Source: Parabacteroides sp. PF5-9 (GTDB taxonomy: Bacteria > Bacteroidota > Bacteroidia > Bacteroidales > Tannerellaceae). Taken from it: DNA of 64,000 bases. The notes below the pieces were generated by a model. The model was given only the letters and a program-made list of their open reading frames with translations. It was not told the DNA's origin and ran no database searches. The stretch covers positions 1 to 64,000 of the forward strand of contig NZ_JARXWG010000018.1 of NCBI RefSeq assembly GCF_029893105.1, given 5' to 3'. This document shows positions 1 through 64,000 of this stretch, in pieces. The number at the start of each line of letters is the position of its first letter. Position 1 is the stretch's first letter. Both the position numbers and the translations under genes were made by a program.

Positions 1-166
1 TGAAAGTTTCGCTGTACATACGATGTTTCTTTTTTGACATAAATTATTTGTTATTTATGTGGCAAAAAAGTGTCAACCTTTTTCAGTGTAAGACAATTTT
101 CGGATAAATATCGTGGTTTTTGCTGATTAATATGTTATTTAGTGAGCGAATTTTAAAGGAATAAAT
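1..166. other. Left edge, upstream region of the HD-domain gene
   Basis: AT-rich sequence with no coding content that I can recognise. A weak inverted repeat (CATAAAT at 39-45 and ATTTATG at 54-60) is present. A ribosome binding site AAGGA lies just before the ATG at 167. The gene to the left is outside the window. Confidence 0.4.
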
Positions 167-685
167 ATGAAGTGGAATACAAAAGATCGCCTGGCATTGG
201 AAGTTGTCGGTTATTATGCCCGACAAGAATTTGCTGATAAGCATATTATCCATACACAGGCTGTAGCCAACTATACCCGATTGATAGCAGTAGGAGAGGG
301 GATGGATGAAAACCAGTCTGCTTTACAGGAGATCGCTGCTTGGTTTCATGATATCGGCTGTCCGGAATCGTATAAGAAATTCGGGAATACCTTACCCGTG
401 AATCAACAACGAGAGGGTTATATCCTTACTCAGGAATGGTTGAAAGATGAAGCGGATTTAAGCTCGAAAGAAAAAGAATGGCTGGCCGATGTCGTTGCAA
501 CTCATCATCAGTTTAAATCGGCGAATGAGTTGGGTTTTCTGCCGTTGTTTGAGGCCGATCTTATTGTGAATCTATTGGATGGATACTATTCTGAAGGACA
601 GGAGCAACATCTCTATGATAAACTGATGCAGACCAAAACCGGGAAAGAATTATTTGAGAAGATTTTTTCACCACTTCACAAATAG
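167..685 (+). CDS. HD-domain phosphohydrolase-like protein
   Basis: A 172-residue protein with the pattern of a small HD-superfamily metal-dependent phosphohydrolase. His29 is a candidate first metal ligand, His61-Asp62 sits in the motif WFHDIG, a second pair His113-His114 follows, and Asp130 lies in LFEADLIVNLLD. These match the H...HD...H...D ligand order of the family. There is no signal peptide, so it should be cytoplasmic. AAGGA precedes the ATG. Its 3' end overlaps the convergent porin gene by 18 bases. The substrate cannot be read from the sequence; nucleotides are typical for the superfamily. Confidence 0.8.
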   Translation: MKWNTKDRLALEVVGYYARQEFADKHIIHTQAVANYTRLIAVGEGMDENQSALQEIAAWFHDIGCPESYKKFGNTLPVNQQREGYILTQEWLKDEADLSSKEKEWLADVVATHHQFKSANELGFLPLFEADLIVNLLDGYYSEGQEQHLYDKLMQTKTGKELFEKIFSPLHK

Positions 686-1954
686 AACCTGCGGGTTGAT
701 ATTTAAAGATAACCATCCCCAATCCTGCCAGCTTTTGTGATTGCCGCCTTTGACTATATCCATCGATTCGGTTCCGGCCATTACCGAATAACCGGCAGAG
801 AGACGTACATCTTTCATGATAGTCCAATCGACCTGTAAATCAAACTCCGAACCGAGTCCTTTGGATATCTTTTCATTGTCGGCTGTCACATCAGAGGCGA
901 TCCTGAAATAGTGATAATTCAAGGATAGACCGACTGTGGAAGATGGTTTGTAGGATAGGCCAAGATAACTGTCCCATAATCCCGGGTTTAATCCGGCCGC
1001 AAAAGAGGATGCATAGAAATAATCCATACTGCCATAGAATTTGTGATGTGTGCCATATAAAGGGTTGAACGCTTTATAGGTTTCGCTCTTTGCATCGTTT
1101 CCGCTCACAATGTCGGATCCGATAGAAACAGTCCATTGTTTGTCTACGCTATATGCTCCGCGCACACTACCCATCCAGGCTGAAATATCTGATCCGCCGA
1201 TGGTCTTTCCGGTTTGATAATAGAATGTACCATCGAATTTCCATGCGCCCGGAGAGTAGTTAAGGTGAGTCCCCATTGTTTGCATATAACGGTTTTTGGA
1301 TTTTTGCGTTTCTATATTACCGCCTTCCATACCCAAATTCATAAAAAGGAGGGAGATGGAGAAAGGGGCGTTTTTTTCTGTATGTTGGTACCAGAGTGTT
1401 TGCATTGTTTTGTAAGGTTGTGCCCCCGCAGCATAATAGGTTCCGCCGTGGATCTTTTCGTCGTTCTGATTGAAGGCGAGTATCAGATGCAGTTTATTCT
1501 TCGGATTTTCATAGCCGAGTTTGAGTGCATCGTGGAAGCGACCGGCCACATTCCAATCGAGTCCTCCCAGAATACGTTCGTCGTCATAGACGAGACTTTG
1601 CCTTCCCAGCTGGGCAAAAAATCCATGATTGAAGTTGAGGCGCGCCCAGGCTTCGTTGAGGATGAAACGTCCGTTCTTGTCGATTTGAGGATCTTGCCCC
1701 CATACGCCCACATGTTGAGCGGAGAGTTTAAGCGTTAGTAAATTGCTGCGTTTATAGTTCAGGGAGAGACGTGCGCGGTTATTGATAAAAGAGGCTGCCG
1801 ATTCACCTTCGTCTCTGGGCATCAAAGCTCCGTTTCTGTATTCAGCCCGTGGACGGATCTGAACGGCAAACGATGTTTCATGTTCCTGCGACTGTCCATA
1901 ACAGAAGGGTATGGTAAAAAGGAATACACTGAGGGTAAAGATTATTTGTTTCAT
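668..1954 (-). CDS. Outer-membrane porin, alginate-export type
   Basis: A 428-residue protein with an N-terminal signal peptide (hydrophobic run, then CYGQSQ). The rest alternates short amphipathic strands rich in Tyr, Trp, Asn and Gly. It resembles the alginate-export (AlgE-like) porin family: the N-terminal stretch with RPRAEYRNG, then FINNRARLSLNYK and LGRQSLVYDDERILGG, is typical. It should form a barrel in the outer membrane; the name does not prove that alginate is the substrate. It is transcribed away from a Crp/Fnr-type regulator, and a perfect dyad lies about 42 bases upstream of its predicted transcription start. Confidence 0.75.
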   Translation of the reverse strand: MKQIIFTLSVFLFTIPFCYGQSQEHETSFAVQIRPRAEYRNGALMPRDEGESAASFINNRARLSLNYKRSNLLTLKLSAQHVGVWGQDPQIDKNGRFILNEAWARLNFNHGFFAQLGRQSLVYDDERILGGLDWNVAGRFHDALKLGYENPKNKLHLILAFNQNDEKIHGGTYYAAGAQPYKTMQTLWYQHTEKNAPFSISLLFMNLGMEGGNIETQKSKNRYMQTMGTHLNYSPGAWKFDGTFYYQTGKTIGGSDISAWMGSVRGAYSVDKQWTVSIGSDIVSGNDAKSETYKAFNPLYGTHHKFYGSMDYFYASSFAAGLNPGLWDSYLGLSYKPSSTVGLSLNYHYFRIASDVTADNEKISKGLGSEFDLQVDWTIMKDVRLSAGYSVMAGTESMDIVKGGNHKSWQDWGWLSLNINPQVLFVKW

Positions 1955-1982
1955 AAACGTATCGTATTGACTTAATTTTGTA

Positions 1983-1990
1983 CAAAAATA
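1983..1990 (-). promoter_or_regulatory. Predicted -7 box of the porin gene
   Basis: The minus strand reads TATTTTTG, which fits the Bacteroidales -7 consensus TAnnTTTG. It lies 29 bases upstream of the porin ATG, placing the transcription start near 1978. Confidence 0.5.
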
Positions 1991-2012
1991 AGCGGACTCC
2001 GAACGAAAAAGG

Positions 2013-2028
2013 TGTAATCAAAATTACA
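2013..2028. promoter_or_regulatory. Crp/Fnr-type operator between porin and regulator
   Basis: TGTAATCAAAATTACA is a perfect 6-4-6 dyad. The shape (TGT...ACA, about 16 bp) is the usual half-site layout for Crp/Fnr family regulators, and the adjacent gene encodes one. Its centre (2020.5) is about 42 bases upstream of the predicted porin transcription start, which is the class II activation position. Confidence 0.55.
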
Positions 2029-2112
2029 TCCTTTATTCTTTTTTGCCGGAAGAAGAGCAGATTCGTTACCGTATAAGCGGCATGATTTATTGGAAAATCG
2101 TTTTAAATAGAT

Positions 2113-2120
2113 ACATTTGT
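2113..2120 (+). promoter_or_regulatory. Predicted -7 box of the Crp/Fnr gene
   Basis: TACATTTG fits TAnnTTTG and lies 23 bases before the ATG at 2144. An ATTG about 20 bases upstream could act as the -33 element. Confidence 0.5.
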
Positions 2121-2143
2121 GTTAGAAATATAAAACCGGAAGG

Positions 2144-2836
2144 ATGGAAGCCATAACATGTACAAAGGAACACGAACAACGCCTTTTTCAAATTCCATTA
2201 TTTAGTGATTTGCCTCAAAATGTTCAGCTCTCTTTGCTGGATAAGCTGGATTATGACCTTTACCAGATCGAAAAAAATGAAATCATTCTTCGGCAGAATA
2301 CGCCGTGCAAACATTTATATATCCTGTTGGAAGGAAAACTCCGGGTGGATATTATAGATGCTTTAGGGAATGAGGTGTTGATCGAATATATCGTTGCTCC
2401 GAGAGCTTTTGCGACTCCTCATCTGTTTAAGACCGACGGTACTTTACCGGCCACATTTACGGTGATGGAAGAGGGGCTTTTCTTTAAGGCTACCAAAGAA
2501 TCTGTCTTTGCTCTGATCAGTGAACATCCGGATATTTTGAAAAACTTTTTATGTATTACAGGCAACTGTACTAAATGTACGGTGGTTCGTCTTCGTGCTC
2601 TTTCGCATAAAAATGTGCGAAACCGTTTTGTCGTCTATTTATTTGAGCAAAAGAAAGCAGACAACAATACGGTTCAAATCGAACACAACCAGGTTCAGTT
2701 GGCCGACTATTTATGTGTGACCCGCCCTGCCTTATCGAAAGAGATCAATAAACTGGCGAAAGAAGGATTGATCAGTATAAAAGGCAAACAGGTGGAACTG
2801 CTTGATGTAGCGGCATTAAAGCGATTTATTTTATAA
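2144..2836 (+). CDS. Crp/Fnr family transcriptional regulator
   Basis: A 230-residue regulator. The N-terminal half is a cyclic-nucleotide-binding-type beta barrel (ILRQNTPCKHLYILLEGKLRVDI, with the Gly-rich turn EGKL). The C-terminal third is a winged helix-turn-helix (about residues 185-215, NQVQLADYLCVTRPALSKE). It lacks the N-terminal cysteine cluster of true oxygen-sensing Fnr, so the ligand is unknown. It is divergent from the porin gene and probably acts at the dyad 2013-2028. The acetyltransferase gene starts 17 bases downstream, so the two are probably co-transcribed. Confidence 0.85.
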   Translation: MEAITCTKEHEQRLFQIPLFSDLPQNVQLSLLDKLDYDLYQIEKNEIILRQNTPCKHLYILLEGKLRVDIIDALGNEVLIEYIVAPRAFATPHLFKTDGTLPATFTVMEEGLFFKATKESVFALISEHPDILKNFLCITGNCTKCTVVRLRALSHKNVRNRFVVYLFEQKKADNNTVQIEHNQVQLADYLCVTRPALSKEINKLAKEGLISIKGKQVELLDVAALKRFIL

Positions 2837-2853
2837 GAGATAAGAAGGGGTTT

Positions 2854-3399
2854 ATGTCAACAATACTTTCACCAAACGACTTTTATCGGATAGTAGACAC
2901 AGAAGACCAATTTTATCCGGCTTTCCTTGATGTCTATTCCTGTTCATTCCCTTTACATGAACAGCGCAATGCACAACAGCAAAAGGCGGCTTTTGAAGAT
3001 TACAGATACCATCTGATAGTATTGATTGATGGTCAGACCCTCTGTTCATTTATTGCTTACTGGGATTTTGATGACTATGTGTATATAGAGCATCTGGCTG
3101 TCAATCCGCTTTTACGCGGACAAAACAGAGGCAGCCAGATGCTCTCACTTTTTGCACAGGCGGTTGATAAGACAATTGTTCTGGAGATCGATCCTATTAT
3201 TGATGAGGTCTCGGAGAAGCGTTTTCATTTTTATGAAAAACTCGGATATGTGCGAAACCCTTATATCCATGATCATCCGGCATATAATCCACAATTTAAA
3301 CCGCATCGGTTGATTATACTGAGTTATCCCTGCCTGCTGGAGAAGCCTACGTATGAGCGGTTTAAAAGTGATCTGACATCTATTGTGATGAAAGTTTGA
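2854..3399 (+). CDS. GNAT family N-acetyltransferase
   Basis: A 181-residue protein of the GCN5-related acetyltransferase fold. The acetyl-CoA pyrophosphate-binding region is visible as LAVNPLLRGQNRGSQML (about residues 79-95), preceded by the usual beta strand VYIEH, and followed by a KRFHFYEKLGYVRNPY segment typical of the family's C-terminal half. It follows the Crp/Fnr gene with a 17-base gap and is likely in the same transcript. It converges with the next gene, leaving only 3 bases. The acetyl acceptor is not predictable. Confidence 0.8.
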   Translation: MSTILSPNDFYRIVDTEDQFYPAFLDVYSCSFPLHEQRNAQQQKAAFEDYRYHLIVLIDGQTLCSFIAYWDFDDYVYIEHLAVNPLLRGQNRGSQMLSLFAQAVDKTIVLEIDPIIDEVSEKRFHFYEKLGYVRNPYIHDHPAYNPQFKPHRLIILSYPCLLEKPTYERFKSDLTSIVMKV

Positions 3400-3402
3400 C
3401 TG

Positions 3403-5640
3403 TTAATCAAATAATAGTTTTGTTACAGCTGCTGTGTCTATCGCCCATTCCATGGAATACACTTCATCCGCTTCCGGAGTTTCAACCAACTCAATATGCT
3501 GAGCTTTAGCCTTCATGGAGAGTAATTCTCCGATTGTTGTTTTACTTTTTAGGCGTGCCAGTAGGGCTTCTACTTTTTGGAAAGATAAGTTATTGACGAG
3601 TTGTCCATCAAAAGGTATTTCCATCCAAATAATCTCGCGTGCCTGTACATCAAGAATACCAAAAAGTAAACCTTTTGTCAAATTTTGTGATACACGAACC
3701 TGGTGTTGTACACAAGACGGATCGTAAGCCACCCCGGTTTCATCAGAAATACGCATCGGATTCGCCGAATTCATCCAGCCCACTACAAGGTTAGGCGACA
3801 AGGCTCCCCTGCTATATGCATTGCATGTAAACAATACGTATTTGGCTTTTTCAACAGCCAGTTCATTCAGGTCGAGTTCAATATATTCGGCTGTACCGAT
3901 CATGTCCGGAATCCGCTGGATATCTCCGCTATGTTTTGCACCGGGTGCTACCAAATGATAGAAGGAGCAATAGCTGACATAATCTTTCATGATTATTTGT
4001 GCACTGAGATCCATATCCAGATGTTGTGCCGGAAGTCCTTTTCCCCATTGCATAAACAGACGAACGCTGTTTCCTTCTACAGGAAATTTTGTCCCCATGA
4101 GTGCACAGGAGGTGTCCTGAATTGTTTCACTTCTGTCGCCAATGGCCAATGGGATATTGAACAGCATCGGGTCGATATACATTGTTTGTGATTCCGTCGG
4201 AATGTCAGTAAAGCGCTTGAATACAGCAGTAAGGCATAATTCTTTAATTTTACGGATCATTTCCTCCAGTTGTTCATCTGTATGAAGATTGATCAACCGG
4301 TTGGGCTTGATTGTTATGGGAGTTTCTCCCAATGGTCTGACAATACGTATCTGGTGACGCTTGAAATAATGTTGTGCATGCATATTTAAAGTAAAGACCA
4401 GCCGTGCCGGGACTTTATCAATAACTTCCTTGAATGCATTTAATGTGTCGTCGGCGCCAAACCATAACATATTCGCGAATAATGAACGCGCAAATAATCC
4501 GGGACGTTGTTTAAGTAACGCAAAAGTTGTTTCCATATCCATTTTAAGACGGGCAGTCTCCATTTCTCCCTTTACAACGGGATATGTTTCATTGTAGAAG
4601 ACATCCATTAAGTTTTGAAGGCGTTCAAATCCGGGCTTTTTAGCATATTCAGCCAGACGTAAAGCACGGATGATACGTACCCACATACCGCGTTTGGGAT
4701 GCATAATTTCACAAGCCTTTTCGGGTTCCATATCCAGCTTGTTAAGCCAGGTGGCGGCAATACGGCACTCTGCACGTGTATATTTCAATTTTAGCTCTGT
4801 CTTCATTTTCTGCCGGGCTTCCTTTTTCCGGTTTAATGCCACCCATACATGGGTGTGGTTGCGTGCGAATCGATTTATGATGGTTTTAGGTTCAATGAGT
4901 TGCATATAATCGGTTTGGGTATACCAGAGGTAACGCAGTATATCATTCGGATTGTTAAAGTAAACCTGTGCTTTTTCGATTTCATTTTTTTCAACCAGTG
5001 AATCAATGATGAGGACAGTTGTTTCTTTCATGCTCACATTGACTTCAGGAAGAGGAAGTTCTCTTAACAGAATTTTCAAACTGTCTACCTGTGTGGCATC
5101 AAGGGCTGTACGTGATTCAAGAAGGTTCACAAAATAGTTGTTTAACTCTTTTTCTGTCCACAACTCCAACACGTTTAATTTGCTGCCTTGTCCGAAGTTT
5201 TCGATTTTACCGAATTCAAACGGTTTTCCACAAAATGGACAGCCATTATACCGTTCAAGTGGGAATGTTTCTTCCGGAATAAGGTGACCACAGGCCAACC
5301 GGGTGCCTTTGTGTGTATATATCGCATTGGCGAATAGAGTAACGATATGATCTAATAAAGATTCACCAGTCGGTACATCCCACTCCTTCACCAGTGGAGC
5401 CCAATTGAGGTTTATTCCCTTGACTTCTCCCAATAATTCAAATAGATCACATTTATCCATCGGATTCATATGATTGATTGCAGTCAATAGATTTTCGGAA
5501 ACGGTATATCCTAATCTGCGTAGGTTGCCGACTAATGATAATGTTGTAGCATTGATCTCTTCTCTCTCTGCAATTATTTGTTCTTTGGAGATAAATACTG
5601 CTTGTTGACGAAGTGATACTCTTAATAGATCTGTATTCAT
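3403..5640 (-). CDS. RING-like and TerD-like domain protein (MXAN_6230/SCO0854-like)
   Basis: A 745-residue cytoplasmic protein. Near residue 117 a RING-like knuckle is visible: CGHLIPEE, then 13 residues later CPFCG. The middle (about 170-470) is helical, without recognisable motifs. The last third resembles TerD tellurite/stress domains: a DMDLSA motif, HSGD about 30 residues later, then an IELDLNEL strand and a strand ending in VLF. This layout matches what I recall as the MXAN_6230/SCO0854 family of RING-domain proteins; that name is from memory. Function is unknown. It appears to be a single-gene unit. Confidence 0.6.
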   Translation of the reverse strand: MNTDLLRVSLRQQAVFISKEQIIAEREEINATTLSLVGNLRRLGYTVSENLLTAINHMNPMDKCDLFELLGEVKGINLNWAPLVKEWDVPTGESLLDHIVTLFANAIYTHKGTRLACGHLIPEETFPLERYNGCPFCGKPFEFGKIENFGQGSKLNVLELWTEKELNNYFVNLLESRTALDATQVDSLKILLRELPLPEVNVSMKETTVLIIDSLVEKNEIEKAQVYFNNPNDILRYLWYTQTDYMQLIEPKTIINRFARNHTHVWVALNRKKEARQKMKTELKLKYTRAECRIAATWLNKLDMEPEKACEIMHPKRGMWVRIIRALRLAEYAKKPGFERLQNLMDVFYNETYPVVKGEMETARLKMDMETTFALLKQRPGLFARSLFANMLWFGADDTLNAFKEVIDKVPARLVFTLNMHAQHYFKRHQIRIVRPLGETPITIKPNRLINLHTDEQLEEMIRKIKELCLTAVFKRFTDIPTESQTMYIDPMLFNIPLAIGDRSETIQDTSCALMGTKFPVEGNSVRLFMQWGKGLPAQHLDMDLSAQIIMKDYVSYCSFYHLVAPGAKHSGDIQRIPDMIGTAEYIELDLNELAVEKAKYVLFTCNAYSRGALSPNLVVGWMNSANPMRISDETGVAYDPSCVQHQVRVSQNLTKGLLFGILDVQAREIIWMEIPFDGQLVNNLSFQKVEALLARLKSKTTIGELLSMKAKAQHIELVETPEADEVYSMEWAIDTAAVTKLLFD

Positions 5641-5787
5641 AATGTGTATGTTTATTTGGAGTTAAAGGAGTCAAAGAAGTTTTTATTATTTAGCCTTTAA
5701 TCATTGGATAAAGGTAACTATACAAAACCTCTTTGACATCCCCATAAATAGGGTAATCAAGAAGCTGCATCGTCGTAGTTTGTAGTT

Positions 5788-5920
5788 TTTGAAGTAAGCC
5801 TCTTTTGACCCGTATTATAGGTGGAGCAGGTTGGACTCGAACCAACAACTTCCGGCATGAATGCGTTTGTAGTAAGCCTAAGTTGACCTTGTTCAGATAA
5901 TTCTGAAGCTAACTTGACCC
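5788..5920 (-). repeat. Three imperfect GGTCAA...GGCTTACT repeats in and beside the tRNA
   Basis: Read on the minus strand, copies start at about 5920 (GGGTCAAGTTAGCTTCAG), 5889 (AGGTCAACTTAGGCTTACTA) and 5811 (GGGTCAAAAGAGGCTTACTT). The first two lie inside the insertion that interrupts the tRNA. The third lies just beyond the tRNA 3' end. The second and third copies match at roughly 20 of 26 positions by eye. Confidence 0.6.
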
Positions 5921-5948
5921 GGTACTCTGCCACTTGAGTTACTGCCCC
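5822..5948 (-). tRNA. tRNA-like gene with an interrupted anticodon arm
   Basis: The minus strand gives a perfect 7-bp acceptor stem (GGGGCAG with CTGCTCC), a D arm (ACTC, loop AAGTGGCA, GAGT) and a perfect T arm (GTTGG, loop TTCGAGT, CCAAC). The CCA tail is not encoded. The anticodon arm should span 17 bases, but about 70 bases separate the two CCGG stem halves. The extra segment, roughly 54 bases, contains its own hairpin (TTCAGA, loop ATTA, TCTGAA) and two GGTCAA repeats. No anticodon can be assigned. A -7 box at 5982-5989 could drive it. It is either a broken tRNA or one needing an unusual maturation step. Confidence 0.6.
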
Positions 5949-5981
5949 TAATTGTTTTAATCGTTTCAAATATCGATGATG

Positions 5982-5989
5982 CAAAGATA
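5982..5989 (-). promoter_or_regulatory. Predicted -7 box upstream of the tRNA-like gene
   Basis: The minus strand reads TATCTTTG, a match to TAnnTTTG, 34 bases upstream of the first tRNA base. It suggests the interrupted tRNA is, or was, transcribed. Confidence 0.45.
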
Positions 5990-6035
5990 AATGGGTCGAT
6001 GCGCAATGTTTTTGCGTAGTGAAAAATATTTTTTG

Positions 6036-6043
6036 TATTTTTG
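6036..6043 (+). promoter_or_regulatory. Predicted -7 box of the WYL regulator
   Basis: TATTTTTG fits TAnnTTTG and lies 25 bases before the ATG at 6069. Confidence 0.45.
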
Positions 6044-6068
6044 AAAAAAACTTCAAAAACAGTTGATT

Positions 6069-7124
6069 ATGCCTGCTAATCGGAATGCGTTGGTGCGCTA
6101 TAAAACGATTGATACCTGTTTGCGTAACCGCTACAGACAGTGGACATTGGACGATTTGATCGACGCCTGTTCGGATGCCTTATATGAATTTGAGGGGATC
6201 GATAAAGGAATCAGTCGCCGGACCGTTCAAATGGATATCCAGTTGATGCGTAGTGAGAAATTAGGATATAACGCACCCATTATCGTCTATGACAATAAGT
6301 ATTATACGTATGAAGATCCGGATTACAGCATCACCAACACGCCTTTATCGGAACAAGATCTGAAAGTCATGTCGGAAGCGGTAGAAGTCTTGCGACAGTT
6401 TAAAGGGTTTTCATCTTTTTCAGGAATGGGAGAGATCGTAAACCGGCTGGAAGATCATGTTGTTTCGGCACGTCAGCAAACCGTTCCTGTCATCGACTTT
6501 GAAAAGAATGAAAGCTTGAAAGGGTTGAATTACCTGGATATAATCTATCATGCCGTGGTCAATAAACAGGCATTATATATTCAGTACCGGTCGTTTCATG
6601 CCCAATCGGCATCGGATTATGTTTTTTACCCTTATCTGTTGAAGGAGTACCGCAACCGTTGGTTTGTTTTCGGCACGCGGAAAGATTTACCTTTGTTGAC
6701 CAATCTGGCATTGGATCGTATCCAGGCTTTGGAAGTAGCCTCGAAAGAGGTGTACAAAGCGAATACTTTATTTGACCCGTCGACTTTTTTTGAGGATACG
6801 GTGGGGGTATCAAAGAGTCTTGAACAGAAAGCAGAAAAGGTGCGTTTTTGGGTCGACCCCTCCGATGCTCCTTATGTGACGACCAAACCGATTCATAAGA
6901 GTCAGCAATTGATTGAAACGCGGGAAGACAGATCAAAGATCTTCGAAATAGAGGTGGTGGTCAATCGGGAACTGCATCGTGAGTTCTTTGGGTATGCCGA
7001 TCACCTGAAAGTATTGAGTCCGGATCATTTGAGAAACTATATGCAGGAACGATTGGATGCAGCCACTATCTTATATAAAGAATCTCATGATACAATCCTT
7101 CCAACCGCTTGCGAAGATGTTTGA
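6069..7124 (+). CDS. WYL-domain transcriptional regulator
   Basis: About 351 residues. The N-terminal part (to about residue 80) is a helix-turn-helix of the DeoR/HTH_11 type (WTLDDLIDAC, then GISRRTVQMDIQLMR). The middle carries a WYL-type ligand-binding domain (YHAVVNKQALYIQYRSFHAQ, then YPYLLKEYRNRWFVFG), and a WCX-like extension ends the protein. WYL domains often sense nucleic acids or nucleotides. A TTG lies two codons earlier in frame, but the ATG at 6069 fits the promoter better. Its end overlaps the convergent sigma-factor gene by 59 bases. No defence or repair genes surround it, so its targets are unknown. Confidence 0.8.
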   Translation: MPANRNALVRYKTIDTCLRNRYRQWTLDDLIDACSDALYEFEGIDKGISRRTVQMDIQLMRSEKLGYNAPIIVYDNKYYTYEDPDYSITNTPLSEQDLKVMSEAVEVLRQFKGFSSFSGMGEIVNRLEDHVVSARQQTVPVIDFEKNESLKGLNYLDIIYHAVVNKQALYIQYRSFHAQSASDYVFYPYLLKEYRNRWFVFGTRKDLPLLTNLALDRIQALEVASKEVYKANTLFDPSTFFEDTVGVSKSLEQKAEKVRFWVDPSDAPYVTTKPIHKSQQLIETREDRSKIFEIEVVVNRELHREFFGYADHLKVLSPDHLRNYMQERLDAATILYKESHDTILPTACEDV

Positions 7125-7635
7125 CCGCATAATGTTTGCGCGATAGCAACGTGTTTACCGGGACTCCTGTCGTTTGGGCGATTTCTTTGGCCTGAAGGCC
7201 GTCTAATTCCATCAGTTCGAACGCTTCGCGCTGTTCGGGAGGCAGTTCGGATAAGGCTATTTCGAGTTCTTGCCAGACCAATGAACGCAGATATTCGGTT
7301 TCGGGAGTCGGATTATCCTCATTGAATAAGACTTCGGAAAACTCTTTGAATATACCATCCTCTTCATCGTCTCCGGAAACCGGAAATGCATCTTCCGTTC
7401 TCTTTTTGCCTTTATTGATGATTGTATTCCGTGTTACGCGATAGAGCCATGCAGTCACCTGTTCTATCGGGCTGGCTGTATTTTCAATGGCTTTGACCAA
7501 TTGATAAAATACATCCTGCAAAATATCTTCGGCATCTTCCTTGTTGGAAACTCGTTTGCGAATGAATGACTTTAACTGCGACTGATGGTCTGTTATAATC
7601 TTTTTGACGTTCTTATTGTCGGTTTGTTCACTCAT
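7066..7635 (-). CDS. RNA polymerase ECF-type sigma factor
   Basis: About 189 residues from the chosen start. Region 2 is clear (SNKEDAEDILQDVFYQLVKAI and AWLYRVTRNTIINKGKK), as is region 4 (LSELPPEQREAFELMELDGLQAKEIAQTTGVPVNTLLSRKHYAVKHLR, with the HTH). The linker is acidic. A longer reading (to 7722) exists, but the ATG at 7635 overlaps the stop of the upstream gene by 8 bases, which suggests translational coupling. It is the last of three co-directional genes; the two upstream ones share a WMKMS motif and may be its regulators. No classical anti-sigma gene is present. Confidence 0.85.
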   Translation of the reverse strand: MSEQTDNKNVKKIITDHQSQLKSFIRKRVSNKEDAEDILQDVFYQLVKAIENTASPIEQVTAWLYRVTRNTIINKGKKRTEDAFPVSGDDEEDGIFKEFSEVLFNEDNPTPETEYLRSLVWQELEIALSELPPEQREAFELMELDGLQAKEIAQTTGVPVNTLLSRKHYAVKHLRKRLEGLYHEILYIR

Positions 7636-8005
7636 TCTCATTCTTCTGTTCTTCCTGTTCATCCATGTCGAAATGTCTTTTGTCGAATGGATGTCCAAAG
7701 CCAAATTTTCTTCTTTTTTCAATGAATGCTCTGCGTTGTTCCGGGCTCATCTTCATCCATCCTTCATGGATGGGGTTTCTGTGATTATGCATCATACCGC
7801 TCATCATCATTTTGCTTTTGCCCCGCCCAAAACCGCCAAACAAAATGCGTGCAAGAATCAACAGACCGGCGGCTTGCCAGAAATTAATGGTGATTAATCC
7901 AAATAATGCAGGCATTAACCAATTCCATAATAGCATCGTGATAAGACTGAATACTGCAACTATTAAAAGAAAGCCAACGGGTATTAAGAATCTGAATTTT
8001 TTCAT
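7628..8005 (-). CDS. Small membrane protein with WMKMS motif
   Basis: A 125-residue protein. Two hydrophobic segments (about residues 5-28 and 33-57) form an N-terminal membrane hairpin. They are followed by a Gly/Met/Lys-rich stretch and a charged tail with the motif EGWMKMSPEQRRAFIEKRRK and then His/Phe/Asp-rich residues. The tail resembles that of the upstream 100-residue protein. Its stop overlaps the sigma-factor start, so it probably modulates that factor, perhaps as a membrane-bound anti-sigma. That role is inferred from position only; I do not recognise the family by name. Confidence 0.7.
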   Translation of the reverse strand: MKKFRFLIPVGFLLIVAVFSLITMLLWNWLMPALFGLITINFWQAAGLLILARILFGGFGRGKSKMMMSGMMHNHRNPIHEGWMKMSPEQRRAFIEKRRKFGFGHPFDKRHFDMDEQEEQKNENE

Positions 8006-8116
8006 CTGAATGATTGTTTATGTTTTGAATATCAGTAGTTAATAGCGGATGAGTTTTGTTTATACCGTTCTTTTTTAGCCGGTTGCATTTGTGCGTTGCA
8101 ACCGGCTTGAGTGATT

Positions 8117-8419
8117 TTAGTGTCCGAAACCAAAACATCCATGCATGTTATGCATCCGGCTCTTGAACGCTTTTTTTCTTTCTTCTACGAATGTTTGTTT
8201 TTCTTCGTTCGACATCTTCATCCATGCTTCACAACGGGCATCGATCGCTTCAACAGATAAATGATCCTCATGGTGGTTAAAACCGGCCATACGTTTGTTC
8301 ATCAACTCCAATTTTTCACTGTCGCTCATCTGATCCCACTCTTCCTTGAACTTTTTTCTGGCCTCTTTATCGAAAGGGTTTCTACCTAAAAATCCCATTC
8401 CAAACTCTCTTGTCATCAT
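8117..8419 (-). CDS. Small charged protein with WMKMS motif
   Basis: A 100-residue soluble protein, very rich in Lys, Glu, Met and His. It contains two similar units: KKFKEEWDQMSDSEKLELMNKR and, near residue 65, EAWMKMSNEEKQTFVEERKK. The C-terminus is Met/His/Cys/Gly-rich (MHNMHGCFGFGH), which suggests metal or redox sensing. It leads the three-gene unit ending with the ECF sigma factor; a gap of 111 bases separates it from the next gene. MTRE (the second Met) could equally be the start. Function unknown. Confidence 0.65.
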   Translation of the reverse strand: MMTREFGMGFLGRNPFDKEARKKFKEEWDQMSDSEKLELMNKRMAGFNHHEDHLSVEAIDARCEAWMKMSNEEKQTFVEERKKAFKSRMHNMHGCFGFGH

Positions 8420-8663
8420 ACGTTTAAAATTTGACTGTTTTTACTTCTAATTATTTTAATGAAGCGCGCTCTACTTATACAGACAATTGAAGGAAGAATA
8501 TATTTTAAGCGACAATGAAAAAAACGACTCTTTCTGAATCACTCATCATACATATCGATGCAAATGTGTGTGATTTTTCTGAAAATCCGACCCTTTGACT
8601 ATTCTTTTATTGTACAACGACTAACTGTTTTCTTCCGGATCGCTCACTTTTTCTTTTGGACAA

Positions 8664-8759
8664 TTAATCGTCTAACAGTTGGTAGACGATAGTGCACCAG
8701 TTGGTAGACGAAAGTGATCCAATTGGTAGACGGAAGTGAACCAACTGTTAGACGATTAA
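8664..8759. repeat. 22-bp-period repeat array with inverted ends, family 1, locus 1
   Basis: The array is bounded by a perfect 19-bp inverted repeat: TTAATCGTCTAACAGTTGG at 8664-8682 and its complement at 8741-8759. Between the ends, units starting CAGTTGGTAGACGATAGTG, CAGTTGGTAGACGAAAGTG and CAATTGGTAGACGGAAGTG follow each other at exactly 22 bp. Three full units are present. Related arrays occur at 18221 and 47640. There are no spacers between units. Confidence 0.85.
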
Positions 8760-8772
8760 ATAATGCAGAAAA

Positions 8773-8824
8773 AAAATAGACGTTATGCGGAGAAAATAAG
8801 TAGACGAACATATACGTCTATTTT
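8773..8824. repeat. Inverted repeat related to array 1
   Basis: AAAATAGACGT (8773-8783) and its exact complement ACGTCTATTTT (8814-8824) enclose a further TAGACGAAC. The shared TAGACG core and the position 14 bases beyond the array suggest a degenerate extension of the array. Confidence 0.5.
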
Positions 8825-8965
8825 AGCGATAAAGGGGAGGGGTTGTATATAAATAGTTCTTTTGTGAAAGCGGTAGGGGTATGTTTTAAAGCAGGTGTTA
8901 TAGTTAAATAATATTAACACAAGTGATTTTTCCGCCTCTTTATGCTGTAAAACATAAAATTGTCG

Positions 8966-8973
8966 TATATTTG
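8966..8973 (+). promoter_or_regulatory. Predicted -7 box of the candidate small RNA
   Basis: TATATTTG is a full match to TAnnTTTG. It precedes a short untranslated segment ending in a strong terminator, with no good coding frame in between. Confidence 0.45.
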
Positions 8974-8979
8974 CATTGT

Positions 8980-9049
8980 GTTTTTCATGGTATTAGATTT
9001 AAGGTTAACAATGGAGATTGGTTGTCGGGATGACAACCTTTTCTTTTTT
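8980..9049 (+). ncRNA. Candidate small RNA of about 70 nt
   Basis: A promoter box at 8966-8973 predicts a start near 8980. A 7-bp hairpin (GGTTGTC at 9020-9026, loop GGGAT, GACAACC at 9032-9038) followed by TTTTCTTTTTT is a good intrinsic terminator. The only small frame inside starts ATGGTATTAG at about 8989 and runs through the terminator, which argues against coding. The next gene has its own promoter at 9221. I do not recognise an RNA family. Confidence 0.4.
9020..9049 (+). terminator. Intrinsic terminator of the candidate small RNA
   Basis: A perfect 7-bp stem (GGTTGTC and GACAACC) with a 5-base loop is followed by TTTTCTTTTTT. Confidence 0.6.
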
Positions 9050-9220
9050 AATACCTATTCTACCGCATTTTCCAAAAGTTCTGTTTTTTCCACCCGACAT
9101 TCAGTACATCTCTATTCCTTTTTCTTTTTGTAACAAGATTATCTATTCACATTCATTCTTACCGATTGGTCGTGATTAAAGATAACAAGACAAACACTTT
9201 CAAATGCAAAAATAATCTGT

Positions 9221-9228
9221 TATATTTG
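9221..9228 (+). promoter_or_regulatory. Predicted -7 box of the HTH protein gene
   Basis: TATATTTG matches TAnnTTTG; the ATG at 9308 is 80 bases further on, so the mRNA would have a leader of about 70 bases. Confidence 0.45.
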
Positions 9229-9307
9229 TAGCTAAGGGCAGAATAATCGATAGACACGAATACCTGATCCAACGATTTATTTGAAGCATACAAATATCCT
9301 TACCGCT

Positions 9308-10276
9308 ATGAATAAAGAGCAATTACAAGAGCGATTTTTGAGCCAGGTCAAAGAGAAAATACCTAGCCGCCCTGCTCTAACCAAGCTATTGGAAGAGTTA
9401 TTATGCATAGAGAAAGAAGCTGTTTATCGTCGATTACGCGGAGAGGTCGCTTTTACTTTTTCGGAAATATCTCTTATGGCACATCATTTTGGTATTTCTG
9501 TAGATAATATCATCTCTTCCACCTTGTCGTCTAAAAGCAAACCGTTTCAGTTAAAGTTACTCGATTTCTATGAGCCGAGTGAAACCGATTATACTATGAT
9601 GGAGGAGTATCTCTCTATCCTGAAGAGTGGCCGTGATGATCCTCATTCGGTGGTGGTCGAATGTACAAATACACTTCCTGTCACACTTTTTTCGGAATAT
9701 GAGTATCTGAATCGATTGCATCTGTTCAAAAGCCTCTATCAATCCGGAAAGACAAATGAGGTAAAGAATTTTAAAGAATCAGCCTATCCGGAACGTGTGA
9801 GGCGACTTCGGCGACAGGAGGTGGTTGAATATAAGTTGGTGAAGGATACCTATTATATTTTTGATCCGTTCATCTTTCAATACCTGGTCAATGATATTCT
9901 TTATTATAAAAGCATCAACTTGGTGACGGAGGAAGACACGAAGCAGCTGAAAGAGGAGTTGTTGCGATTATTGGATGGGTTGAAACAGATCACAATAGAG
10001 GGTTGTTTTAAAGAGACGAAGAATCGTGTACAGATCTATGTGGCGAATGTCAATTTTGATTTAAGCATCTGGTATGTGGATATCAATAATTATCATATCA
10101 GTATGATCAGGGCTTTTGTCTTATATAACTTTGTTTCATTGGATGAAGAGTCGTTTGATATTGTAAAAAAAAGAGTTGGGGCATTGCTGCGCGGTTCAAC
10201 GATGATCTCTGTGAGTGGAGAAAAAGCGCGGGTTAATTTTTTTGACAAACAATATGAACTGATAAATTCATTGTGA
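9308..10276 (+). CDS. Putative DNA-binding protein with N-terminal HTH, Bacteroidales family
   Basis: About 322 residues from the ATG at 9308; an in-frame TTG at 9281 has no better support. The first 70 residues look like an XRE-type helix-turn-helix (SRPALTKLLEELLCIEKEAVYRRLRGEVAFTFSEISLMAHHFGI, the order seen in phage-repressor-like domains). The remaining 250 residues are mixed alpha/beta with no motif I can name, and there is no membrane segment. It resembles uncharacterised Bacteroides proteins with an HTH fused to a long sensor-like region. Its ligand and targets are unknown. The M16 peptidase follows under its own promoter. Confidence 0.65.
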   Translation: MNKEQLQERFLSQVKEKIPSRPALTKLLEELLCIEKEAVYRRLRGEVAFTFSEISLMAHHFGISVDNIISSTLSSKSKPFQLKLLDFYEPSETDYTMMEEYLSILKSGRDDPHSVVVECTNTLPVTLFSEYEYLNRLHLFKSLYQSGKTNEVKNFKESAYPERVRRLRRQEVVEYKLVKDTYYIFDPFIFQYLVNDILYYKSINLVTEEDTKQLKEELLRLLDGLKQITIEGCFKETKNRVQIYVANVNFDLSIWYVDINNYHISMIRAFVLYNFVSLDEESFDIVKKRVGALLRGSTMISVSGEKARVNFFDKQYELINSL

Positions 10277-10302
10277 CGAATCACATTTAAAAAATATATT
10301 GA

Positions 10303-10310
10303 TACATTTG
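10303..10310 (+). promoter_or_regulatory. Predicted -7 box of the M16 peptidase
   Basis: TACATTTG matches TAnnTTTG, 22 bases before the ATG at 10333. Confidence 0.5.
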
Positions 10311-10332
10311 CCCCGTATTAATAATTACATTT

Positions 10333-13158
10333 ATGAGAATATCAATCTTACCCTTTAAAGCTTTGTTTTTCCTTTGTCTGTTTTTTCTGATGGGATGTCA
10401 GTCAAACGAGAAACCGAAAAATTTCTCCCTACCTTTTGAAAAGTATACCTTAACGAATGGTTTGGAAGTGGTTTTACATCAGGATCACTCGGATCCGATA
10501 GTGGCAGTAGCCATTCAATATCATGTCGGCTCAAACCGGGAGAAACCCGGCAAGACCGGATTTGCCCATTTCTTCGAACATATGTTGTTCCAACGTTCCG
10601 AACATCTGGAACGCAATGCATTTATCGCTAAGATCAATGACCTGGGAGGAAGTTTTAACGGTGGTACATGGAAAGACGGGACGATTTATTATGAGGAGGT
10701 TCCGAATGACGCCCTGGAGAAAATATTATGGATGGAATCCGACCGTATGGGCTATTTTATCAATACGATTACCCAGCAAGGGTTGGAACGTGAGATTGAT
10801 GTGGTCATCAATGAAAAGCGGCAAGGCGTAGACAACCGCCCTTACGGACATACGGATGGTGTTATTTACAAAGCCTTATACCCTTCCGGTCATCCGTATA
10901 GCTGGACAGTTATCGGAGAGATAGCCGATCTGCAAAGTTCGACAGTCGAGGATGTCAAAGAGTTCTATCACCATTATTATGCACCGAACAACGCGACGGT
11001 GGTTATTGCCGGAGATTTCAAGACCGAAGAGGCTAAAGCGTGGGTGGAGAAGTATTTTGGAGAGATAGAGTCGCGCAATGAAGTGGAGAAACCAGAGGTG
11101 CAGATCGCCCGTTTGGAGAACGATGTCCGACTCTACCACGAGGATAAATTTGCCAATATGCCGGAACTGACCATTGTTTATCCTGCTCCGCAAATGTATC
11201 ATAAAGATGCATACGCGCTGGATGTGTTGGTCAATCTATTGACTCAGGGGAAAAAAGCACCCTTGTATAAAGAAGTTGTTGAAAAGGCAAAACTGGCGCC
11301 TTCCGTCAGTATGTATAATAGTTCAATGGAGATCGCGGGAGAACTGACGTTGACCGTCCGTGCTTTTCCTGATAAGACGTTGGATGAGGTCTATGATGCC
11401 TTGCAAAAGGGGATGGTCGAATTTGAACGAACAGGGGTAGATCCTCTGGATCTTCAGCGGATAAAGAATATGAATGAGACCTCTTTTTATAATGGGATCA
11501 GTTCGGTGATGGGTAAAGCTTTTCAAATAGCTTCGGCCAATGTGTTTGGGGGATCTCCTGAAATGATGGAATATGAAGTGGAAATGATGAATGGGGTAAC
11601 GGCTGAAGATGTGATGCGGGTGTATCAGACCTATATCAAAGGGAAACCGGCTGTTATGACCAGTTTTGTTCCGGCCGGAAAACTGAATCAGGTATTAACG
11701 GGATCTGTAGTTGCAGCGGTTACGGAAGAGAAATTAGATAATCAGTCCTTGAAATCGGAGGCTGGTGCTATTCAGGATGATGATTATGAACTGTCGGCCT
11801 CTCAATTTGACCGGAGTATCGAACCTCCATTGGGAACATTGTCGCCTATGCCACAGCCGAAGATATGGAATGGTGTTCTGTCAAACGGAATAAAAACTTA
11901 TGGCATTGAGCAGAATGAATTGCCGTTGGTTTATTTCAATCTGGTTATTCCGGCAGGATCAATCAGTGATATGGACGGAAAAGAGGGAGTGGCCAATTTG
12001 ACTGCACAGTTATTGCGGGAAGGTACTGCCGATAAAACTCCGGAGGAGTTGGAAGATGCGATCAAGAATCTTGGTGCATCGTTGAATATACAAGCCCGAC
12101 AAATGCATACGCGTATTTCAGGGAACTGCCTTTCTAAAAACGTACCGGCACTGGCCGCATTAATCGAAGAGATGTTGCTGCATCCGAGGTGGGATGAGAA
12201 AGAATTTGAACGTTTGAAGCAGCAGAACATCACCCGGTTGGAAGAACAGAAAGTGCAGCCGAATGTGATCGCTCAGAAAGTTTTTACCAAACTTGTATTG
12301 GGGGATAACGCTTGGTCTGCTTCGACATTAGGTACTATTGAATCTGTGAAGCAGATCACGATAGAGGATGTCCAGAGGTTTTATGCAGATTACTATGCTC
12401 CGGCTCGAAGCAATCTGTTGATAACCGGTAACTATTCGCAAGCAGAGACTGAAAAAGCATTTACTTCATTGAGCACAAACTGGAAAGAAGGTGATCATAA
12501 AGCGGTCGTACTTCCAACGCTATCTGATGCTGTTAAAGGAGGTAATCTCTATTTTGTCGATTATCCGGAAGCGAAGCAGTCGGTGATTCTCATAGGTAAG
12601 CGGGCTATGACGCGGACATCTCCTGATTATTATCCCGGAGTTGTTGCCAATTACAAATTGGGTGACGGGTCGGGATCGGATCTGTTCCGGGTATTACGCC
12701 TTGAACGAGGCTACACCTATGGCGCTTATTCGTTTTTCGAAGGGCAAAAGGATTTTGGTCTGTTTATCGCCTCCTCCAGTGTACAAACCTCTGTAACAAA
12801 AGAGGCTGTAGAGGTGTTCCGGGAAATGTTGACCGGTTATGGCTCCAATTATACGCAAGAAGATCTGGAAACTACCCGAAATGCCATGATGCGCCAGCAA
12901 GCGGGTAATTATGAGACAATCAATTCTTTACTTCTTATTTTAAATGATATAGTGATCACCGGATTGCCGATGGATTACCTCAAACAAGAGGAGCATACAT
13001 TGAAAAATATCACTTTGGAAGAAATCAAAGCAGTTATCGCAAAAGAGATCAATCTGAATGATATGGTCGTCGTTGTGGTAGGGGATGCGAAAAGTCAACT
13101 CCCTCGCTTGAAAGATATAGGATTGGGAACGCCTATCTTGGTCGAAGCGGAAAAATAG
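10333..13158 (+). CDS. M16 family zinc peptidase, two-domain lipoprotein
   Basis: A 941-residue pitrilysin-type protease. Signal sequence and lipobox are evident (FFLMGCQS, lipid Cys at 22), so it should be a periplasmic or outer-membrane lipoprotein. The first M16 half carries the inverted zinc motif His79-Phe-Phe-Glu82-His83 and a third ligand near Glu161 (INEKRQG). The second half (about residue 505 onward) keeps the fold but has LLREGT where the zinc motif would be, so it is the inactive partner domain, as usual in the family. It probably degrades peptides in the envelope. A strong terminator follows at 13178-13218. Confidence 0.9.
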   Translation: MRISILPFKALFFLCLFFLMGCQSNEKPKNFSLPFEKYTLTNGLEVVLHQDHSDPIVAVAIQYHVGSNREKPGKTGFAHFFEHMLFQRSEHLERNAFIAKINDLGGSFNGGTWKDGTIYYEEVPNDALEKILWMESDRMGYFINTITQQGLEREIDVVINEKRQGVDNRPYGHTDGVIYKALYPSGHPYSWTVIGEIADLQSSTVEDVKEFYHHYYAPNNATVVIAGDFKTEEAKAWVEKYFGEIESRNEVEKPEVQIARLENDVRLYHEDKFANMPELTIVYPAPQMYHKDAYALDVLVNLLTQGKKAPLYKEVVEKAKLAPSVSMYNSSMEIAGELTLTVRAFPDKTLDEVYDALQKGMVEFERTGVDPLDLQRIKNMNETSFYNGISSVMGKAFQIASANVFGGSPEMMEYEVEMMNGVTAEDVMRVYQTYIKGKPAVMTSFVPAGKLNQVLTGSVVAAVTEEKLDNQSLKSEAGAIQDDDYELSASQFDRSIEPPLGTLSPMPQPKIWNGVLSNGIKTYGIEQNELPLVYFNLVIPAGSISDMDGKEGVANLTAQLLREGTADKTPEELEDAIKNLGASLNIQARQMHTRISGNCLSKNVPALAALIEEMLLHPRWDEKEFERLKQQNITRLEEQKVQPNVIAQKVFTKLVLGDNAWSASTLGTIESVKQITIEDVQRFYADYYAPARSNLLITGNYSQAETEKAFTSLSTNWKEGDHKAVVLPTLSDAVKGGNLYFVDYPEAKQSVILIGKRAMTRTSPDYYPGVVANYKLGDGSGSDLFRVLRLERGYTYGAYSFFEGQKDFGLFIASSSVQTSVTKEAVEVFREMLTGYGSNYTQEDLETTRNAMMRQQAGNYETINSLLLILNDIVITGLPMDYLKQEEHTLKNITLEEIKAVIAKEINLNDMVVVVVGDAKSQLPRLKDIGLGTPILVEAEK

Positions 13159-13177
13159 AATAGACTATACAAGGATT

Positions 13178-13218
13178 AAAAATCGTAGGGGCAGATGACC
13201 ATGCTTCTACGATTTTTT
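13178..13218. terminator. Intrinsic terminator after the M16 gene
   Basis: An 11-bp perfect stem (AAAAATCGTAG at 13178-13188 and CTACGATTTTT at 13207-13217), an 18-base loop and a run of six T. The A-run on the left makes it usable on both strands. It also argues that the FHA gene does not start at 13195. Confidence 0.7.
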
Positions 13219-13278
13219 GTTTATAGCCGGTTAAAAGGCTATCTTTGTCGTGTTATTCAGAAAACACGGATGTATTTT

Positions 13279-13815
13279 ATGAAAAGAGTATTCTGTCCGA
13301 AATGTGATAATCAGTTGACGTTTGATGAAACGAAATATGCGGATGGACAGGTGTTGGCATTTGTCTGTCCACAATGTACTGCACAGTTCAAAATAAAAAT
13401 AGGACGTAAGGTCGTGCGGACTGCAACAGGTGAAGAAAAGGAAGTCAAAGAACCGGACTTTAGCTATGGGTGGATTACTGTGATCGAAAATACGTTTGCC
13501 TTTAAACAGGAGCTTCCTCTTGTCTTAGGTGAAAATGTGATCGGACGTCGGAATAAGGATACCGACGGAGTGGATATACCGATTATCACCAGTGATCCCA
13601 GCATGGGGAGAAAACATTGTATAATCCATACGAAACAAGATAGTGAAGGTCAGTTGTACTATTCCTTAAGGGATAATTCAAGTATGACCGGCACATTTTT
13701 AGGGAATACGTTGCTTGGAAAGAAAGAACAAGTGACAATCGACGAAGGGGCGGTTGTCACCATTGGTGCCACCACATTTGTATTACATACTCCCCAAGGG
13801 GAAGAAACGGAGTAA
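13279..13815 (+). CDS. Zinc-ribbon and FHA-domain protein
   Basis: About 178 residues from the ATG at 13279. A zinc ribbon opens the protein (FCPKCD near residue 5, VCPQC near residue 32). An FHA phosphothreonine-binding domain follows (residues about 85-170): LGENVIGRRNKD, SDPSMGRKHCIIH, then the LRDNSSMTGTFLGN loop, which holds the conserved Ser, Asn and Gly positions. It is cytoplasmic. Longer readings to 13195 run into the terminator of the preceding gene. No Ser/Thr kinase lies in the window, so its partner is unknown. Confidence 0.8.
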   Translation: MKRVFCPKCDNQLTFDETKYADGQVLAFVCPQCTAQFKIKIGRKVVRTATGEEKEVKEPDFSYGWITVIENTFAFKQELPLVLGENVIGRRNKDTDGVDIPIITSDPSMGRKHCIIHTKQDSEGQLYYSLRDNSSMTGTFLGNTLLGKKEQVTIDEGAVVTIGATTFVLHTPQGEETE

Positions 13816-13817
13816 AT

Positions 13818-14414
13818 TTAGAGTTCCTGGAGCAATGCTTCCGCTTTTGTCTGATAGGAATATTGTGGGCTTGATTTCAATTCATTCAATAACCTGACAG
13901 CGTTTTTCTTATCCCTGGTTTTTAGATAACTCAATGCCAGCTTCCAACGCAATTCATCGTAATACGGAAAATCGCTGATAGAGGCTTGTAATAAATAGTT
14001 GAAGTTTTCGATTACTTTTTGAAAGCTATTCATCTCTTGAAGGTTGAGGGTGTAAAAGAAAAAGATTTCCGGTTGTTCTTTCATCTGCTCTTCATCAAGA
14101 ACCTTTAAGAAACCTTCATGAGCCAGTGAGTAAAACTCATCGTCATAAGCCGAAAGCGAATGAAGTAACGTTTTTCGCTGTAAAAGCGTCAGTGAGTCTC
14201 GTTTAGCATGGAATGAATAGGGTTCATAGGTGGAAGTGTTCATATAATTATTCGGAAAATGCTCATACCATGTTTCGTAAAGCGCATCATACTCTTTACC
14301 GGATGAACAGGCGGTAGACAAACACAATAAGGGAAATAACGCTAAAACAAGGAGGTATACAGCATTTTGTGCAGTTGAATAAAAAAACCAATTCTTTCTT
14401 TCTTTTGTCTTCAT
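13818..14414 (-). CDS. Hypothetical lipoprotein with TPR-like helices
   Basis: About 198 residues from the second Met of the frame (14414); a longer start at 14429 is possible. A hydrophobic stretch ends in LSTACSSG, a lipobox with the lipid Cys near residue 36, an unusually long n-region. The body is helical with repeat-like spacing (FYSLAHEGFLKVLDEEQ, YDELRWKLALSYLKTRDKKNAVRLLNELKSS), consistent with one or two tetratricopeptide-like hairpins. It converges with the FHA gene, leaving 2 bases, and is divergent from the trypsin-fold gene. Function unknown. Confidence 0.65.
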   Translation of the reverse strand: MKTKERKNWFFYSTAQNAVYLLVLALFPLLCLSTACSSGKEYDALYETWYEHFPNNYMNTSTYEPYSFHAKRDSLTLLQRKTLLHSLSAYDDEFYSLAHEGFLKVLDEEQMKEQPEIFFFYTLNLQEMNSFQKVIENFNYLLQASISDFPYYDELRWKLALSYLKTRDKKNAVRLLNELKSSPQYSYQTKAEALLQEL

Positions 14415-14500
14415 CACATGATCTTTCATTAATTGTCACAGCAAACTTACATAAAATAATCCCACAGATCAATATCTCCTGTATATTTCGGATAAATCAT

Positions 14501-14508
14501 TACTTTTG
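14501..14508 (+). promoter_or_regulatory. Predicted -7 box of the trypsin-fold/TPR gene
   Basis: TACTTTTG matches TAnnTTTG, 22 bases before the ATG at 14531. Confidence 0.5.
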
Positions 14509-14530
14509 CGTCTGGATCAACTAACAGAAA

Positions 14531-16258
14531 ATGAAGATGAAAAAATATTATTTACTCCTTTTCCTTTGCAGCCAGATTCTTTTTGTTGCAGCGCAGAATA
14601 AGGCACCCCGGTGGATGGATAAACAACGCAAAGCAGTGATTTCGATCACCACTTATGGAGCTGATGAAAAACTGTTACATACGGGGAGTGGTTGCTTTGT
14701 GACGGAAACAGGAGAAGCCATTTCTGCTTATTCCCTTTTTAAAGGTGCATCGAAGGCGGTGGTGACCGATACGGATGGTAATCAATATCAGGTGTCAACG
14801 ATTATAGGGGCAGATGAATTATATGATGTGATACGCTTTAAAGTGTCGATACCCAAAAAAGTTCCTTTTCTGAAAGTCGCATCAGAACCAGTAGCTGAAG
14901 GAGCAACTGTTTATCTGGTAGCTTATACAACAGGGAAAACAATGATGTTTAAAGAAGGGACGATCACCGAAGTCAGTAAATTGAAAGAACCTTTTAGTTA
15001 TTATAAAACATCGGTCGGATTAGAGACGGATCAATTACATACACCTTTTCTGACAGCTAACGGAGAGGTACTCGGATTGGCTCAGGAAGATGCGGCAGGG
15101 AATACGGATGTTTCATATATTGTTTCAGCCGGTTATATCAATAGTTTATATATCTCATCGACAGATGCGTTTAATTCGGCTTACAATGCGATCAACATAC
15201 GAAAAGCATGGCCTTCCGATCCCGATCAGGCACAAGTCTCTTTGTTTCTGTTGGCAAACTCACAGGATGCACCGACTTATCTGGCAACATTAAATGATTT
15301 TATTGCCACATTCCCGGATCAGGCAGACGGTTATGTAAGCCGGGCGAATCATTATGCTTATAACCGGGAAGAGTTGGCATCCGACCCTTCACAGGCAAAC
15401 CATTATCTGACGATGGCTCTGGAAGATTTGAACACAGCGGCTAAGTATGATAAGAATAAAGGGAATATGCTTTTTAATAAAGCCAAACTGATTTATGGGG
15501 TATCGGTCAATGATACCACACTGACAGATCCGGAGTGGACTATAGACAAGGCGTTACAAACAGTACAACAAGCAATCGGTGAACAGGATCTGCCCGTATA
15601 CAGACAATTGGAAGGAGATATCTATTTTTACCAGGGTCGATTTGTAGATGCATATAAGACCTATATGATTGTCAATAACAGCGATATAGCCTCTTCTTCC
15701 AGTTTTTATTCGGCAGCAAAAGCGTTGGAGAATATTCCCGGTGTGCAAATTTCTGATATCATCGCTTTATTTGATAAAGCGATTGAAATGAGTGGTGTGT
15801 CTGCTGAAACATTTGTTTATTTACAGGAACGGATTGAATATAAAATGCAACTTATGCTCTATGATGAAGCAATAAAGGATTATGATCTGTTCTATTCGCT
15901 ATTGAATGGTCGTGTGAATGATGAATTTTATTATAATCGCAAGCAGGCTAAGTTCCGTTCAGGAGATATGGATGGAGCATTAGCGGATATTCAAACGGCT
16001 ATACGTTTAGTTTCAGATAATCCCAATTACTATGCAGAGGAAGCCTCGATTTATATCCGTCAGGAAGATTATACCAAAGCCTTGGAGAGTGTTGAAAAAG
16101 CGCTTGCTCTTTCTCCCGATTTTGCCTCCTGTTACCGTTTGAAAGGCGTCTGTCTGGTACGTCAGAATCAGAAAGATAAGGCTTGTGAAGCTTTTGCCAA
16201 GGCTAAAGAGTTAGGCGATCCGGTAGTGGACCGCCTGATTAGAGAGCATTGCCAATAA
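14531..16258 (+). CDS. Secreted trypsin-fold protein with TPR repeats, catalytic residues lost
   Basis: A 575-residue protein with a signal peptide (ending about FVAAQ). Residues about 30-205 follow the pattern of HtrA-type trypsin domains: GSGCFVTETGEAISAYSLFKG, then ADELYDVIRFKV, then LETDQLHTPFLTANGEVLGLAQ. The catalytic His position is Ser (AYSLF where TNYHV is usual), and the GNSGGP segment with the catalytic Ser is absent: HTPFL replaces it. The Asp may remain. The rest is TPR repeats (residues about 275-570). So it is probably a binding or scaffold protein in the envelope rather than a protease. Confidence 0.75.
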   Translation: MKMKKYYLLLFLCSQILFVAAQNKAPRWMDKQRKAVISITTYGADEKLLHTGSGCFVTETGEAISAYSLFKGASKAVVTDTDGNQYQVSTIIGADELYDVIRFKVSIPKKVPFLKVASEPVAEGATVYLVAYTTGKTMMFKEGTITEVSKLKEPFSYYKTSVGLETDQLHTPFLTANGEVLGLAQEDAAGNTDVSYIVSAGYINSLYISSTDAFNSAYNAINIRKAWPSDPDQAQVSLFLLANSQDAPTYLATLNDFIATFPDQADGYVSRANHYAYNREELASDPSQANHYLTMALEDLNTAAKYDKNKGNMLFNKAKLIYGVSVNDTTLTDPEWTIDKALQTVQQAIGEQDLPVYRQLEGDIYFYQGRFVDAYKTYMIVNNSDIASSSSFYSAAKALENIPGVQISDIIALFDKAIEMSGVSAETFVYLQERIEYKMQLMLYDEAIKDYDLFYSLLNGRVNDEFYYNRKQAKFRSGDMDGALADIQTAIRLVSDNPNYYAEEASIYIRQEDYTKALESVEKALALSPDFASCYRLKGVCLVRQNQKDKACEAFAKAKELGDPVVDRLIREHCQ

Positions 16259-16288
16259 ATTTCAATAGCAATAACGAGGAATATCCTC

Positions 16289-17917
16289 TTAGAAGATAAG
16301 CGTCCGTATCTCTGCATACCCATCTTTAGAGAGTTCAATCTCTTTTTCGATGTTGATTTCGTTGAGGAAATAACGGTCGTGGGAAACGACCAAAAGCGTT
16401 CCTTCGTATGTCCGTATGACGGAGGTGATGATTTCAACGCTTTGGATATCCAGATTATTTGTCGGTTCGTCCAGTATAAAAAGATCAGGCGTCTGGTTAT
16501 TGATCATCAGGCAACAAAAGACCAACCGCATTTTCTCGCCTCCGCTTAGTTGACTGCATTTTTTGTCCCAGGCATCGTGTGGGAAAAGGTATCTGTTCAA
16601 TAACATTTTAACCTCATATTCCGGAAAATGGCGTGAATTAAACTGCTGCGCCTGCTCATAGACGGTCAGGCGGTTGTCTATTAACGAGTAATCCTGATCA
16701 AGATAGAGATATAAAAAGTCAGCCTTTTCGATTCGACCTTCAGTAGGCGATAGTTGGCCGGTGATCAGTTTGATCAGCGTTGTTTTTCCGGTTCCGTTAT
16801 CACCACGTATCACCAAACGGTCGCCGCTTTTTATCTGCAGATCCAGCGGTTTCCCCCATAACGGTTGATCCTGGTAGCCAAAATTGATCTGCTCCGCTTG
16901 GACCAATATTTTACCTGTATGCAGGTTGGAAGACTGAAGATTCATCTTCATAAAACTAAGGTCGGGCAGGGAAGAACGAAGCTGTGAAAGATCTTCTGTC
17001 AATTGGGTTGTTTTGTTTTCGTGGATCTCCTTTAGTTTTGTTCCGCTTTTTTCCGCTTGGTCCTGAATCGTATTCATCGCCATTTTGCCGATTCCCTTTT
17101 TCTCATTCAGTTTTTTACCTCTCATTTCATGTTTTTGTTTGCGTTCCATGACTTCACGAGCCTGTCGGCGTGCATTCCGCAACTCTTTCTCTTTTGCTTC
17201 GATCGATCTTTGCAGCGCATCCAACTGCTGTTCTTTCTGCTCTTTATAAAACGAGTAATTACCTCCGTAAACATGTATGGCTGATGGTGTCAATTCGTAT
17301 GTGAGCGGTAAGAGATTTAATAAGGTAATATCATGACTTATAATCAAAAAAGTAGTATTACTCGATTCGATCAACCGGTATAACTTTTCCCTGCTTTTCA
17401 GATCCAGGTGATTGGTTGGTTCATCCATTAAAACAAAGGTCGGTTCATCTATCTGTAGACCAGCTAGGAATATTTTTGTTTTCTCTCCTCCGCTCAAGGT
17501 ATGCATCGGTTGCCTGAGATCAATATGCTCTAAGCCCCAGAAAGCAAGGGCAGAAAGGCTGCGTTCTTCAATACTCCAGTCCTCATTCAGACGGTTGAAG
17601 TTTTCAACCGACGCATCTCCTTCGATAATGGCATGAAACGCATGGAGTTTCTCCGCTATACCTAATGCTTGCGCAACGGTATATTGATCATACTGTCCGA
17701 AATGCTGGGGGATATAATAAGGGGTTTCCGAACAGTAGATTTCCCCTTCAGTAGGTGTTACAGTTCCCCGGATAAGTTGGAAGAGTGTTGATTTTCCGGA
17801 ACCGTTATGTCCGACTAATGCAATTTTCTGTCCTTTATTAACCGTCAAACTGATCTGTTGGAATAAGACTTCGTTGTCGGGATGTATATACGTGATTTTC
17901 TGTATAATTATACTCAT
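16289..17917 (-). CDS. ABC-F family ATPase
   Basis: About 542 residues from the ATG at 17917 (a start at 17950 adds 11 residues without support). Two ABC modules: Walker A GHNGSGKST and GDNGTGKTT, signatures LSGGEKTK and LSGGEKMR, Walker B VLMDEPTNHLD and FILDEPTNNLD. There are no membrane segments. The linker between modules, about 100 residues, is Lys/Glu/Gln-rich and coiled-coil-like, as in ABC-F proteins that reach into the ribosomal peptidyl-transferase centre. Such proteins act in translation or protect ribosomes from antibiotics; which of these applies here is not decidable by eye. A structured 170-base leader precedes it. Confidence 0.85.
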   Translation of the reverse strand: MSIIIQKITYIHPDNEVLFQQISLTVNKGQKIALVGHNGSGKSTLFQLIRGTVTPTEGEIYCSETPYYIPQHFGQYDQYTVAQALGIAEKLHAFHAIIEGDASVENFNRLNEDWSIEERSLSALAFWGLEHIDLRQPMHTLSGGEKTKIFLAGLQIDEPTFVLMDEPTNHLDLKSREKLYRLIESSNTTFLIISHDITLLNLLPLTYELTPSAIHVYGGNYSFYKEQKEQQLDALQRSIEAKEKELRNARRQAREVMERKQKHEMRGKKLNEKKGIGKMAMNTIQDQAEKSGTKLKEIHENKTTQLTEDLSQLRSSLPDLSFMKMNLQSSNLHTGKILVQAEQINFGYQDQPLWGKPLDLQIKSGDRLVIRGDNGTGKTTLIKLITGQLSPTEGRIEKADFLYLYLDQDYSLIDNRLTVYEQAQQFNSRHFPEYEVKMLLNRYLFPHDAWDKKCSQLSGGEKMRLVFCCLMINNQTPDLFILDEPTNNLDIQSVEIITSVIRTYEGTLLVVSHDRYFLNEINIEKEIELSKDGYAEIRTLIF

Positions 17918-17947
17918 TGTACGCTCTGAAATTAAAATAAAATAATG

Positions 17948-18030
17948 CAATCAATGAATGATTGAACCCATACTTTACAAATAAATAACTAAAGGAATAA
18001 AACAGTGCGTTTTCCACAGGAATGGAAAAC
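17948..18030 (-). promoter_or_regulatory. Candidate attenuation leader of the ABC-F gene
   Basis: The predicted start near 18091 gives a leader of about 170 bases. It holds a perfect 8-bp hairpin (GTTTTCCA, loop, TGGAAAAC; 18009-18030). It also holds a six-codon frame (ATG at 17971 to TGA at 17951, peptide MGSIIH) that overlaps a second hairpin (CAATCA, loop, TGATTG; 17948-17964). Ribosome-dependent attenuation is common for antibiotic-resistance ABC-F genes. Confidence 0.4.
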
Positions 18031-18097
18031 TTTTTGACTTAGGAATAAGAACCTGTTTTCAGAGAATTACATTGGAGTAATTTTACGTTTATGCGTG

Positions 18098-18105
18098 CAA
18101 ATATA
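18098..18105 (-). promoter_or_regulatory. Predicted -7 box of the ABC-F gene
   Basis: The minus strand reads TATATTTG, a full match to TAnnTTTG. Confidence 0.45.
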
Positions 18106-18220
18106 CAATTATTTTTATAAACCGCCTATTTCTATCGATTTTCGAATTGCTCCCTTCTCTTTTTCATCAGGATGCGTTACTCTTTTTATCATGTTGCTTG
18201 GACTGTTTTTTACGAAAGCA

Positions 18221-18315
18221 TTAATCGTCTACCAATTGGTAGACGATAGTGACACAGTTGGTAGACGATAGTGCACCAATTGGTAGACGAAAAGGAACCA
18301 ACTGGTAGACGATTA
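18221..18315. repeat. 22-bp-period repeat array with inverted ends, family 1, locus 2
   Basis: Units begin CAATTGGTAGACGATAGTG (18233), CAGTTGGTAGACGATAGTG (18255), CAATTGGTAGACGAAAAGG (18277) and CAACTGGTAGACGATTA (18299), all exactly 22 bp apart. The left end TTAATCGTCTACCAATTGG is the complement of the right end with one mismatch. The left edge forms a 24-bp perfect palindrome (18224-18247). It sits between the divergent ABC-F gene and a lipoprotein gene. Confidence 0.85.
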
Positions 18316-18395
18316 GTTGATCCGTTTAAAATGAACGGATGATCTGCAAGCTTGGGAGAGTAGAATAGGTACTTTTTCTTAACAGATTATTTCTC

Positions 18396-18403
18396 TATAT
18401 TTG
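18396..18403 (+). promoter_or_regulatory. Predicted -7 box of the 142-residue lipoprotein gene
   Basis: TATATTTG matches TAnnTTTG, 47 bases before the ATG at 18451 and 80 bases after the end of the repeat array. Confidence 0.5.
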
Positions 18404-18450
18404 CAATTACTATCTCTTAGCGTATAGGAGGTGGAGTAAATAAAAAACAG

Positions 18451-18879
18451 ATGAAAAACACAATGAACCGCGTAACTCTTTTCAGTTGTCTATTCATTTT
18501 ATGTTTGTCTGGCTGTGGACAAAAAACGGTGAAAGAGAAAGTCAATACAACCCTTTATGATAAACCGCTGTCAGAAATAAAATCGCATATTGCGGGTAAG
18601 TGGCAACTTGTTCATAGCAAAAACGGGCGGGAATTTTCGAATTACGAGAACACGTTCATCACCTTTAAAGGCGATGACTATATCTGGACAGAAAATAAAG
18701 AGAAAGAATCCGGCCTGCTGAATTGGCGAAAAGCGCCGACCGGTAATGGATATGACGCCTACGTTATGGATGCGTTTTATGCCGAATATCCGGCTTATCC
18801 CCTGGCCTTAAAAGGCGATACCCTTTATATTCAGGATATCACCGAGACCAGATATAAATATACTCTTATACGTAAGTGA
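18451..18879 (+). CDS. Small lipocalin-like lipoprotein
   Basis: A 142-residue protein with a signal peptide and lipobox (CLSGCGQ, lipid Cys near residue 24). The mature part starts with a short helix and then GKWQLVHSKNGREF, a pattern typical of small lipocalin-like beta barrels, and ends in beta strands (GDTLYIQDITETRYKYTLIRK). It shares spacing and key residues (PL..I, GKW, N.F, W+K, DT) with the two lipoproteins that flank the M4 protease at 26053 and 29170, and appears to be a distant paralogue. A second Met (residue 5) could be the start. It converges with thiL. Confidence 0.65.
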   Translation: MKNTMNRVTLFSCLFILCLSGCGQKTVKEKVNTTLYDKPLSEIKSHIAGKWQLVHSKNGREFSNYENTFITFKGDDYIWTENKEKESGLLNWRKAPTGNGYDAYVMDAFYAEYPAYPLALKGDTLYIQDITETRYKYTLIRK

Positions 18880-18885
18880 ATCGTT

Positions 18886-19923
18886 TTAGGATTGGCTGCC
18901 CAACGAATTCCAGCCTTGAGCGATCAGTTCGATCTCTCCGCCATCCCGGCCTTCGAGGTAACTACCTAATTCAGCTTTGGTGACATGACCGATGACTTTT
19001 ACACTTTTCATTTCCGAAATTTTATCATGATCCGTAAGCGGCACAGTAAAGAGTAACTCATAGTCTTCTCCGCCATTCAACGCTGCAGTGACCAGATTCA
19101 TATTGAATTGTTCTGCCATAACTGCTGTTTGGTAGTCGATAGGAATACGTTCTTCGTATATCCGGCATCCGACGTTGCTTTGTTTGGATATATGTAATAG
19201 TTCGGAAGAAAGACCATCGGAGATATCGATCATCGAAGTGGGCACAATGTTTTCTTTTTCCAATATCTCGATAATATCTTTACGTGCTTCAGGTTTTAAT
19301 TGGCGTTCCAGTAAGTACTCTTTGCCGGTAAAGTCGGGATTGAAATCTTTTTCGCCATTGAAAACGCGTTTTTCGCGTTCAAGCAGTTGCAAACCCATAT
19401 ACGCAGCACCCAGATCACCCGAAACACAGATCAGATCATTCTCTTTGGCTCCGTTGCGGTAGACGATTTTCTCTTTTTCTCCTTCACCCATACAGGTGAT
19501 GCTGATCGTAAATCCGGTGAGTGACGAAGAGGTATCTCCGCCGACAATATCCACTCCATAGATCTCACAGGCCAGATGAAGTCCTTCATAAAAAGCCTCT
19601 AAATCTTCAATAGAAAAACGTTTGGAGATGCCTAAGGATACGGTGATCTGCTTCGGACGCCCGTTCATCGCATAAATATCAGAGAAATTGACAACAGCGG
19701 CTTTATATCCCAGATGTTTGAGCGGGACGTACATCAGATCGAAATGTACACCTTCCAGTAGGAGGTCTGTCGTCACCAATACTTTTTTTTCTTTATAGTC
19801 GAGGACTGCAGCGTCGTCACCTACTCCTTTTAATGAACTTTGATTTTTTAACTCTATTTTTTCGGTAAGGTGGCGGATCAATCCAAATTCTCCTAAAGTT
19901 GAAATTTCGGTATGTTTACTCAT
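18886..19923 (-). CDS. thiL: Thiamine-monophosphate kinase
   Basis: A 345-residue protein of the PurM/ThiL superfamily. The N-terminal Mg/ATP motif KGVGDDAAVLDY (about residues 32-43), the TTDLLLEGVHFD motif, then NFSDIYAMNGRPK and VGGDTSSS are all characteristic. Length matches the family. It should phosphorylate thiamine phosphate to thiamine diphosphate in the cytoplasm. It is third in sppA-lpxK-thiL, 10 bases after lpxK. No thiamine riboswitch was seen, in line with its position inside an envelope-biogenesis operon. Confidence 0.9.
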   Translation of the reverse strand: MSKHTEISTLGEFGLIRHLTEKIELKNQSSLKGVGDDAAVLDYKEKKVLVTTDLLLEGVHFDLMYVPLKHLGYKAAVVNFSDIYAMNGRPKQITVSLGISKRFSIEDLEAFYEGLHLACEIYGVDIVGGDTSSSLTGFTISITCMGEGEKEKIVYRNGAKENDLICVSGDLGAAYMGLQLLEREKRVFNGEKDFNPDFTGKEYLLERQLKPEARKDIIEILEKENIVPTSMIDISDGLSSELLHISKQSNVGCRIYEERIPIDYQTAVMAEQFNMNLVTAALNGGEDYELLFTVPLTDHDKISEMKSVKVIGHVTKAELGSYLEGRDGGEIELIAQGWNSLGSQS

Positions 19924-19933
19924 TTGTGTATAT

Positions 19934-21040
19934 TCATTTTTTGTTTTTAGAAAAAGTAAGAATATGTTCTTTGATCAGTTCGTCGAATCGGGTTCTGTTT
20001 TTTCCTATGAAATCGACCATAATCGGTTGATAGTATAATCTTTTTTTGATCATGTCCGGAATATTGGTCATATCTCTCAGGCGTGCCGCATCTTTTTCGG
20101 TGACAATAATCAGTTTTTCCAGCGAACTGAATTGTTCGAAGGTGTTTTTGATCTTTTCGATGTCTTTCGTACTGAATGTATGATGGTCGGGAAATGTAAG
20201 TGTCGTGACCTGATTGGAATATCTTTTTATCTCACGAATAAATCCATCGGGAGAAGCTATTCCGGAAACGACCAGTACATCATCGTTTTTCCGGATATCT
20301 CGTTTGACCCAGGGTAATGCGTTTTTCGAAAAAACAGGTTTGATCTCTCCATATCTGACTGTTGTAAAAAAGACAGTCTGATGTGCCACGACTTTGATGT
20401 GATCTTCAATAATCCTGAAATCTATCGGTTTGATGTCGGAAGCACATTTGGTGACAATGATGACATCGGCTCTTCGGATTCCACTTTTAGGTTCACGTAG
20501 CCGACCGACAGGCATCAGTTTATCTAAATACATGAGCCGATGGTAATCTGTCAGTACAATATTCAATGATGGGGTGACATATCGGTGTTGGAAACCATCA
20601 TCCAGTAAAATGATCTCCGGCCGAATCTCTTCCGGTAGCTTTAATAGATGTTGTATGCCCCGGCGACGATTGGCATCTACTGCCACCTGTATCTGTGGGA
20701 ATTTTTGTTTAATCTGATAAGGCTCATCACCAATATCCCGGCTTTTAGTCTGTTCGTTCGCTAAGATATAACCGGATGTTTTGCGTTTATATCCCCGGCT
20801 AAGGACTGCTATTTTGTTTTTGTATCGAGGTTGCAACAGACGAATAATGTATTCGGTATGTGGTGTTTTACCGGTTCCGCCGACAGCGATATTGCCTACA
20901 CATATCACCGGAATATCGTATTCTTCCGAAGGTAATATCCCCCAGTCGAATAGTTGGTTCCTGAATCGAACAGCTATTCCGTACAGAAAAGAGAACGGAC
21001 TAAGCTGAGGATTGAGCTTTATGGTATAGTCTATCGGCAT
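19934..21040 (-). CDS. lpxK: Tetraacyldisaccharide 4'-kinase
   Basis: A 368-residue lipid A biosynthesis enzyme that adds the 4'-phosphate to the tetraacyldisaccharide precursor at the inner membrane. The P-loop GGTGKT is at residues 54-59 within VGNIAVGGTGKTPH. The family motifs LSRGYKR, IGDEPYQI, LLDDGFQH and VVSGIASPDGF follow in order. Note that sppA upstream ends 7 bases before it and thiL follows after 10 bases, so the three form one transcript. Confidence 0.93.
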   Translation of the reverse strand: MPIDYTIKLNPQLSPFSFLYGIAVRFRNQLFDWGILPSEEYDIPVICVGNIAVGGTGKTPHTEYIIRLLQPRYKNKIAVLSRGYKRKTSGYILANEQTKSRDIGDEPYQIKQKFPQIQVAVDANRRRGIQHLLKLPEEIRPEIILLDDGFQHRYVTPSLNIVLTDYHRLMYLDKLMPVGRLREPKSGIRRADVIIVTKCASDIKPIDFRIIEDHIKVVAHQTVFFTTVRYGEIKPVFSKNALPWVKRDIRKNDDVLVVSGIASPDGFIREIKRYSNQVTTLTFPDHHTFSTKDIEKIKNTFEQFSSLEKLIIVTEKDAARLRDMTNIPDMIKKRLYYQPIMVDFIGKNRTRFDELIKEHILTFSKNKK

Positions 21041-21047
21041 AAATGGT

Positions 21048-22814
21048 TTATAGCGGTTGCATATCGTATGGTAAACGCGCCTGAATACCGCTGGATGCTT
21101 GAATCAGTTTGATTGTTTTCCAGTATTCGAACTCATTTCCTAATGCACTTTTTACTACAGTTGTTTTAATCTCTTCCAACTGTTTTTCGAAAAAGTCCTG
21201 AAACAAATCACTGCTTCCGGATATGTGATTGATACTATAATCAGAAATGTTTGCCAGTTCGGCGGCTATACTGATGGCTTTATCTATTCCTCCTAACTCA
21301 TCGACTAGCCCCAACTCTTTCGCTTGTTCGCCGGTCCAGACCCTTCCTTGAGCAACTTCATTGATGGCCTCTTTACTCATACCACGTCCTTCGGCACAAC
21401 GGCGTAAAAACAGATCATATCCTCTTTCTACATGTGCCTGGATAAGTTGTTTCTCATCATCACGCAATGGGCGGCTCATGTCGCCGATATCGGCATATTT
21501 ATTTGTTTTTACCACTTCGGTTGTTATGCCCAGTTTCTGGAATAATCCGGTCGTGTTCGGGAACATCCCGAAAATACCGATCGATCCGGTAATGGTATTG
21601 GCTTCGGCCACAATTTTATCAGCAGCAGAGGAGATATAATATCCTCCTGAAGCAGCAGTGCTTCCCATAGAGATAACGACCGGTTTTTCTTTTTTTATTT
21701 CAATGATCTCATGCCAGATCTGCTCCGACAGGAAAGCGCTTCCACCGGGTGAATTCACTCGTAGAACGATTGCTTTCACTTTTTCGTCGCGTTTCTGCTT
21801 GTTCAGTTCTGTGATCAGCTTTTCAGAAATGATGTTTTCGTTGATGTATATCGATTCTGCTGACTCCTGCATAATTTCCCCTTCGGCATATACTACAGCA
21901 ATCTGATCGGTTTTAACTTTTTTAGATGTTTTGATGTGAACGATTTTGTCTGTAGAAGCAGTGCGTAATTTCCGATCGGTTTGCCCGGCTATTTCCTGGA
22001 TGTATTTTTCAACCTCATCTTTGTATTTTAATTCGTTGATCAGTCCGCATTCGACCGCTTTTTCCGGGGCTGAGAGTGCTAATCCGCTTTCTGCAAAATG
22101 AGTCACGTCGTTTACGGAGATCTTACGTGATTCGGCTATTCCCTGGGTTACATTCTTCCATATTGTTCCCATATAGGATTGAATCTGTTCACGATTGGCG
22201 TCACTCAGTTTATCTTGGATATAGGCTTCGACATACCCTTTGTATGTTCCTACGCGGAATACCTCCATATGGACTCCGGCTTTTTCCAATATACCTTTAT
22301 AGAAAATCGTTTGCGAGGCCATCCCTGCAATCTCAAGCATTCCTTGCGGGTTTAGGAATATTTTGTCGGCAACGGAACATAAATAGTAATTCCCTTGCGA
22401 ATAATAATCTCCATAGGCAACTATAAATTTCCCACTTTCTTTGAAATCGATCAATGCACGTCGGAGTGCTTCCCAGTTGGCAGAGCCGGTAGTCATACTT
22501 CCTGCTTCCAGATAAATACCGGCGATATGCTCATTTTCTTTTGCAATCCGGATAGCCTCCAATAGTTCTTTTAATGATGGAGGGGTCTCAATATTAAAGA
22601 ACAGTAAAGCCAGAGGATCGTTGGTGGTATTGTCTGTTAATGATCCGTCCAGTTTAATTTTATAGACTGTGTTTGCTTTTGGAATGTATGCAGGTGAACT
22701 GCCTATACTTCCCATCATGCTCACCAATATAAAGAAAAATAGCAGCATAAATATTCCGGCTGCTACGAAAACGCCTAATGTGGAGGCAAACATCATTTTA
22801 AAAAATTGTTTCAT
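21048..22814 (-). CDS. sppA: Signal peptide peptidase SppA, 67K type
   Basis: A 588-residue membrane-anchored serine protease of family S49 that clears cleaved signal peptides. One membrane segment (about residues 10-35) anchors it. The two tandem S49 halves are complete. The catalytic pair is Lys192 (VGTYKGYVE) in the first half and Ser389 (AASGGYY) in the second, matching the E. coli Lys209/Ser409 arrangement. It opens the sppA-lpxK-thiL cluster. The barrel gene upstream ends 41 bases before it and may share its promoter. Confidence 0.92.
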   Translation of the reverse strand: MKQFFKMMFASTLGVFVAAGIFMLLFFFILVSMMGSIGSSPAYIPKANTVYKIKLDGSLTDNTTNDPLALLFFNIETPPSLKELLEAIRIAKENEHIAGIYLEAGSMTTGSANWEALRRALIDFKESGKFIVAYGDYYSQGNYYLCSVADKIFLNPQGMLEIAGMASQTIFYKGILEKAGVHMEVFRVGTYKGYVEAYIQDKLSDANREQIQSYMGTIWKNVTQGIAESRKISVNDVTHFAESGLALSAPEKAVECGLINELKYKDEVEKYIQEIAGQTDRKLRTASTDKIVHIKTSKKVKTDQIAVVYAEGEIMQESAESIYINENIISEKLITELNKQKRDEKVKAIVLRVNSPGGSAFLSEQIWHEIIEIKKEKPVVISMGSTAASGGYYISSAADKIVAEANTITGSIGIFGMFPNTTGLFQKLGITTEVVKTNKYADIGDMSRPLRDDEKQLIQAHVERGYDLFLRRCAEGRGMSKEAINEVAQGRVWTGEQAKELGLVDELGGIDKAISIAAELANISDYSINHISGSSDLFQDFFEKQLEEIKTTVVKSALGNEFEYWKTIKLIQASSGIQARLPYDMQPL

Positions 22815-22855
22815 CTTACTTTACTGTTTTTAGATACTGAATTTAAAAAGAAAAA

Positions 22856-23374
22856 TTAAAGATTAAACGAATAACCTACGCTATAAAAGATCTTATTTCC
22901 ATAGGGTGAATTTTCATTCTTCGCTACATCATATTGTATCATTAATCGCATAGGTCCGACCCGCACTCCGGCACCAACTAAAAAGGAAGGAATCATTTCC
23001 TCCTCTTTTGTTTTATCACCGGTAGGTCTGTATGTATTGCTTCGCCACATCCGGTTGATCTCCGGTTGAACCGACAGTACGACATAAGGCAGAGGGTAGA
23101 GACGTCCGTAGACATTAAATCCGAGATAATTGTTTGTCTGTTTCCATTGGTTATTATCGTACTTATCACTGTAGTGGGTAAACGTGAAACCCGCTCCGGC
23201 ATTCAGGTAATTGGAGAAATTATATCCCACCTGAGGAGCGATGTTAATGAGGGTATAATTGCCAAACTGCATACCCAAACCTCCACCAAAGGTCAATTTA
23301 TCTGTGCGGAATTGTGCTTTGACTCCTGTAACAAGACAAATAAAAGCAATGAACATCAATATTTTTCTCATCAT
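22856..23374 (-). CDS. Small outer-membrane beta-barrel protein
   Basis: A 172-residue protein with a signal peptide (to about VKAQ). The mature part has about eight amphipathic strands (LTFGGGLGMQFGNYTLINIAPQVGYNF, LNAGAGFTFTHYSDKY, YLGFNVYGRLYPL, VVLSVQPEINRMW, FLVGAGVRVGPMRLMIQYDV) and ends in GYSFNL with a terminal aromatic-type strand, as in OmpW/OmpX-like barrels. Its function is unknown. A good -7 box lies at 23412-23419. It is 41 bases upstream of sppA. Confidence 0.75.
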   Translation of the reverse strand: MMRKILMFIAFICLVTGVKAQFRTDKLTFGGGLGMQFGNYTLINIAPQVGYNFSNYLNAGAGFTFTHYSDKYDNNQWKQTNNYLGFNVYGRLYPLPYVVLSVQPEINRMWRSNTYRPTGDKTKEEEMIPSFLVGAGVRVGPMRLMIQYDVAKNENSPYGNKIFYSVGYSFNL

Positions 23375-23411
23375 TATTCTCTTTTTTTGATGTTTTCGGC
23401 AGAATAATTTA

Positions 23412-23419
23412 CAAACTTA
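23412..23419 (-). promoter_or_regulatory. Predicted -7 box of the barrel gene and probably sppA-lpxK-thiL
   Basis: The minus strand reads TAAGTTTG, a match to TAnnTTTG, 38 bases before the ATG at 23374. Confidence 0.5.
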
Positions 23420-23458
23420 ACATTTATATAGTTAAAGAACGGAGAAGATGTTGTTTTT

Positions 23459-24421
23459 TTATTCTTTCTTTACAATTCGGGTACTTATCCGGTCAATTTC
23501 ATCATGACTGAAGCATACCTGACTATAAATGTCCCGAAGGATATCCGGAGTTATTTTTTCAAAATCTTCTTCCCGGGGAGTAATATATAATCCTCCGATA
23601 TCTGCAGCTCCCGGACTGGATAAAATATGCGCATCTCCTTCGGCAAAAAACTGTGACGGACGGTGCTGTCGCCGGGGGATGATGGTGATTATCCATTTGT
23701 CTTTTTTATAACAACCAAAAACGTTCATTTTTGGTTCTGACTCTTCCGGTAAGCTATCGAATGCATTGTATACGGTTTGAAACAAGGATAATGCGCTTTC
23801 GGCTGTTGTCGCCTTGATTACAAATCCATTTCTAAGATAATTTGTCAATTGATATAATTCCGATTGGTCTTCATTTATTAATAATCTGATTTGTTTATCA
23901 GACAGGGTGTCTATTTCTATATCTATAGGCATTACATTGCGCGTGACTACCTGAAAATGCATATGGTCGGGAGCAGACGCTCCGCTTTTTGGACCGTTGT
24001 AGAACAGGCTAAAATCCTTCAGGCAATAGGCCAGTACCAGAAAGTCGTTCAAATGAGTACTGATCTCTTGCGCGATATGTTTTTGGGAGGCAATGGTGAA
24101 ATGTTCCGGAAAGATAGGGTAGGGGTTACATAAGATCAGGTAATCCTCTTTAAACGGCAACCGGATTTGTTCGGCCGGTAAGTTTTCCGGACACAAAAAA
24201 CATTTTCGTTTCAAAAGCGACTCTCTGTCAACCTTTGCTCCGGCAGAGAGAATGCGAGATGGATTAAACTGAACTTTTATATTGAAATCGTCTATATGTA
24301 ATGTCTTTATATGTACCTGTTGTAATACCTCGTATCTTTCCTTGACGAGCGGCCAAAGTTGTAATTGTTGATAAAACAGTTCGCGAACCTGTTGTGAAGT
24401 GACACAGAATGTGTGATTCAT
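23459..24421 (-). CDS. DUF4922 protein, HIT/GalT-like phosphorylase or transferase
   Basis: About 320 residues from the ATG at 24421. A cysteine pair (KCFLCPE) lies in the first quarter. Near residue 158 comes the motif APDHMHFQVV, i.e. His-x-His-x-Gln, which is the catalytic pattern of the galactose-1-phosphate uridylyltransferase and Ap4A phosphorylase branch of the HIT superfamily. A second Gly-rich segment and RRQHRPSQF follow. The family name DUF4922 is recalled. Its start overlaps the stop of the glycosyltransferase by the ATGA arrangement, so it is translationally coupled. It probably transfers or phosphorolyses a nucleotide sugar or dinucleotide. Confidence 0.7.
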   Translation of the reverse strand: MNHTFCVTSQQVRELFYQQLQLWPLVKERYEVLQQVHIKTLHIDDFNIKVQFNPSRILSAGAKVDRESLLKRKCFLCPENLPAEQIRLPFKEDYLILCNPYPIFPEHFTIASQKHIAQEISTHLNDFLVLAYCLKDFSLFYNGPKSGASAPDHMHFQVVTRNVMPIDIEIDTLSDKQIRLLINEDQSELYQLTNYLRNGFVIKATTAESALSLFQTVYNAFDSLPEESEPKMNVFGCYKKDKWIITIIPRRQHRPSQFFAEGDAHILSSPGAADIGGLYITPREEDFEKITPDILRDIYSQVCFSHDEIDRISTRIVKKE

Positions 24422-25875
24422 CGATTCTTTTTTTGACGTGCCTGAAGTTCCCATGTACGGATCCGGTCTTTATACGTGTTATATCGATTCATTTTGACAA
24501 TATCCAACGACGCATCCGAATTATCTTCCCAGCGGCGGCAGAGGTAGAGTACATTGTAGATACGTCCGATCTGGTACTCCCGGCTGATGCGTAACCCCAA
24601 CGCATAATCTTCTCCGTAACTGGTATTCGGCAGGTTAATTTGTCGCAGAAGCGGCGTGTAAAATGCTCGTGGAGCGCCCAACCCATTGATGCGAAGCGCA
24701 TTATTACGTCCATTCTCAGGGGTCCATTCCCGGTGATCGATCACTCCGGGAGGGATCGTTTCCATCTCGAAATTAGTCATTTTATAGGTGCCGACAACCA
24801 TTGCACATTGCTGGTCATAAAAAGCGTCGACAATCTGTTGCAGGGTATCATCTCCACTATACACATCATCACTATCCAGTTGTATGGCGAACTTTCCGCA
24901 AGCAGGATGATGAACACCCATATTCCAGCATCCACCTATGCCTAAATCGTTTCTTTCCGGACGAATATGGATCAATCGTATATCTTCTTTATAACGTTCA
25001 ATGATTTCTGTCGTTCCATCCGTGGAATGATTATCAATAATGATTAGGTTAAAAGGAAATGATGTTTTTTGCCTTAAGACGGAACGGATCGCATCGTCGA
25101 TGGTACGTGCCCGATTGCGCACAGGAATGATTACAGATGCTTCAGTTTCAAACTGCTCAGTATCAAAATCGATCTTTTTGAAATGGGGCGGCAGATAACC
25201 TCCAATCCTTTTGAGATGATCCGTACATACCTCTTCCATTTCAAGTTGCACGTTCCTGTTTTTCGGATCGACATAATCGAACAGCTTTTCACCCGATCGC
25301 CGGGTATCTGTTTCAATTTTTGTATAGAGATATTCATTGATATGTACCAGCTGGTGTTGTTGTGATACTTTCAGGCGAAGATCATATAATCCGGCATACT
25401 GATACCCTTTGTCCATGGTTTCAACAGCCTCCAGTAATGCTTTGGAGCGATAGAAGAGAACGGGTCCGAAATTGAAATCATCACGCAGACTTCCCCATTG
25501 GTAGTCGATTACGGGGAGAGTAGTTAGCTTCTCCTCTTTCAATTCATAATAATCCGAATAGACCAAACCTGCATCAGTGTCATCTGCAACGGCTGTAAAT
25601 CGTTCCAGAGCAAACATCCCGGGTGTTAATCTTTCCGGCTGGGTATAGATCAGACTATAATCCGTTGTCGCATATCCGGCTATTTTTCGAAAGGTATCTG
25701 TTCCCCATAACCCGTTAACCGGAAGCAATATAGTGTGTTCGATTACTTCAGCGTCCGGGTTGGTGGTCAATAGATAAATATGTTGGACTAAAGGGGAAGC
25801 ATTTAAATGTGTTACGGTTTCACGGGTTGCTTCAGGTTCTCCGTAAACAATAAAGCAGTTGATACGTTGTCTCAT
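24418..25875 (-). CDS. Family 2 glycosyltransferase with an extra N-terminal GT-A-like region
   Basis: A 485-residue protein. Residues about 240-470 are a clear GT2 domain: EASVIIPVRNRARTIDDAI at its start, IIIDNHSTDGT, the DLGIGGCWNMG segment and the DxD-type LDSDDVYSGDD. The N-terminal 240 residues also look like a degenerate GT-A fold (LLTTNPDAE, TTDYSLIYTQPERLTPG, VYSDYY) without a strong acid motif. There are no membrane segments. A -7 box lies at 25905-25912. The DUF4922 gene overlaps its stop codon. The sugar and acceptor cannot be read. Confidence 0.8.
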   Translation of the reverse strand: MRQRINCFIVYGEPEATRETVTHLNASPLVQHIYLLTTNPDAEVIEHTILLPVNGLWGTDTFRKIAGYATTDYSLIYTQPERLTPGMFALERFTAVADDTDAGLVYSDYYELKEEKLTTLPVIDYQWGSLRDDFNFGPVLFYRSKALLEAVETMDKGYQYAGLYDLRLKVSQQHQLVHINEYLYTKIETDTRRSGEKLFDYVDPKNRNVQLEMEEVCTDHLKRIGGYLPPHFKKIDFDTEQFETEASVIIPVRNRARTIDDAIRSVLRQKTSFPFNLIIIDNHSTDGTTEIIERYKEDIRLIHIRPERNDLGIGGCWNMGVHHPACGKFAIQLDSDDVYSGDDTLQQIVDAFYDQQCAMVVGTYKMTNFEMETIPPGVIDHREWTPENGRNNALRINGLGAPRAFYTPLLRQINLPNTSYGEDYALGLRISREYQIGRIYNVLYLCRRWEDNSDASLDIVKMNRYNTYKDRIRTWELQARQKKNR

Positions 25876-25904
25876 CTAACCGGTAATGATATGTTTATTA
25901 TCGG

Positions 25905-25912
25905 CAAAGATA
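25905..25912 (-). promoter_or_regulatory. Predicted -7 box of the glycosyltransferase/DUF4922 pair
   Basis: The minus strand reads TATCTTTG, a match to TAnnTTTG, 30 bases upstream of the ATG at 25875. Confidence 0.5.
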
Positions 25913-26052
25913 ATGCTTCTTGTTAATTAATTTCTATCTGAATAGTACATTCGGTTTTTGTAACAATGTTATCCGAATGGCATAAGAGGTGACAAAACAA
26001 TAACAAAATATAATCTTGATCTCGTGATCGTAATGAATGAAGATTTACATAA

Positions 26053-26514
26053 CTATTCGCTTTTAACTCTTGCCCATACAAATGCCATATAAGGATATCC
26101 AGAATGCGTGCCTCCCACACCTATAGTATCATTTTTTATTGAGCTGAAACACCAAGCTTCACGATTGATATCTGTATCCCATATTACCCACGCCTTACGT
26201 TTGTACTGTTCTGCATAGATTTTTTTCCATCTGTAATTAAAAGTACGCTGCTCTCCATTGTCGGATGTAATAACACAATAGTCCTCATAAATATCCACAA
26301 ATGTATTATCGTGGTAGCTTTCCCCTACCACTCCTCCATAAGTCACAAACCATTTCCATTTTCCCTGTACACATTTCTGAATGACAGGCAACGGTTGGGT
26401 ATATAAATTCTCAATATTGCTGAAATCTATTGTGGAGAGATCAATATCATCTTCTTTTTTACACCCATAACATAGTATGGATGATAGAAGGGATATAAAA
26501 ATTATTTTTCTCAT
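26053..26514 (-). CDS. Lipocalin-like lipoprotein downstream of the M4 protease (copy B)
   Basis: A 153-residue lipoprotein from the ATG at 26514. The lipobox is SILCYGCKK (lipid Cys 18). The mature protein carries the family pattern QPLPVIQKCVQGKWKW, then strands ending SGYPYMAFVWARVKSE. Roughly four in five residues match the 155-residue copy at 29170, and the first 65 residues are almost identical. It should be anchored in the outer membrane. It follows the protease on the same strand after a 93-base gap that contains a 16-bp hairpin. An inhibitor role, as for potempins, is an inference from context. Confidence 0.7.
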   Translation of the reverse strand: MRKIIFISLLSSILCYGCKKEDDIDLSTIDFSNIENLYTQPLPVIQKCVQGKWKWFVTYGGVVGESYHDNTFVDIYEDYCVITSDNGEQRTFNYRWKKIYAEQYKRKAWVIWDTDINREAWCFSSIKNDTIGVGGTHSGYPYMAFVWARVKSE

Positions 26515-26551
26515 ATATGTTTGATTATTTGGACTTATTATACTGATATGT

Positions 26552-26595
26552 ATAGTCAATGTTGCATTATTAGTTTGTTATGCAACATTGACTAT
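26552..26595. repeat. Perfect 16-bp hairpin between protease and lipoprotein B
   Basis: ATAGTCAATGTTGCAT (26552-26567) is followed after 12 bases by its exact complement (26580-26595). There is no T-run on the minus side, so it is not a classical terminator. It could attenuate, stabilise mRNA or be a protein-binding site. Confidence 0.7.
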
Positions 26596-26607
26596 GTAGT
26601 GTTTTAT

Positions 26608-29145
26608 TTAATGGGTAATTTGGATTTTATGTATTTCCGGAATTTCACTTATGCCATCATATATGTGAATAATATAAGTTCCTTTTTGGAGTGCAGACAC
26701 ATCAAATTGAACACTTTCACCGGTAGAATTTGCCTGTTTTACCATTACGCCTGTAATGGTATACATACGGATGTCAAAAGACGGTTTTTGGGTGTATACC
26801 ATCTTGTTAATCTGAGCATTGAAAAGATCCATGTCAAATTTGATCTCAACAATGTTCGATGAAGGGATTGATGATATTGAAAAATAAGAATTACTTTTAC
26901 TACTGCCACAACTGGAACTTTCGGTTAAAGTGACTCCTAAAATTGTTTTAGTAACGCCATAACTCGTTGTTGCAGTAATGTTCAGCGTTCCCCAACCTTG
27001 CGACAAGGTACGGAAATAGAGTTGAGTATTGGATGCAGAAGATACTTGTAGTTGCGAACTTGCGCCCCAGTTTACATTTGTAAGAGTTGTATTTCCAGGA
27101 TTTAAAGTCGCGTAATAGTATGTATTTGGACATAGTCCACCAGAAGGATAGACCTGGCTCCCATCAGAAGATTTTCTAACGATCAACTGAACATTCATGC
27201 TATGTGGGCCACCAACTCCGACATAGTGAGACACTGTTTTTGTACTTCCACTATAGGTTAATTTGGCTGTAATCGTTGCATCTCCAACAGTAGTAGATGT
27301 TTTGGGTTTAACAACGATTCCGTTTGCAGAATAAGATACCAGCGTTAATAGATTTGTATTATAACTCCATGAAAGTGTCGCATTAGCAGGGACGTAATTG
27401 ATCGTATAGCTACTGCTTGTTGTTCCTCCAATCATTGAGGGGCCAACGATTGTGAGAGGATAACTATCGCCAACCCCTACAGCATGCCATGCATTTGTAA
27501 CAGCAATAACTTCCTTTGATGTTGCTCCATATAGATTTGTGGCGGCCGTGATCGTATGTGTCCGTGCATTTGCAAAAGTGGTGTTTTGTGTCATGTAAAC
27601 GGTTTCAGCCCTGTACACTATTTTTGCCGCTTTTTCAATGCCGATGCCAGTTATACCAAATGCTTTTCCAAAATCATTGGTTCCGTTTCCTCCAACAGAT
27701 AACAGATAAAACCAGTAATTCATTACACCACTGTTACGATGTACACCACAATAGTCATTTTCAAATGTTGGTGTACAACTATTAATGTTGTACCAATAAG
27801 TACCTCCATACGTATCTGGATGTGAATATGTATTTGGGTAACTCATAGAACGCATAGTATATCCTAAATCTTCACCGATAAGCCAAGGTTGTTTGTCGGT
27901 TGTTGCCCAATTCTCTACGCAAGCCGCCCAAATATCGCTCAAACTTTCATTAATAGCTCCTGACTCTTTTTGATAGACAAGCTTTGCAGAAGAACTACAA
28001 ATGCCATGCGCTATCTCATGTGCACAGATATCAAGTGTTGTAAACGGAGGTCTGGAAGACCCTTTTCCATAAGTCATTCTACTTCCATCCCAAAATGCAT
28101 TGTCGTTGTATGTAAAATCTTTGTTTATCAGTTTTAGATCTGCATTAACATAACTTAATAACGGCCCGTTACTGTTATTCCAACTGTTGCGTGCATGTAC
28201 CTGTTTGAAATACTCATATACCATTTCAGCACCCCAATGGGCGTCTAACCCTGCATTATTATTATTTACACTATGCTCTGCTGTTGTCCAGTTATTATCA
28301 TTATCTGTAAAATCGGTAGAAGAGTAAGTCCCTGCATGATTCATATTGAATGTTGAAATATTGACACCATTTCTTGTCTCCCTAAGCCGGTATCTTCCAT
28401 TATAAGAATCGGTTGTAATAGAGCGTGATCCGCTGTAGCGTGTAGCTGCCGTACCAGTGGCATTGGCGAAATGAATGCGCGCATCCATATGAAGAATATC
28501 ACCTGTAATAGCATCCACCCAGATATAATCTCTGCTCAACGGTTTATGGGCATAAATATCAAAACGATACGCCAGACGGTATATTTTGTCTGTTAGCAGT
28601 TGATCTTTCACTATAACCAATTCTCCGGCTGGGTAGAATGTACTGTTATAATATTCCTTGATCCATTGTTCCTCTTCTGGGATTTGCCATTTGTAGACTT
28701 CTGCTCCTACATATTTCAATGCTGCGTTCAGAGCTTGTGCTTCCGTAAGTTTTGGATTAGTGTCAATATCGCCTACCGGTTTAAAATCGCCGAATATTGT
28801 TTCAATATTCCCCAGCCTGTTTGCATGAACGGAAACTTCTCCGTATTCCACTTTTACATTTTTGTAGTATTGTTGATAATATTGATGGGTATAACCCAGT
28901 TCGTCTTGTTGCTCCTTTCGTTTTTCTGACTGTTTTAATTCGTCTGTTTTTCGTGCGATATATAACTCTTTTACTAATTCGACCGATTTGTTTATTGGCT
29001 GCAGAAAGGAGTCAGTACTAAATACAGCAAAGGAAATGTTTCCATTGCGATCGGTTTCTTTCTGGAGAAATTTGGATTGTTGCGCCATACTATGGATTCC
29101 AATACACGAAAGAATCAATGTGATAAAAAATGCTTTTGTGTTCAT
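26608..29145 (-). CDS. Thermolysin-type (M4) metalloprotease exported by T9SS
   Basis: An 845-residue secreted protease. Order: signal peptide (to about Ala21); FTP/PepSY propeptide (about 40-220, with AQALNAALKYVGAE); M4 catalytic domain with His376-Glu-Ile-Ala-His380 and Glu400 (GAINESLSD); the C-terminal half of the domain has VHRNSGVMNYWFYLL, holding the active-site His. Ig-like regions follow (about 560-760). The last 85 residues form a T9SS type A sorting domain (FDIRMYTITGVMVKQ, FDVSALQKGTYIIHIYDG). It is bracketed by two near-identical lipoproteins; the upstream one ends 24 bases before its ATG. Confidence 0.9.
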   Translation of the reverse strand: MNTKAFFITLILSCIGIHSMAQQSKFLQKETDRNGNISFAVFSTDSFLQPINKSVELVKELYIARKTDELKQSEKRKEQQDELGYTHQYYQQYYKNVKVEYGEVSVHANRLGNIETIFGDFKPVGDIDTNPKLTEAQALNAALKYVGAEVYKWQIPEEEQWIKEYYNSTFYPAGELVIVKDQLLTDKIYRLAYRFDIYAHKPLSRDYIWVDAITGDILHMDARIHFANATGTAATRYSGSRSITTDSYNGRYRLRETRNGVNISTFNMNHAGTYSSTDFTDNDNNWTTAEHSVNNNNAGLDAHWGAEMVYEYFKQVHARNSWNNSNGPLLSYVNADLKLINKDFTYNDNAFWDGSRMTYGKGSSRPPFTTLDICAHEIAHGICSSSAKLVYQKESGAINESLSDIWAACVENWATTDKQPWLIGEDLGYTMRSMSYPNTYSHPDTYGGTYWYNINSCTPTFENDYCGVHRNSGVMNYWFYLLSVGGNGTNDFGKAFGITGIGIEKAAKIVYRAETVYMTQNTTFANARTHTITAATNLYGATSKEVIAVTNAWHAVGVGDSYPLTIVGPSMIGGTTSSSYTINYVPANATLSWSYNTNLLTLVSYSANGIVVKPKTSTTVGDATITAKLTYSGSTKTVSHYVGVGGPHSMNVQLIVRKSSDGSQVYPSGGLCPNTYYYATLNPGNTTLTNVNWGASSQLQVSSASNTQLYFRTLSQGWGTLNITATTSYGVTKTILGVTLTESSSCGSSKSNSYFSISSIPSSNIVEIKFDMDLFNAQINKMVYTQKPSFDIRMYTITGVMVKQANSTGESVQFDVSALQKGTYIIHIYDGISEIPEIHKIQITH

Positions 29146-29169
29146 AATTATATTAATTAGAATATTTGG

Positions 29170-29637
29170 TTATATATTATAGCTTTTAACTCTTGCCCAT
29201 ACAAATGCCATATAAGGATATCCTGAGTTAGTATTCCCTAAACCTATAGTGTCATTCCTTATTGAACTAAAACACCAAACCCCTCTGTTCTCATCTGTAT
29301 TCCATATTACCCATGTTTTATGTTCATACTCTTCCATATGAATTTTTTTCCATATGTAATTAAAAGAACGTTGATCTCCGTTCTTAGATGTTATAACGCA
29401 ATGGTTGTCGTAAATATAAACAAATGTGTTATCCTTGTAACTTTCCCCTACCACTCCTCCATAAGTCACAAACCATTTCCATTTTCCCTGTACACATTTC
29501 TGAATGACAGGCAACGGTTGGGCATATAAATTCTCAATATTGCTAAAATCTATTGTGGAGAGATCAATATCATCTTCTTTTTTACAGCCATAACACAGTA
29601 TGGATGATAGAAGGGATATTAAAATAAGTTTTTTCAT
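29170..29637 (-). CDS. Lipocalin-like lipoprotein upstream of the M4 protease (copy A)
   Basis: A 155-residue lipoprotein with the same lipobox (SILCYGCKK) and pattern as the copy at 26053. The start at 29637 is set by the signal peptide MKKLILISLLSS. It leads the transcript: a TATATTTG box lies 29 bases upstream, and the protease starts 24 bases downstream. Position and size resemble potempins, the lipoprotein inhibitors encoded beside secreted proteases in Tannerella forsythia, although I cannot show homology to them. The alternative is an unrelated surface lipoprotein that was duplicated locally. Confidence 0.7.
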   Translation of the reverse strand: MKKLILISLLSSILCYGCKKEDDIDLSTIDFSNIENLYAQPLPVIQKCVQGKWKWFVTYGGVVGESYKDNTFVYIYDNHCVITSKNGDQRSFNYIWKKIHMEEYEHKTWVIWNTDENRGVWCFSSIRNDTIGLGNTNSGYPYMAFVWARVKSYNI

Positions 29638-29666
29638 AGGCGTATAATTTCGTGGTTGTATGAATG

Positions 29667-29674
29667 CAAATATA
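29667..29674 (-). promoter_or_regulatory. Predicted -7 box of the lipoprotein-protease-lipoprotein unit
   Basis: The minus strand reads TATATTTG, a full match to TAnnTTTG, 29 bases upstream of the ATG at 29637. Confidence 0.55.
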
Positions 29675-29720
29675 AAATAATTTTTTGATTAATAAAATTT
29701 TTGTAATAAAAAATATAATT

Positions 29721-30825
29721 TCACGGCTTTAAAGTCAATAAAACAATCATCGGATTATCTTCTTTCTCCGGATCGGCTGGTTCTTCAAAAGAGATAAGAG
29801 TTGTCAAGTCTTTTGAAATGTACCGAGGTGTAAATGTATGTTTGTTGAACATTGACTTTTCCGGTTCATTATAGTGTAATAATAAATTAGCTAAGGTCTT
29901 TGTGTTTTTATTGTAAACAATGAATTTATTCAGGTCAAAAGTCGGGCTACTTAAAAATAGATATTGCTTGTTTTCTAAAATAGTTGTCACATACTTCTTT
30001 CCGGCCATGGGATTTTCTCGTGGACTGGTTAGTTGATACCGTTGTTCGGCCACTAAGGCGTATTCTCCTAAGTTTACGACATAACGAGGTGATAATTGTA
30101 ATTGTGGATTTAAGGAAAATAGGGTGTCATTATACAGTTCTTTGACATGAAAACTGTTGTTGTAATAATAAAAATTCGCTTCTGGCATATAAAAGAAACT
30201 TTGAATACCTGATTGATTTTCATATTGTCTGTCGTAAGGGATCGAGTCTGTTTCAAGGCCTTGTTGGTCAAACAAGACGAAACGGGTGGTCTCCTGCCCA
30301 TTCCGGTTGGCTATTAATCCGATAAATGAGTTGTCGTAAAACGGAGAAAAGGATTGTATTTTTTCAGGAATTTTGAAAGAGCGAATAGAAAGAACCGTCG
30401 GATTGATGAAAAAACAGCTGATGCGAAGCACTGTCAAAGAAGATAATTTGCCCTTTGTCATCAATAAACAGATCTGTAATCTGCGTATATTCACCAGGGC
30501 CTTGTCCGTTTGTTCCTATTCTTCGGATAAATTGTCCATTCAGATTAAAGACAGAGCATAGATTGTCATGTAAAATAAAAAACTGATCGTGTTCTAATAA
30601 AATTTTATTGATCTGCTTAATTAAAATATGTTCATTCGTTTCAAGGGGAATGATCTGACTGTTCGAAGCTATTTCATCTACAGTTATTTTCGTCTCTTTA
30701 TTCAACACATCGGTGAGATCGAGTTTGATTAATTCGGCAGGAGCATCTGTTTCCATGCATGCAGTTAATATCAACAGAAAAAAGAAAATAAAAATTGTTT
30801 TCGTAGGTATAAAAGGACTTCTCAT
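29721..30825 (-). pseudogene. 6-bladed beta-propeller lipoprotein with a frameshift
   Basis: Two overlapping frames make up one protein. The first (30825 to 30364) has a signal peptide, a lipobox (LTACME) and the blade pattern IPLETNEHILIKQINKILLEHDQFFILHD, then FNLNGQFIRRIGTNGQGPGEYTQITD, typical of the Bacteroidales 6-bladed beta-propeller family. It stops early after SLFQNS. The second frame continues as RSFKIPEKIQSFSPFYDNSFIG to the end at 29721. An extra T at about 30384-30385 would explain it: removing it joins SDGSFY to RSFK and restores about 367 residues, the usual length. It may be a real mutation or a sequencing error. Confidence 0.75.
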
Positions 30826-31220
30826 TTGGTATTATTTTAAAATGGACAGTAAATATACTATGGATGATTTGGTTTGACAAGTTTACAGAGCCGTTTATTC
30901 CATAGCGACTGATCCATAAATCGTGTCGTCTGGTTTTTCTGAAGAGGTGGTAAGCGATAGTAGCGAGATGGCTAATTGGAATATTTTTTCATTTATACTT
31001 ATTTTTTTGTATTTTTTAAATCTTCAATACGGGTTGTGATGGGTGCATTCTACTTCGTTGGTTTATAGGGTTTTTATGAAATTTAAAAAGAGTTGATTCG
31101 TTTTTGTTTGCGCTTATCTGGGCTTTGTTTTTCTGTCGAGTATAAAAAAAGAAAGAACATTCAGAACTTTTTATTAGTTTCCGCCGTTCAAATGAAGTAT
31201 AAATTAAACAAAAAGAAATC
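30826..31220. other. Intergenic stretch, about 395 bases
   Basis: AT-rich sequence between the divergent beta-propeller gene and the DUF937-like gene. I found no good TAnnTTTG box, no strong hairpin and no repeat shared with the other loci. Confidence 0.4.
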
Positions 31221-31682
31221 ATGTTAGAGAACCTTTTAAAAGAGATTCAGGGACCTGTAATGAGTATTATCACCAAGAGTCAGGATATCCCGCAAGAGAA
31301 GAAACGTGACGCCGTAGAGACAACCACTCAGGCCTTTACCGATGGTCTGAAACAGTATGCCACCCCTGATAAAATTTCGACATTGCTTGGGCTTTTTGGA
31401 GGAGGTTCATCTGCTACAGCAAGCAATCCGATGCTGAAAACGATAGAGAAGTCGATTGTGAGCGGCTTAACACAGAAAATCGGTTTGTCTCCGGCTATCG
31501 CCAATACATTGGCGTCAACCGTTGTGCCGGCGGTGATGAATGTGTTGTCGAGTAAAGTAAATGACCCGAATGAAAAAGGGTTTGATGTCGGATCACTGGT
31601 CGGCGCATTAACCGGCTCCGCAGGAGGTGGTTCTGTTGCCGGAGGTTTATTGGGAACCTTAGGTAAACTGTTTAATAAATGA
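31221..31682 (+). CDS. DUF937/YidB-like small protein
   Basis: A 153-residue protein without a signal peptide. The first half is helical and charged (QEKKRDAVETTTQAFTDGLKQYATPDKISTLLGLFGGG). The second half has NPMLKTIEKSIVSGLTQKIGLSPAIANTLASTVVPAVMNVLSSK and ends in a Gly-rich tail (GALTGSAGGGSVAGGLLGTLGKLF). This resembles DUF937/YidB-like proteins of unknown function; the assignment is from overall pattern. AAAAGAAATC precedes the ATG, with no strong ribosome binding site, as is common in this group. It stands alone, followed by 600 bases with inverted repeats. Confidence 0.6.
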   Translation: MLENLLKEIQGPVMSIITKSQDIPQEKKRDAVETTTQAFTDGLKQYATPDKISTLLGLFGGGSSATASNPMLKTIEKSIVSGLTQKIGLSPAIANTLASTVVPAVMNVLSSKVNDPNEKGFDVGSLVGALTGSAGGGSVAGGLLGTLGKLFNK

Positions 31683-31752
31683 GTTGAACCGTTTCGGATT
31701 TGATCTGAAAATACCTGCATCAATACTCCTAAAACAGTGGTTGTCGCAATGT

Positions 31753-31834
31753 CATTTTGTTTGCAAAAACAGACAATTTGTGGCATAAATAAACAAAATG
31801 GCCGATATGGCTAACGCGTATTTTGGCCATTTTG
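31753..31834. repeat. Two overlapping, mutually exclusive hairpins
   Basis: CATTTTGTTT (31753-31762) is the exact complement of AAACAAAATG (31791-31800). CAAAATGGCC (31794-31803) is the exact complement of GGCCATTTTG (31825-31834). The second pair reuses seven bases of the first, so only one hairpin can form at a time. Confidence 0.6.
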
Positions 31835-31936
31835 ACTGAAATAGGTATTGATTGAGCGGATTTGATGTGAAAAGTCAGGAAGTGTTCAACAATTCAACCA
31901 GTTCACTCTCTTAATTTATTACGAAGAGTGTCAACA

Positions 31937-31971
31937 GTTATGCAGATGATTTTTAAAATCATCTGCATAAC
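31937..31971. repeat. 35-base near-perfect palindrome
   Basis: GTTATGCAGATGATTTT, one central T, then its exact complement. The stem is 17 bp with effectively no loop, so on double-stranded DNA it would be a cruciform or a large symmetric protein site. No T-run follows. Confidence 0.8.
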
Positions 31972-32263
31972 CTTAAACAATCATCACAATCATTTTTTTG
32001 AAGGGTGTATTAAGCGTGAAAAAACGGCTTTGAAGCCGGTTGTTTTGCGCTGGAATAGCCTGTTTTTAGGATTGAAAAAAATAGAGATGATGCGATCATA
32101 ATCAAGGGTTGTCTCTCAAATAAACTCTGAATCCTTGCATTTTTTTGAACGACTCAGTGAGGAGGATTCAAATAGGCGAATGGTGAAGGGGGTAAAATGA
32201 CAAATTCATTTTTTTGGAACACGGTGTCCAACGATTGACAAAACGGTATATTATAAAAAGCTT

Positions 32264-32271
32264 TATCTTTG
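32264..32271 (+). promoter_or_regulatory. Predicted -7 box of the methyltransferase gene
   Basis: TATCTTTG matches TAnnTTTG, 19 bases before the ATG at 32291; TTGACA lies about 25 bases upstream. Confidence 0.5.
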
Positions 32272-32290
32272 TCGGTCAGTAAAAAACGTT

Positions 32291-33082
32291 ATGCGGCTAT
32301 TCCCTCAAAAAAGCGTATTGTATAAAGGTTCACTTCTTTACCGGCGCATTCGCCATCGGCATGGACATGGAGTGCATTCTCCTTTTGTTTTTAATCTGAT
32401 TACCAAAGTGATCAGAGAGAAATCGCCTTATTACTCTTTTCAGGAAATAGAACTTTTACGGAAAAAATTGCGCTTTCAACAAGAGATGATTACCTATAAA
32501 GACCGGAAACATCCGAATAAGACAAGGAGTTTGTCTGTTGGAAAACTGGTTGAACGGGAAGCAATCAGTCCGAAATACGGTGCTTTGTTGTTTCGATTGA
32601 CCAATTATTTCCAATCGAAACATATTTTGCAGTTGGGAGGGGCGATGGGTATATCGACATTGTATCTTACCACTTATGCGACAGATCTGAGATGTGTTGT
32701 ATTGGAAGATGTCGAAGCGTTTGCCGATGTATCCCGAAAAGTGTTTGATGAAGCAGCCCACAATCCGATCGACTTGCGGGTAGGGGTGTACAACGTGTTA
32801 CTTCCCCGGGTGATTTCGGAAATGAAAACGTTGGATTTTGTTTTTTTCAATATCCGCAATGAGCGGGCAGACACCTATGACTTGTTTACCGCATGTTTGA
32901 AAGCTGCCGGAGAACAGACCGTGTTTGTGTTTGACGGCATAAAAAGTACACCGTCTATGCGTAAACTCTGGAAGCAGGTCTGTGATCATCCGGAGGTTTC
33001 GGTGACGGTCGACTTGTTTTCGTTGGGTATTGTGTTTTTTAATAAGAAGTTACATAAACGCAATTATATAGTTTATTTTTAA
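32291..33082 (+). CDS. Class I SAM-dependent methyltransferase-like protein
   Basis: A 263-residue cytoplasmic protein. The N-terminal RRIRHRHGHGVHSPFVFNLI is a family signature of a Bacteroidetes group annotated as SAM-dependent methyltransferases. The nucleotide-binding strand-loop is LQLGGAMGISTLYLTTYA (about residues 116-133), followed by VVLEDVEAFADVSRKVFDEA, matching motif II, and FVFFNIRNERADTYDLF, like O-methyltransferases of the catechol type. The Gly motif has GGAMGIS rather than the usual GxGxGxS form. The cobalamin adenosyltransferase follows after 10 bases in the same direction. The substrate is unknown. Confidence 0.7.
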   Translation: MRLFPQKSVLYKGSLLYRRIRHRHGHGVHSPFVFNLITKVIREKSPYYSFQEIELLRKKLRFQQEMITYKDRKHPNKTRSLSVGKLVEREAISPKYGALLFRLTNYFQSKHILQLGGAMGISTLYLTTYATDLRCVVLEDVEAFADVSRKVFDEAAHNPIDLRVGVYNVLLPRVISEMKTLDFVFFNIRNERADTYDLFTACLKAAGEQTVFVFDGIKSTPSMRKLWKQVCDHPEVSVTVDLFSLGIVFFNKKLHKRNYIVYF

Positions 33083-33092
33083 CAGACAACTT

Positions 33093-33656
33093 ATGGATAA
33101 GAGTAGGATTTATACCGGAACGGGTGATAAAGGAACGACTTCGCTGGTCGGCGGACAACGTGTGTCCAAAGCAGATCAACGTATCGAGAGTTATGGGACA
33201 ACAGACGAACTGAATGCCTTTATCGGTTTATTAATGACTGAAGTAGAGGGGCAGAGTGAGCTCGATTTTTTACGTTTTGTGCAACACAAATTATTTACGA
33301 TTGGTTCTTATCTGGCAACCGATCAGGAAAATACCACACTTAAAATTGAAAGTAAGGTGACACCGGAAAGTATTGAGCGGATAGAAAAAGAGATCGATCG
33401 TATCGACCACGATTTGCCTAAGATGAAAAATTTCCTGCTTCCGGGCGGTAGTTGTTCGGCTGCGCTGGCACATGTTTGCCGCACGGTATGTCGTCGGGCG
33501 GAACGGGAGATCTATCGATTGGCAGAAAATAATCCGGTCGAAGAGCCTGTTTTGATCTTTATCAACAGACTGTCTGATTACCTGTTTGTTTTGTCACGTA
33601 AGGAGTGTATAAAAAACAATGGAGAGGAAATAATTTGGGATTATACTTGCAGCTAA
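33093..33656 (+). CDS. Corrinoid (cob(I)alamin) adenosyltransferase, PduO type
   Basis: A 187-residue protein. The N-terminal ATP-binding motif YTGTGDKGTTSLVGG (residues 7-21) and the motif GTTDELNAFIGL are diagnostic of the PduO class. CRRAEREIYRLAEN and INRLSDYLFVLSR, holding the conserved Arg, Glu and Asn positions, complete the active site. It transfers the adenosyl group of ATP to reduced cobalamin, making adenosylcobalamin for B12-dependent enzymes. It is likely co-transcribed with the methyltransferase gene. No cobalamin riboswitch was noticed upstream. Confidence 0.92.
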   Translation: MDKSRIYTGTGDKGTTSLVGGQRVSKADQRIESYGTTDELNAFIGLLMTEVEGQSELDFLRFVQHKLFTIGSYLATDQENTTLKIESKVTPESIERIEKEIDRIDHDLPKMKNFLLPGGSCSAALAHVCRTVCRRAEREIYRLAENNPVEEPVLIFINRLSDYLFVLSRKECIKNNGEEIIWDYTCS

Positions 33657-33668
33657 AGAATATTATTA

Positions 33669-33676
33669 TATTTTTG
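33669..33676 (+). promoter_or_regulatory. Predicted -7 box of the DUF2795 gene
   Basis: TATTTTTG matches TAnnTTTG, 58 bases before the ATG at 33735. Confidence 0.45.
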
Positions 33677-33734
33677 CGAAAAATTTGAAAATGAAGAACC
33701 AAACTGCCCAGGCAGTTATTAATACGAAACAACT

Positions 33735-33956
33735 ATGTATTGGACATTAGAATTGGCTTCAAAACTGGAAGACGCACCATGGCCAGCTACAAAAGATGAG
33801 TTGATTGATTATGCACAACGTTCAGGTGCTCCGTTGGAAGTGATCGAAAATTTGCAGGAGATGGAGGATGAAGGCGAAATATATGAATGTATGGAAGATA
33901 TCTGGCCCGATTATCCGAGTAAAGAAGATTTCTTCTTTAATGAAGAAGAGTATTAA
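33735..33956 (+). CDS. DUF2795 small acidic protein
   Basis: A 73-residue, very acidic protein. It matches the DUF2795 pattern: ELASKLEDAPWPATKDELIDYAQRSGAPLEVIENLQEM, with the core ...PATKxELxxYA...G.P..V...L... . The C-terminal third (MEDEGEIYECMEDIWPDYPSKEDFFFNEEEY) is almost all acidic or aromatic. Length and composition are the same in other Bacteroidales. Its function is unknown. It precedes porP by 145 bases and is probably a separate unit. Confidence 0.75.
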   Translation: MYWTLELASKLEDAPWPATKDELIDYAQRSGAPLEVIENLQEMEDEGEIYECMEDIWPDYPSKEDFFFNEEEY

Positions 33957-34101
33957 TAGCCTTAGACTGTGAATTCAGAAAATAAGAATGAGGTAGTGAG
34001 CGTATAGGCTTCCTGCCTCGTTTGTTTTTTGGTATACATACAATTTATTGGGGCGATACCCGTTTTATATCTTGTGGGAATAAAATTGGCTCTATAATCG
34101 G

Positions 34102-35052
34102 ATGAGAAGATTGCTGTTGTTTGTTTTTGTTATGTTGCTGACCTGTTTCGGATGGGTACGGGCACAATATGACGCACAACTCAGTCAGTATTTTATGGCT
34201 ATGGGGTATTATAACCCGGGATATGCCGGAAATTCGGAAGATTTGAATCTGTTAGCTTTACACCGGCAGCAGTGGATAGGGATCTCTGGTGCTCCGAAGT
34301 CTTTCTTTGTGACAGGGGATATGCCCTTGAAGATCGGAAATACGAATAATGGGGTTGGCTTGGTATTATTCTCCGAGAGTATTGGTTTATTCCAAAATAC
34401 ACATGTCGCCGGCCAGTTTGCCCATAAGTTGAAACTTTTCGGAGGAACGTTAAGTATCGGGATACAAGCGGGTATAGCCAATGTCTCTTTCGACGGGACA
34501 AAAGTCTTTATCCCTGAAGGCAATGAAGAACATCAACAGGAGGATGAGGCTATTCCACGGGAAGTTGTTTCGGGAACAGGATTTGATTTGAATGCAGGGA
34601 TCTATTATACCCATAAGCATTTTTATGTCGGTATTGGTGCAACGCATCTGACCGAACCGGAAATGCAGTTGAGCGAAACGGCTTATACCTATATTCCCGG
34701 AGCATTTAATTTCACGGCAGGATACAATATTAAGACAAGGAACCCGTTGTATGAATTACAACCGTCTGTATTTCTGAAAACGGATATGCAGACCTTTCAG
34801 GCTGATGTGACGGCCCGGGTGGTATATAATAAAATGTTTAACGGAGGTTTTTCCTGGCGAGTGAACGAATCAGTCGTCTTGTTATTGGGAGGGACATTTG
34901 GTCGTTTTCAGGTGGGATATGCCTATGATTTCCCCACTTCGGCCATTTTGAAGGGGAGTACCGGAAGCCACGAATTGCTGGTGAGATATGCCTTGCAATT
35001 GAAGAAAACAAAAACAGGAAAGAACAGACATAAAAGTGTACGTATATTATAG
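34102..35052 (+). CDS. porP: T9SS outer-membrane protein, PorP/SprF family
   Basis: A 316-residue protein with a signal peptide (to about VRAQ). The mature start YDAQLSQYFMAMGYYNPGYAGNSEDLNLLALHRQQWIGISGAPKSF is the hallmark of the PorP/SprF family (DPQFSQYM...NPA..G pattern). The remainder is beta-barrel-like and ends LLVRYALQLKK. In type IX secretion this family contributes outer-membrane components linked to the PorK/GldK ring. It is the first gene of the operon, 3 bases before gldK. The C-terminal basic tail (KKTKTGKNRHKSVRIL) extends past the barrel. Confidence 0.9.
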   Translation: MRRLLLFVFVMLLTCFGWVRAQYDAQLSQYFMAMGYYNPGYAGNSEDLNLLALHRQQWIGISGAPKSFFVTGDMPLKIGNTNNGVGLVLFSESIGLFQNTHVAGQFAHKLKLFGGTLSIGIQAGIANVSFDGTKVFIPEGNEEHQQEDEAIPREVVSGTGFDLNAGIYYTHKHFYVGIGATHLTEPEMQLSETAYTYIPGAFNFTAGYNIKTRNPLYELQPSVFLKTDMQTFQADVTARVVYNKMFNGGFSWRVNESVVLLLGGTFGRFQVGYAYDFPTSAILKGSTGSHELLVRYALQLKKTKTGKNRHKSVRIL

Positions 35053-35055
35053 TAT

Positions 35056-36480
35056 ATGAAAAAAGTATTAGTTGTACTTGTAACAATGACATTACTGACC
35101 ACTTCATGCGGACGGTCATTGAGTGGCGCAGGAGGTGAAGTCACCGGAGTGCGATCGGTTGCGTTTAACGAACCGTCTCCTTACGGTATGGTATTGATTA
35201 AAAGAGGTGCTTTTGAGATGGGGCCTTCAGATAAAGATTCGCTTTGGGGAATTATGTCGGATACGAAAGGGGTCTCTTTTGATGCGTTTTGGATGGATCA
35301 GACGGAGGTGACCAATTCGAAATACCGGCAGTTTGTGCATTGGGTACGTGACTCGATTATACGTGAACGTCTGGCCGATCCGGCTTATGGCGGGAATGAT
35401 CTGTTTAAGATTACGGAAGACCGTTACGGAGAGCCTGTCACTCCGCATTTGGATTGGAGCCGTCCTATTCCTTGGAGAAGACCGAGCGAAGATGAGCAGC
35501 TGGCCATTGAAAGTGTCTATTATACCAATCCGGTGACGGGTGAGAAAAAACTGGATCCTCAGCAGATGCATTATAAATATGAATGGTATGATTATACGGC
35601 AGCAGCATTGCGTAAACACCGTTTTAATCCGCAGGAGCGTGTTCGGAATACGGACATTGAAGTCAATATGAATGAAGTTATCATGATTTCCAAAGATACC
35701 GCTTACATTGATGAAGAAGGGCGTGTTGTGAATGAAACAATCACTCGTCCGTTAAGTAGCGAATGGGATTTTCTGCATACACGGATCATCAATATTTATC
35801 CGGACGAATCCAGCTGGGTGAACGATTTCAATAATGCCTATAATGAACCTTATATGCGGATGTATTTCAATCATCCCGGATATGATGATTATCCTGTTGT
35901 TGGTGTTTCGTGGGAGATGGCTACCGCTTTTTGTGTCTGGCGCACGAATCTGTACAAAGAGAGTCTGACACTCTCTCCGGGGCAAACCATCGAACCGTTC
36001 CGTTTACCGACTGAAGGTGAATGGGAATATGCCGCACGTGCAGGGAAAAATGAAAATAAATACCCTTGGGCGACCGATGAACTGCAAAACAGTAAGGGGT
36101 GTTTCTTAGGAAACTTCAAACCGGGTGACGGGAATTATACGGAAGACGGACATCTGATTACCTCTCGTGTCGGTTCTTTTTCCGCCAATGAATTTGGTCT
36201 GTTTGATATGGCTGGTAATGTAGCCGAATGGACATCGACCTCGTATGCCGAGTCGGGCCCGAATCAGATGAGTGATATGAATCCCGAACTGCATTATGAT
36301 GCGGCCAAGGAAGATCCGTATGCGATGAAGAAAAAAACCGTGCGTGGCGGTTCATGGAAAGATGTGGCGCAATTTATCCGTTCGGATATGCGTACATTTG
36401 AATATCAGAATGAAACACGTTCATACATCGGTTTCCGTTGTGCCCGCACGCAGATCGGGTTTTCAAAAGGCAAAAAGTAA
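35056..36480 (+). CDS. gldK: T9SS ring lipoprotein GldK/PorK
   Basis: A 474-residue lipoprotein. The signal ends in LLTTSCGRS, with the lipid Cys near residue 18. The main body is a formylglycine-generating-enzyme-like domain (MVLIKRGAFEMGPSDKD, FWMDQTEVTNSKYRQFVHWVRDS, YPVVGVSWEMATAFCVWRT, RLPTEGEWEYAARAG, GNVAEWTSTSYAE, VRGGSW, GFRCAR). In GldK this domain is structural; with GldN it forms the periplasmic ring of the T9SS at the outer membrane. It follows porP after 3 bases and precedes gldL after 39 bases. Confidence 0.95.
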   Translation: MKKVLVVLVTMTLLTTSCGRSLSGAGGEVTGVRSVAFNEPSPYGMVLIKRGAFEMGPSDKDSLWGIMSDTKGVSFDAFWMDQTEVTNSKYRQFVHWVRDSIIRERLADPAYGGNDLFKITEDRYGEPVTPHLDWSRPIPWRRPSEDEQLAIESVYYTNPVTGEKKLDPQQMHYKYEWYDYTAAALRKHRFNPQERVRNTDIEVNMNEVIMISKDTAYIDEEGRVVNETITRPLSSEWDFLHTRIINIYPDESSWVNDFNNAYNEPYMRMYFNHPGYDDYPVVGVSWEMATAFCVWRTNLYKESLTLSPGQTIEPFRLPTEGEWEYAARAGKNENKYPWATDELQNSKGCFLGNFKPGDGNYTEDGHLITSRVGSFSANEFGLFDMAGNVAEWTSTSYAESGPNQMSDMNPELHYDAAKEDPYAMKKKTVRGGSWKDVAQFIRSDMRTFEYQNETRSYIGFRCARTQIGFSKGKK

Positions 36481-36519
36481 AACAGAATAATCATATAAAG
36501 ATAAAATAACTCAATTACA

Positions 36520-37575
36520 ATGGGAAAATATAGAAGATATAAGAATAGAATGGAGATGTATCTTTCCAGTGAACGGGGAAAGAGAATCCTGAATTTTATT
36601 TATAGCTGGGGCGCCTCTATTGTTATTATAGGAACGATGTTTAAATTGCTTCACCTGCCTTATGCCAACTGGATTATCGGTATAGCACTGACGGTAGAGG
36701 CTTTGGTATTTTTTGTTTTCGGATTCGAAAAGCCGGGAAGTGAGTACCATTGGGAGGATGTTTTCCCGGTATTGAAATCAAAAAACCCGATGGATCGTCC
36801 TGATTTTGCCGGACAACCGGTGTCGGCTATGATTCATTCGGAGGCGAATGACGATAATGGAGCACATTCGGAAAGAGGAACGGTTGTTGGTGGCGGACAA
36901 TTGAATATCGCCGGTTCTCTGGACGTTTCGGAAGACGATACCAAAAACTTATCAGAGAGCATAAAGAAATTGAGTGGCGCAGCCGAGCAGATTTCTAAAA
37001 TGGCGGAACTGACCGAAGCGACACAGAAATACCTGGAACAGCTGTCGGGTATGTCTGAAAATATGGAACGTTTCAGTCAGGTGACCAGTTCGTTATCGGA
37101 AGTTTCTGATACGTTATTGAATTCATATAAACATATCACGGATAACTCTGACGGTATCAATCAAAATTCCCGTGGGTATGTACAACAGATGGAAGCGTTG
37201 AACCGGAATATCTCCGGACTGAATACCATTTATGAAATACAGTTAAAGAGCATCAGTTCGCAGATCGAGTCGATCGAACATATCAATGGAGGGTTGAACC
37301 GTATCCGTGAAATGTATGACGGATCGGTGGTAGACAGTTCTGTTTTCCGGAATGAGACCGAAAAGATGACGCGTCAGTTGGCCGAACTGAATATGGTCTA
37401 TACCCGTTTGTTGCAGGCCATGACCGTCAATATGCCGGGTGCTGCTCCTGCGGGACAGTTTGTTGCTCAGCAACAACCACCGCAAGGGTATCCGCAACAG
37501 GGATACCCGCAACAAGGTTATCCGCAGCAGCCTCCTGCACAAGGGAATAATCCGTATCAACAACCGTATAAATAA
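36520..37575 (+). CDS. gldL: T9SS motor protein GldL/PorL with a GYPQQ-repeat tail
   Basis: A 351-residue inner-membrane protein. Two membrane helices lie near residues 20-60 (YSWGASIVIIGTMFKLLHLPYANWIIGIALTVEALVFFVFGFE), carrying the conserved Lys and Glu thought to conduct protons. A long coiled-coil cytoplasmic part follows (TEATQKYLEQLSGMSENMERFSQV, AEQISKMAE). With GldM it forms the motor powering T9SS. The last 35 residues are an unusual low-complexity tail of GYPQQ repeats, QPP and NPYQQPYK. A 39-base gap precedes it, and gldM follows after 19 bases. Confidence 0.93.
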   Translation: MGKYRRYKNRMEMYLSSERGKRILNFIYSWGASIVIIGTMFKLLHLPYANWIIGIALTVEALVFFVFGFEKPGSEYHWEDVFPVLKSKNPMDRPDFAGQPVSAMIHSEANDDNGAHSERGTVVGGGQLNIAGSLDVSEDDTKNLSESIKKLSGAAEQISKMAELTEATQKYLEQLSGMSENMERFSQVTSSLSEVSDTLLNSYKHITDNSDGINQNSRGYVQQMEALNRNISGLNTIYEIQLKSISSQIESIEHINGGLNRIREMYDGSVVDSSVFRNETEKMTRQLAELNMVYTRLLQAMTVNMPGAAPAGQFVAQQQPPQGYPQQGYPQQGYPQQPPAQGNNPYQQPYK

Positions 37576-37594
37576 TCCAAGTTAAAGAAGACAG

Positions 37595-39160
37595 ATGGCA
37601 ATAGGTAATAATCCTAATTCTCCGCGTCAGAAGATGATCAACCTGATGTATCTGGTGTTCATCGCTATGATGGCGCTCAATGTCTCTTCCGAGGTGTTGG
37701 ATGGGTTTGAATTGGTAGAAGACAGTTTACGTACTTCTATCGATAATTCTTCCCACCGCAATGAAATTGTTGCCGGTGAGTTGGATGCTTACAACAAGAT
37801 CAATCCGGATAAGGTAGGGGAGTGGTATGAAAAGGGAGTTAAAGTAAAGCGTGCATCGGATGATCTTTTCAATTATGTACAGGAGTTGAAAGAACGAATC
37901 GTAAAGACTGCCGACGGAAAAGAAGGAGATGTCAATCATATAGACCGTAAAGACGATTTGGAAGCAGCCGCTCGGGTGATGCTTGCTCCGGTGGTCGGTG
38001 AAGGGAAAAAACTGAGAGAAGCGATCGATTCGTATCGGAAGTTTATGGCGGAAATGGTTCAGGATACAGCTAAAACCCGTATTCTTGAGGCGAGTTTAAG
38101 TACTGTTCCGCCCCGGAAAGCCGGACTGAATATACGGACATGGGAAGAGGCGCTTTTTGAAAGTATGCCGGTTGCAGCGGCAGTCACAATGTTGACCAAA
38201 CTACAGAGCGATATCCGTTATGCGGAAGGTGAAGTATTAAGCAATCTGTTGAGCAGTGTCGATGTGGGTGATTACCGCGTCAATACGATAACGGCTCAAG
38301 TGATTCCCGAAAGCCAGATCGTTATGCGTGGTAGCCAATACCGGGCAAATATCGTCCTTTCGGCGGTAGACTCTACCAAACGCCCGACGATCTATGTGAA
38401 TGGAGACCTGTTGCCGACAGAGAACCAGGGACTTTTTACTGTAACGACAGGAAGTACGGGAACATTCCCTATTAAAGGATATATTGAAATGCCGAATAAT
38501 GACGGCAGTATTATGCGTCGTGATTTCGAAAGTGAGTATTTTGTGACCGAACCGAGTGCTACTGTTGCGCCTACGATGATGAATGTATTGTATGCAGGTA
38601 TTGATAATCCGATTCGTATTGCCGTACCGGGTATTCCGAGTGGGAATGTGACAGCTGGTATGTCGAACGGCACGTTGACCCGTCAGGGTGATTTGTGGGT
38701 GGCTCGTCCACAGACAGTGGGTACAGATGCTGTAGTTAGCGTGAATGCCCGTATGGCTGATGGTCGTCATGTGGAAATGGCGAAGAGTACTTTCCGGGTA
38801 CGTGCGTTACCCGATCCGATGCCCTATCTGGAGTATAAAGATGCGAATGGGAATACCCGTAAATTCAGGGGTGGTACGATTGCGAAACGTGATCTGCTTT
38901 CGACAGACGGTATTTTGGCTGCTATTGATGATGATTTACTGAATATACAATTTACCGTTTTACGGTTTGAACTGAACTATAATGATTCATTTGGTAATGT
39001 GATGAAAGAGGTGACTCAGGGAACCAACTTCTCACAGAAACAGAAAGATTATATCCGTGGATTATCACGAGGCAAACAGTTCTTTATTACAGGAGTTGTA
39101 GCCAAAGGCCCTGATGGAATAGAACGTCAATTGTCTCCGATTCAGGTAGTTGTAAACTAA
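37595..39160 (+). CDS. gldM: T9SS motor shaft protein GldM/PorM
   Basis: A 521-residue protein. A single N-terminal membrane helix (about residues 16-35, [32 protein letters not shown]) is the family signature. It is followed by a long periplasmic region of helical and beta domains ([32 protein letters not shown], then beta-rich D2-D4). Known GldM structures are dimers of four domains that span the periplasm and contact the GldK/GldN ring. The length fits. It lies between gldL (19 bases) and gldN (14 bases). Confidence 0.95.
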
Positions 39161-39174
39161 GATAAATAACCTAT

Positions 39175-40257
39175 ATGAAACGTTTGTATTATATATTTGC
39201 TTTAGTAGTAGGAGTGTTGTTCGTTTCGGACGCGCTATATGCACAAGGAGAGACTCCGCAGCGACGTGGTCCTGAGGTATTGCGTGGCGGACGCGGACAG
39301 GAAAGCAAAAATACCGGCCTACCGGATCTGACCGTTCGTGCACAAGATATGAATGAGCGCATGACACAAGAGATCGGTAATGCCCGTTGGATGCGTGTGA
39401 TGTATCGGGAAGTCGATTTAACCAAAGAATCGAATGCGCCGCTTTATTATCCGACACGTCCGGTAAATGGTAATATGAACTTGTTCTCTATCATCTTTCA
39501 GTTGATGAGTGAAGGGAAAATTATAGCTTATAAGTACGAAGATGGGTATGAAGCTTTTGATGATGATCATATCGAAAGTTTCAAAGATGTGCTCGATCGG
39601 GCGTATATTTATTATGAAGAGATTCCGGGGCGTGGTAATGCACAACCGTCTTATATCATCAATGAAAGTGATGTGCCTTCAGCTGATGTACAAGCCTATT
39701 ATGTGAAAGAAGCTTGGTATTTCGATCAGAATAATTCGGTTTTTGATGTGAAGACCTTGGCGATTTGTCCGATTATGACCATTGTCGGTGATTTGGGTGA
39801 ACAGCGTATGCCATTATTCTGGTTACCGTATGAAAATATTCGTCCGTATATTACCAATACGCTTATTATGACCTCCAATATCAATAATGCGAAAACATTT
39901 ACCATTGATGATTATTTCCGTCGACGTATGTTTGACGGTGAAATTATCAAGACGGAAAACCTGATGAACAAAACTTTACGGGAGTATTATCCGGAGCCTG
40001 ATTCTTTGAAACTTGCTCAGGAACGTATTGAAGAACAGTTAGTCGGGTTTGAAAAATCGCTTTGGTTGCAACCGGACACAACCTCTGTCGCAGAAGATAC
40101 AAAGGCTTCGAAAAGTACCAAGCAGACTACTGTGGCTCGGCGCGGAACCAAAACAACATCTACGGAGAAAGCACCAAAAGCAACAAAGGCTCCCAAAACG
40201 AGCGCTCCTAAGGCGCAAAGTGCGGCTCCGGGCAGAAGTGTTCGTCGGACTCGGTAA
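39175..40257 (+). CDS. gldN: T9SS ring protein GldN/PorN
   Basis: A 360-residue protein with a signal peptide (to about YAQG). The core shows MRVMYREVDLTKESNAPLYYPTRPVNGNMNLFSIIFQLMSEGKIIAYKYEDGYEAF and VKEAWYFDQNNSVFDVKTLAICPIM, which are GldN family segments. It forms the periplasmic ring with GldK. The last 50 residues form a basic Lys/Thr/Ala/Pro-rich tail (STKQTTVARRG, KAPKATKAPKTSAPK) not typical of the folded domain. It ends the operon and converges with the YqaA-type gene 35 bases downstream. Confidence 0.94.
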   Translation: MKRLYYIFALVVGVLFVSDALYAQGETPQRRGPEVLRGGRGQESKNTGLPDLTVRAQDMNERMTQEIGNARWMRVMYREVDLTKESNAPLYYPTRPVNGNMNLFSIIFQLMSEGKIIAYKYEDGYEAFDDDHIESFKDVLDRAYIYYEEIPGRGNAQPSYIINESDVPSADVQAYYVKEAWYFDQNNSVFDVKTLAICPIMTIVGDLGEQRMPLFWLPYENIRPYITNTLIMTSNINNAKTFTIDDYFRRRMFDGEIIKTENLMNKTLREYYPEPDSLKLAQERIEEQLVGFEKSLWLQPDTTSVAEDTKASKSTKQTTVARRGTKTTSTEKAPKATKAPKTSAPKAQSAAPGRSVRRTR

Positions 40258-40291
40258 TTAGAATAGGTGCAGGAGAAGAGCGGGTAGGAGG

Positions 40292-40741
40292 TTAAAACAA
40301 TCCCTGGATTTTATAGACAAACTCCATCCAGATCCAATAGCGGATCGCTTTTCCTGCCAGCATAGAGATCGCGACGATCCAGATGTTTGCACGTAAAAAA
40401 CCTAAAGCGACGGCAATGAAGTCGCCTATTCCGGGAAGAAAAACAAAAAAAGCCATCCACGACCCTTTATGTTGTATCCAGTCTTGGACTCTTTTGACTT
40501 TTACAGGATCGAGTTTTAAATATCGTTCGATCCATTCAACCTTGCCCAGCATACCTAACCAGTAGCAGGTCATGCCGCCCAGAAAATTTCCTATCGTCGC
40601 CGAAATCATACACGGCCAATAGGTTGCTCCGGCTAAAAGAACGCCAGTTAGTACGACCTCACTACTAAAGGGCAATACTGTCGCCGCCAGGAATGAAGCG
40701 ATAAATACGCCAATGTATCCATACTCGATTAGAAACTCCAT
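40292..40741 (-). CDS. YqaA/DedA-family small membrane protein
   Basis: A 149-residue membrane protein of the SNARE-associated/DedA superfamily, YqaA branch. The features are YGYIGVFIASFLAATVLPFSSEVVLTGVLL (entry helix with the Pro-Glu position), ATIGNFLGGMTCYWLGM (Gly-rich, with the NxxGG pattern) and PGIGDFIAVALGFLR (the conserved GIGD). About four membrane segments. Members are linked to lipid flipping and membrane homeostasis. Its start overlaps the end of the upstream membrane gene by 13 bases, so it is the last gene of a minus-strand operon with purD. Confidence 0.8.
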   Translation of the reverse strand: MEFLIEYGYIGVFIASFLAATVLPFSSEVVLTGVLLAGATYWPCMISATIGNFLGGMTCYWLGMLGKVEWIERYLKLDPVKVKRVQDWIQHKGSWMAFFVFLPGIGDFIAVALGFLRANIWIVAISMLAGKAIRYWIWMEFVYKIQGLF

Positions 40742-41739
40742 AGGCGTATAATCAGAAATGAAGTTAATAACAAGACAAATAAATGGTACAGCCAGAAATT
40801 ATACCGGTTACGGCTTACTGTAAAATAGTGCGCAAGCAATACACTCATGGGCATACAAGATATTTCCAGAAACTCTTCCGACGCTTGTTCATATAAGAAA
40901 AACAGACCGAATGACCAGATGACGAATAAGGTCAGAAAAGAGAGAAACTGCCTGGTGCGTAGTGTGTCGTCATGTTCATGAGCGACAATATTCAATACGG
41001 AAGTAATTGTCAGTATTAGAATCAGAATAATACTCGCCCAATCCATCCATTCTATTCCGGTAATTGATAAAAAGCGAACTTTAAAAAGTGCGGTAAAAGG
41101 AATGGTAAAAGCGGTAAAGTCATTTTGCCAGATACACCATCCTAACACAAACCAATAGATTGTCGTCAATCCCAATAAAGAAGCCAGGAAAGTCTTTAAT
41201 GTCAAAGTGCGGAACTTGAACATACCGATCCAGCATAACGGTACGAACCACAGGAGATGAATCCATAATAAACTTCCGGCACCGATGATTAACGACCAGT
41301 TAAACGCTTTCTCTATCGCTTCGGGATTGTGGTAAGAGGTGAAGAGCAGATAGATGACAAACACCATGCAGAAAACGGCTACAGTCGTCGCTTTTAGAGG
41401 GAAAAAATCCGGATTGGTACTGAGCAGTAAGGTATATATCAAGAAAACTAATACTGTTTTTTCCCTGATTAAAACCAATACATAATTGGCTCGATGAAGC
41501 ATAAATGCTCCACCAAGCATCAGGATAAATCCAATGAGATAAGTCATTAGTTTATCCGATAATATATGACAGATCGCATTCCATAGCGGAGGGGCGGTCA
41601 CTTCGCCGTAGACAGGAAACCCAACAGAGTTGATATATCCAATTCCCCAACAACATAAACAGGCAAACAACGTGTACAGATAGACACCTGTTCTATCTAA
41701 TGAATACCGTTTGCCATAAGCTGTTGAAGAACTCCTCAT
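40729..41739 (-). CDS. Polytopic membrane protein beside purD
   Basis: A 336-residue inner-membrane protein with about nine hydrophobic segments (for example LYTLFACLCCWGIGYINSV, YLIGFILMLGGAFML, VLVFLIYTLLLS, GLTTIYWFVLGWCIW, LSFLTLFVIWSFGLFFLY). It resembles Bacteroidetes DUF6427-type proteins, but I am not sure of the family. The gene starts 6 bases after purD stops and overlaps the YqaA-type gene by 13 bases, so it is part of the same transcript. No catalytic motif is visible. Function unknown. Confidence 0.6.
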   Translation of the reverse strand: MRSSSTAYGKRYSLDRTGVYLYTLFACLCCWGIGYINSVGFPVYGEVTAPPLWNAICHILSDKLMTYLIGFILMLGGAFMLHRANYVLVLIREKTVLVFLIYTLLLSTNPDFFPLKATTVAVFCMVFVIYLLFTSYHNPEAIEKAFNWSLIIGAGSLLWIHLLWFVPLCWIGMFKFRTLTLKTFLASLLGLTTIYWFVLGWCIWQNDFTAFTIPFTALFKVRFLSITGIEWMDWASIILILILTITSVLNIVAHEHDDTLRTRQFLSFLTLFVIWSFGLFFLYEQASEEFLEISCMPMSVLLAHYFTVSRNRYNFWLYHLFVLLLTSFLIIRLWSF

Positions 41740-41745
41740 GCGTTA

Positions 41746-43017
41746 TTACAGGTCAAAACCGATATCGCTACGGAAATATTTTTTATCAAACCGAATGGTC
41801 TCAGCTCCGGCAAATGATTTAGCCAACGCTTCGTCTTTATCTTTACCGTATGAACTAACAGCGATTACGCGTCCTCCACTAGTAAGGATTTCTTCATTAT
41901 CCGAGCGAGTACCAGCATGGAAAATGATATTTTCGGATGATAATTGATCTAATCCTGAGATTACTTTATTTTTTTCGTATTCTTCCGGATAGCCGCCGCT
42001 GACCAGCATCACTGTTACAGCCGCCCGTGGGTCTTCTGTCAGACTGCGTTTGTCCAAATCGCCTTTAGCTACGCCTTCCAATAGTTCAATCAGATCACTT
42101 TGAATGCGAAGCATCACAACCTCCGTCTCCGGATCCCCCATACGACAGTTGTATTCAATAACCAACGGTTCATTTTTTACGCTTATCAGTCCGAGAAAGA
42201 TAAATCCTTTATAGTCGATGTTCTCTTTTTTCAGTCCATCGATTGTCGGACGGATGATCCGTTCTTCTACTTTCGCCATAAAAGTATCGTCGGCAAAAGG
42301 AACAGGAGATACAGCCCCCATTCCGCCGGTATTCAAACCGGTATTTCCTTCTCCGATACGTTTATAGTCTTTAGCCACAGGAAGTATTTTATAGTGTGTA
42401 CCGTCTGTCATGACAAAAACAGAACATTCGATCCCATCCAGAAACTCTTCGATGACGACTGTTTTACTGGCATCGCCAAACATCCCATCGAGCATCCCTT
42501 TCAACTCTCTTTTAGCTTCGTCGAGGTGATCAATAATCAGTACCCCTTTTCCGGCGGCCAAACCATCGGCTTTCAGTACATAAGGCGCTTCCAATGTTTC
42601 CAGAAAAGCATATCCTTCTTCCAGATTTTCTACGGAAATACTCTTATACCGGGCTGTCGGAATACGATGTCGTTGCATAAAGGCCTTCGCAAAATCTTTG
42701 CTTCCTTCCAGCATAGCGCCTGTTTTGCTGGGACCAATGACCGGAATGTGACTCAACAGAGAATCGTTCTGGAAATAATCATAAATCCCTTTTACCAGCG
42801 GATCTTCCGGGCCGACCACCACCATCTCGATTTTATTTTCCAGGACAAACGTTTTTATTGCCGGAAAATCATCCGCTTTGATGGATACATTTGTTCCGGC
42901 TTGAGCCGTGCCGGCATTACCTGGTGCTATAAAAAGCCGGTCTGTTTTCGGACTTTGAGCCATTTTCCAGGCTAAAGCATGTTCACGTCCTCCTGATCCT
43001 AACAGTAATATGTTCAT
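41746..43017 (-). CDS. purD: Phosphoribosylamine-glycine ligase
   Basis: A 423-residue purine biosynthesis enzyme that joins glycine to phosphoribosylamine with ATP. The N-terminal [17 protein letters not shown] (residues 7-23), the motif [12 protein letters not shown], the ATP-grasp segments [15 protein letters not shown] and [17 protein letters not shown], the [11 protein letters not shown] segment and [15 protein letters not shown] are all present in order, and the length matches the family. It follows the DPP-IV gene after 31 bases in the same direction. Confidence 0.95.
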
Positions 43018-43048
43018 ATGATTCTTTTATTCTAATAGATGTTTGTCT

Positions 43049-45235
43049 TTATTTTAAAAAGTCTTCGAAATAGCGTGTAATCTTCTCATGTAAATGAATG
43101 CGGTCTTTCCCCATCATATTGTGTTGATGTCCCGGATAGACGAAATAATCGGGATATGTATTGGCATCGATACAAGCCTTTAAGAAAGTCAGGCTATGCT
43201 GCCATACTACGACCGGGTCTACATCTCCGTGGATAAGTAATAAACGTCCTTTCAGGTTACCTGCTTTTTGTTTCAGATCAGAATTTTTATACCCTTCCGG
43301 ATTGTCATCCGGATGATCCATATACCGTTCGCCATACATGATTTCATAGAATTTCCAATCGATCACCGGCCCTCCGGCAACACCTACCTTAAATACGTCG
43401 GGATGCGAAACCATCAGATTGGTAGTCATAAATCCGCCATAACTCCATCCATGGACACCGATGCGGTTGGCATCGACATAAGGCAACGATTTCAGGAATT
43501 TCACACCTTCCATCTGGTCGGCCATTTCGGTAACCCCTAACTGACGGTGAATCACTTCTTCAAAGGCTTTTCCCCGGTTACTTGTCCCTCTGTTGTCCAG
43601 TACATACACCACGTATCCCAATTGAGCCATATATATTTCCCATCCGCGTGTGCCGTAATTCCATCCTCCGGTCACATTCTGGCTATGTGGTCCTCCGTAT
43701 ACATAGATAACGGTCGGGTATTTTTTATCTGCTTTCATGCCGACCGGTTTAAGTAATCGATAGTGCAAATCGGTTTTACCGTCTGCTGCTTTGACTGTAC
43801 CGGTGGAGATTTCAGGCATATTATACCCCTCAAATGGATTTTTAGAGACAAGTAATTGCGTGATCTCTTTGCCGTCTTTCACTCTTACGATTGCAGTTTC
43901 ACGCACAACCTGTGGTGCTGTATACAGATCGATGGCATAAAGTCCAGAAGGACTGACAGTCGTATTATGTACCCCTGTTTTTAAGGTATAACAAGTGCGT
44001 TTCCCACTTTTCAGATTGATTTGCCAGGCATAGGTCTCCATAGAAGTTCCGATGTTCTTCGAACTGGCCGGATGTGGCGCTGTTGCAGTGATAAAGATAT
44101 GTTCTCCTTTACGATCGAAACCTTGTACGCGCTGTACGACCCATTCTCCTGTTGTTAATTGTTTGATCAACTGCCCGGAGATATCATATAGATAAAGATG
44201 ATTAAAGCCATCTCTATCGCTTTGCCAGATAAATTTTTGAGGATCATTGGGTAAAAACAAGACCGGATTACTTGCTTCGACATACGTTTTACTGGTCTCT
44301 GTGAAAAGATCAGCTTCTTTTTCTCCGGTAATGGCTGAATAACGAACCAGATGCATTTCGTTCTGATCACGATTCAATTCAGCAATATAGATGCTTTTCT
44401 CATCCGGACTCCAGGCAATATTGGTCAGGTATTTTTCCTGTGGCAATCCGGTTTTCAACCAGACTGTTTGTCCGGTGGAGATGTTGTAAACTCCGACAGT
44501 CACATGATGGCTTTTCATACCGGCCATCGGGTATTTACGTGGAACCAGTTCGGCAGTACGGGCACTTACGTTGACTAGGGGATATGTGGTCACCATTGTT
44601 TCATCCATCCGGTAAAAAGCCAATGCATTGCCTTTCGGTGACCAGTAGGTTCCTTTGCTGATCCCAAACTCATTCTGATGTACAGATTGTCCGCATACAA
44701 TACCTTCATCCGATTCGTTGGTAATAGCTGTCACTTGATTCTCCGCAGATACGATCTTCAGATTGTTCTTTTCCGTAAATGCCAAATAGCCATTTTCCGG
44801 CGAATAATCGAAATGACTCCATTCGGCAGCCAATTGATAGTCGGCCGTGATACGTTTTTCTATGAAGTTATACTGAATCCGATGTCCTTTAATAGTAAAG
44901 GCAATCACTGGGATCGTCTTTTGAGGCAATGTAAAGGCAGGAAACGATTTTAACTGTTCTATCCCGGCTCCGCTTAATGCACTGTTTAATTCTTCAAGGG
45001 TGAAGATCGTTTTTTCCGCTTTACCCGGTATGGCTCCATATACTTCGTTGTTTTTTACATACATGTATTCATCTCCAAACCATTGCAGTTGACGGAGTGT
45101 TTCCGGAGTAAAATTCGTATACGTTGCTCCTCCCGGAATGAGGTCTTCCAATTTGAATTGTTTCTGTGCCATCAGATTAACCATAAATAAACAGCCTAAA
45201 CAGACAACGGTTATACGTTTAATTGTTGTAGTCAT
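43049..45235 (-). CDS. Dipeptidyl-peptidase IV, S9 family
   Basis: A 728-residue secreted serine peptidase. A signal peptide (to about LMAQ) is followed by an eight-bladed propeller-like N-terminal region (PRKYPMAGMKSHHVTVGVYN, IAWSPDEKSIYIAELNRDQ). The C-terminal alpha/beta-hydrolase has Ser598 in GWSYGG, Asp673 in HGDVDPVV and His703/705 in YPGHQHN. It should release X-Pro dipeptides in the periplasm or at the surface. Its ATG overlaps the stop of the RNA methyltransferase gene by 17 bases. purD follows after 31 bases. Confidence 0.9.
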   Translation of the reverse strand: MTTTIKRITVVCLGCLFMVNLMAQKQFKLEDLIPGGATYTNFTPETLRQLQWFGDEYMYVKNNEVYGAIPGKAEKTIFTLEELNSALSGAGIEQLKSFPAFTLPQKTIPVIAFTIKGHRIQYNFIEKRITADYQLAAEWSHFDYSPENGYLAFTEKNNLKIVSAENQVTAITNESDEGIVCGQSVHQNEFGISKGTYWSPKGNALAFYRMDETMVTTYPLVNVSARTAELVPRKYPMAGMKSHHVTVGVYNISTGQTVWLKTGLPQEKYLTNIAWSPDEKSIYIAELNRDQNEMHLVRYSAITGEKEADLFTETSKTYVEASNPVLFLPNDPQKFIWQSDRDGFNHLYLYDISGQLIKQLTTGEWVVQRVQGFDRKGEHIFITATAPHPASSKNIGTSMETYAWQINLKSGKRTCYTLKTGVHNTTVSPSGLYAIDLYTAPQVVRETAIVRVKDGKEITQLLVSKNPFEGYNMPEISTGTVKAADGKTDLHYRLLKPVGMKADKKYPTVIYVYGGPHSQNVTGGWNYGTRGWEIYMAQLGYVVYVLDNRGTSNRGKAFEEVIHRQLGVTEMADQMEGVKFLKSLPYVDANRIGVHGWSYGGFMTTNLMVSHPDVFKVGVAGGPVIDWKFYEIMYGERYMDHPDDNPEGYKNSDLKQKAGNLKGRLLLIHGDVDPVVVWQHSLTFLKACIDANTYPDYFVYPGHQHNMMGKDRIHLHEKITRYFEDFLK

Positions 45236-46673
45236 TTCTCCCCCTTTTTTTTAAGATTTTTTTCCCTGATTGTTTGTAGCGATCGTTGGTGTCGTCTTTA
45301 AAATGTTTTTTTACGGAAGGTTTCCGTATCGAGCGCTCCTCTTCTTTCACATAAAAACGTTTACCGGGCAGAAAGTCTGCTTTTTCATCCTCATCCTCGG
45401 TATGTGCCGCGGCAAAACGACGTTCCGGACGATCCATCCGGTCGGTTCTGAAGTTCGGCCGTTTTTTCGGATCATCCCGTCGTGAACCTTTGGAGTCTCT
45501 ATCGCTATTCTCGTTTAATGCTTTTTTATAATCTTTGTTTTTTCCTTCAAACAATTCATAACAACGATATTCACATTCCAATGAGCCGTTGATCAGTTTC
45601 ATTCGTTCGCTTGGACGTAATCCGATTTTGTCGAAACATTCGTCTTTGTAGCTGATGATCCAGGCTTTATATCCGGTGAATACATGTTTCAGCCGTTCAC
45701 CGATCATACTGTACAAGCTTAACAGGTCGCGCGACGAAATACGCTCCCCATAAGGCGGATTCATCACCAGAATACCCGGTTGCGGAGCCTCTTCAAACTT
45801 CTGGAAAGGCAGAACATCCAACTGTATATATTTATTCATGCCGGCATTACTGATATTTTTCCGTGCAATTTCTATTGCCGCAGGGGAAATATCATATCCG
45901 TAACATTTAAAGGCAAATTCACGCTCCCGGCTTTCATCATTATAGATCCGGTCGAAAAGTTCCTGATCGAAATCCAACCATTTTTCAAAAGCAAACTCTT
46001 TCCGGTGAATGCCCGGTGCGATATTCAGGGCGATCATTGCCGCTTCAATCAACAATGTCCCGGATCCACACATCGGATCGATGAAATTCGACTCGCCTTT
46101 CCATCCTGTTTTTAGTATCATTCCGGCGGCAAGTACTTCATTTAATGGTGCTTCTGTCTGTTCTACGCGGTAACCGCGTTTGTGAAGGCTTTCACCCGAA
46201 CTGTCGATCGATAACGTACAGTCATTGTGTGAAATATGAATATTGATATAGATATCCGGATTATTCACCCTGACGGATGGTCGTTTCTGGAATTTCTCCG
46301 TGAAATAATCGACGATCGCATCTTTGGTTTTATAGGCGACGAACTTGGAATGGTTGAAATCCTCGGAATAGATCACCGAATCGATTGCAAACGTTTTATC
46401 CAAAGATAAATAGTTCTCCCAGACAATAGTCTTGACCTCCTTATAGACCGTTTCGGCATCTTTTGCCTTAAAATGGTAAATCGGTTTAAGAATACGCAAG
46501 GCTGTCCGACAATAAAAATTGGTTTTGTAAAGCAGTTCCTGATTTCCGGTAAACGAAACCATTCGGCGGCCTATCTGAAGATCATTGGCGCCCAGCTCCA
46601 ATAATTCAGCGGCAAGGACGTCTTCCATGCCGTAAAGTGTTTTAGCCACCATTTCAAAATTCGCTGTGCTCAT
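45219..46673 (-). CDS. THUMP-domain class I RNA methyltransferase (RlmL-type) with a basic tail
   Basis: About 484 residues from the ATG at 46673; earlier in-frame Mets have no family support. The N-terminal THUMP domain (about residues 45-165) precedes an RlmL-like Rossmann domain: FIDPMCGSGTLLIEAAMIALNIAPG, then YGYDISPAAIEIARKN and VMNPPYGERIS, the NPPY motif of N2-guanine methyltransferases. It should modify 23S rRNA. The last 110 residues form a charged, Arg/Lys/Asp-rich tail (SKGSRRDDPKKRPNFRTDRMDRPERR), probably disordered and RNA-binding, common in this phylum. It heads the purD operon. Confidence 0.85.
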   Translation of the reverse strand: MSTANFEMVAKTLYGMEDVLAAELLELGANDLQIGRRMVSFTGNQELLYKTNFYCRTALRILKPIYHFKAKDAETVYKEVKTIVWENYLSLDKTFAIDSVIYSEDFNHSKFVAYKTKDAIVDYFTEKFQKRPSVRVNNPDIYINIHISHNDCTLSIDSSGESLHKRGYRVEQTEAPLNEVLAAGMILKTGWKGESNFIDPMCGSGTLLIEAAMIALNIAPGIHRKEFAFEKWLDFDQELFDRIYNDESREREFAFKCYGYDISPAAIEIARKNISNAGMNKYIQLDVLPFQKFEEAPQPGILVMNPPYGERISSRDLLSLYSMIGERLKHVFTGYKAWIISYKDECFDKIGLRPSERMKLINGSLECEYRCYELFEGKNKDYKKALNENSDRDSKGSRRDDPKKRPNFRTDRMDRPERRFAAAHTEDEDEKADFLPGKRFYVKEEERSIRKPSVKKHFKDDTNDRYKQSGKKILKKRGRNDYNN

Positions 46674-47003
46674 TTTGTAATTGACAATTGACAATGGAAA
46701 ACGGACAGTTGATAGTCTTTGTTTGTCAGACAAGAGCTAACATGTTAGCATCCATTGTTTGGTTATTATATATTTAAATTAATTGTTCGTCTCTGTTCGT
46801 GATACCATACATGCTTGATTCCCAATACACTTGTTTTGCCAATCACCGTTCCTGTTCCATGACCGATCGAAAACCGGGATCATGAAAGATTACTTTACCA
46901 GGGAGGGGTCTTGTGGAATCATGGAGATAGATGGCATTAATATCTGTTGCCATTCAACTCAACAAGTATACTTTTATTGGACAAAAGTACATTATTATTT
47001 TCA
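46674..47003. other. Intergenic stretch, about 330 bases
   Basis: Only an ambiguous AT-rich region between the methyltransferase start and the end of the collagen-like lipoprotein gene. I see no clear promoter box, terminator or coding frame. Confidence 0.35.
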
Positions 47004-47459
47004 TTAATAGAGGAGTACAATTCTGAATTCTCGACGTGGAGGGGTGATATCTTCAAAATCGCTATAATGCACATAAAAGCCGATCGATCCGGGCATATAA
47101 TCAAACGAATAGTACTCTGCCCAATTGTACCATTCACCCGGTTTTACTGCTTCGGAATCTGGGAAGCTGTAGTTCATAGGAATTTGTACCTCGTCGTTGG
47201 TGTTAGGATATAAAATAAAATACCCTAAAACAGCCCCGAACTCATAAATATCATCCGTTAATTGAGGGAAATCTTTATAACAGACAAAATAAGGAGCCAC
47301 TCCGTCGACATACTCCCAATCCCTTTGCTCGACAGTAAATACTTTGGAGGTGACGATGCCTTGTCCGTCGAATCCATCTCTTCCCGGAGGGCCGGCTGGT
47401 CCTTCACAGGCAACCAAAGCGATCACCAAAGCCAATAAACTCAATATACTCTTTTTCAT
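47004..47459 (-). CDS. Lipoprotein with a collagen-like Gly-X-Y segment
   Basis: A 151-residue lipoprotein. Lipobox VIALVACEG, lipid Cys 19. It is followed by five Gly-X-Y triplets (GPAGPPGRDGFDGQG), a short collagen-like stretch seen in many Bacteroidetes surface lipoproteins. The rest is beta-rich and aromatic (DDIYEFGAVLGYFILYPN, SIGFYVHYSDFEDI), with no enzyme motif. Five triplets are too few for a stable collagen helix. It stands alone, divergent from the oxidoreductase gene with a repeat array between them. Confidence 0.7.
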   Translation of the reverse strand: MKKSILSLLALVIALVACEGPAGPPGRDGFDGQGIVTSKVFTVEQRDWEYVDGVAPYFVCYKDFPQLTDDIYEFGAVLGYFILYPNTNDEVQIPMNYSFPDSEAVKPGEWYNWAEYYSFDYMPGSIGFYVHYSDFEDITPPRREFRIVLLY

Positions 47460-47894
47460 ACCATCTCTTTTTATCGAGACAAATGTACATAATCTCGATG
47501 ATAATCCTATCCAACAGATAAAAAAAGCGTGTTTTGTTTAAAAAGACGACTATTCGATACCCTTAATCATGTCCTGTTGTTTTTATCTCCATCGCTTATG
47601 CAAATGTTCTGCTATTCGCTTATTTTTTTTCTAACCGGATTAATCGTCTACCAATTGGTAGACGATAGTGACACAGTTGGTAGACGATAGTGACACAGTT
47701 GGTAGACGAAAGTGATCCAATTGGTAGACGATAAGGATCCAACTGGTAGACGATTAGTGTATCTGAAAAAAGAGATCGACGATTAATTATAAAAAGAATA
47801 GGTGATCTGCGTTATTGGTTTAAGCGATCTATTTATGATCTGTTTGATCGATCTGTTTGTTTTTTCTTATATTCGCTTGTCGAAAAAAACAATT
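47460..47894. other. Intergenic stretch, about 435 bases
   Basis: It separates the collagen-like lipoprotein gene from the divergent oxidoreductase gene and holds the third repeat array of family 1 (47640-47756). A weak TATATTCG lies near 47869, one mismatch from the consensus. Confidence 0.5.
47640..47756. repeat. 22-bp-period repeat array with inverted ends, family 1, locus 3
   Basis: Units start at 47652, 47674, 47696, 47718 and 47740, all 22 bp apart; cores are CAATTGGTAGACGATAGTG, CAGTTGGTAGACGATAGTG (47674), CAGTTGGTAGACGAAAGTG, CAATTGGTAGACGATAAGG and CAACTGGTAGACGATTA. It has one unit more than loci 1 and 2. Ends are complementary (TTAATCGTCTACCAATTGG and the complement with one mismatch). 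The left edge forms the same 24-bp palindrome as locus 2 (47643-47666). Confidence 0.87.
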
Positions 47895-48872
47895 ATGGAT
47901 ACAGTAAAATGGGGAATCATCGGAGCGGGCGATGTATGTGAGAAGAAAAGCGGCCCGGCTTTTTATAAAACAGCGCATTCGGAACTGATCGCTGTTATGC
48001 GTAGAGATGAAGAAAAAGCGAAAGATTATGCCTTGCGTCACAATGTGCCCAAATATTATACCGATGTGGAACGGTTGATTCATGACCCGGATGTAAATGC
48101 GATTTATGTGGCAACACCGCCCGACTCGCATGCCGAATATGCTATAAAGGCATTGAAGGCCGGCAAGCCGGTCTATGTTGAAAAGCCGATGGCGATGAGT
48201 TATCTCGAATGTATGCAGATGATTAAAGCGTCGGAGATCAGCGGACAGAAGCTTTTTGTGGCCTATTACCGCCGGGCGTTGCCTTATTTCAGAAAGATCA
48301 AGGAGTTGTTGGATAGACAGTTGATCGGAACGCCGCTGACTGTTGATGTGAAATATTTCCGTACTCCCTCGGCAAACGATTTAGACCCTGAAAAACAGAC
48401 ATGGAGGGTACAACGGGCGACTGCCGGAGAAGGGTATTTCTACGATATGGCTCCGCATACATTAGATATTTTGGCTTTCCTTTTAGGGGAGATTACGGAA
48501 GCCAAAGGCTGTGCGCAGAATCTGGGACATTATTATGAGGTGAAGGATACGATTTCGGCAGTCTGGCAATTTGAATCGGGGGCAATCGGAACAGGACAGT
48601 GGTGTTTTGTGACTTCCGAAAAGTCGGAATGGGATTATGTGGTGATCACCGGCACAAAAGGGGAGATCCGTTTTAATACATTTGCCTTCAATCCGATTAA
48701 ACTGATTACTCCCGATTATCTTGATGCAATTGTAGCTCGTCCTCCCGAATGTATTCAACAACCTTTGATACAAACGATCGTCGACGAATTACGTGGAGTG
48801 GGGCAGTGCCCTTCAACAGGTATCACAGGTGCGCGAACATCGAGGGTTATGGATATGATTCTGGGGGAATAA
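47895..48872 (+). CDS. Gfo/Idh/MocA family oxidoreductase
   Basis: About 325 residues from the ATG at 47895; an earlier in-frame start would add a hydrophobic stretch that does not fit this family. The NAD(P)-binding loop is WGIIGAGDVCEKKSGPAFY. The family motifs AIYVATPPDSHAEYAIKALKAGKPVYVEKPMAM (with the EKP motif, Lys) and APHTLDILAFLLGE (His) follow. It should oxidise or reduce a sugar or cyclitol; the substrate is not predictable. A repeat array lies upstream; the sigma-54 promoter of tolC starts about 95 bases downstream of its end. Confidence 0.88.
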   Translation: MDTVKWGIIGAGDVCEKKSGPAFYKTAHSELIAVMRRDEEKAKDYALRHNVPKYYTDVERLIHDPDVNAIYVATPPDSHAEYAIKALKAGKPVYVEKPMAMSYLECMQMIKASEISGQKLFVAYYRRALPYFRKIKELLDRQLIGTPLTVDVKYFRTPSANDLDPEKQTWRVQRATAGEGYFYDMAPHTLDILAFLLGEITEAKGCAQNLGHYYEVKDTISAVWQFESGAIGTGQWCFVTSEKSEWDYVVITGTKGEIRFNTFAFNPIKLITPDYLDAIVARPPECIQQPLIQTIVDELRGVGQCPSTGITGARTSRVMDMILGE

Positions 48873-48907
48873 GGCTATCATTACTTTTTCAACAAAACCG
48901 AACAAAC

Positions 48908-48923
48908 TGTCCGAAAACGAACA
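48908..48923. promoter_or_regulatory. Candidate upstream activator site for the sigma-54 promoter
   Basis: TGTCCGAAAACGAACA is an inverted repeat (TGTYCG, four A, CGAACA) with one mismatch. It lies about 75 bases upstream of the predicted start, a normal distance for an NtrC-type enhancer. Confidence 0.4.
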
Positions 48924-48966
48924 TCCGATAGATTGTTAGTTGCCGGATAACCAGACGAATATCTTT

Positions 48967-48984
48967 TTGGCATAGGTTTTGCAT
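48967..48984 (+). promoter_or_regulatory. Sigma-54 (-24/-12) promoter of the TolC-like gene
   Basis: TTGGCATAGGTTTTGCAT fits TGGCAY-N5-TTGCA, with exactly 12 bases from the first G of GG (48969) to the G of GC (48981). Transcription should start near 48993, 18 bases before the ATG. Confidence 0.75.
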
Positions 48985-49010
48985 TTTCGGATGCAAAACA
49001 ATTTACCGGT

Positions 49011-50495
49011 ATGAAAAGATATTTGATAATCGTAACTAACTTATTGATAATAACCTCTGTTCTTTATGCTCAGGAGTCTCAACATACCGTTCGGCTCACA
49101 TTGAAAGAGGCGATCGTACTAGCCCAGTTGCAGTCTGTCGATGCAGCGGTTGCGTTAAACGAATTGAAAACAGCTTATTGGGAGTACCGAACACACCGGG
49201 CAGATCAGTTGCCTGAAATTTCTTTTACCGGTACATTACCAGCTTATTACCAGCAGTATAACAAACGGCAAAATGATGATGGCTCTTTCAGTTATGTACG
49301 AAATAATTCGTTGGATTTGAGCGGCGAATTATCTGTTTTACAAAATATTCCGTTGACCGGAGGGCAGATCTCCCTGAACACGTCGCTGGATTTTACCCGT
49401 CAGTTGGGACATGGAGCGTATAATGAATATATGAGTATCCCGATCGGATTGACTTTGCGGCAACCTATTTTCGGGGTAAACAATCAGAAGTGGAAACGTC
49501 GTATTGAGCCGGTCAGGTACCAGGAAGCCAAAGCGACTTATATCGAAAATGTCGAAGAAATAACAATGTCGACGATTAATCATTTTTTTAATCTGTTACT
49601 GGCTCGCGAAAACCTCTCTACCGCCCAACAAAATCTGGAAAATGCTGAAAAATTGTATGATATAGCTGTTGCTAAACGGAAGATCGGACAGATTTCGGAA
49701 AGTGAACAGATGCGCCTGAAGCAATCGGCTTTGCAGGCGAAAGGGAAATTGACGGAGGCCGAGTCGGAATTGAATACGCAGATGTTCCGATTACGTTCTT
49801 TTCTGGGTCTGAGTGAGCAGGATATGATCGAGTTGGTTATTCCCGAGTCGGCACCTGATGTCCGGATGAATTATCAAGCGGTATTGGAGAAAGCACAGGA
49901 GAATAATTCATTTTCAAAAAATATTCTTCGCCGCCAGCTGGAGGCCGACTATGAAGTTGCCAAAGCAAAAGGAAACCGCCGGAGTATCAATCTTTTTGCC
50001 AGTTTTGGGTATACCGGAACCGACTCCGTATTGCGTGGAGCCTATGATCCGTTGAAAGATAATCAGATTGTAGAGGTAGGTGTGACTATTCCTTTATTGG
50101 ACTGGGGCAAACGCAAGGGAAAGGTGAAAGTGGCTGAATCGAACCGTGAAGTGGTTCTCTCAAAAACACGTCAGGAGCAGATGAATTTTAACCAGGATAT
50201 ATTCCTGTTGGTTGAAAAGTTTAATAACCAGGCTTCCCAATTAGTGATAGCTTCTGAGGTAGACGAACTGGCGGAGAAGCGGTATAAGACTTCCATCGAA
50301 ACTTTTTTGATAGGGAAAATCGATATCCTGGATCTGAACGATGCGCAGAATTCGAAAGACAATGCCCGTCAGAAACATATTCAGGAACTGGCCTACTATT
50401 GGTTTTATTATTACAACATACGAAGTATCACGCTTTATGATTTCTTGAATGACAGCACATTGGATGCTGATTTTGAAGAGATAGTTAGAAGATGA
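49011..50495 (+). CDS. TolC-like outer-membrane efflux protein
   Basis: A 494-residue protein with a signal peptide (to about YAQES). The rest has the two-fold coiled-coil repeats of the TolC family (ENAEKLYDIAVAKRKIGQISESEQMRLKQSALQAKGKL, and TSIETFLIGKIDILDLNDAQNSKDNARQKHIQEL), with beta segments between them. It forms the outer-membrane channel of a tripartite pump. No membrane-fusion protein or ABC or RND partner is encoded next to it. It is preceded by a sigma-54 promoter and followed by a sigma-54 activator, 48 bases downstream. Confidence 0.9.
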   Translation: MKRYLIIVTNLLIITSVLYAQESQHTVRLTLKEAIVLAQLQSVDAAVALNELKTAYWEYRTHRADQLPEISFTGTLPAYYQQYNKRQNDDGSFSYVRNNSLDLSGELSVLQNIPLTGGQISLNTSLDFTRQLGHGAYNEYMSIPIGLTLRQPIFGVNNQKWKRRIEPVRYQEAKATYIENVEEITMSTINHFFNLLLARENLSTAQQNLENAEKLYDIAVAKRKIGQISESEQMRLKQSALQAKGKLTEAESELNTQMFRLRSFLGLSEQDMIELVIPESAPDVRMNYQAVLEKAQENNSFSKNILRRQLEADYEVAKAKGNRRSINLFASFGYTGTDSVLRGAYDPLKDNQIVEVGVTIPLLDWGKRKGKVKVAESNREVVLSKTRQEQMNFNQDIFLLVEKFNNQASQLVIASEVDELAEKRYKTSIETFLIGKIDILDLNDAQNSKDNARQKHIQELAYYWFYYYNIRSITLYDFLNDSTLDADFEEIVRR

Positions 50496-50516
50496 GAGGG
50501 AAGAATATTTTTTTTG

Positions 50517-50524
50517 TAGTTTTG
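50517..50524 (+). promoter_or_regulatory. Predicted -7 box of the response regulator
   Basis: TAGTTTTG matches TAnnTTTG, 19 bases before the ATG at 50544, so the regulator can be made independently of the tolC promoter. Confidence 0.5.
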
Positions 50525-50543
50525 TTCTTTAATCGTATACACT

Positions 50544-51914
50544 ATGATATTAATAATTGATGATGATGCCGCTGTTCGTTCTTCACTCTCTTTTCTGTTG
50601 AAACGTGCCGGATATAGCACGGAGGTCGCTTCGGGGCCAAAAGAGGCGTTGGAGGTTATACGTATGGCTGCGCCCCGGCTGATACTGATGGATATGAATT
50701 TTACCTTGACTACCACCGGGGAAGAGGGTATACAATTATTGAAGCAGGTAAAGATTTTCAGGCCTGATGTACCGGTTATTCTGATTACAGCTTGGGGATC
50801 GATCGCTTTGGCTGTCCAGGGGATACAAGCGGGCGCCTTTGATTTTATCACTAAGCCGTGGAATAATCTGATATTATTGAATGTCATCCGTACAGCCCTT
50901 GAACTGAGTGAACAGAAGAAAATAGAGAAGACTCCGCTTAACCGTAGTGATGCCGATCAGAAGTTTCATTTTGATAAAATTATCGGACAAAGTGCCGCAT
51001 TGATGGATGTATTCGGAACGGTCTCCCGTATCGCGCCGACCAATGCACCGGTATTGATTACAGGGGAGAGTGGTACGGGAAAAGAGTTGATTGCTGAAGC
51101 TATTCACCTGAACAGTCCGCGTGTAAAGGCTCCTTTTGTGAAAGTAAACTTGGGCGGACTTTCCCAAAGTCTCTTTGAAAGTGAAATGTTCGGACATAAA
51201 AAAGGGGCTTTTACCGATGCGTATATGGATCGTACCGGACGTTTTGAGATGGCGGATAAAGGGACGATTTTTCTGGATGAGATCGGTGACCTGGAATTGT
51301 CGAGCCAGGTGAAAATGCTCAGGGTGTTGCAGGATCAGACTTTTGAGGTACTGGGAGATAGCCGTCCGCGCAAAGTAGATATCCGTGTGGTCAGTGCGAC
51401 CAACTGTGATTTACGCCAGATGGTTGCTGCCCGGACATTTCGGGAAGATCTGTTTTATCGCATCAATCTGATTACGGTTCATTTGCCACCACTTCGCGAA
51501 CGGCGTGAGGATATACCGTTGTTGGTCAGGTATTTTGCGGATAAACAGTCGGAAAGTAATGGACTACCCAAGGTGGAGTTTACTTCGGAGGCAATTGTTT
51601 ATCTGCAACGTTTACCGTTTCCGGGCAATATCCGTGAATTGAAGAATCTGGTGGAACGAACGATGTTGGTTTCCGGAAAGAAACTATTGGATACTGACGA
51701 TTTTAAGCACCAATTATCGCCTGATCAGGAGCAACATGCTTCGGCGTCATTTACGACAACGGGGTTGACGTTGGATGAAATAGAAAAACAGACAATTTTA
51801 CAGGCATTAGAGACGCATCAGGGGAATCTTTCTCATGTGGCCTCTGCTTTGGGTATCAGCCGTGCTGCATTGTATCGCCGGTTGGAGAAACATGGTATTT
51901 CTACCGATAAATAA
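50544..51914 (+). CDS. NtrC-family sigma-54-dependent response regulator
   Basis: A 456-residue activator. Receiver domain (residues 1-120) with phospho-acceptor Asp50 in LILMD; AAA+ domain with Walker A GESGTGKE (174-181), the sigma-54-contacting loop GAFTDA (221-226; the canonical form is GAFTGA), and FLDEIGDL; Fis-type HTH at the end (HVASALGISRAALYRRLEKHGI). The kinase gene starts 9 bases downstream. It is the natural candidate to activate the -24/-12 promoter at 48967. The D in GAFTDA is seen in other Bacteroidetes activators from memory, so it need not abolish function. Confidence 0.9.
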   Translation: MILIIDDDAAVRSSLSFLLKRAGYSTEVASGPKEALEVIRMAAPRLILMDMNFTLTTTGEEGIQLLKQVKIFRPDVPVILITAWGSIALAVQGIQAGAFDFITKPWNNLILLNVIRTALELSEQKKIEKTPLNRSDADQKFHFDKIIGQSAALMDVFGTVSRIAPTNAPVLITGESGTGKELIAEAIHLNSPRVKAPFVKVNLGGLSQSLFESEMFGHKKGAFTDAYMDRTGRFEMADKGTIFLDEIGDLELSSQVKMLRVLQDQTFEVLGDSRPRKVDIRVVSATNCDLRQMVAARTFREDLFYRINLITVHLPPLRERREDIPLLVRYFADKQSESNGLPKVEFTSEAIVYLQRLPFPGNIRELKNLVERTMLVSGKKLLDTDDFKHQLSPDQEQHASASFTTTGLTLDEIEKQTILQALETHQGNLSHVASALGISRAALYRRLEKHGISTDK

Positions 51915-51923
51915 CTACAGGGG

Positions 51924-53225
51924 ATGAAGCTGAAAGGGATGTTTTGGATACTGACTGTTTTATTATTGACCGTTTTAGTTGTGCTTACGTATTATGTATT
52001 CCAAACATCATCTATCTACCTGTTTTTTATTGTAGAGGGGGTGCTTTTATTGACGATTCTCTATCTGTTTGTTTTTTACCGTCGTATTGTCAAGCCGTTA
52101 TATATCATCGGAAACGGTATGGAGTTATTGAAAGAACAGGATTTTAGTTCGCGTCTGGGACGTGTTGGACAGACCGAAGCAGACCGGGTGGTTGATGTCT
52201 TTAATAAAATGATGGAGCAACTGAAGAATGAACGGTTGTATCTGCGGGAACAAAATCATTTCTTGGATCTGTTGATCAATGCCTCTCCTTTAGGGGTGAT
52301 TATTATGGATCTGGATCAAAAAATACGTTCGGTCAATTCGGCCGGATGCCAGATACTCGGGGTGCGACATGTTGATTTACTTTATGGTAAGGAGTTAACC
52401 TCGTTGGAATCTCCACTGGGTCGTGAACTTATTGATACACCAATGTATGATTCCCGAACGATCCGTTTAAGTAATGCTCATATCTATAAATGTACCCATT
52501 CTTCTTTTATAGATAAAGGTTTTCATCACGATTTTTATCTGGTGGAATCGCTTACACAGGAGGTCTTTAAGGCAGAAAAGAAAGCGTATGAAAAAGTGAT
52601 TCGGATGATTGCACATGAAGTGAATAATACGACGGCCGGTATTACTTCGACATTGGATACGCTTGACGAAACGTTTAAGGGGATGGAGCATATGGAAGAA
52701 CTCAGTGAGGTGCTTCGGATTTCTATTGAAAGATGTTATAGTATGAGCCGGTTTATTACCAAATTTGCTGATGTGGTTCGTATACCGGAACCTGAACTCC
52801 GGCAGGTTAGTCTTAACACGGTTGTTACCTCTTGTAAACGTTTTATGGAGACAATTTGTCAAAACCGCCAGATTGAAATTATACCGGAGTTAAGTGAGGA
52901 GTCACCAACCGTTTTTTTAGATGTCTCTCTTTTTGAACAGGTGTTGGTCAATATCATAAAAAATGCTGCCGAATCTATCGACCGGGATGGAAAAATTTAT
53001 GTGCGCACGACCAATCATCCCATCATGCTTGAAATAGCAGATAATGGGAAAGGCATTGACGAAGAAACCGAAACAAAATTATTCAGCCCGTTCTTTTCGA
53101 CGAAACCACAAGGGCAGGGGATCGGCTTGATTTTTATCCGTGAAGTACTGCAAAAACACCATTGCTCTTTTTCTCTTCGGAGTTATGAAGATGGACTGAC
53201 AAAGTTCAGGATCGTATTCGAATAA
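51924..53225 (+). CDS. Sensor histidine kinase partner of the NtrC-type regulator
   Basis: A 433-residue membrane kinase. Two membrane helices (about residues 5-26 and 32-52) leave almost no periplasmic part. A HAMP-like segment (PLYIIGNGMELLKEQDFSSRLGR) and a PAS-like region (LLINASPLGVIIMDLDQKIRSVNSAGCQILG) follow. The phospho-acceptor is His231 (MIAHEVNNT), and the ATPase shows the N box NIIKNAAESI, DNGKGID and GQGIGL. It is probably an intracellular or membrane sensor. It follows the regulator by 9 bases. Confidence 0.88.
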   Translation: MKLKGMFWILTVLLLTVLVVLTYYVFQTSSIYLFFIVEGVLLLTILYLFVFYRRIVKPLYIIGNGMELLKEQDFSSRLGRVGQTEADRVVDVFNKMMEQLKNERLYLREQNHFLDLLINASPLGVIIMDLDQKIRSVNSAGCQILGVRHVDLLYGKELTSLESPLGRELIDTPMYDSRTIRLSNAHIYKCTHSSFIDKGFHHDFYLVESLTQEVFKAEKKAYEKVIRMIAHEVNNTTAGITSTLDTLDETFKGMEHMEELSEVLRISIERCYSMSRFITKFADVVRIPEPELRQVSLNTVVTSCKRFMETICQNRQIEIIPELSEESPTVFLDVSLFEQVLVNIIKNAAESIDRDGKIYVRTTNHPIMLEIADNGKGIDEETETKLFSPFFSTKPQGQGIGLIFIREVLQKHHCSFSLRSYEDGLTKFRIVFE

Positions 53226-53268
53226 AGGAATAACGCCCATAAAACTATTTTATGTGGGGTTAATTCTG

Positions 53269-53276
53269 TAATTTTG
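53269..53276 (+). promoter_or_regulatory. Predicted -7 box of dxs
   Basis: TAATTTTG matches TAnnTTTG, 18 bases before the ATG at 53295. The context GTAATTTTGCGGG is shared with the promoter at 58217. Confidence 0.5.
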
Positions 53277-53294
53277 CGGGCAAAGAAAAAGATC

Positions 53295-55202
53295 ATGACT
53301 GAAAGCACAAATGAACATCTTTTGGAAAAGATTCAATCGCCGAATGATTTACGGCAATTGGCGATGGATGATTTGCCGAAGGTGTGTGAAGAGTTGCGTC
53401 AATATATAATAGATATACTCTCGGAACATCCGGGACACCTGGGCGCCAGCCTGGGAACAGTGGAACTGACGGTTGCATTGCATTATGTGTTTAATACACC
53501 CTATGACCGTATTGTCTGGGATGTGGGGCATCAGGCGTATGGACATAAAATATTGACAGGTCGCCGGGAAGCTTTTCATACGTTACGGACATTTAAAGGG
53601 ATCAGTGGTTTTCCTAATCCGGCAGAGAGCGAATATGATTCCTTTATAGCAGGGCATGCTTCCAATTCGATCTCGGCGGCATTGGGTATGTCGGTTGCTT
53701 TTGATCTTCAGAAAGAAGAAAATCGTAATGTGGTGGCTGTCATCGGTGACGGTGCTATGACAGGAGGGTTGGCTTTTGAAGGGTTGAATAATGCATCGGC
53801 TAATCCGAATAACTTATTGATCATTCTCAATGATAACGATATGGCGATCGACCAGAGTGTTGGCGGGTTGAGTCAATATTTGGTGGATATCACCACAAGT
53901 CAGACCTATAATAAGGTGCGATATGATGCCTACAGAGGTTTGAAGCGGATGAAATTGATTAATGAAAACCGACGGGGGATTATTCTCCGCCTGAATAATA
54001 GCCTGAAAGCGCTGATTACCGAACAACATAATCTGTTTGAAGGATTTAGTATCCGCTATTTTGGTCCGATAGATGGACATGATGTCAACTATCTGGCTAA
54101 AGTGATGAATGATATCAAACATATGAAAGGGCCGAAGTTGTTGCATATCAAGACAAAAAAAGGAAAAGGCTTCAAACCGGCAGAAGAATCGGCTACCGAA
54201 TGGCATGCGCCCGGAAGATTTAATAAAGAGACCGGTGAACGAATCGTACCGCTTAAGTTGAACGAACCTCAACTGTATCAGGATGTGTTTGGCCATACAT
54301 TGGTGGAACTGGCAGAGCAAGACGAACGGATTGTAGGAGTCACTCCGGCTATGCCAACGGGAAGTTCGATGTGTTATATGATGAAAGCTTTTCCAAAACG
54401 TTCTTTTGATGTCGGTATCGCTGAAGGTCATGCGGTTACTTTTTCTGCCGGTATGGCGAAAGAGGGTATGATCCCTTTTTGTAATGTGTACTCTTCGTTT
54501 ATGCAGCGTGCTTACGACATGTTGATTCATGACGTCGCTTTACAGAAACTGCATATGGTACTTTGTCTGGATCGTGCCGGTTTGGTAGGTGAGGATGGTG
54601 CGACTCATCATGGGATCTTTGATCTGGCTTATTTGCGTCCGATTCCTAATTTAGTAATTTCTTCTCCTTTAAATGAGATCGATTTGCGCAACCTGATGTA
54701 TACCGGTTATAAAGTCGCCGACGGGCCATTTGTGATTCGTTATCCGCGTGGGAAAGGCGAACTCAGGGATTGGCGCAACAAAATGGAACCGCTTCCTGTT
54801 GGTAAAGGAAAGCGGTTAAGAGCGGGAACGGATATGGCTGTTTTGTCGATCGGCCCGATTGGTAATGAGGTTATTAAGGCGATAGATGTATTGGAACAGG
54901 ATGGATTTTCGGTTGCTCATTATGATATGATTTACCTCAAACCGATTGATGAGGCTCTTTTACATGAAGTAGGACGTACCTATAAATATGTATTAACGGT
55001 GGAAAATGGCGTGATCAGGGGTGGATTAGGAACAGCAGTGATTGAGTTTATGGCTGATCACGGATATACCCCCGTTCTGCAACGGATCGGTGTAGGGGAT
55101 GAATTTATAGAACATGGCTCCATTCCAGAATTATACCGATTATGTGAAATGGATGCGGAAGGGATTGTGCAAAAGGCAAAAAAAATGCTTAATCCGCTAT
55201 GA
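53295..55202 (+). CDS. dxs: 1-deoxy-D-xylulose-5-phosphate synthase
   Basis: About 635 residues from the ATG at 53295. Thiamine diphosphate enzyme that condenses pyruvate and glyceraldehyde-3-phosphate, first step of the MEP isoprenoid route. Seen: [35 protein letters not shown], the ThDP motif [17 protein letters not shown], the transketolase-like [11 protein letters not shown] and [16 protein letters not shown], then RYPRGKGE. trkA follows after 38 bases and trkH after that, and the three are probably one operon. Confidence 0.95.
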
Positions 55203-55240
55203 AGCGTGAAATGAATATATCAAACCAATAATTAACGGAC

Positions 55241-56578
55241 GTGAAAATTATTATAGCCGGTGCCGGAGAGGTGGGTACACATTTAGCTAAAATGTTGTCC
55301 CAGGAAAAAATGGATATCATTCTAATGGACCCGGATGAAGAACGGTTGACTTTTCCCAATTCGAATATGGATATCCTGCCGGTTGTCGGTGATCCGACAT
55401 CACTTCGTAACCTGGAAGAGGCGGGGATTAAAAATGCGGATCTGTTTGTTAGTGTGACACCGGAAGAGGCGGTGAATGTGATGGCTTGTATGTTGGCTCA
55501 TAATTTGGGGGCTAAGAAAACGCTGGCTCGAATCAATAACTACGAATACCTCTTACCCAAAAATAAAGAATTTTTTGAAACACTCGGGATTAACTCGATG
55601 ATCTATCCGGAGATGTTGGCAGCTAAAGAGATCGTATCGGATATTCGTAGGCCATGGACCCGCCAGTATTGGGAACTGTTTGGTGGTGCATTGATTCTGA
55701 TAGGCGTAAAGATCCGTGAGAATTCACAGTTTGTGAATATGCGGATTATGGATCTGCCCAATGAAGACAAGTATTATCATATTGTGGCAATCAAACGAAA
55801 AAATGAAACGATCATTCCTCGAGGGAGTGATCTCATAGAAGCGGATGATTTATTGTTTTTTACGACAACCAAATCGCATGTGGATGATGTTCGTGTGTTG
55901 GCCGGAAAGAAAGACCCGGAAGTCAAGAAGATATTTATTATGGGTGCCAGCCGGATCGCTATCCGGGCTTGTCAGTATCTCCCGAACAATATACGTATAA
56001 AGCTCTTTGAGACCGACAAGGAAGAAAGCCATCGTGTGGCGGAAATTGTTCCGGGTAACGTATTGGTTATTAATGGAGATGCCCGTGATACCGAACTGTT
56101 GCAACAGGAAGGAATAAAAGACGCTCAGGCTTTTATCGCTTTGACTGAGAACGCCAGTACAAATATTCTCTCATGTATTGCAGCTAAACGTTTTGGTGTT
56201 TTTAAAACCATTGCCAAAATAGAGAATCTCGATTATATCTCGTTAGCGGAAAGTATGGATATCGGGGCGGTGATTAATAAAAAACTGATAGCGGCCAGCC
56301 ATATTTACAAATTCTTGTTGGATGCCGATGTCTCGAATGTGAAGATGCTGACTTTTGCAAATGCAAACGTTGCGGAACTGGTTGCCCGACCGGATTCGAA
56401 AATTACCCGAAAGCAGGTGCAAGATCTTAAATTACCAAAAGATATGACTTTAGGCGGCATGATACGTGACGGAGAACCGATGCTGGTTAAAGGGAATACA
56501 CAGATTCAGGCGAACGACCATGTGGTGGTTTTCTGTCTGGACTCGGCGATGCGTCGACTGGAGGATTATTTCAATTAA
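55241..56578 (+). CDS. trkA: Trk potassium-uptake regulator TrkA (GTG start)
   Basis: A 445-residue cytoplasmic NAD-binding protein. It has two RCK modules, each with a Rossmann motif: GAGEVGTHLAKML (residues 6-18) and MGASRIAIRACQYL, followed by DGARDTELLQQEGIKDA-type GDARDTELL segments. The start codon is GTG at 55241. It gates the membrane partner TrkH, 6 bases downstream. The first binding loop reads GAGEVGTHLA, close to the classical GxGxxG. Confidence 0.93.
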   Translation: MKIIIAGAGEVGTHLAKMLSQEKMDIILMDPDEERLTFPNSNMDILPVVGDPTSLRNLEEAGIKNADLFVSVTPEEAVNVMACMLAHNLGAKKTLARINNYEYLLPKNKEFFETLGINSMIYPEMLAAKEIVSDIRRPWTRQYWELFGGALILIGVKIRENSQFVNMRIMDLPNEDKYYHIVAIKRKNETIIPRGSDLIEADDLLFFTTTKSHVDDVRVLAGKKDPEVKKIFIMGASRIAIRACQYLPNNIRIKLFETDKEESHRVAEIVPGNVLVINGDARDTELLQQEGIKDAQAFIALTENASTNILSCIAAKRFGVFKTIAKIENLDYISLAESMDIGAVINKKLIAASHIYKFLLDADVSNVKMLTFANANVAELVARPDSKITRKQVQDLKLPKDMTLGGMIRDGEPMLVKGNTQIQANDHVVVFCLDSAMRRLEDYFN

Positions 56579-56584
56579 TCATTC

Positions 56585-58039
56585 ATGATCAATATACGAT
56601 TTATACTGAAAATGTTGGGCATGATGTTTCTGTTGGAAACATTCTTCATGCTGTTGGCGACATTGGTCGGTTTCTTGTATAAAGAAGGAGATTTTATTCC
56701 GTTATTGATCTCCAGTGGGATCATGTTTGTTGTGGGGGGACTTTTTTACCTGATCGGTTTGCATGCAGATGAACATATGGCCGGACGGCGTGAAGGGATG
56801 TTGACAGTCGCCCTGACCTGGCTGTTGTTCTCTTTATTTGGTATGCTTCCCTTTTATCTGGGAGGGTATATCGATAATGTGACAGACGCTTTTTTTGAAA
56901 CGATGTCGGGTTATACAACTACCGGTGCTTCTATTCTGACGAATATCGAATCGATGCCGAAAGGCATATTGTTTTGGCGTAGCTTGACGCAATGGCAGGG
57001 AGGAATCGGTATTATTGTGTTTACTGTAGCATTGATGCCGATATTTGGAGGAGGCGCTTCTCAGCTATTTGATGCGGAGACTCCAGGCATTACGCATGAT
57101 CGTTTCTTGCCCCGGGTGACTCAGGTGGCCAAACGTCTTTCCGGTGTGTATATTTTTCTGACTCTTTTGGTCGTTGTGCTTCTTTGGATAGGTCCGATGA
57201 ACTTTTATGATGCACTGAATCATGGGTTGACGACTATTTCTACCGGAGGATATTCTACCCGGAACACCAGTATAGCTTATTGGGATTCGGCTTATGTCGA
57301 GTATGTCATTATGATCTTTATGTTCTTAGGTGCTACGAATATTACCCTTATATATTTTTGTTTGAAGATTCAACCGATCAAACTGATAAAAGACGAAGAA
57401 TTCCGTTGGTTTCTGATGTTTGTGGTAGTGGCAACGGGGGCAACGTTGGGTTGGTTATTATATAATGGGTATACGACGGATATTGAGTACGCCTTTCGCC
57501 ATGCTTGTTTTCAGGTTATTTCGTTAATAACAACCTGTGGTTTTGGAACGGCAAACTATGTTGAGTGGGGCGCTTTTTTCTGGTTGATTGCTTTATTCCT
57601 GATGTTTGTCTGTGGCTGTGCCGGTTCTACCAGCGGAGGATTGAAAGTGGGACGTTTTGTGATCTTGACGAAAAACCTTTCGAATGAATTCAAGAAACAA
57701 ACGCATCCGCATGCGATCATTCCGGTGCGAATGAACAAACATGTGGTTTCGGGAGAAATCGTACATCGTGTCCTGGCTTTTGCTTTTGCCTATATAACTT
57801 TGATTGTTGTGAGTTGCCTTGTATTGGCATTAGATGGTATGTCGTTTGATGATGCGGTGAGTGTAGCCATATCTGCTATAGGGAATATCGGTCCGGCTTT
57901 AGGCTCGTTAGGACCATTTGATAATTATGCCGATGTTCCGGTCGTATCGAAATGGTTTCTATCCTTTTTAATGTTAACCGGTCGTCTGGAGATTTTTACA
58001 GTATTGACAATCCTTATTCCGGGTTTCTGGAAGCAATAA
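56585..58039 (+). CDS. trkH: Trk potassium transporter TrkH
   Basis: A 484-residue inner-membrane protein with about ten hydrophobic segments arranged as four MPM units. Selectivity-filter-type segments are visible: TMSGYTTTGASIL, TTISTGGYSTRN, ITTCGFGTANY and SAIGNIGPALGS, each with a glycine at the filter position. TrkA precedes it by 6 bases. It should import potassium, driven by proton or sodium gradients, under TrkA control. Confidence 0.93.
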   Translation: MINIRFILKMLGMMFLLETFFMLLATLVGFLYKEGDFIPLLISSGIMFVVGGLFYLIGLHADEHMAGRREGMLTVALTWLLFSLFGMLPFYLGGYIDNVTDAFFETMSGYTTTGASILTNIESMPKGILFWRSLTQWQGGIGIIVFTVALMPIFGGGASQLFDAETPGITHDRFLPRVTQVAKRLSGVYIFLTLLVVVLLWIGPMNFYDALNHGLTTISTGGYSTRNTSIAYWDSAYVEYVIMIFMFLGATNITLIYFCLKIQPIKLIKDEEFRWFLMFVVVATGATLGWLLYNGYTTDIEYAFRHACFQVISLITTCGFGTANYVEWGAFFWLIALFLMFVCGCAGSTSGGLKVGRFVILTKNLSNEFKKQTHPHAIIPVRMNKHVVSGEIVHRVLAFAFAYITLIVVSCLVLALDGMSFDDAVSVAISAIGNIGPALGSLGPFDNYADVPVVSKWFLSFLMLTGRLEIFTVLTILIPGFWKQ

Positions 58040-58216
58040 ATATTCATACAGAACGGCTCAAACGGACCTGTGAGAGCGTTGCATGATGAATAAGATAACT
58101 TTCATTACATATATTTTTTGTTTTGTATGCTAATATTGACCGGCCTTACAATCCCAGCAAGACCGGTTTCAATCGATCAATTAACATAAATTAAAATAAC
58201 AATATTAATTTTTTTG

Positions 58217-58224
58217 TAATTTTG
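58217..58224 (+). promoter_or_regulatory. Predicted -7 box of the TRL-like gene
   Basis: TAATTTTG matches TAnnTTTG. The transcription start near 58231 leaves a leader of about 92 bases before the ATG at 58323. Confidence 0.5.
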
Positions 58225-58243
58225 CGGGCGCAAGTGAAAACAA

Positions 58244-58299
58244 ATGGGTATCCTCCCTAACCGTTTAAATAACAAACTAACATTCCTTATCATGGGAGG
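58244..58299 (+). promoter_or_regulatory. Structured leader of the TRL-like gene
   Basis: CCTCCC (58252-58257) is complementary to GGGAGG (58294-58299), so the leader can fold back just upstream of the start. An upstream frame starting at ATG 58244 runs out of frame through the TRL start and ends about 45 bases inside it. Both could modulate translation; neither is proven. Confidence 0.3.
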
Positions 58300-58322
58300 G
58301 GGTAAGAACAATATTCAGAGTT

Positions 58323-58631
58323 ATGAAAAAAATCTTTATGTGCATTGCTGCTGCAGCATTCTTAACTAGTTGTGGCGTAACAAAAGCACCTGTAATGGGA
58401 GCTATTTATACTGATGTTATATCAGGAACAGCTGTAACAAGCAATAAACTGGCTACAAAAGTAGGAACAGGAAAAGCTACAGGTATTTTAGGTTTGTTTG
58501 CTACTGGTGACGCAAGTTATCAAACTGCTGCTAAAAACGCAGGCATCACAAGAATTACTCATGTAGACGAACGTAATTATACTATCTTAGGTATCATTAC
58601 AACTTACGAAACATTTGTTTACGGAGAATAA
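58323..58631 (+). CDS. TRL-like family lipoprotein
   Basis: A 102-residue small lipoprotein. Lipobox FLTSCGVT, lipid Cys 17. The mature part fits the TRL-like family (tRNA-associated locus proteins): PVMGAIYTDVISGTAVTSN, KVGTGKATGILGLFATGDASYQTAAKNAGITRITHVDERNYTILGIITTYETFVYGE. It ends in the FVYG motif typical of the family. It probably sits in the outer membrane and has no known function. No tRNA gene is adjacent here. A 16-bp hairpin follows at 58654. Confidence 0.85.
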   Translation: MKKIFMCIAAAAFLTSCGVTKAPVMGAIYTDVISGTAVTSNKLATKVGTGKATGILGLFATGDASYQTAAKNAGITRITHVDERNYTILGIITTYETFVYGE

Positions 58632-58653
58632 GATACTTTTATAATATTCTTCT

Positions 58654-58689
58654 ATTATCGGAGTTGAACCTTTGTTCAACTCCGATAAT
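58654..58689. terminator. Strong hairpin after the TRL-like gene
   Basis: ATTATCGGAGTTGAAC (58654-58669), loop CTTT, then its exact complement (58674-58689): a perfect 16-bp stem. Only TATTAAAAAAT follows, so it lacks the usual T-run. It may act as a terminator, an mRNA-stabilising end or a processing site. Confidence 0.5.
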
Positions 58690-58707
58690 TATTAAAAAAT
58701 AGAATCA

Positions 58708-59232
58708 ATGCGACTTTCTCTCTTATCCTGTTTCATTTTATGTTTGGCTTTTAACGGTTGGGCTCAAAAGGTGAACCGTGACTATTCTTTTTATCCTCAG
58801 GAAAACGGGAATGTCTACTTTATTCATCCTCAAAAGGGGTATAAGAGTGATCAAAAAGAAGCAACCAAAGGCCTTACCTACGATATCACTTATTTATCCG
58901 GGCGCGATTCGGCTTCATATACGTTTACATATTATTTACAGGATGTATTACAGATAAACGCTGTTATTCTTTTAGACCATAACGGTAAAGAAGTGTATAA
59001 AGGAGAGCCGGAGATCTATTATGTACAGCCTAAAAGGAATTATTGGCAACACCGGGCAAAGGTAGAAATACCATATGATCTGTTGGAACAAATCTACCAG
59101 GAGGAATCTCCGTATAACCTTATATTACAAGGAAATAATAAGACTGTTCGTTATACATTGAATCCTAAAAAGTGGGCAAAACAATCGACTCTAATTTCCC
59201 GTATTTTTCAAGTCGTTAAGTACAATCAATAA
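58708..59232 (+). CDS. Hypothetical exported protein
   Basis: A 174-residue protein with a signal peptide (to about GWAQ). I do not recognise its family. The mature part has a Tyr/Lys-rich, beta-rich pattern (YSFYPQENGNVYFIHPQKGYK, TYDITYLSGRDSASYTFTYYLQDV) and a C-terminal region with NPKKWAKQSTL. It follows the TRL-like gene by 76 bases, across the hairpin at 58654, and converges with the SGNH gene, leaving about 27 bases. It could be co-transcribed with the TRL-like gene if the hairpin is not a terminator. Confidence 0.6.
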   Translation: MRLSLLSCFILCLAFNGWAQKVNRDYSFYPQENGNVYFIHPQKGYKSDQKEATKGLTYDITYLSGRDSASYTFTYYLQDVLQINAVILLDHNGKEVYKGEPEIYYVQPKRNYWQHRAKVEIPYDLLEQIYQEESPYNLILQGNNKTVRYTLNPKKWAKQSTLISRIFQVVKYNQ

Positions 59233-59259
59233 ACCGGGAGATAGAAAAATACTTTCGTT

Positions 59260-60024
59260 TTATCGTTTTTCTATAATCCTGTAAATCGCTTTTCCCCAGA
59301 ATTCTCCAAGCCGTGCAGCACCGGTAAGGTTCGGATGAAGATAAAAAACACCAGCATTCCCATCTTCCGGGACAAATACCGTATCATAATTCTCTTTAAA
59401 GAATTCGAAGGCTTCCGTATCACCAATAAACACATTTTTAGGCTTTCTTTCAGCTAAAAGATGCAATTGCGGAAAATAAGATTTTAACCGCTCCAGTCCT
59501 TCTTTCAGATACATGGAATTGTTGTAGGTATTAGGACTATACCATATCGGATAATGTAAAATAATTTTACTCTTCGGGTATAGGTTGAGCAATTCGTCAA
59601 TAATCACTTGCAGATTCGTATAATACTGTTCCGATGAGACCGGAGCACCATAGGGTCCTTTGATGGCGCTGTCATTCGTTCCCAACATAATGGAAAAGAG
59701 CAATAAGGCATTGGAATCCTCTTTAAACTGATCGGCTGCAGCCTTTACCTTGGCAAAATAACTGTTTTGTGCAGGTAAAAAATCTACCGTAGTCTTGCCA
59801 CTTACCCCCTGATTGGAATACCTGACATTTCCGACTAACGGCATTTGTTCCAGGAACAGACTGGCTTTGACCGGTGGTGCATTCAATTCAGGTTGATCAA
59901 TCAGAACACCTTGTGAAATACTGTTGCCTATATACACAATATTCAAATTCATTTCCTGTGCAGAAGAGCAAAAAATGTTTTGTAAACCTACAAGCAACAA
60001 AAAGAAAAGAACTCTCTTTTTCAT
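59260..60024 (-). CDS. Secreted SGNH/GDSL hydrolase
   Basis: A 254-residue protein with a signal peptide (to about CSSA). The SGNH motifs are visible in order: NIVYIGNSISQGVLI (block I, catalytic Ser in GNSIS), GVSGKTTVDF (block II, Gly), LLFSIMLGTNDSAIKG (block III, GTND) and FYLHPNLTGAARLGE (block V, His in HPN). It should be an esterase or deacetylase in the periplasm or at the surface. It lies 12 bases downstream of the DUF3256 gene in the same direction. Confidence 0.88.
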   Translation of the reverse strand: MKKRVLFFLLLVGLQNIFCSSAQEMNLNIVYIGNSISQGVLIDQPELNAPPVKASLFLEQMPLVGNVRYSNQGVSGKTTVDFLPAQNSYFAKVKAAADQFKEDSNALLLFSIMLGTNDSAIKGPYGAPVSSEQYYTNLQVIIDELLNLYPKSKIILHYPIWYSPNTYNNSMYLKEGLERLKSYFPQLHLLAERKPKNVFIGDTEAFEFFKENYDTVFVPEDGNAGVFYLHPNLTGAARLGEFWGKAIYRIIEKR

Positions 60025-60036
60025 CAGATCATTGTT

Positions 60037-60672
60037 TTATTGAAACTGCGATCTTTCCCAGGTATACACCTTAGGAGTATCTTTGATAAATGGGGTTATT
60101 TTATCACGTTCCTCCCGGCTGAGGTAAAGGGGAGTGGTATAAGTTGCAGTCAAGGTCAGATTCTCAGGACTTAACTGATATTTAATCAGATCCATATCCA
60201 GCCGTGAGATCGCATAGTCGTATTCATCTTCACTTCGTTGTGCGTTCTTTTGGATGAACCAGGTTGTATTGACAGGTGTTAATAGAGTCTCTGCTTCAAG
60301 CGGTTGCCATTCTGTGGTGAAAAAAGAGATACGACTGTCCGCTGCAGGCCCTTCTATAGTTGTTGTCATACAAATGATATAGGTATTATTGACGAGCGGC
60401 AATAATTTCATTTCAATGGTGGTCCGTTCGGTAGACCGAAGTCTGAGGTAATCAGCCGTTAATTCTTCCAGTACAGAATAACCGGTCATCGTGTTTTGTA
60501 AACGGGCTTCCTTATCCGAGGAATTATAAAGATCTATAAGGTCTCTTCGCCAAGCACTTTCCAGTTGAGGGATATAGCGGTCGGGCATATTGGTAAAAAC
60601 GGAGGCCATATCCTGTGCATTTATGGCACTCAGGAAAAAACAGCCGATGATAGTGAATATAAATCGCATCAT
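60037..60672 (-). CDS. DUF3256 exported protein
   Basis: About 211 residues from the ATG at 60672; the Met at 60669 is equally good. The signal peptide MMRFIFTIIGCFFLSAINAQ is clear. The mature part opens with DMASVFTNMPDRYIPQLESAWRRDLIDLY, the signature of DUF3256, a Bacteroidales-specific family, and has a VLEELTADYLRLRST segment. The function is unknown. It precedes the SGNH hydrolase by 12 bases and follows the HicB-like gene by 22 bases. A longer reading to 60732 overlaps the HicB-like gene and would destroy the signal peptide. Confidence 0.8.
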   Translation of the reverse strand: MMRFIFTIIGCFFLSAINAQDMASVFTNMPDRYIPQLESAWRRDLIDLYNSSDKEARLQNTMTGYSVLEELTADYLRLRSTERTTIEMKLLPLVNNTYIICMTTTIEGPAADSRISFFTTEWQPLEAETLLTPVNTTWFIQKNAQRSEDEYDYAISRLDMDLIKYQLSPENLTLTATYTTPLYLSREERDKITPFIKDTPKVYTWERSQFQ

Positions 60673-60694
60673 ATTTTTCTCATTTTTTGTACGT

Positions 60695-61099
60695 TTAAAA
60701 ACGTAATTGGGCTTGAAGTAATTTTTCTCCAAACAGTTGAATGCTGTTTAATATCTTTTCTGAAGTTTCTTTGCTTGGATTTCTGTAGCCATTCGCATAT
60801 GACCATAGTTGTTTTTGATTAATCCCTGTAATCTCTTTCATTCCGGCAAATGAGATGTACTTAGAATAATACTTCAGAAATCCGGAAGTATCGAAAGTAA
60901 AATCAATTTCATAATCTGCTTTCAACACAGCAGGTATATTCTCATTTTCTTCGATATAAAGATTTAATCCCTCCAAAAGATTTTGTTTTGTTTCTTCGAT
61001 CGTTTCGCCAGCACCATAGGCTCCGGGCACTTCTTCAATCCATGCTCCAAATTGATCTTTGCCACCAGTAATAACGGCTTTTAGTTTTTTTATTTTCAT
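60695..61099 (-). CDS. hicB: HicB-like antitoxin protein with C-terminal HTH, no toxin partner seen
   Basis: A 134-residue protein. The N-terminal part fits the HicB partial RNase-H fold (AVITGGKDQFGAWIEEVPGAYGAGETIEETKQNLLEGLNLYIEE). The C-terminal part is an XRE-like HTH (GMKEITGINQKQLWSYANGYRNPSKETSEKIL). HicB normally binds and inhibits HicA, encoded next to it. I found no HicA: the 168 bases upstream only hold a 43-codon HTH-like fragment without a start. It may therefore be an orphan regulator. The DUF3256 and SGNH genes follow. Confidence 0.7.
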   Translation of the reverse strand: MKIKKLKAVITGGKDQFGAWIEEVPGAYGAGETIEETKQNLLEGLNLYIEENENIPAVLKADYEIDFTFDTSGFLKYYSKYISFAGMKEITGINQKQLWSYANGYRNPSKETSEKILNSIQLFGEKLLQAQLRF

Positions 61100-61138
61100 A
61101 TCATATTATTTTTTTTTTAAAAAGGACTTATTTAAGTC

Positions 61139-61270
61139 TCATCTCTTTTTGTAATCTAAGTCGAAGTCCTTCAGGTATTCTTCAATAGTCGCTTTGGTTA
61201 TACCACAAATGTAAGAAATATTTCTAACAGATAAAAGATGTTTTAATAAATATTGTTTGTAAAAGTATTA
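61139..61270 (-). pseudogene. HTH-like coding remnant upstream of the HicB-like gene
   Basis: A minus-strand frame of about 43 codons, ending TGA at 61141-61139, without an ATG. Its translation includes SVRNISYICGITKATIEEYL, which looks like a helix-turn-helix recognition region of an invertase- or transposase-type protein. A TAA stop closes it on the left. It may be the tail of a lost gene, perhaps the former partner of the HicB-like protein. Confidence 0.25.
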
Positions 61271-62164
61271 TTTTGTTCCTAAATAGAGGAATATCATCCC
61301 GATCAATACCAGCAGCAGATCTACAGCTTTGCTCTTTAAGTTCTTTTCATGGAAAAAGAACGCGCCGGCGGTGAATGTGACCAATACATTGCTCCGGCGG
61401 ATCATGGCGATAATGGCAATCATCGAATCCGGGAAGCTAAGGGCATAAAAATAAATCCAGTCGGCCGCCACCAGAAAAACGGATATAAGAAGGATATTCC
61501 ATTTCCAGACAAACGGAGTACTTGCTTTCCTTCGGGGATACCAGAGGAGTAACAAGATAAAAGTCATTATAATACATTGATACACATTGAACCATACCTG
61601 TACGGTCATCACATCCATGCTTTTCATCAGATGTTTATCGTATAGACCGCTTAAAGCCCCGAAAATAACCGACATGATCGTGAAAAAGATCCATTTGTTG
61701 TGCGAAAAATGGATGCCTTCTTTTCTGCCGGAAGAAGAGAGCAGATAGAAAGAGGCTATGGCCAATAAAACACCTATCCATTGTAACAGATTTAATCGTT
61801 CTCCGAAAATAAGTAATGCGCCGATCAAAGTCAGTACCGGTTGAGTCGCTTTAATCGGCCCGGTGATCGTTATAGGCAGGTGTTTGATTCCGAAATACCC
61901 GAAGAGCCAGGATAACAAAACGATTATAGCCTTGACCATTACCGCCAGATGCTCCTGCAAAGAGGCTTTCGGTACAAAAAAGAGTGTTTCGTCTAATACG
62001 GAGGTATAAAACGAGAGACCTATAAACGGAATAAACAGTAGACTGCTGAAAAGTGTATTGAAAAACAGAACCGGAATAACTGCGTTTCCGGTCAGCGATA
62101 TCTTCTTGTTGATATCATAACAGCCTAAAAGAAAGGCGGAGGCAAAAGCTAAAACAACCCACAT
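61268..62164 (-). CDS. EamA/DMT-superfamily transporter
   Basis: A 298-residue inner-membrane protein with about ten hydrophobic segments in two repeats. The second repeat shows IFFTIMSVIFGALSGLYDKHLM, and both halves carry the drug/metabolite transporter pattern (LPITITGPIKATQPVLTLIGALLIFGERLNLLQWIGVLLAIASFYLL; the second half ends FFHEKNLKSKAVDLLLVLIGMIFLYL). The substrate cannot be predicted. It lies between the HicB-like gene and truA in the same direction, 52 bases after truA, so possible read-through. Confidence 0.85.
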   Translation of the reverse strand: MWVVLAFASAFLLGCYDINKKISLTGNAVIPVLFFNTLFSSLLFIPFIGLSFYTSVLDETLFFVPKASLQEHLAVMVKAIIVLLSWLFGYFGIKHLPITITGPIKATQPVLTLIGALLIFGERLNLLQWIGVLLAIASFYLLSSSGRKEGIHFSHNKWIFFTIMSVIFGALSGLYDKHLMKSMDVMTVQVWFNVYQCIIMTFILLLLWYPRRKASTPFVWKWNILLISVFLVAADWIYFYALSFPDSMIAIIAMIRRSNVLVTFTAGAFFFHEKNLKSKAVDLLLVLIGMIFLYLGTK

Positions 62165-62216
62165 AATTCAATGGACAATGGATAATTGACAATGGATAAT
62201 GAAGAGCATTTTTTCA

Positions 62217-62963
62217 TTATAAGTGTATATAGTCGTATGTGATATCTACTAAAAACAAAGCTTGTCCCGGCACGGAGGTTCCGGCTTGGCCACGGTCTTT
62301 CGATTCGATGACTCGACGAAAGCCGTCTAATGACAGTTTTCCTCGTCCGACTTCGAGTAGTGTGCCGACAATGGCACGTACCATGTTGCGCAAAAAACGA
62401 TCAGCCCGGATGGTAAACACCCAGACATCATCTTCCTGAGTCCATTGGGCATGCATGATCCGGCAGTTGTTGGTCTTTACGTCGGTATGGAGTTTGCTGA
62501 AACTGGTAAAATCAATGTATTCAAACAAGATTTTACACGCCTCATTCATGGCTTCAATATCCAATGAACCGTGTATTTTGTACACAAAATCAGTATTGAA
62601 CGGGTTCTTTTGTCGGGTGATGTAATAGTTGTAGGTGCGCGATGTGGCATCAAAACGGGCATGCGCATCCGGAGCAACAGGAATGATTTGATGAATGGCA
62701 ATATCTTTGGGCAGGAGACGATTGAGTTTCTCTGCCAGGAAAGAGAGCTCATCAAATTCCTCTTCCCAGTCGAAATGGGCAACCATCATCCGGGCATGCA
62801 CACCACTGTCTGTACGTCCGGCACCTACAATCGGCACAGGTTTGCGCAGTAGAGTGGCCAATGCTGTCTCGATACACCCTTGTACCGTAGCGCCATTAGG
62901 TTGTATCTGCCACCCACAGTAATTTTTTCCGTTATATCCTAAATAGATGAAATATCTTGCCAC
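62217..62963 (-). CDS. truA: tRNA pseudouridine(38-40) synthase
   Basis: A 248-residue enzyme that makes pseudouridine at tRNA positions 38, 39 and 40. The catalytic Asp52 lies in [12 protein letters not shown]. Other family segments are [21 protein letters not shown] and [17 protein letters not shown]. The length and order match TruA. A TACCTTTG box at 63002-63009 (minus) is its promoter. The repeat array of family 2 (63072-63171) lies just beyond this promoter. Confidence 0.95.
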
Positions 62964-63001
62964 AGAAACAATATTTAGACGGTTTCACATCTTTGAATAT
63001 G

Positions 63002-63009
63002 CAAAGGTA
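63002..63009 (-). promoter_or_regulatory. Predicted -7 box of truA
   Basis: The minus strand reads TACCTTTG, a match to TAnnTTTG, 39 bases upstream of the ATG at 62963. Confidence 0.5.
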
Positions 63010-63071
63010 CGAGAAATATAGCCAATAGCTTGTTTAATCCGATGAGATCTTTATCCTCAAACATGCAAAAG

Positions 63072-63171
63072 AAGAATTCATTCGACAATTGTCAAATGAT
63101 CGTTTCACAATTGTGGAATGATCATTTGATAATTATAGAACGATCGTTCTACAGTTATCGAATGAATTCTT
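63072..63171. repeat. 22-bp-period repeat array with inverted ends, family 2
   Basis: Ends are AAGAATTCATTCGA (63072-63085) and its exact complement (63158-63171); the match extends to 21 bp with two mismatches. Inside, CAATTG (63086), CAATTG (63108), TAATTA (63130) and CAGTTA (63152) recur at 22 bp, with GATC-type palindromes at 63098, 63120 and 63142 about 11 bp out of phase. Same design as family 1 but unrelated sequence. Confidence 0.8.
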
Positions 63172-63227
63172 ATTGCAGATCGTTCGGGAAAACGAACAGG
63201 ATACAGTTGTTTTCACTTCGAAATAAG

Positions 63228-63235
63228 TATATTTG
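63228..63235 (+). promoter_or_regulatory. Predicted -7 box of kdgK
   Basis: TATATTTG matches TAnnTTTG, 25 bases before the ATG at 63261. Confidence 0.5.
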
Positions 63236-63260
63236 CACGCTACTAACTTAATTTACTGTC

Positions 63261-64000
63261 ATGGAGAAGAAAATCGTAACGTTTGGAGAGATTATGTTGC
63301 GCTTGGCAACGCCTGATTACCTACGCTTTAACCAGTCCCCACAATTTAATGCTACCTTTGGAGGAGGTGAAGCCAATGTGGCTGTGTCTTTAGCCAATTA
63401 TGGATTAAAAGCAGAGTTTGTTACCCGCCTTCCGAAGAACGATATAGCGAAGTCTTGTGTAATGGATTTGCGCAAATACAATGTCGGAACAGATCATATT
63501 GTCTATGGGGGCGACCGTCTGGGGATTTACTTTCTGGAAACAGGCGCTGTGGCGCGTGCCAGTAAGGTGGTCTATGACCGGGCACATTCGGCTATCGCGG
63601 AGATCCAGCCGGGTATGATCAATTGGGAAAACGTGTTTGAAGGAGTGACCTGGTTTCACTGGACAGGAATTACCCCGGCCATTTCACAAGGGGCGGCTGA
63701 TGTTTGTCTGGAGGCGGTGAAGATGGCCAATAAGCTGGGTATAACGGTGAGTTGTGACCTGAATTACCGGAAGAACCTTTGGAAATATGGAAAAACAGCC
63801 TCTGAAGTGATGCCGGCTTTGGTGGAGTGTTGTGATATTGTGTTGGGAAATGAGGAAGATTGCGAGAAGGTGTTCGCTATTAAGCCGGAAGGTTTTGATG
63901 TGACGGCTACGCATGGTGAGGTGAACGCAGCGGAGTTTGAATCGGTATGTGTACAGATGCAGAAACGTTTCCCACGGGCGAAGAAGGTCATTATTACCTT
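63261..64000 (+). CDS. kdgK: 2-dehydro-3-deoxygluconokinase, PfkB family (partial, runs off the window)
   Basis: Open to the window end, 246 codons. The N-terminal motif MEKKIVTFGEIMLRLATPDYLRFNQSPQFNATFGGGEANVAVSLANYG contains the PfkB signature GGGEANVA. The middle has VYGGDRLGIYFLETG and the VVYDRAHSAI and TWFHWTGITP segments characteristic of KDG kinases, then the SCDLNYRKNLWK motif. The ATP-binding C-terminal motif is outside the window. It phosphorylates 2-dehydro-3-deoxygluconate in the uronate/Entner-Doudoroff branch; KDG aldolase and uronate isomerase genes may follow. Confidence 0.85.
   Translation, partial: MEKKIVTFGEIMLRLATPDYLRFNQSPQFNATFGGGEANVAVSLANYGLKAEFVTRLPKNDIAKSCVMDLRKYNVGTDHIVYGGDRLGIYFLETGAVARASKVVYDRAHSAIAEIQPGMINWENVFEGVTWFHWTGITPAISQGAADVCLEAVKMANKLGITVSCDLNYRKNLWKYGKTASEVMPALVECCDIVLGNEEDCEKVFAIKPEGFDVTATHGEVNAAEFESVCVQMQKRFPRAKKVIIT

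Follow-up and report, generated by a model that had tools for sequence, protein, structure and literature searches.

The DNA analysed here (the window, 64,000 nt in length) belongs to the genome of Parabacteroides sp. PF5-9 (Tannerellaceae), which was searched over 3.69 Mb in 46 contigs, and carries four short arrays of 22-bp units, three of one family (F1) and one of a second (F2):

8584..8663, + strand: left arm of F1 array 1, with T tracts phased at 22 bp, based on the family statistics (family-wide)
8664..8759, + strand: F1 array 1, with a TTAATCG edge, an inverted half-site, four direct half-sites at 22-bp pitch and a CGATTAA edge; 96 bp with edges, core 94 bp
8760..8839, + strand: right arm of F1 array 1, with A tracts phased at 22 bp, on the same family-wide statistical basis
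18221..18315, + strand: F1 array 2, four units, 94-bp core at 18222-18315
47640..47756, + strand: F1 array 3, five units, 116-bp core at 47641-47756, the only five-unit copy in the genome
63074..63169, + strand: F2 array, 96 bp, GAATTCATTCGACA ... TATCGAATGAATTC, with F1-like architecture and the unit of an HU-HIG gene on contig C30

A first-pass annotation of the window had already placed one element at the three F1 loci, correctly in each case, and had described units that abut without spacers, in agreement with a unit spacing of exactly 22 bp; the F1 core motif occurs nine times in the window (≤3 mismatches) vs. 0.06 occurrences expected from shuffles. The inverted terminus of array 1 is perfect, as had been noted, but comprises 20 bp instead of 19 bp. 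The fourth array (63074-63169), which is built like F1 from a different unit, had been overlooked. A CRISPR array is rejected because the units abut without unique spacers, and so is a known structured RNA, since no Rfam family matches at any array of the window, where the only matches, a tRNA and a small RNA, overlap none of them. The latter, BTncRNA_FopS (RF04319), of a Bacteroidetes family of paralogous sRNAs, lies at 8978-9050 (+), 219 bp to the right of array 1.

A genome-wide search for the 22-bp core, which had been proposed together with the annotation, yields 73 matches to the F1 unit (≤1 mismatch) vs. none for the reversed control, and these group into 36 elements, 33 of which are of equal length: measured from TAATCG to CGATTA, 33 elements span 94 bp (four units), two span 72 bp and one spans 116 bp. 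A four-unit element opens with one inverted half-site, after which TTGGTAGACGA, or a sequence close to it, recurs four times in direct orientation every 22 bp. Direct reading of the sequences reveals a second half-site, weaker, degenerate and facing the other way, between the direct copies, which makes each 22-bp unit a quasi-palindrome. All 36 elements appear to lie between genes (16 divergent, 13 tandem and 5 convergent pairs, with two elements at contig ends), as called by a simple, crude ORF scheme that also predicts a few short frames overlapping elements. The genes next to the elements are of various kinds, with no common function or pathway seen among them, and their outward-facing TAnnTTTG promoter boxes are mostly located past the arms, at a distance of 100-160 bp or more; promoter boxes facing inward at the array are found at only 3 among 71 flanks of the dispersed copies in PF5-9. 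Plasmid records contain no match to F1 element DNA.

The boundaries had been regarded as conserved and the flanking DNA as not. The former holds, but the latter is wrong as regards periodicity: over about 80 bp on each side, T and A tracts recur in the flanks with a 22-bp phase. The T tracts fall near -15, -37 and -59, the A tracts near +13 and +35. Within these 80-bp arms, identity at lag 22 lies well over background (z 7.8 left, 6.1 right), and outside them nothing is seen (z -0.1 and -0.3); the arms of P. distasonis have the same lag-22 pattern, as do, more weakly on the left, those of G003, a genome from another Tannerellaceae genus. In some copies, the flanks are also alike between approximately -60/-80 and +80/+105 and diverge completely farther out (L053/L058/L044, L045/L059 and L039/L040, with common blocks of approximately 235-267 bp). 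The shared blocks imply that part of the F1 set has spread by copying, and no outer inverted repeats are evident by eye at their limits (~-60/-80, +80/+105). A further repeat, approximately 290 bp long, is common to the right flanks of L032, L059 and L062, where it extends next to the array from about +80 to +380. Stretches like GAGTTCGATATAA, which resemble the published end of the Porphyromonas gingivalis element MITE239 (PMC4596501, Table 2), occur at or near the outer limit of L053 (right, +77), L058 (right, +78), L039 (right, +96) and L047 (left, -154).

The first-pass description as a repeat element thus captures one dispersed family of 22-bp units with inverted ends and kept edges, but F1 is not a stand-alone repeat, because its unit also precedes an HU-HIG gene and arrays are general at HU-HIG/winged-helix genes. 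An array is located directly upstream of the same (orthologous) HU-HIG gene in PF5-9, G003 and G105 (an uncultured Parabacteroides), P. distasonis, whose HU-HIG protein is the HU family DNA-binding protein WP_034527279.1 with an array of 94 bp, has the same arrangement, and the ortholog with its upstream array is found in five genomes. The gene product of about 200 aa matches the HU-HIG family PF18291 with E-values of 3e-34 to 3e-31, and with 108.7-118 bits vs. a curated cut-off of 26.2 in three genera. When HU-HIG genes of Tannerellaceae and of further Bacteroidales families (72 in all) were compared with control upstream regions from the same set of loci, 54 of the 72 HU-HIG upstream regions passed a lag-22 test (threshold 27 of 44 matches) vs. 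1 of 345 controls, the single passing control being a plain direct repeat in locus L049. The top repeat lag is 22 in 58 of the 72 regions, and some of the 18 regions that fail the test have mis-set gene starts. The unit of the array is private to each HU-HIG gene and mostly palindromic. Thirty of 50 arrays (vs. 2.9 expected from shuffling) have a TAnnTTTG promoter box between -60 and +10 relative to their start, mostly 17-29 bp ahead of it.

Named examples agree (Bacteroides finegoldii, Phocaeicola massiliensis, P. distasonis), with a weak signal for the upstream array at one of the four HU-HIG genes of B. finegoldii (L318). The exact F1 pattern gives no match in the named genome collection, and a scan of this collection using HU-HIG proteins gives only two Parabacteroides loci. 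In two records labelled as uncultured phage (L323, L324), HU-HIG genes are present for which the 22-bp lag is the top upstream signal. Most short HU-HIG genes are without an array, but 3 of 20 have one, which indicates that the winged helix is not strictly required; a rule by which arrays would occur only with a winged helix is rejected on these grounds.

The PF5-9 genome contains seven PF18291 matches, two of which, on contigs C39 and C30, are strong against the full-length alignment, and 17 to 54 matches per genome are found in the seven relatives searched. HU-HIG proteins are strongly expanded in G083 and G087 (Tannerellaceae, genus group g15), with 54 and 45 matches, respectively. In AlphaFold modelling with two sequences, only the C-terminal domain (approximately residues 141-200 of the Parabacteroides ortholog) is modelled well, with a pLDDT of 74-89, and the remainder of the model is poor. 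This domain is predicted to be a winged helix, and Foldseek searches with it return ArsR- and MarR-type winged-helix regulators as well as the centromere protein AspA, with weak E-values. Similarity between units correlates with similarity between proteins (Mantel test, r 0.35 for the HU part and r 0.22 for the C-terminal part, p<0.001), a correlation that could stem from linked descent. In a partial Mantel test that controls for the HU part, the C-terminal part makes no further contribution, and a specificity that resides solely in the winged helix is therefore unsupported. The literature searched, outside which many subscription papers fall, describes no DNA site for the HU-HIG family.

The second full-length HU-HIG/winged-helix gene of PF5-9, on C30, carries the unit TTTGACAATTGTCGAATA in its leader. 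Near-identical units of this F2 type occur at no fewer than 32 loci (at least 32) in the genome, among them the array at 63074-63169 of the window, which has inverted edges. Nine dispersed F2 copies and the gene's own array have no shared flanking blocks and no clear periodicity in their arms, so that phased arms, absent or weak in F2, are rejected as a universal feature. F2 arrays are often found close to contig ends, at distances of no more than a few hundred bp (C3:393, C6:20, C10:126, C17:115, C19:114, C34:92, C35:115), and this proximity suggests that they may break the assembly. A third 22-bp array, with a TTTAGAGGTACGTCTAAA-type unit, is located upstream of a short HU-HIG gene on contig C34 (L275, approximately 4357-4444). 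The units of both full-length HU-HIG/winged-helix genes of PF5-9 are thus dispersed in the genome, and the same applies to a private unit in P. distasonis (about 10 sites in each of two genomes), to one in G154, which belongs to another family, and to the private units of two different HU-HIG genes in B. finegoldii.

Among 61 near genomes, the initial F1 pattern matched only G003 besides PF5-9 itself. Looser patterns revealed about a dozen arrays in G003, nearly all of 94 bp and with a unit different from F1, and several arrays with a third unit in G105. Arrays are found at the rsmH-adjacent dcw cluster, a locus annotated in P. distasonis, and at the thyA/dfrA locus in PF5-9, G105, G077 and G078, and beside genes that we take, from their sequence, to be mscS and phoH in PF5-9 and G105. 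Each of the five arrays examined in G105 has a PF5-9 counterpart; these shared-locus calls stem from blastp between neighbouring genes and not from whole-genome synteny, and the gene order next to thyA differs in G105. The presence of arrays at several loci in other genera too implies an old origin for part of the set. The unit is specific to each genome and used throughout it: on average, arrays share 0.51-0.66 of their 6-mers within a genome vs. 0.13-0.25 between genera, and arrays of different genera at the same locus share 0.11-0.51. Constant positions combined with a unit that is replaced across the whole genome are what one would expect if the sites track a single changing protein, with gene conversion between arrays as an alternative explanation for the concerted change.

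The explanation that we favour, with a probability of roughly 75%, is that the elements are cooperative binding arrays of autoregulated HU-HIG proteins and serve as regulatory or chromosome-structuring sites; binding, cooperativity, self-repression and an architectural role are what we infer from sequence patterns, whereas the arrays with their constant size, private units, link to HU-HIG genes, dispersal, loci common to different genera and concerted unit change are observed. Each array would comprise the sites for one HU-HIG protein, which combines an HU-type DNA-bending domain with, in most cases, a C-terminal winged helix. One HU-HIG dimer might bind each 22-bp palindromic unit, and the four units, which are two helical turns apart and hence on the same face of the DNA, would be occupied together in a complex that, in F1, may reach into the phased A/T-tract arms. 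At the gene itself, the array starts just past the promoter box, so that binding should repress the protein's own transcription. The dispersed copies, which are intergenic and mostly outside the promoters of their neighbours, might each form a local chromosome-structuring or regulatory site, and a private unit for each paralog would keep the sets of arrays separate from each other.

A related possibility, which overlaps with this explanation and differs from it in the effect of binding, is that the dispersed arrays function as the usual operators in a classical regulon, with the HU-HIG protein as repressor or activator of the genes next to them. The position of the array just past the promoter box at HU-HIG genes, the divergent orientation of the flanking genes at 16 of the 34 PF5-9 elements with both neighbours known, and the target loci common to different genera would all be in line with such a regulon. 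However, the outward promoter boxes of the neighbours lie mostly past the arms (100-160 bp or more away), the neighbours have no evident pathway in common, and convergent gene pairs are among the array sites, which together make a classical regulon rather unlikely. The position past the promoter box also implies that the array at HU-HIG genes should be transcribed and, together with the palindromic units, could be taken to mean that the arrays act as RNA, i.e., as tandem hairpins of the HU-HIG leader transcript that were copied elsewhere. Since the dispersed PF5-9 copies seldom have an inward promoter box (3 in 71 flanks), no Rfam family is found at the arrays, and the phasing of the arms at two helical turns points to double-stranded DNA, a function as RNA is highly improbable.

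The elements might instead be non-autonomous mobile repeats of about 235-270 bp, similar to MITEs or to the BrickBuilt repeat of P. gingivalis, which are moved by a transposase encoded elsewhere and carry the array as cargo, perhaps captured from an HU-HIG leader, with binding being incidental. F1 is indeed short, multicopy (36) and, under the simple ORF scheme, intergenic, with a 94-bp core and without a transposase gene. Mobility would account for the three groups of F1 copies in which a block extends about 60-80 bp to the left and 80-105 bp to the right of the core before the sequences become fully different, as well as for 36 copies in PF5-9 compared to about 10 in P. distasonis, and BrickBuilt sets a precedent in the same order (PMC4596501). 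It is difficult to reconcile, however, with the occupation of the same loci in different genera by arrays of different units, with a unit number that is fixed in 33 of 36 elements, with F2 arrays that share no flanking blocks, and with the absence of the IS5-type ends of BrickBuilt. Mobile repeats are hence considered improbable, more so than a regulon.

If the arrays are binding sites of HU-HIG proteins, as we favour, Bacteroidales might possess many parallel and separate addressing systems: each HU-HIG paralog, of which a genome has up to dozens, would have a private four-unit, 22-bp array at its own intergenic sites, with loci partly kept across genera and units rewritten in concert, resulting in a layered, protein-specific chromosome architecture. 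This wider view is tentative and somewhat short of an even chance. No earlier description of HU-HIG/array pairs was found in the papers that could be searched, and the arrays would appear to be the new part. HU-HIG proteins are numerous in gut Bacteroidales, and the arrays supply a predicted target list for each protein, which opens the family to direct tests in culturable commensals. They also suggest a new view of intergenic repeats hitherto classed as minisatellites or MITEs, and a unit that changes genome-wide at fixed sites would be a clear case for the co-change of a DNA-binding protein and all of its sites.

The first-pass annotation knew of no named family with the structure of F1, and no named family with the F1 sequence was found. 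The closest described repeat, without sequence kinship, is BrickBuilt, a minisatellite/MITE of P. gingivalis with a 23-nt unit, AGAYCATARTATCCTCTCRTRTG, and 19 dispersed intergenic copies of 1 to 22.8 tandem units that are bounded by IS5-type terminal inverted repeats, GAGACCTTTGCA / TGCAAAGGTCTC (PMC4596501). Like F1, BrickBuilt combines short, spacerless tandem units, dispersed intergenic copies, a Bacteroidales host and conserved flanking segments, and one copy, BrickBuilt_14, adjoins a gene for a DNA-binding protein with a PF00216 annotation (PMC4596501), which by annotation resembles the F1 array beside an HU-HIG gene. In contrast, the F1 unit is 22 bp long and of different sequence, and its number is fixed at four in 33 of 36 elements. 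The BrickBuilt unit pattern is absent from PF5-9 and 392 other genomes of the order (393 in total), and its IS5-type ends, with ≤2 mismatches allowed, are missing from the DNA up to 160 bp away from each of the 36 F1 cores. Membership of F1 in BrickBuilt is rejected on the basis of unit, ends and variable length. The published BrickBuilt unit contains a 12-base compatible palindrome across the unit junction, which is reached by 214 of 5000 shuffles and is only suggestive. Nothing further on P. gingivalis PGN_0872 as an HU-HIG protein was found in the literature searched.

Other systems are comparable in their logic. In MatP-matS and ParB-parS, one DNA-binding protein is paired with repeated sites that are spread over the chromosome, as is the putative binder of the HU-HIG arrays, but the HU-HIG system has a four-unit array at each site and many paralogs with private units. 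In REPIN-RAYT, a gene is likewise paired with a private, palindromic intergenic repeat that is dispersed in the same genome; the RAYT gene, however, encodes a Y1-type transposase, whereas the gene linked to F1 encodes an HU-HIG protein.
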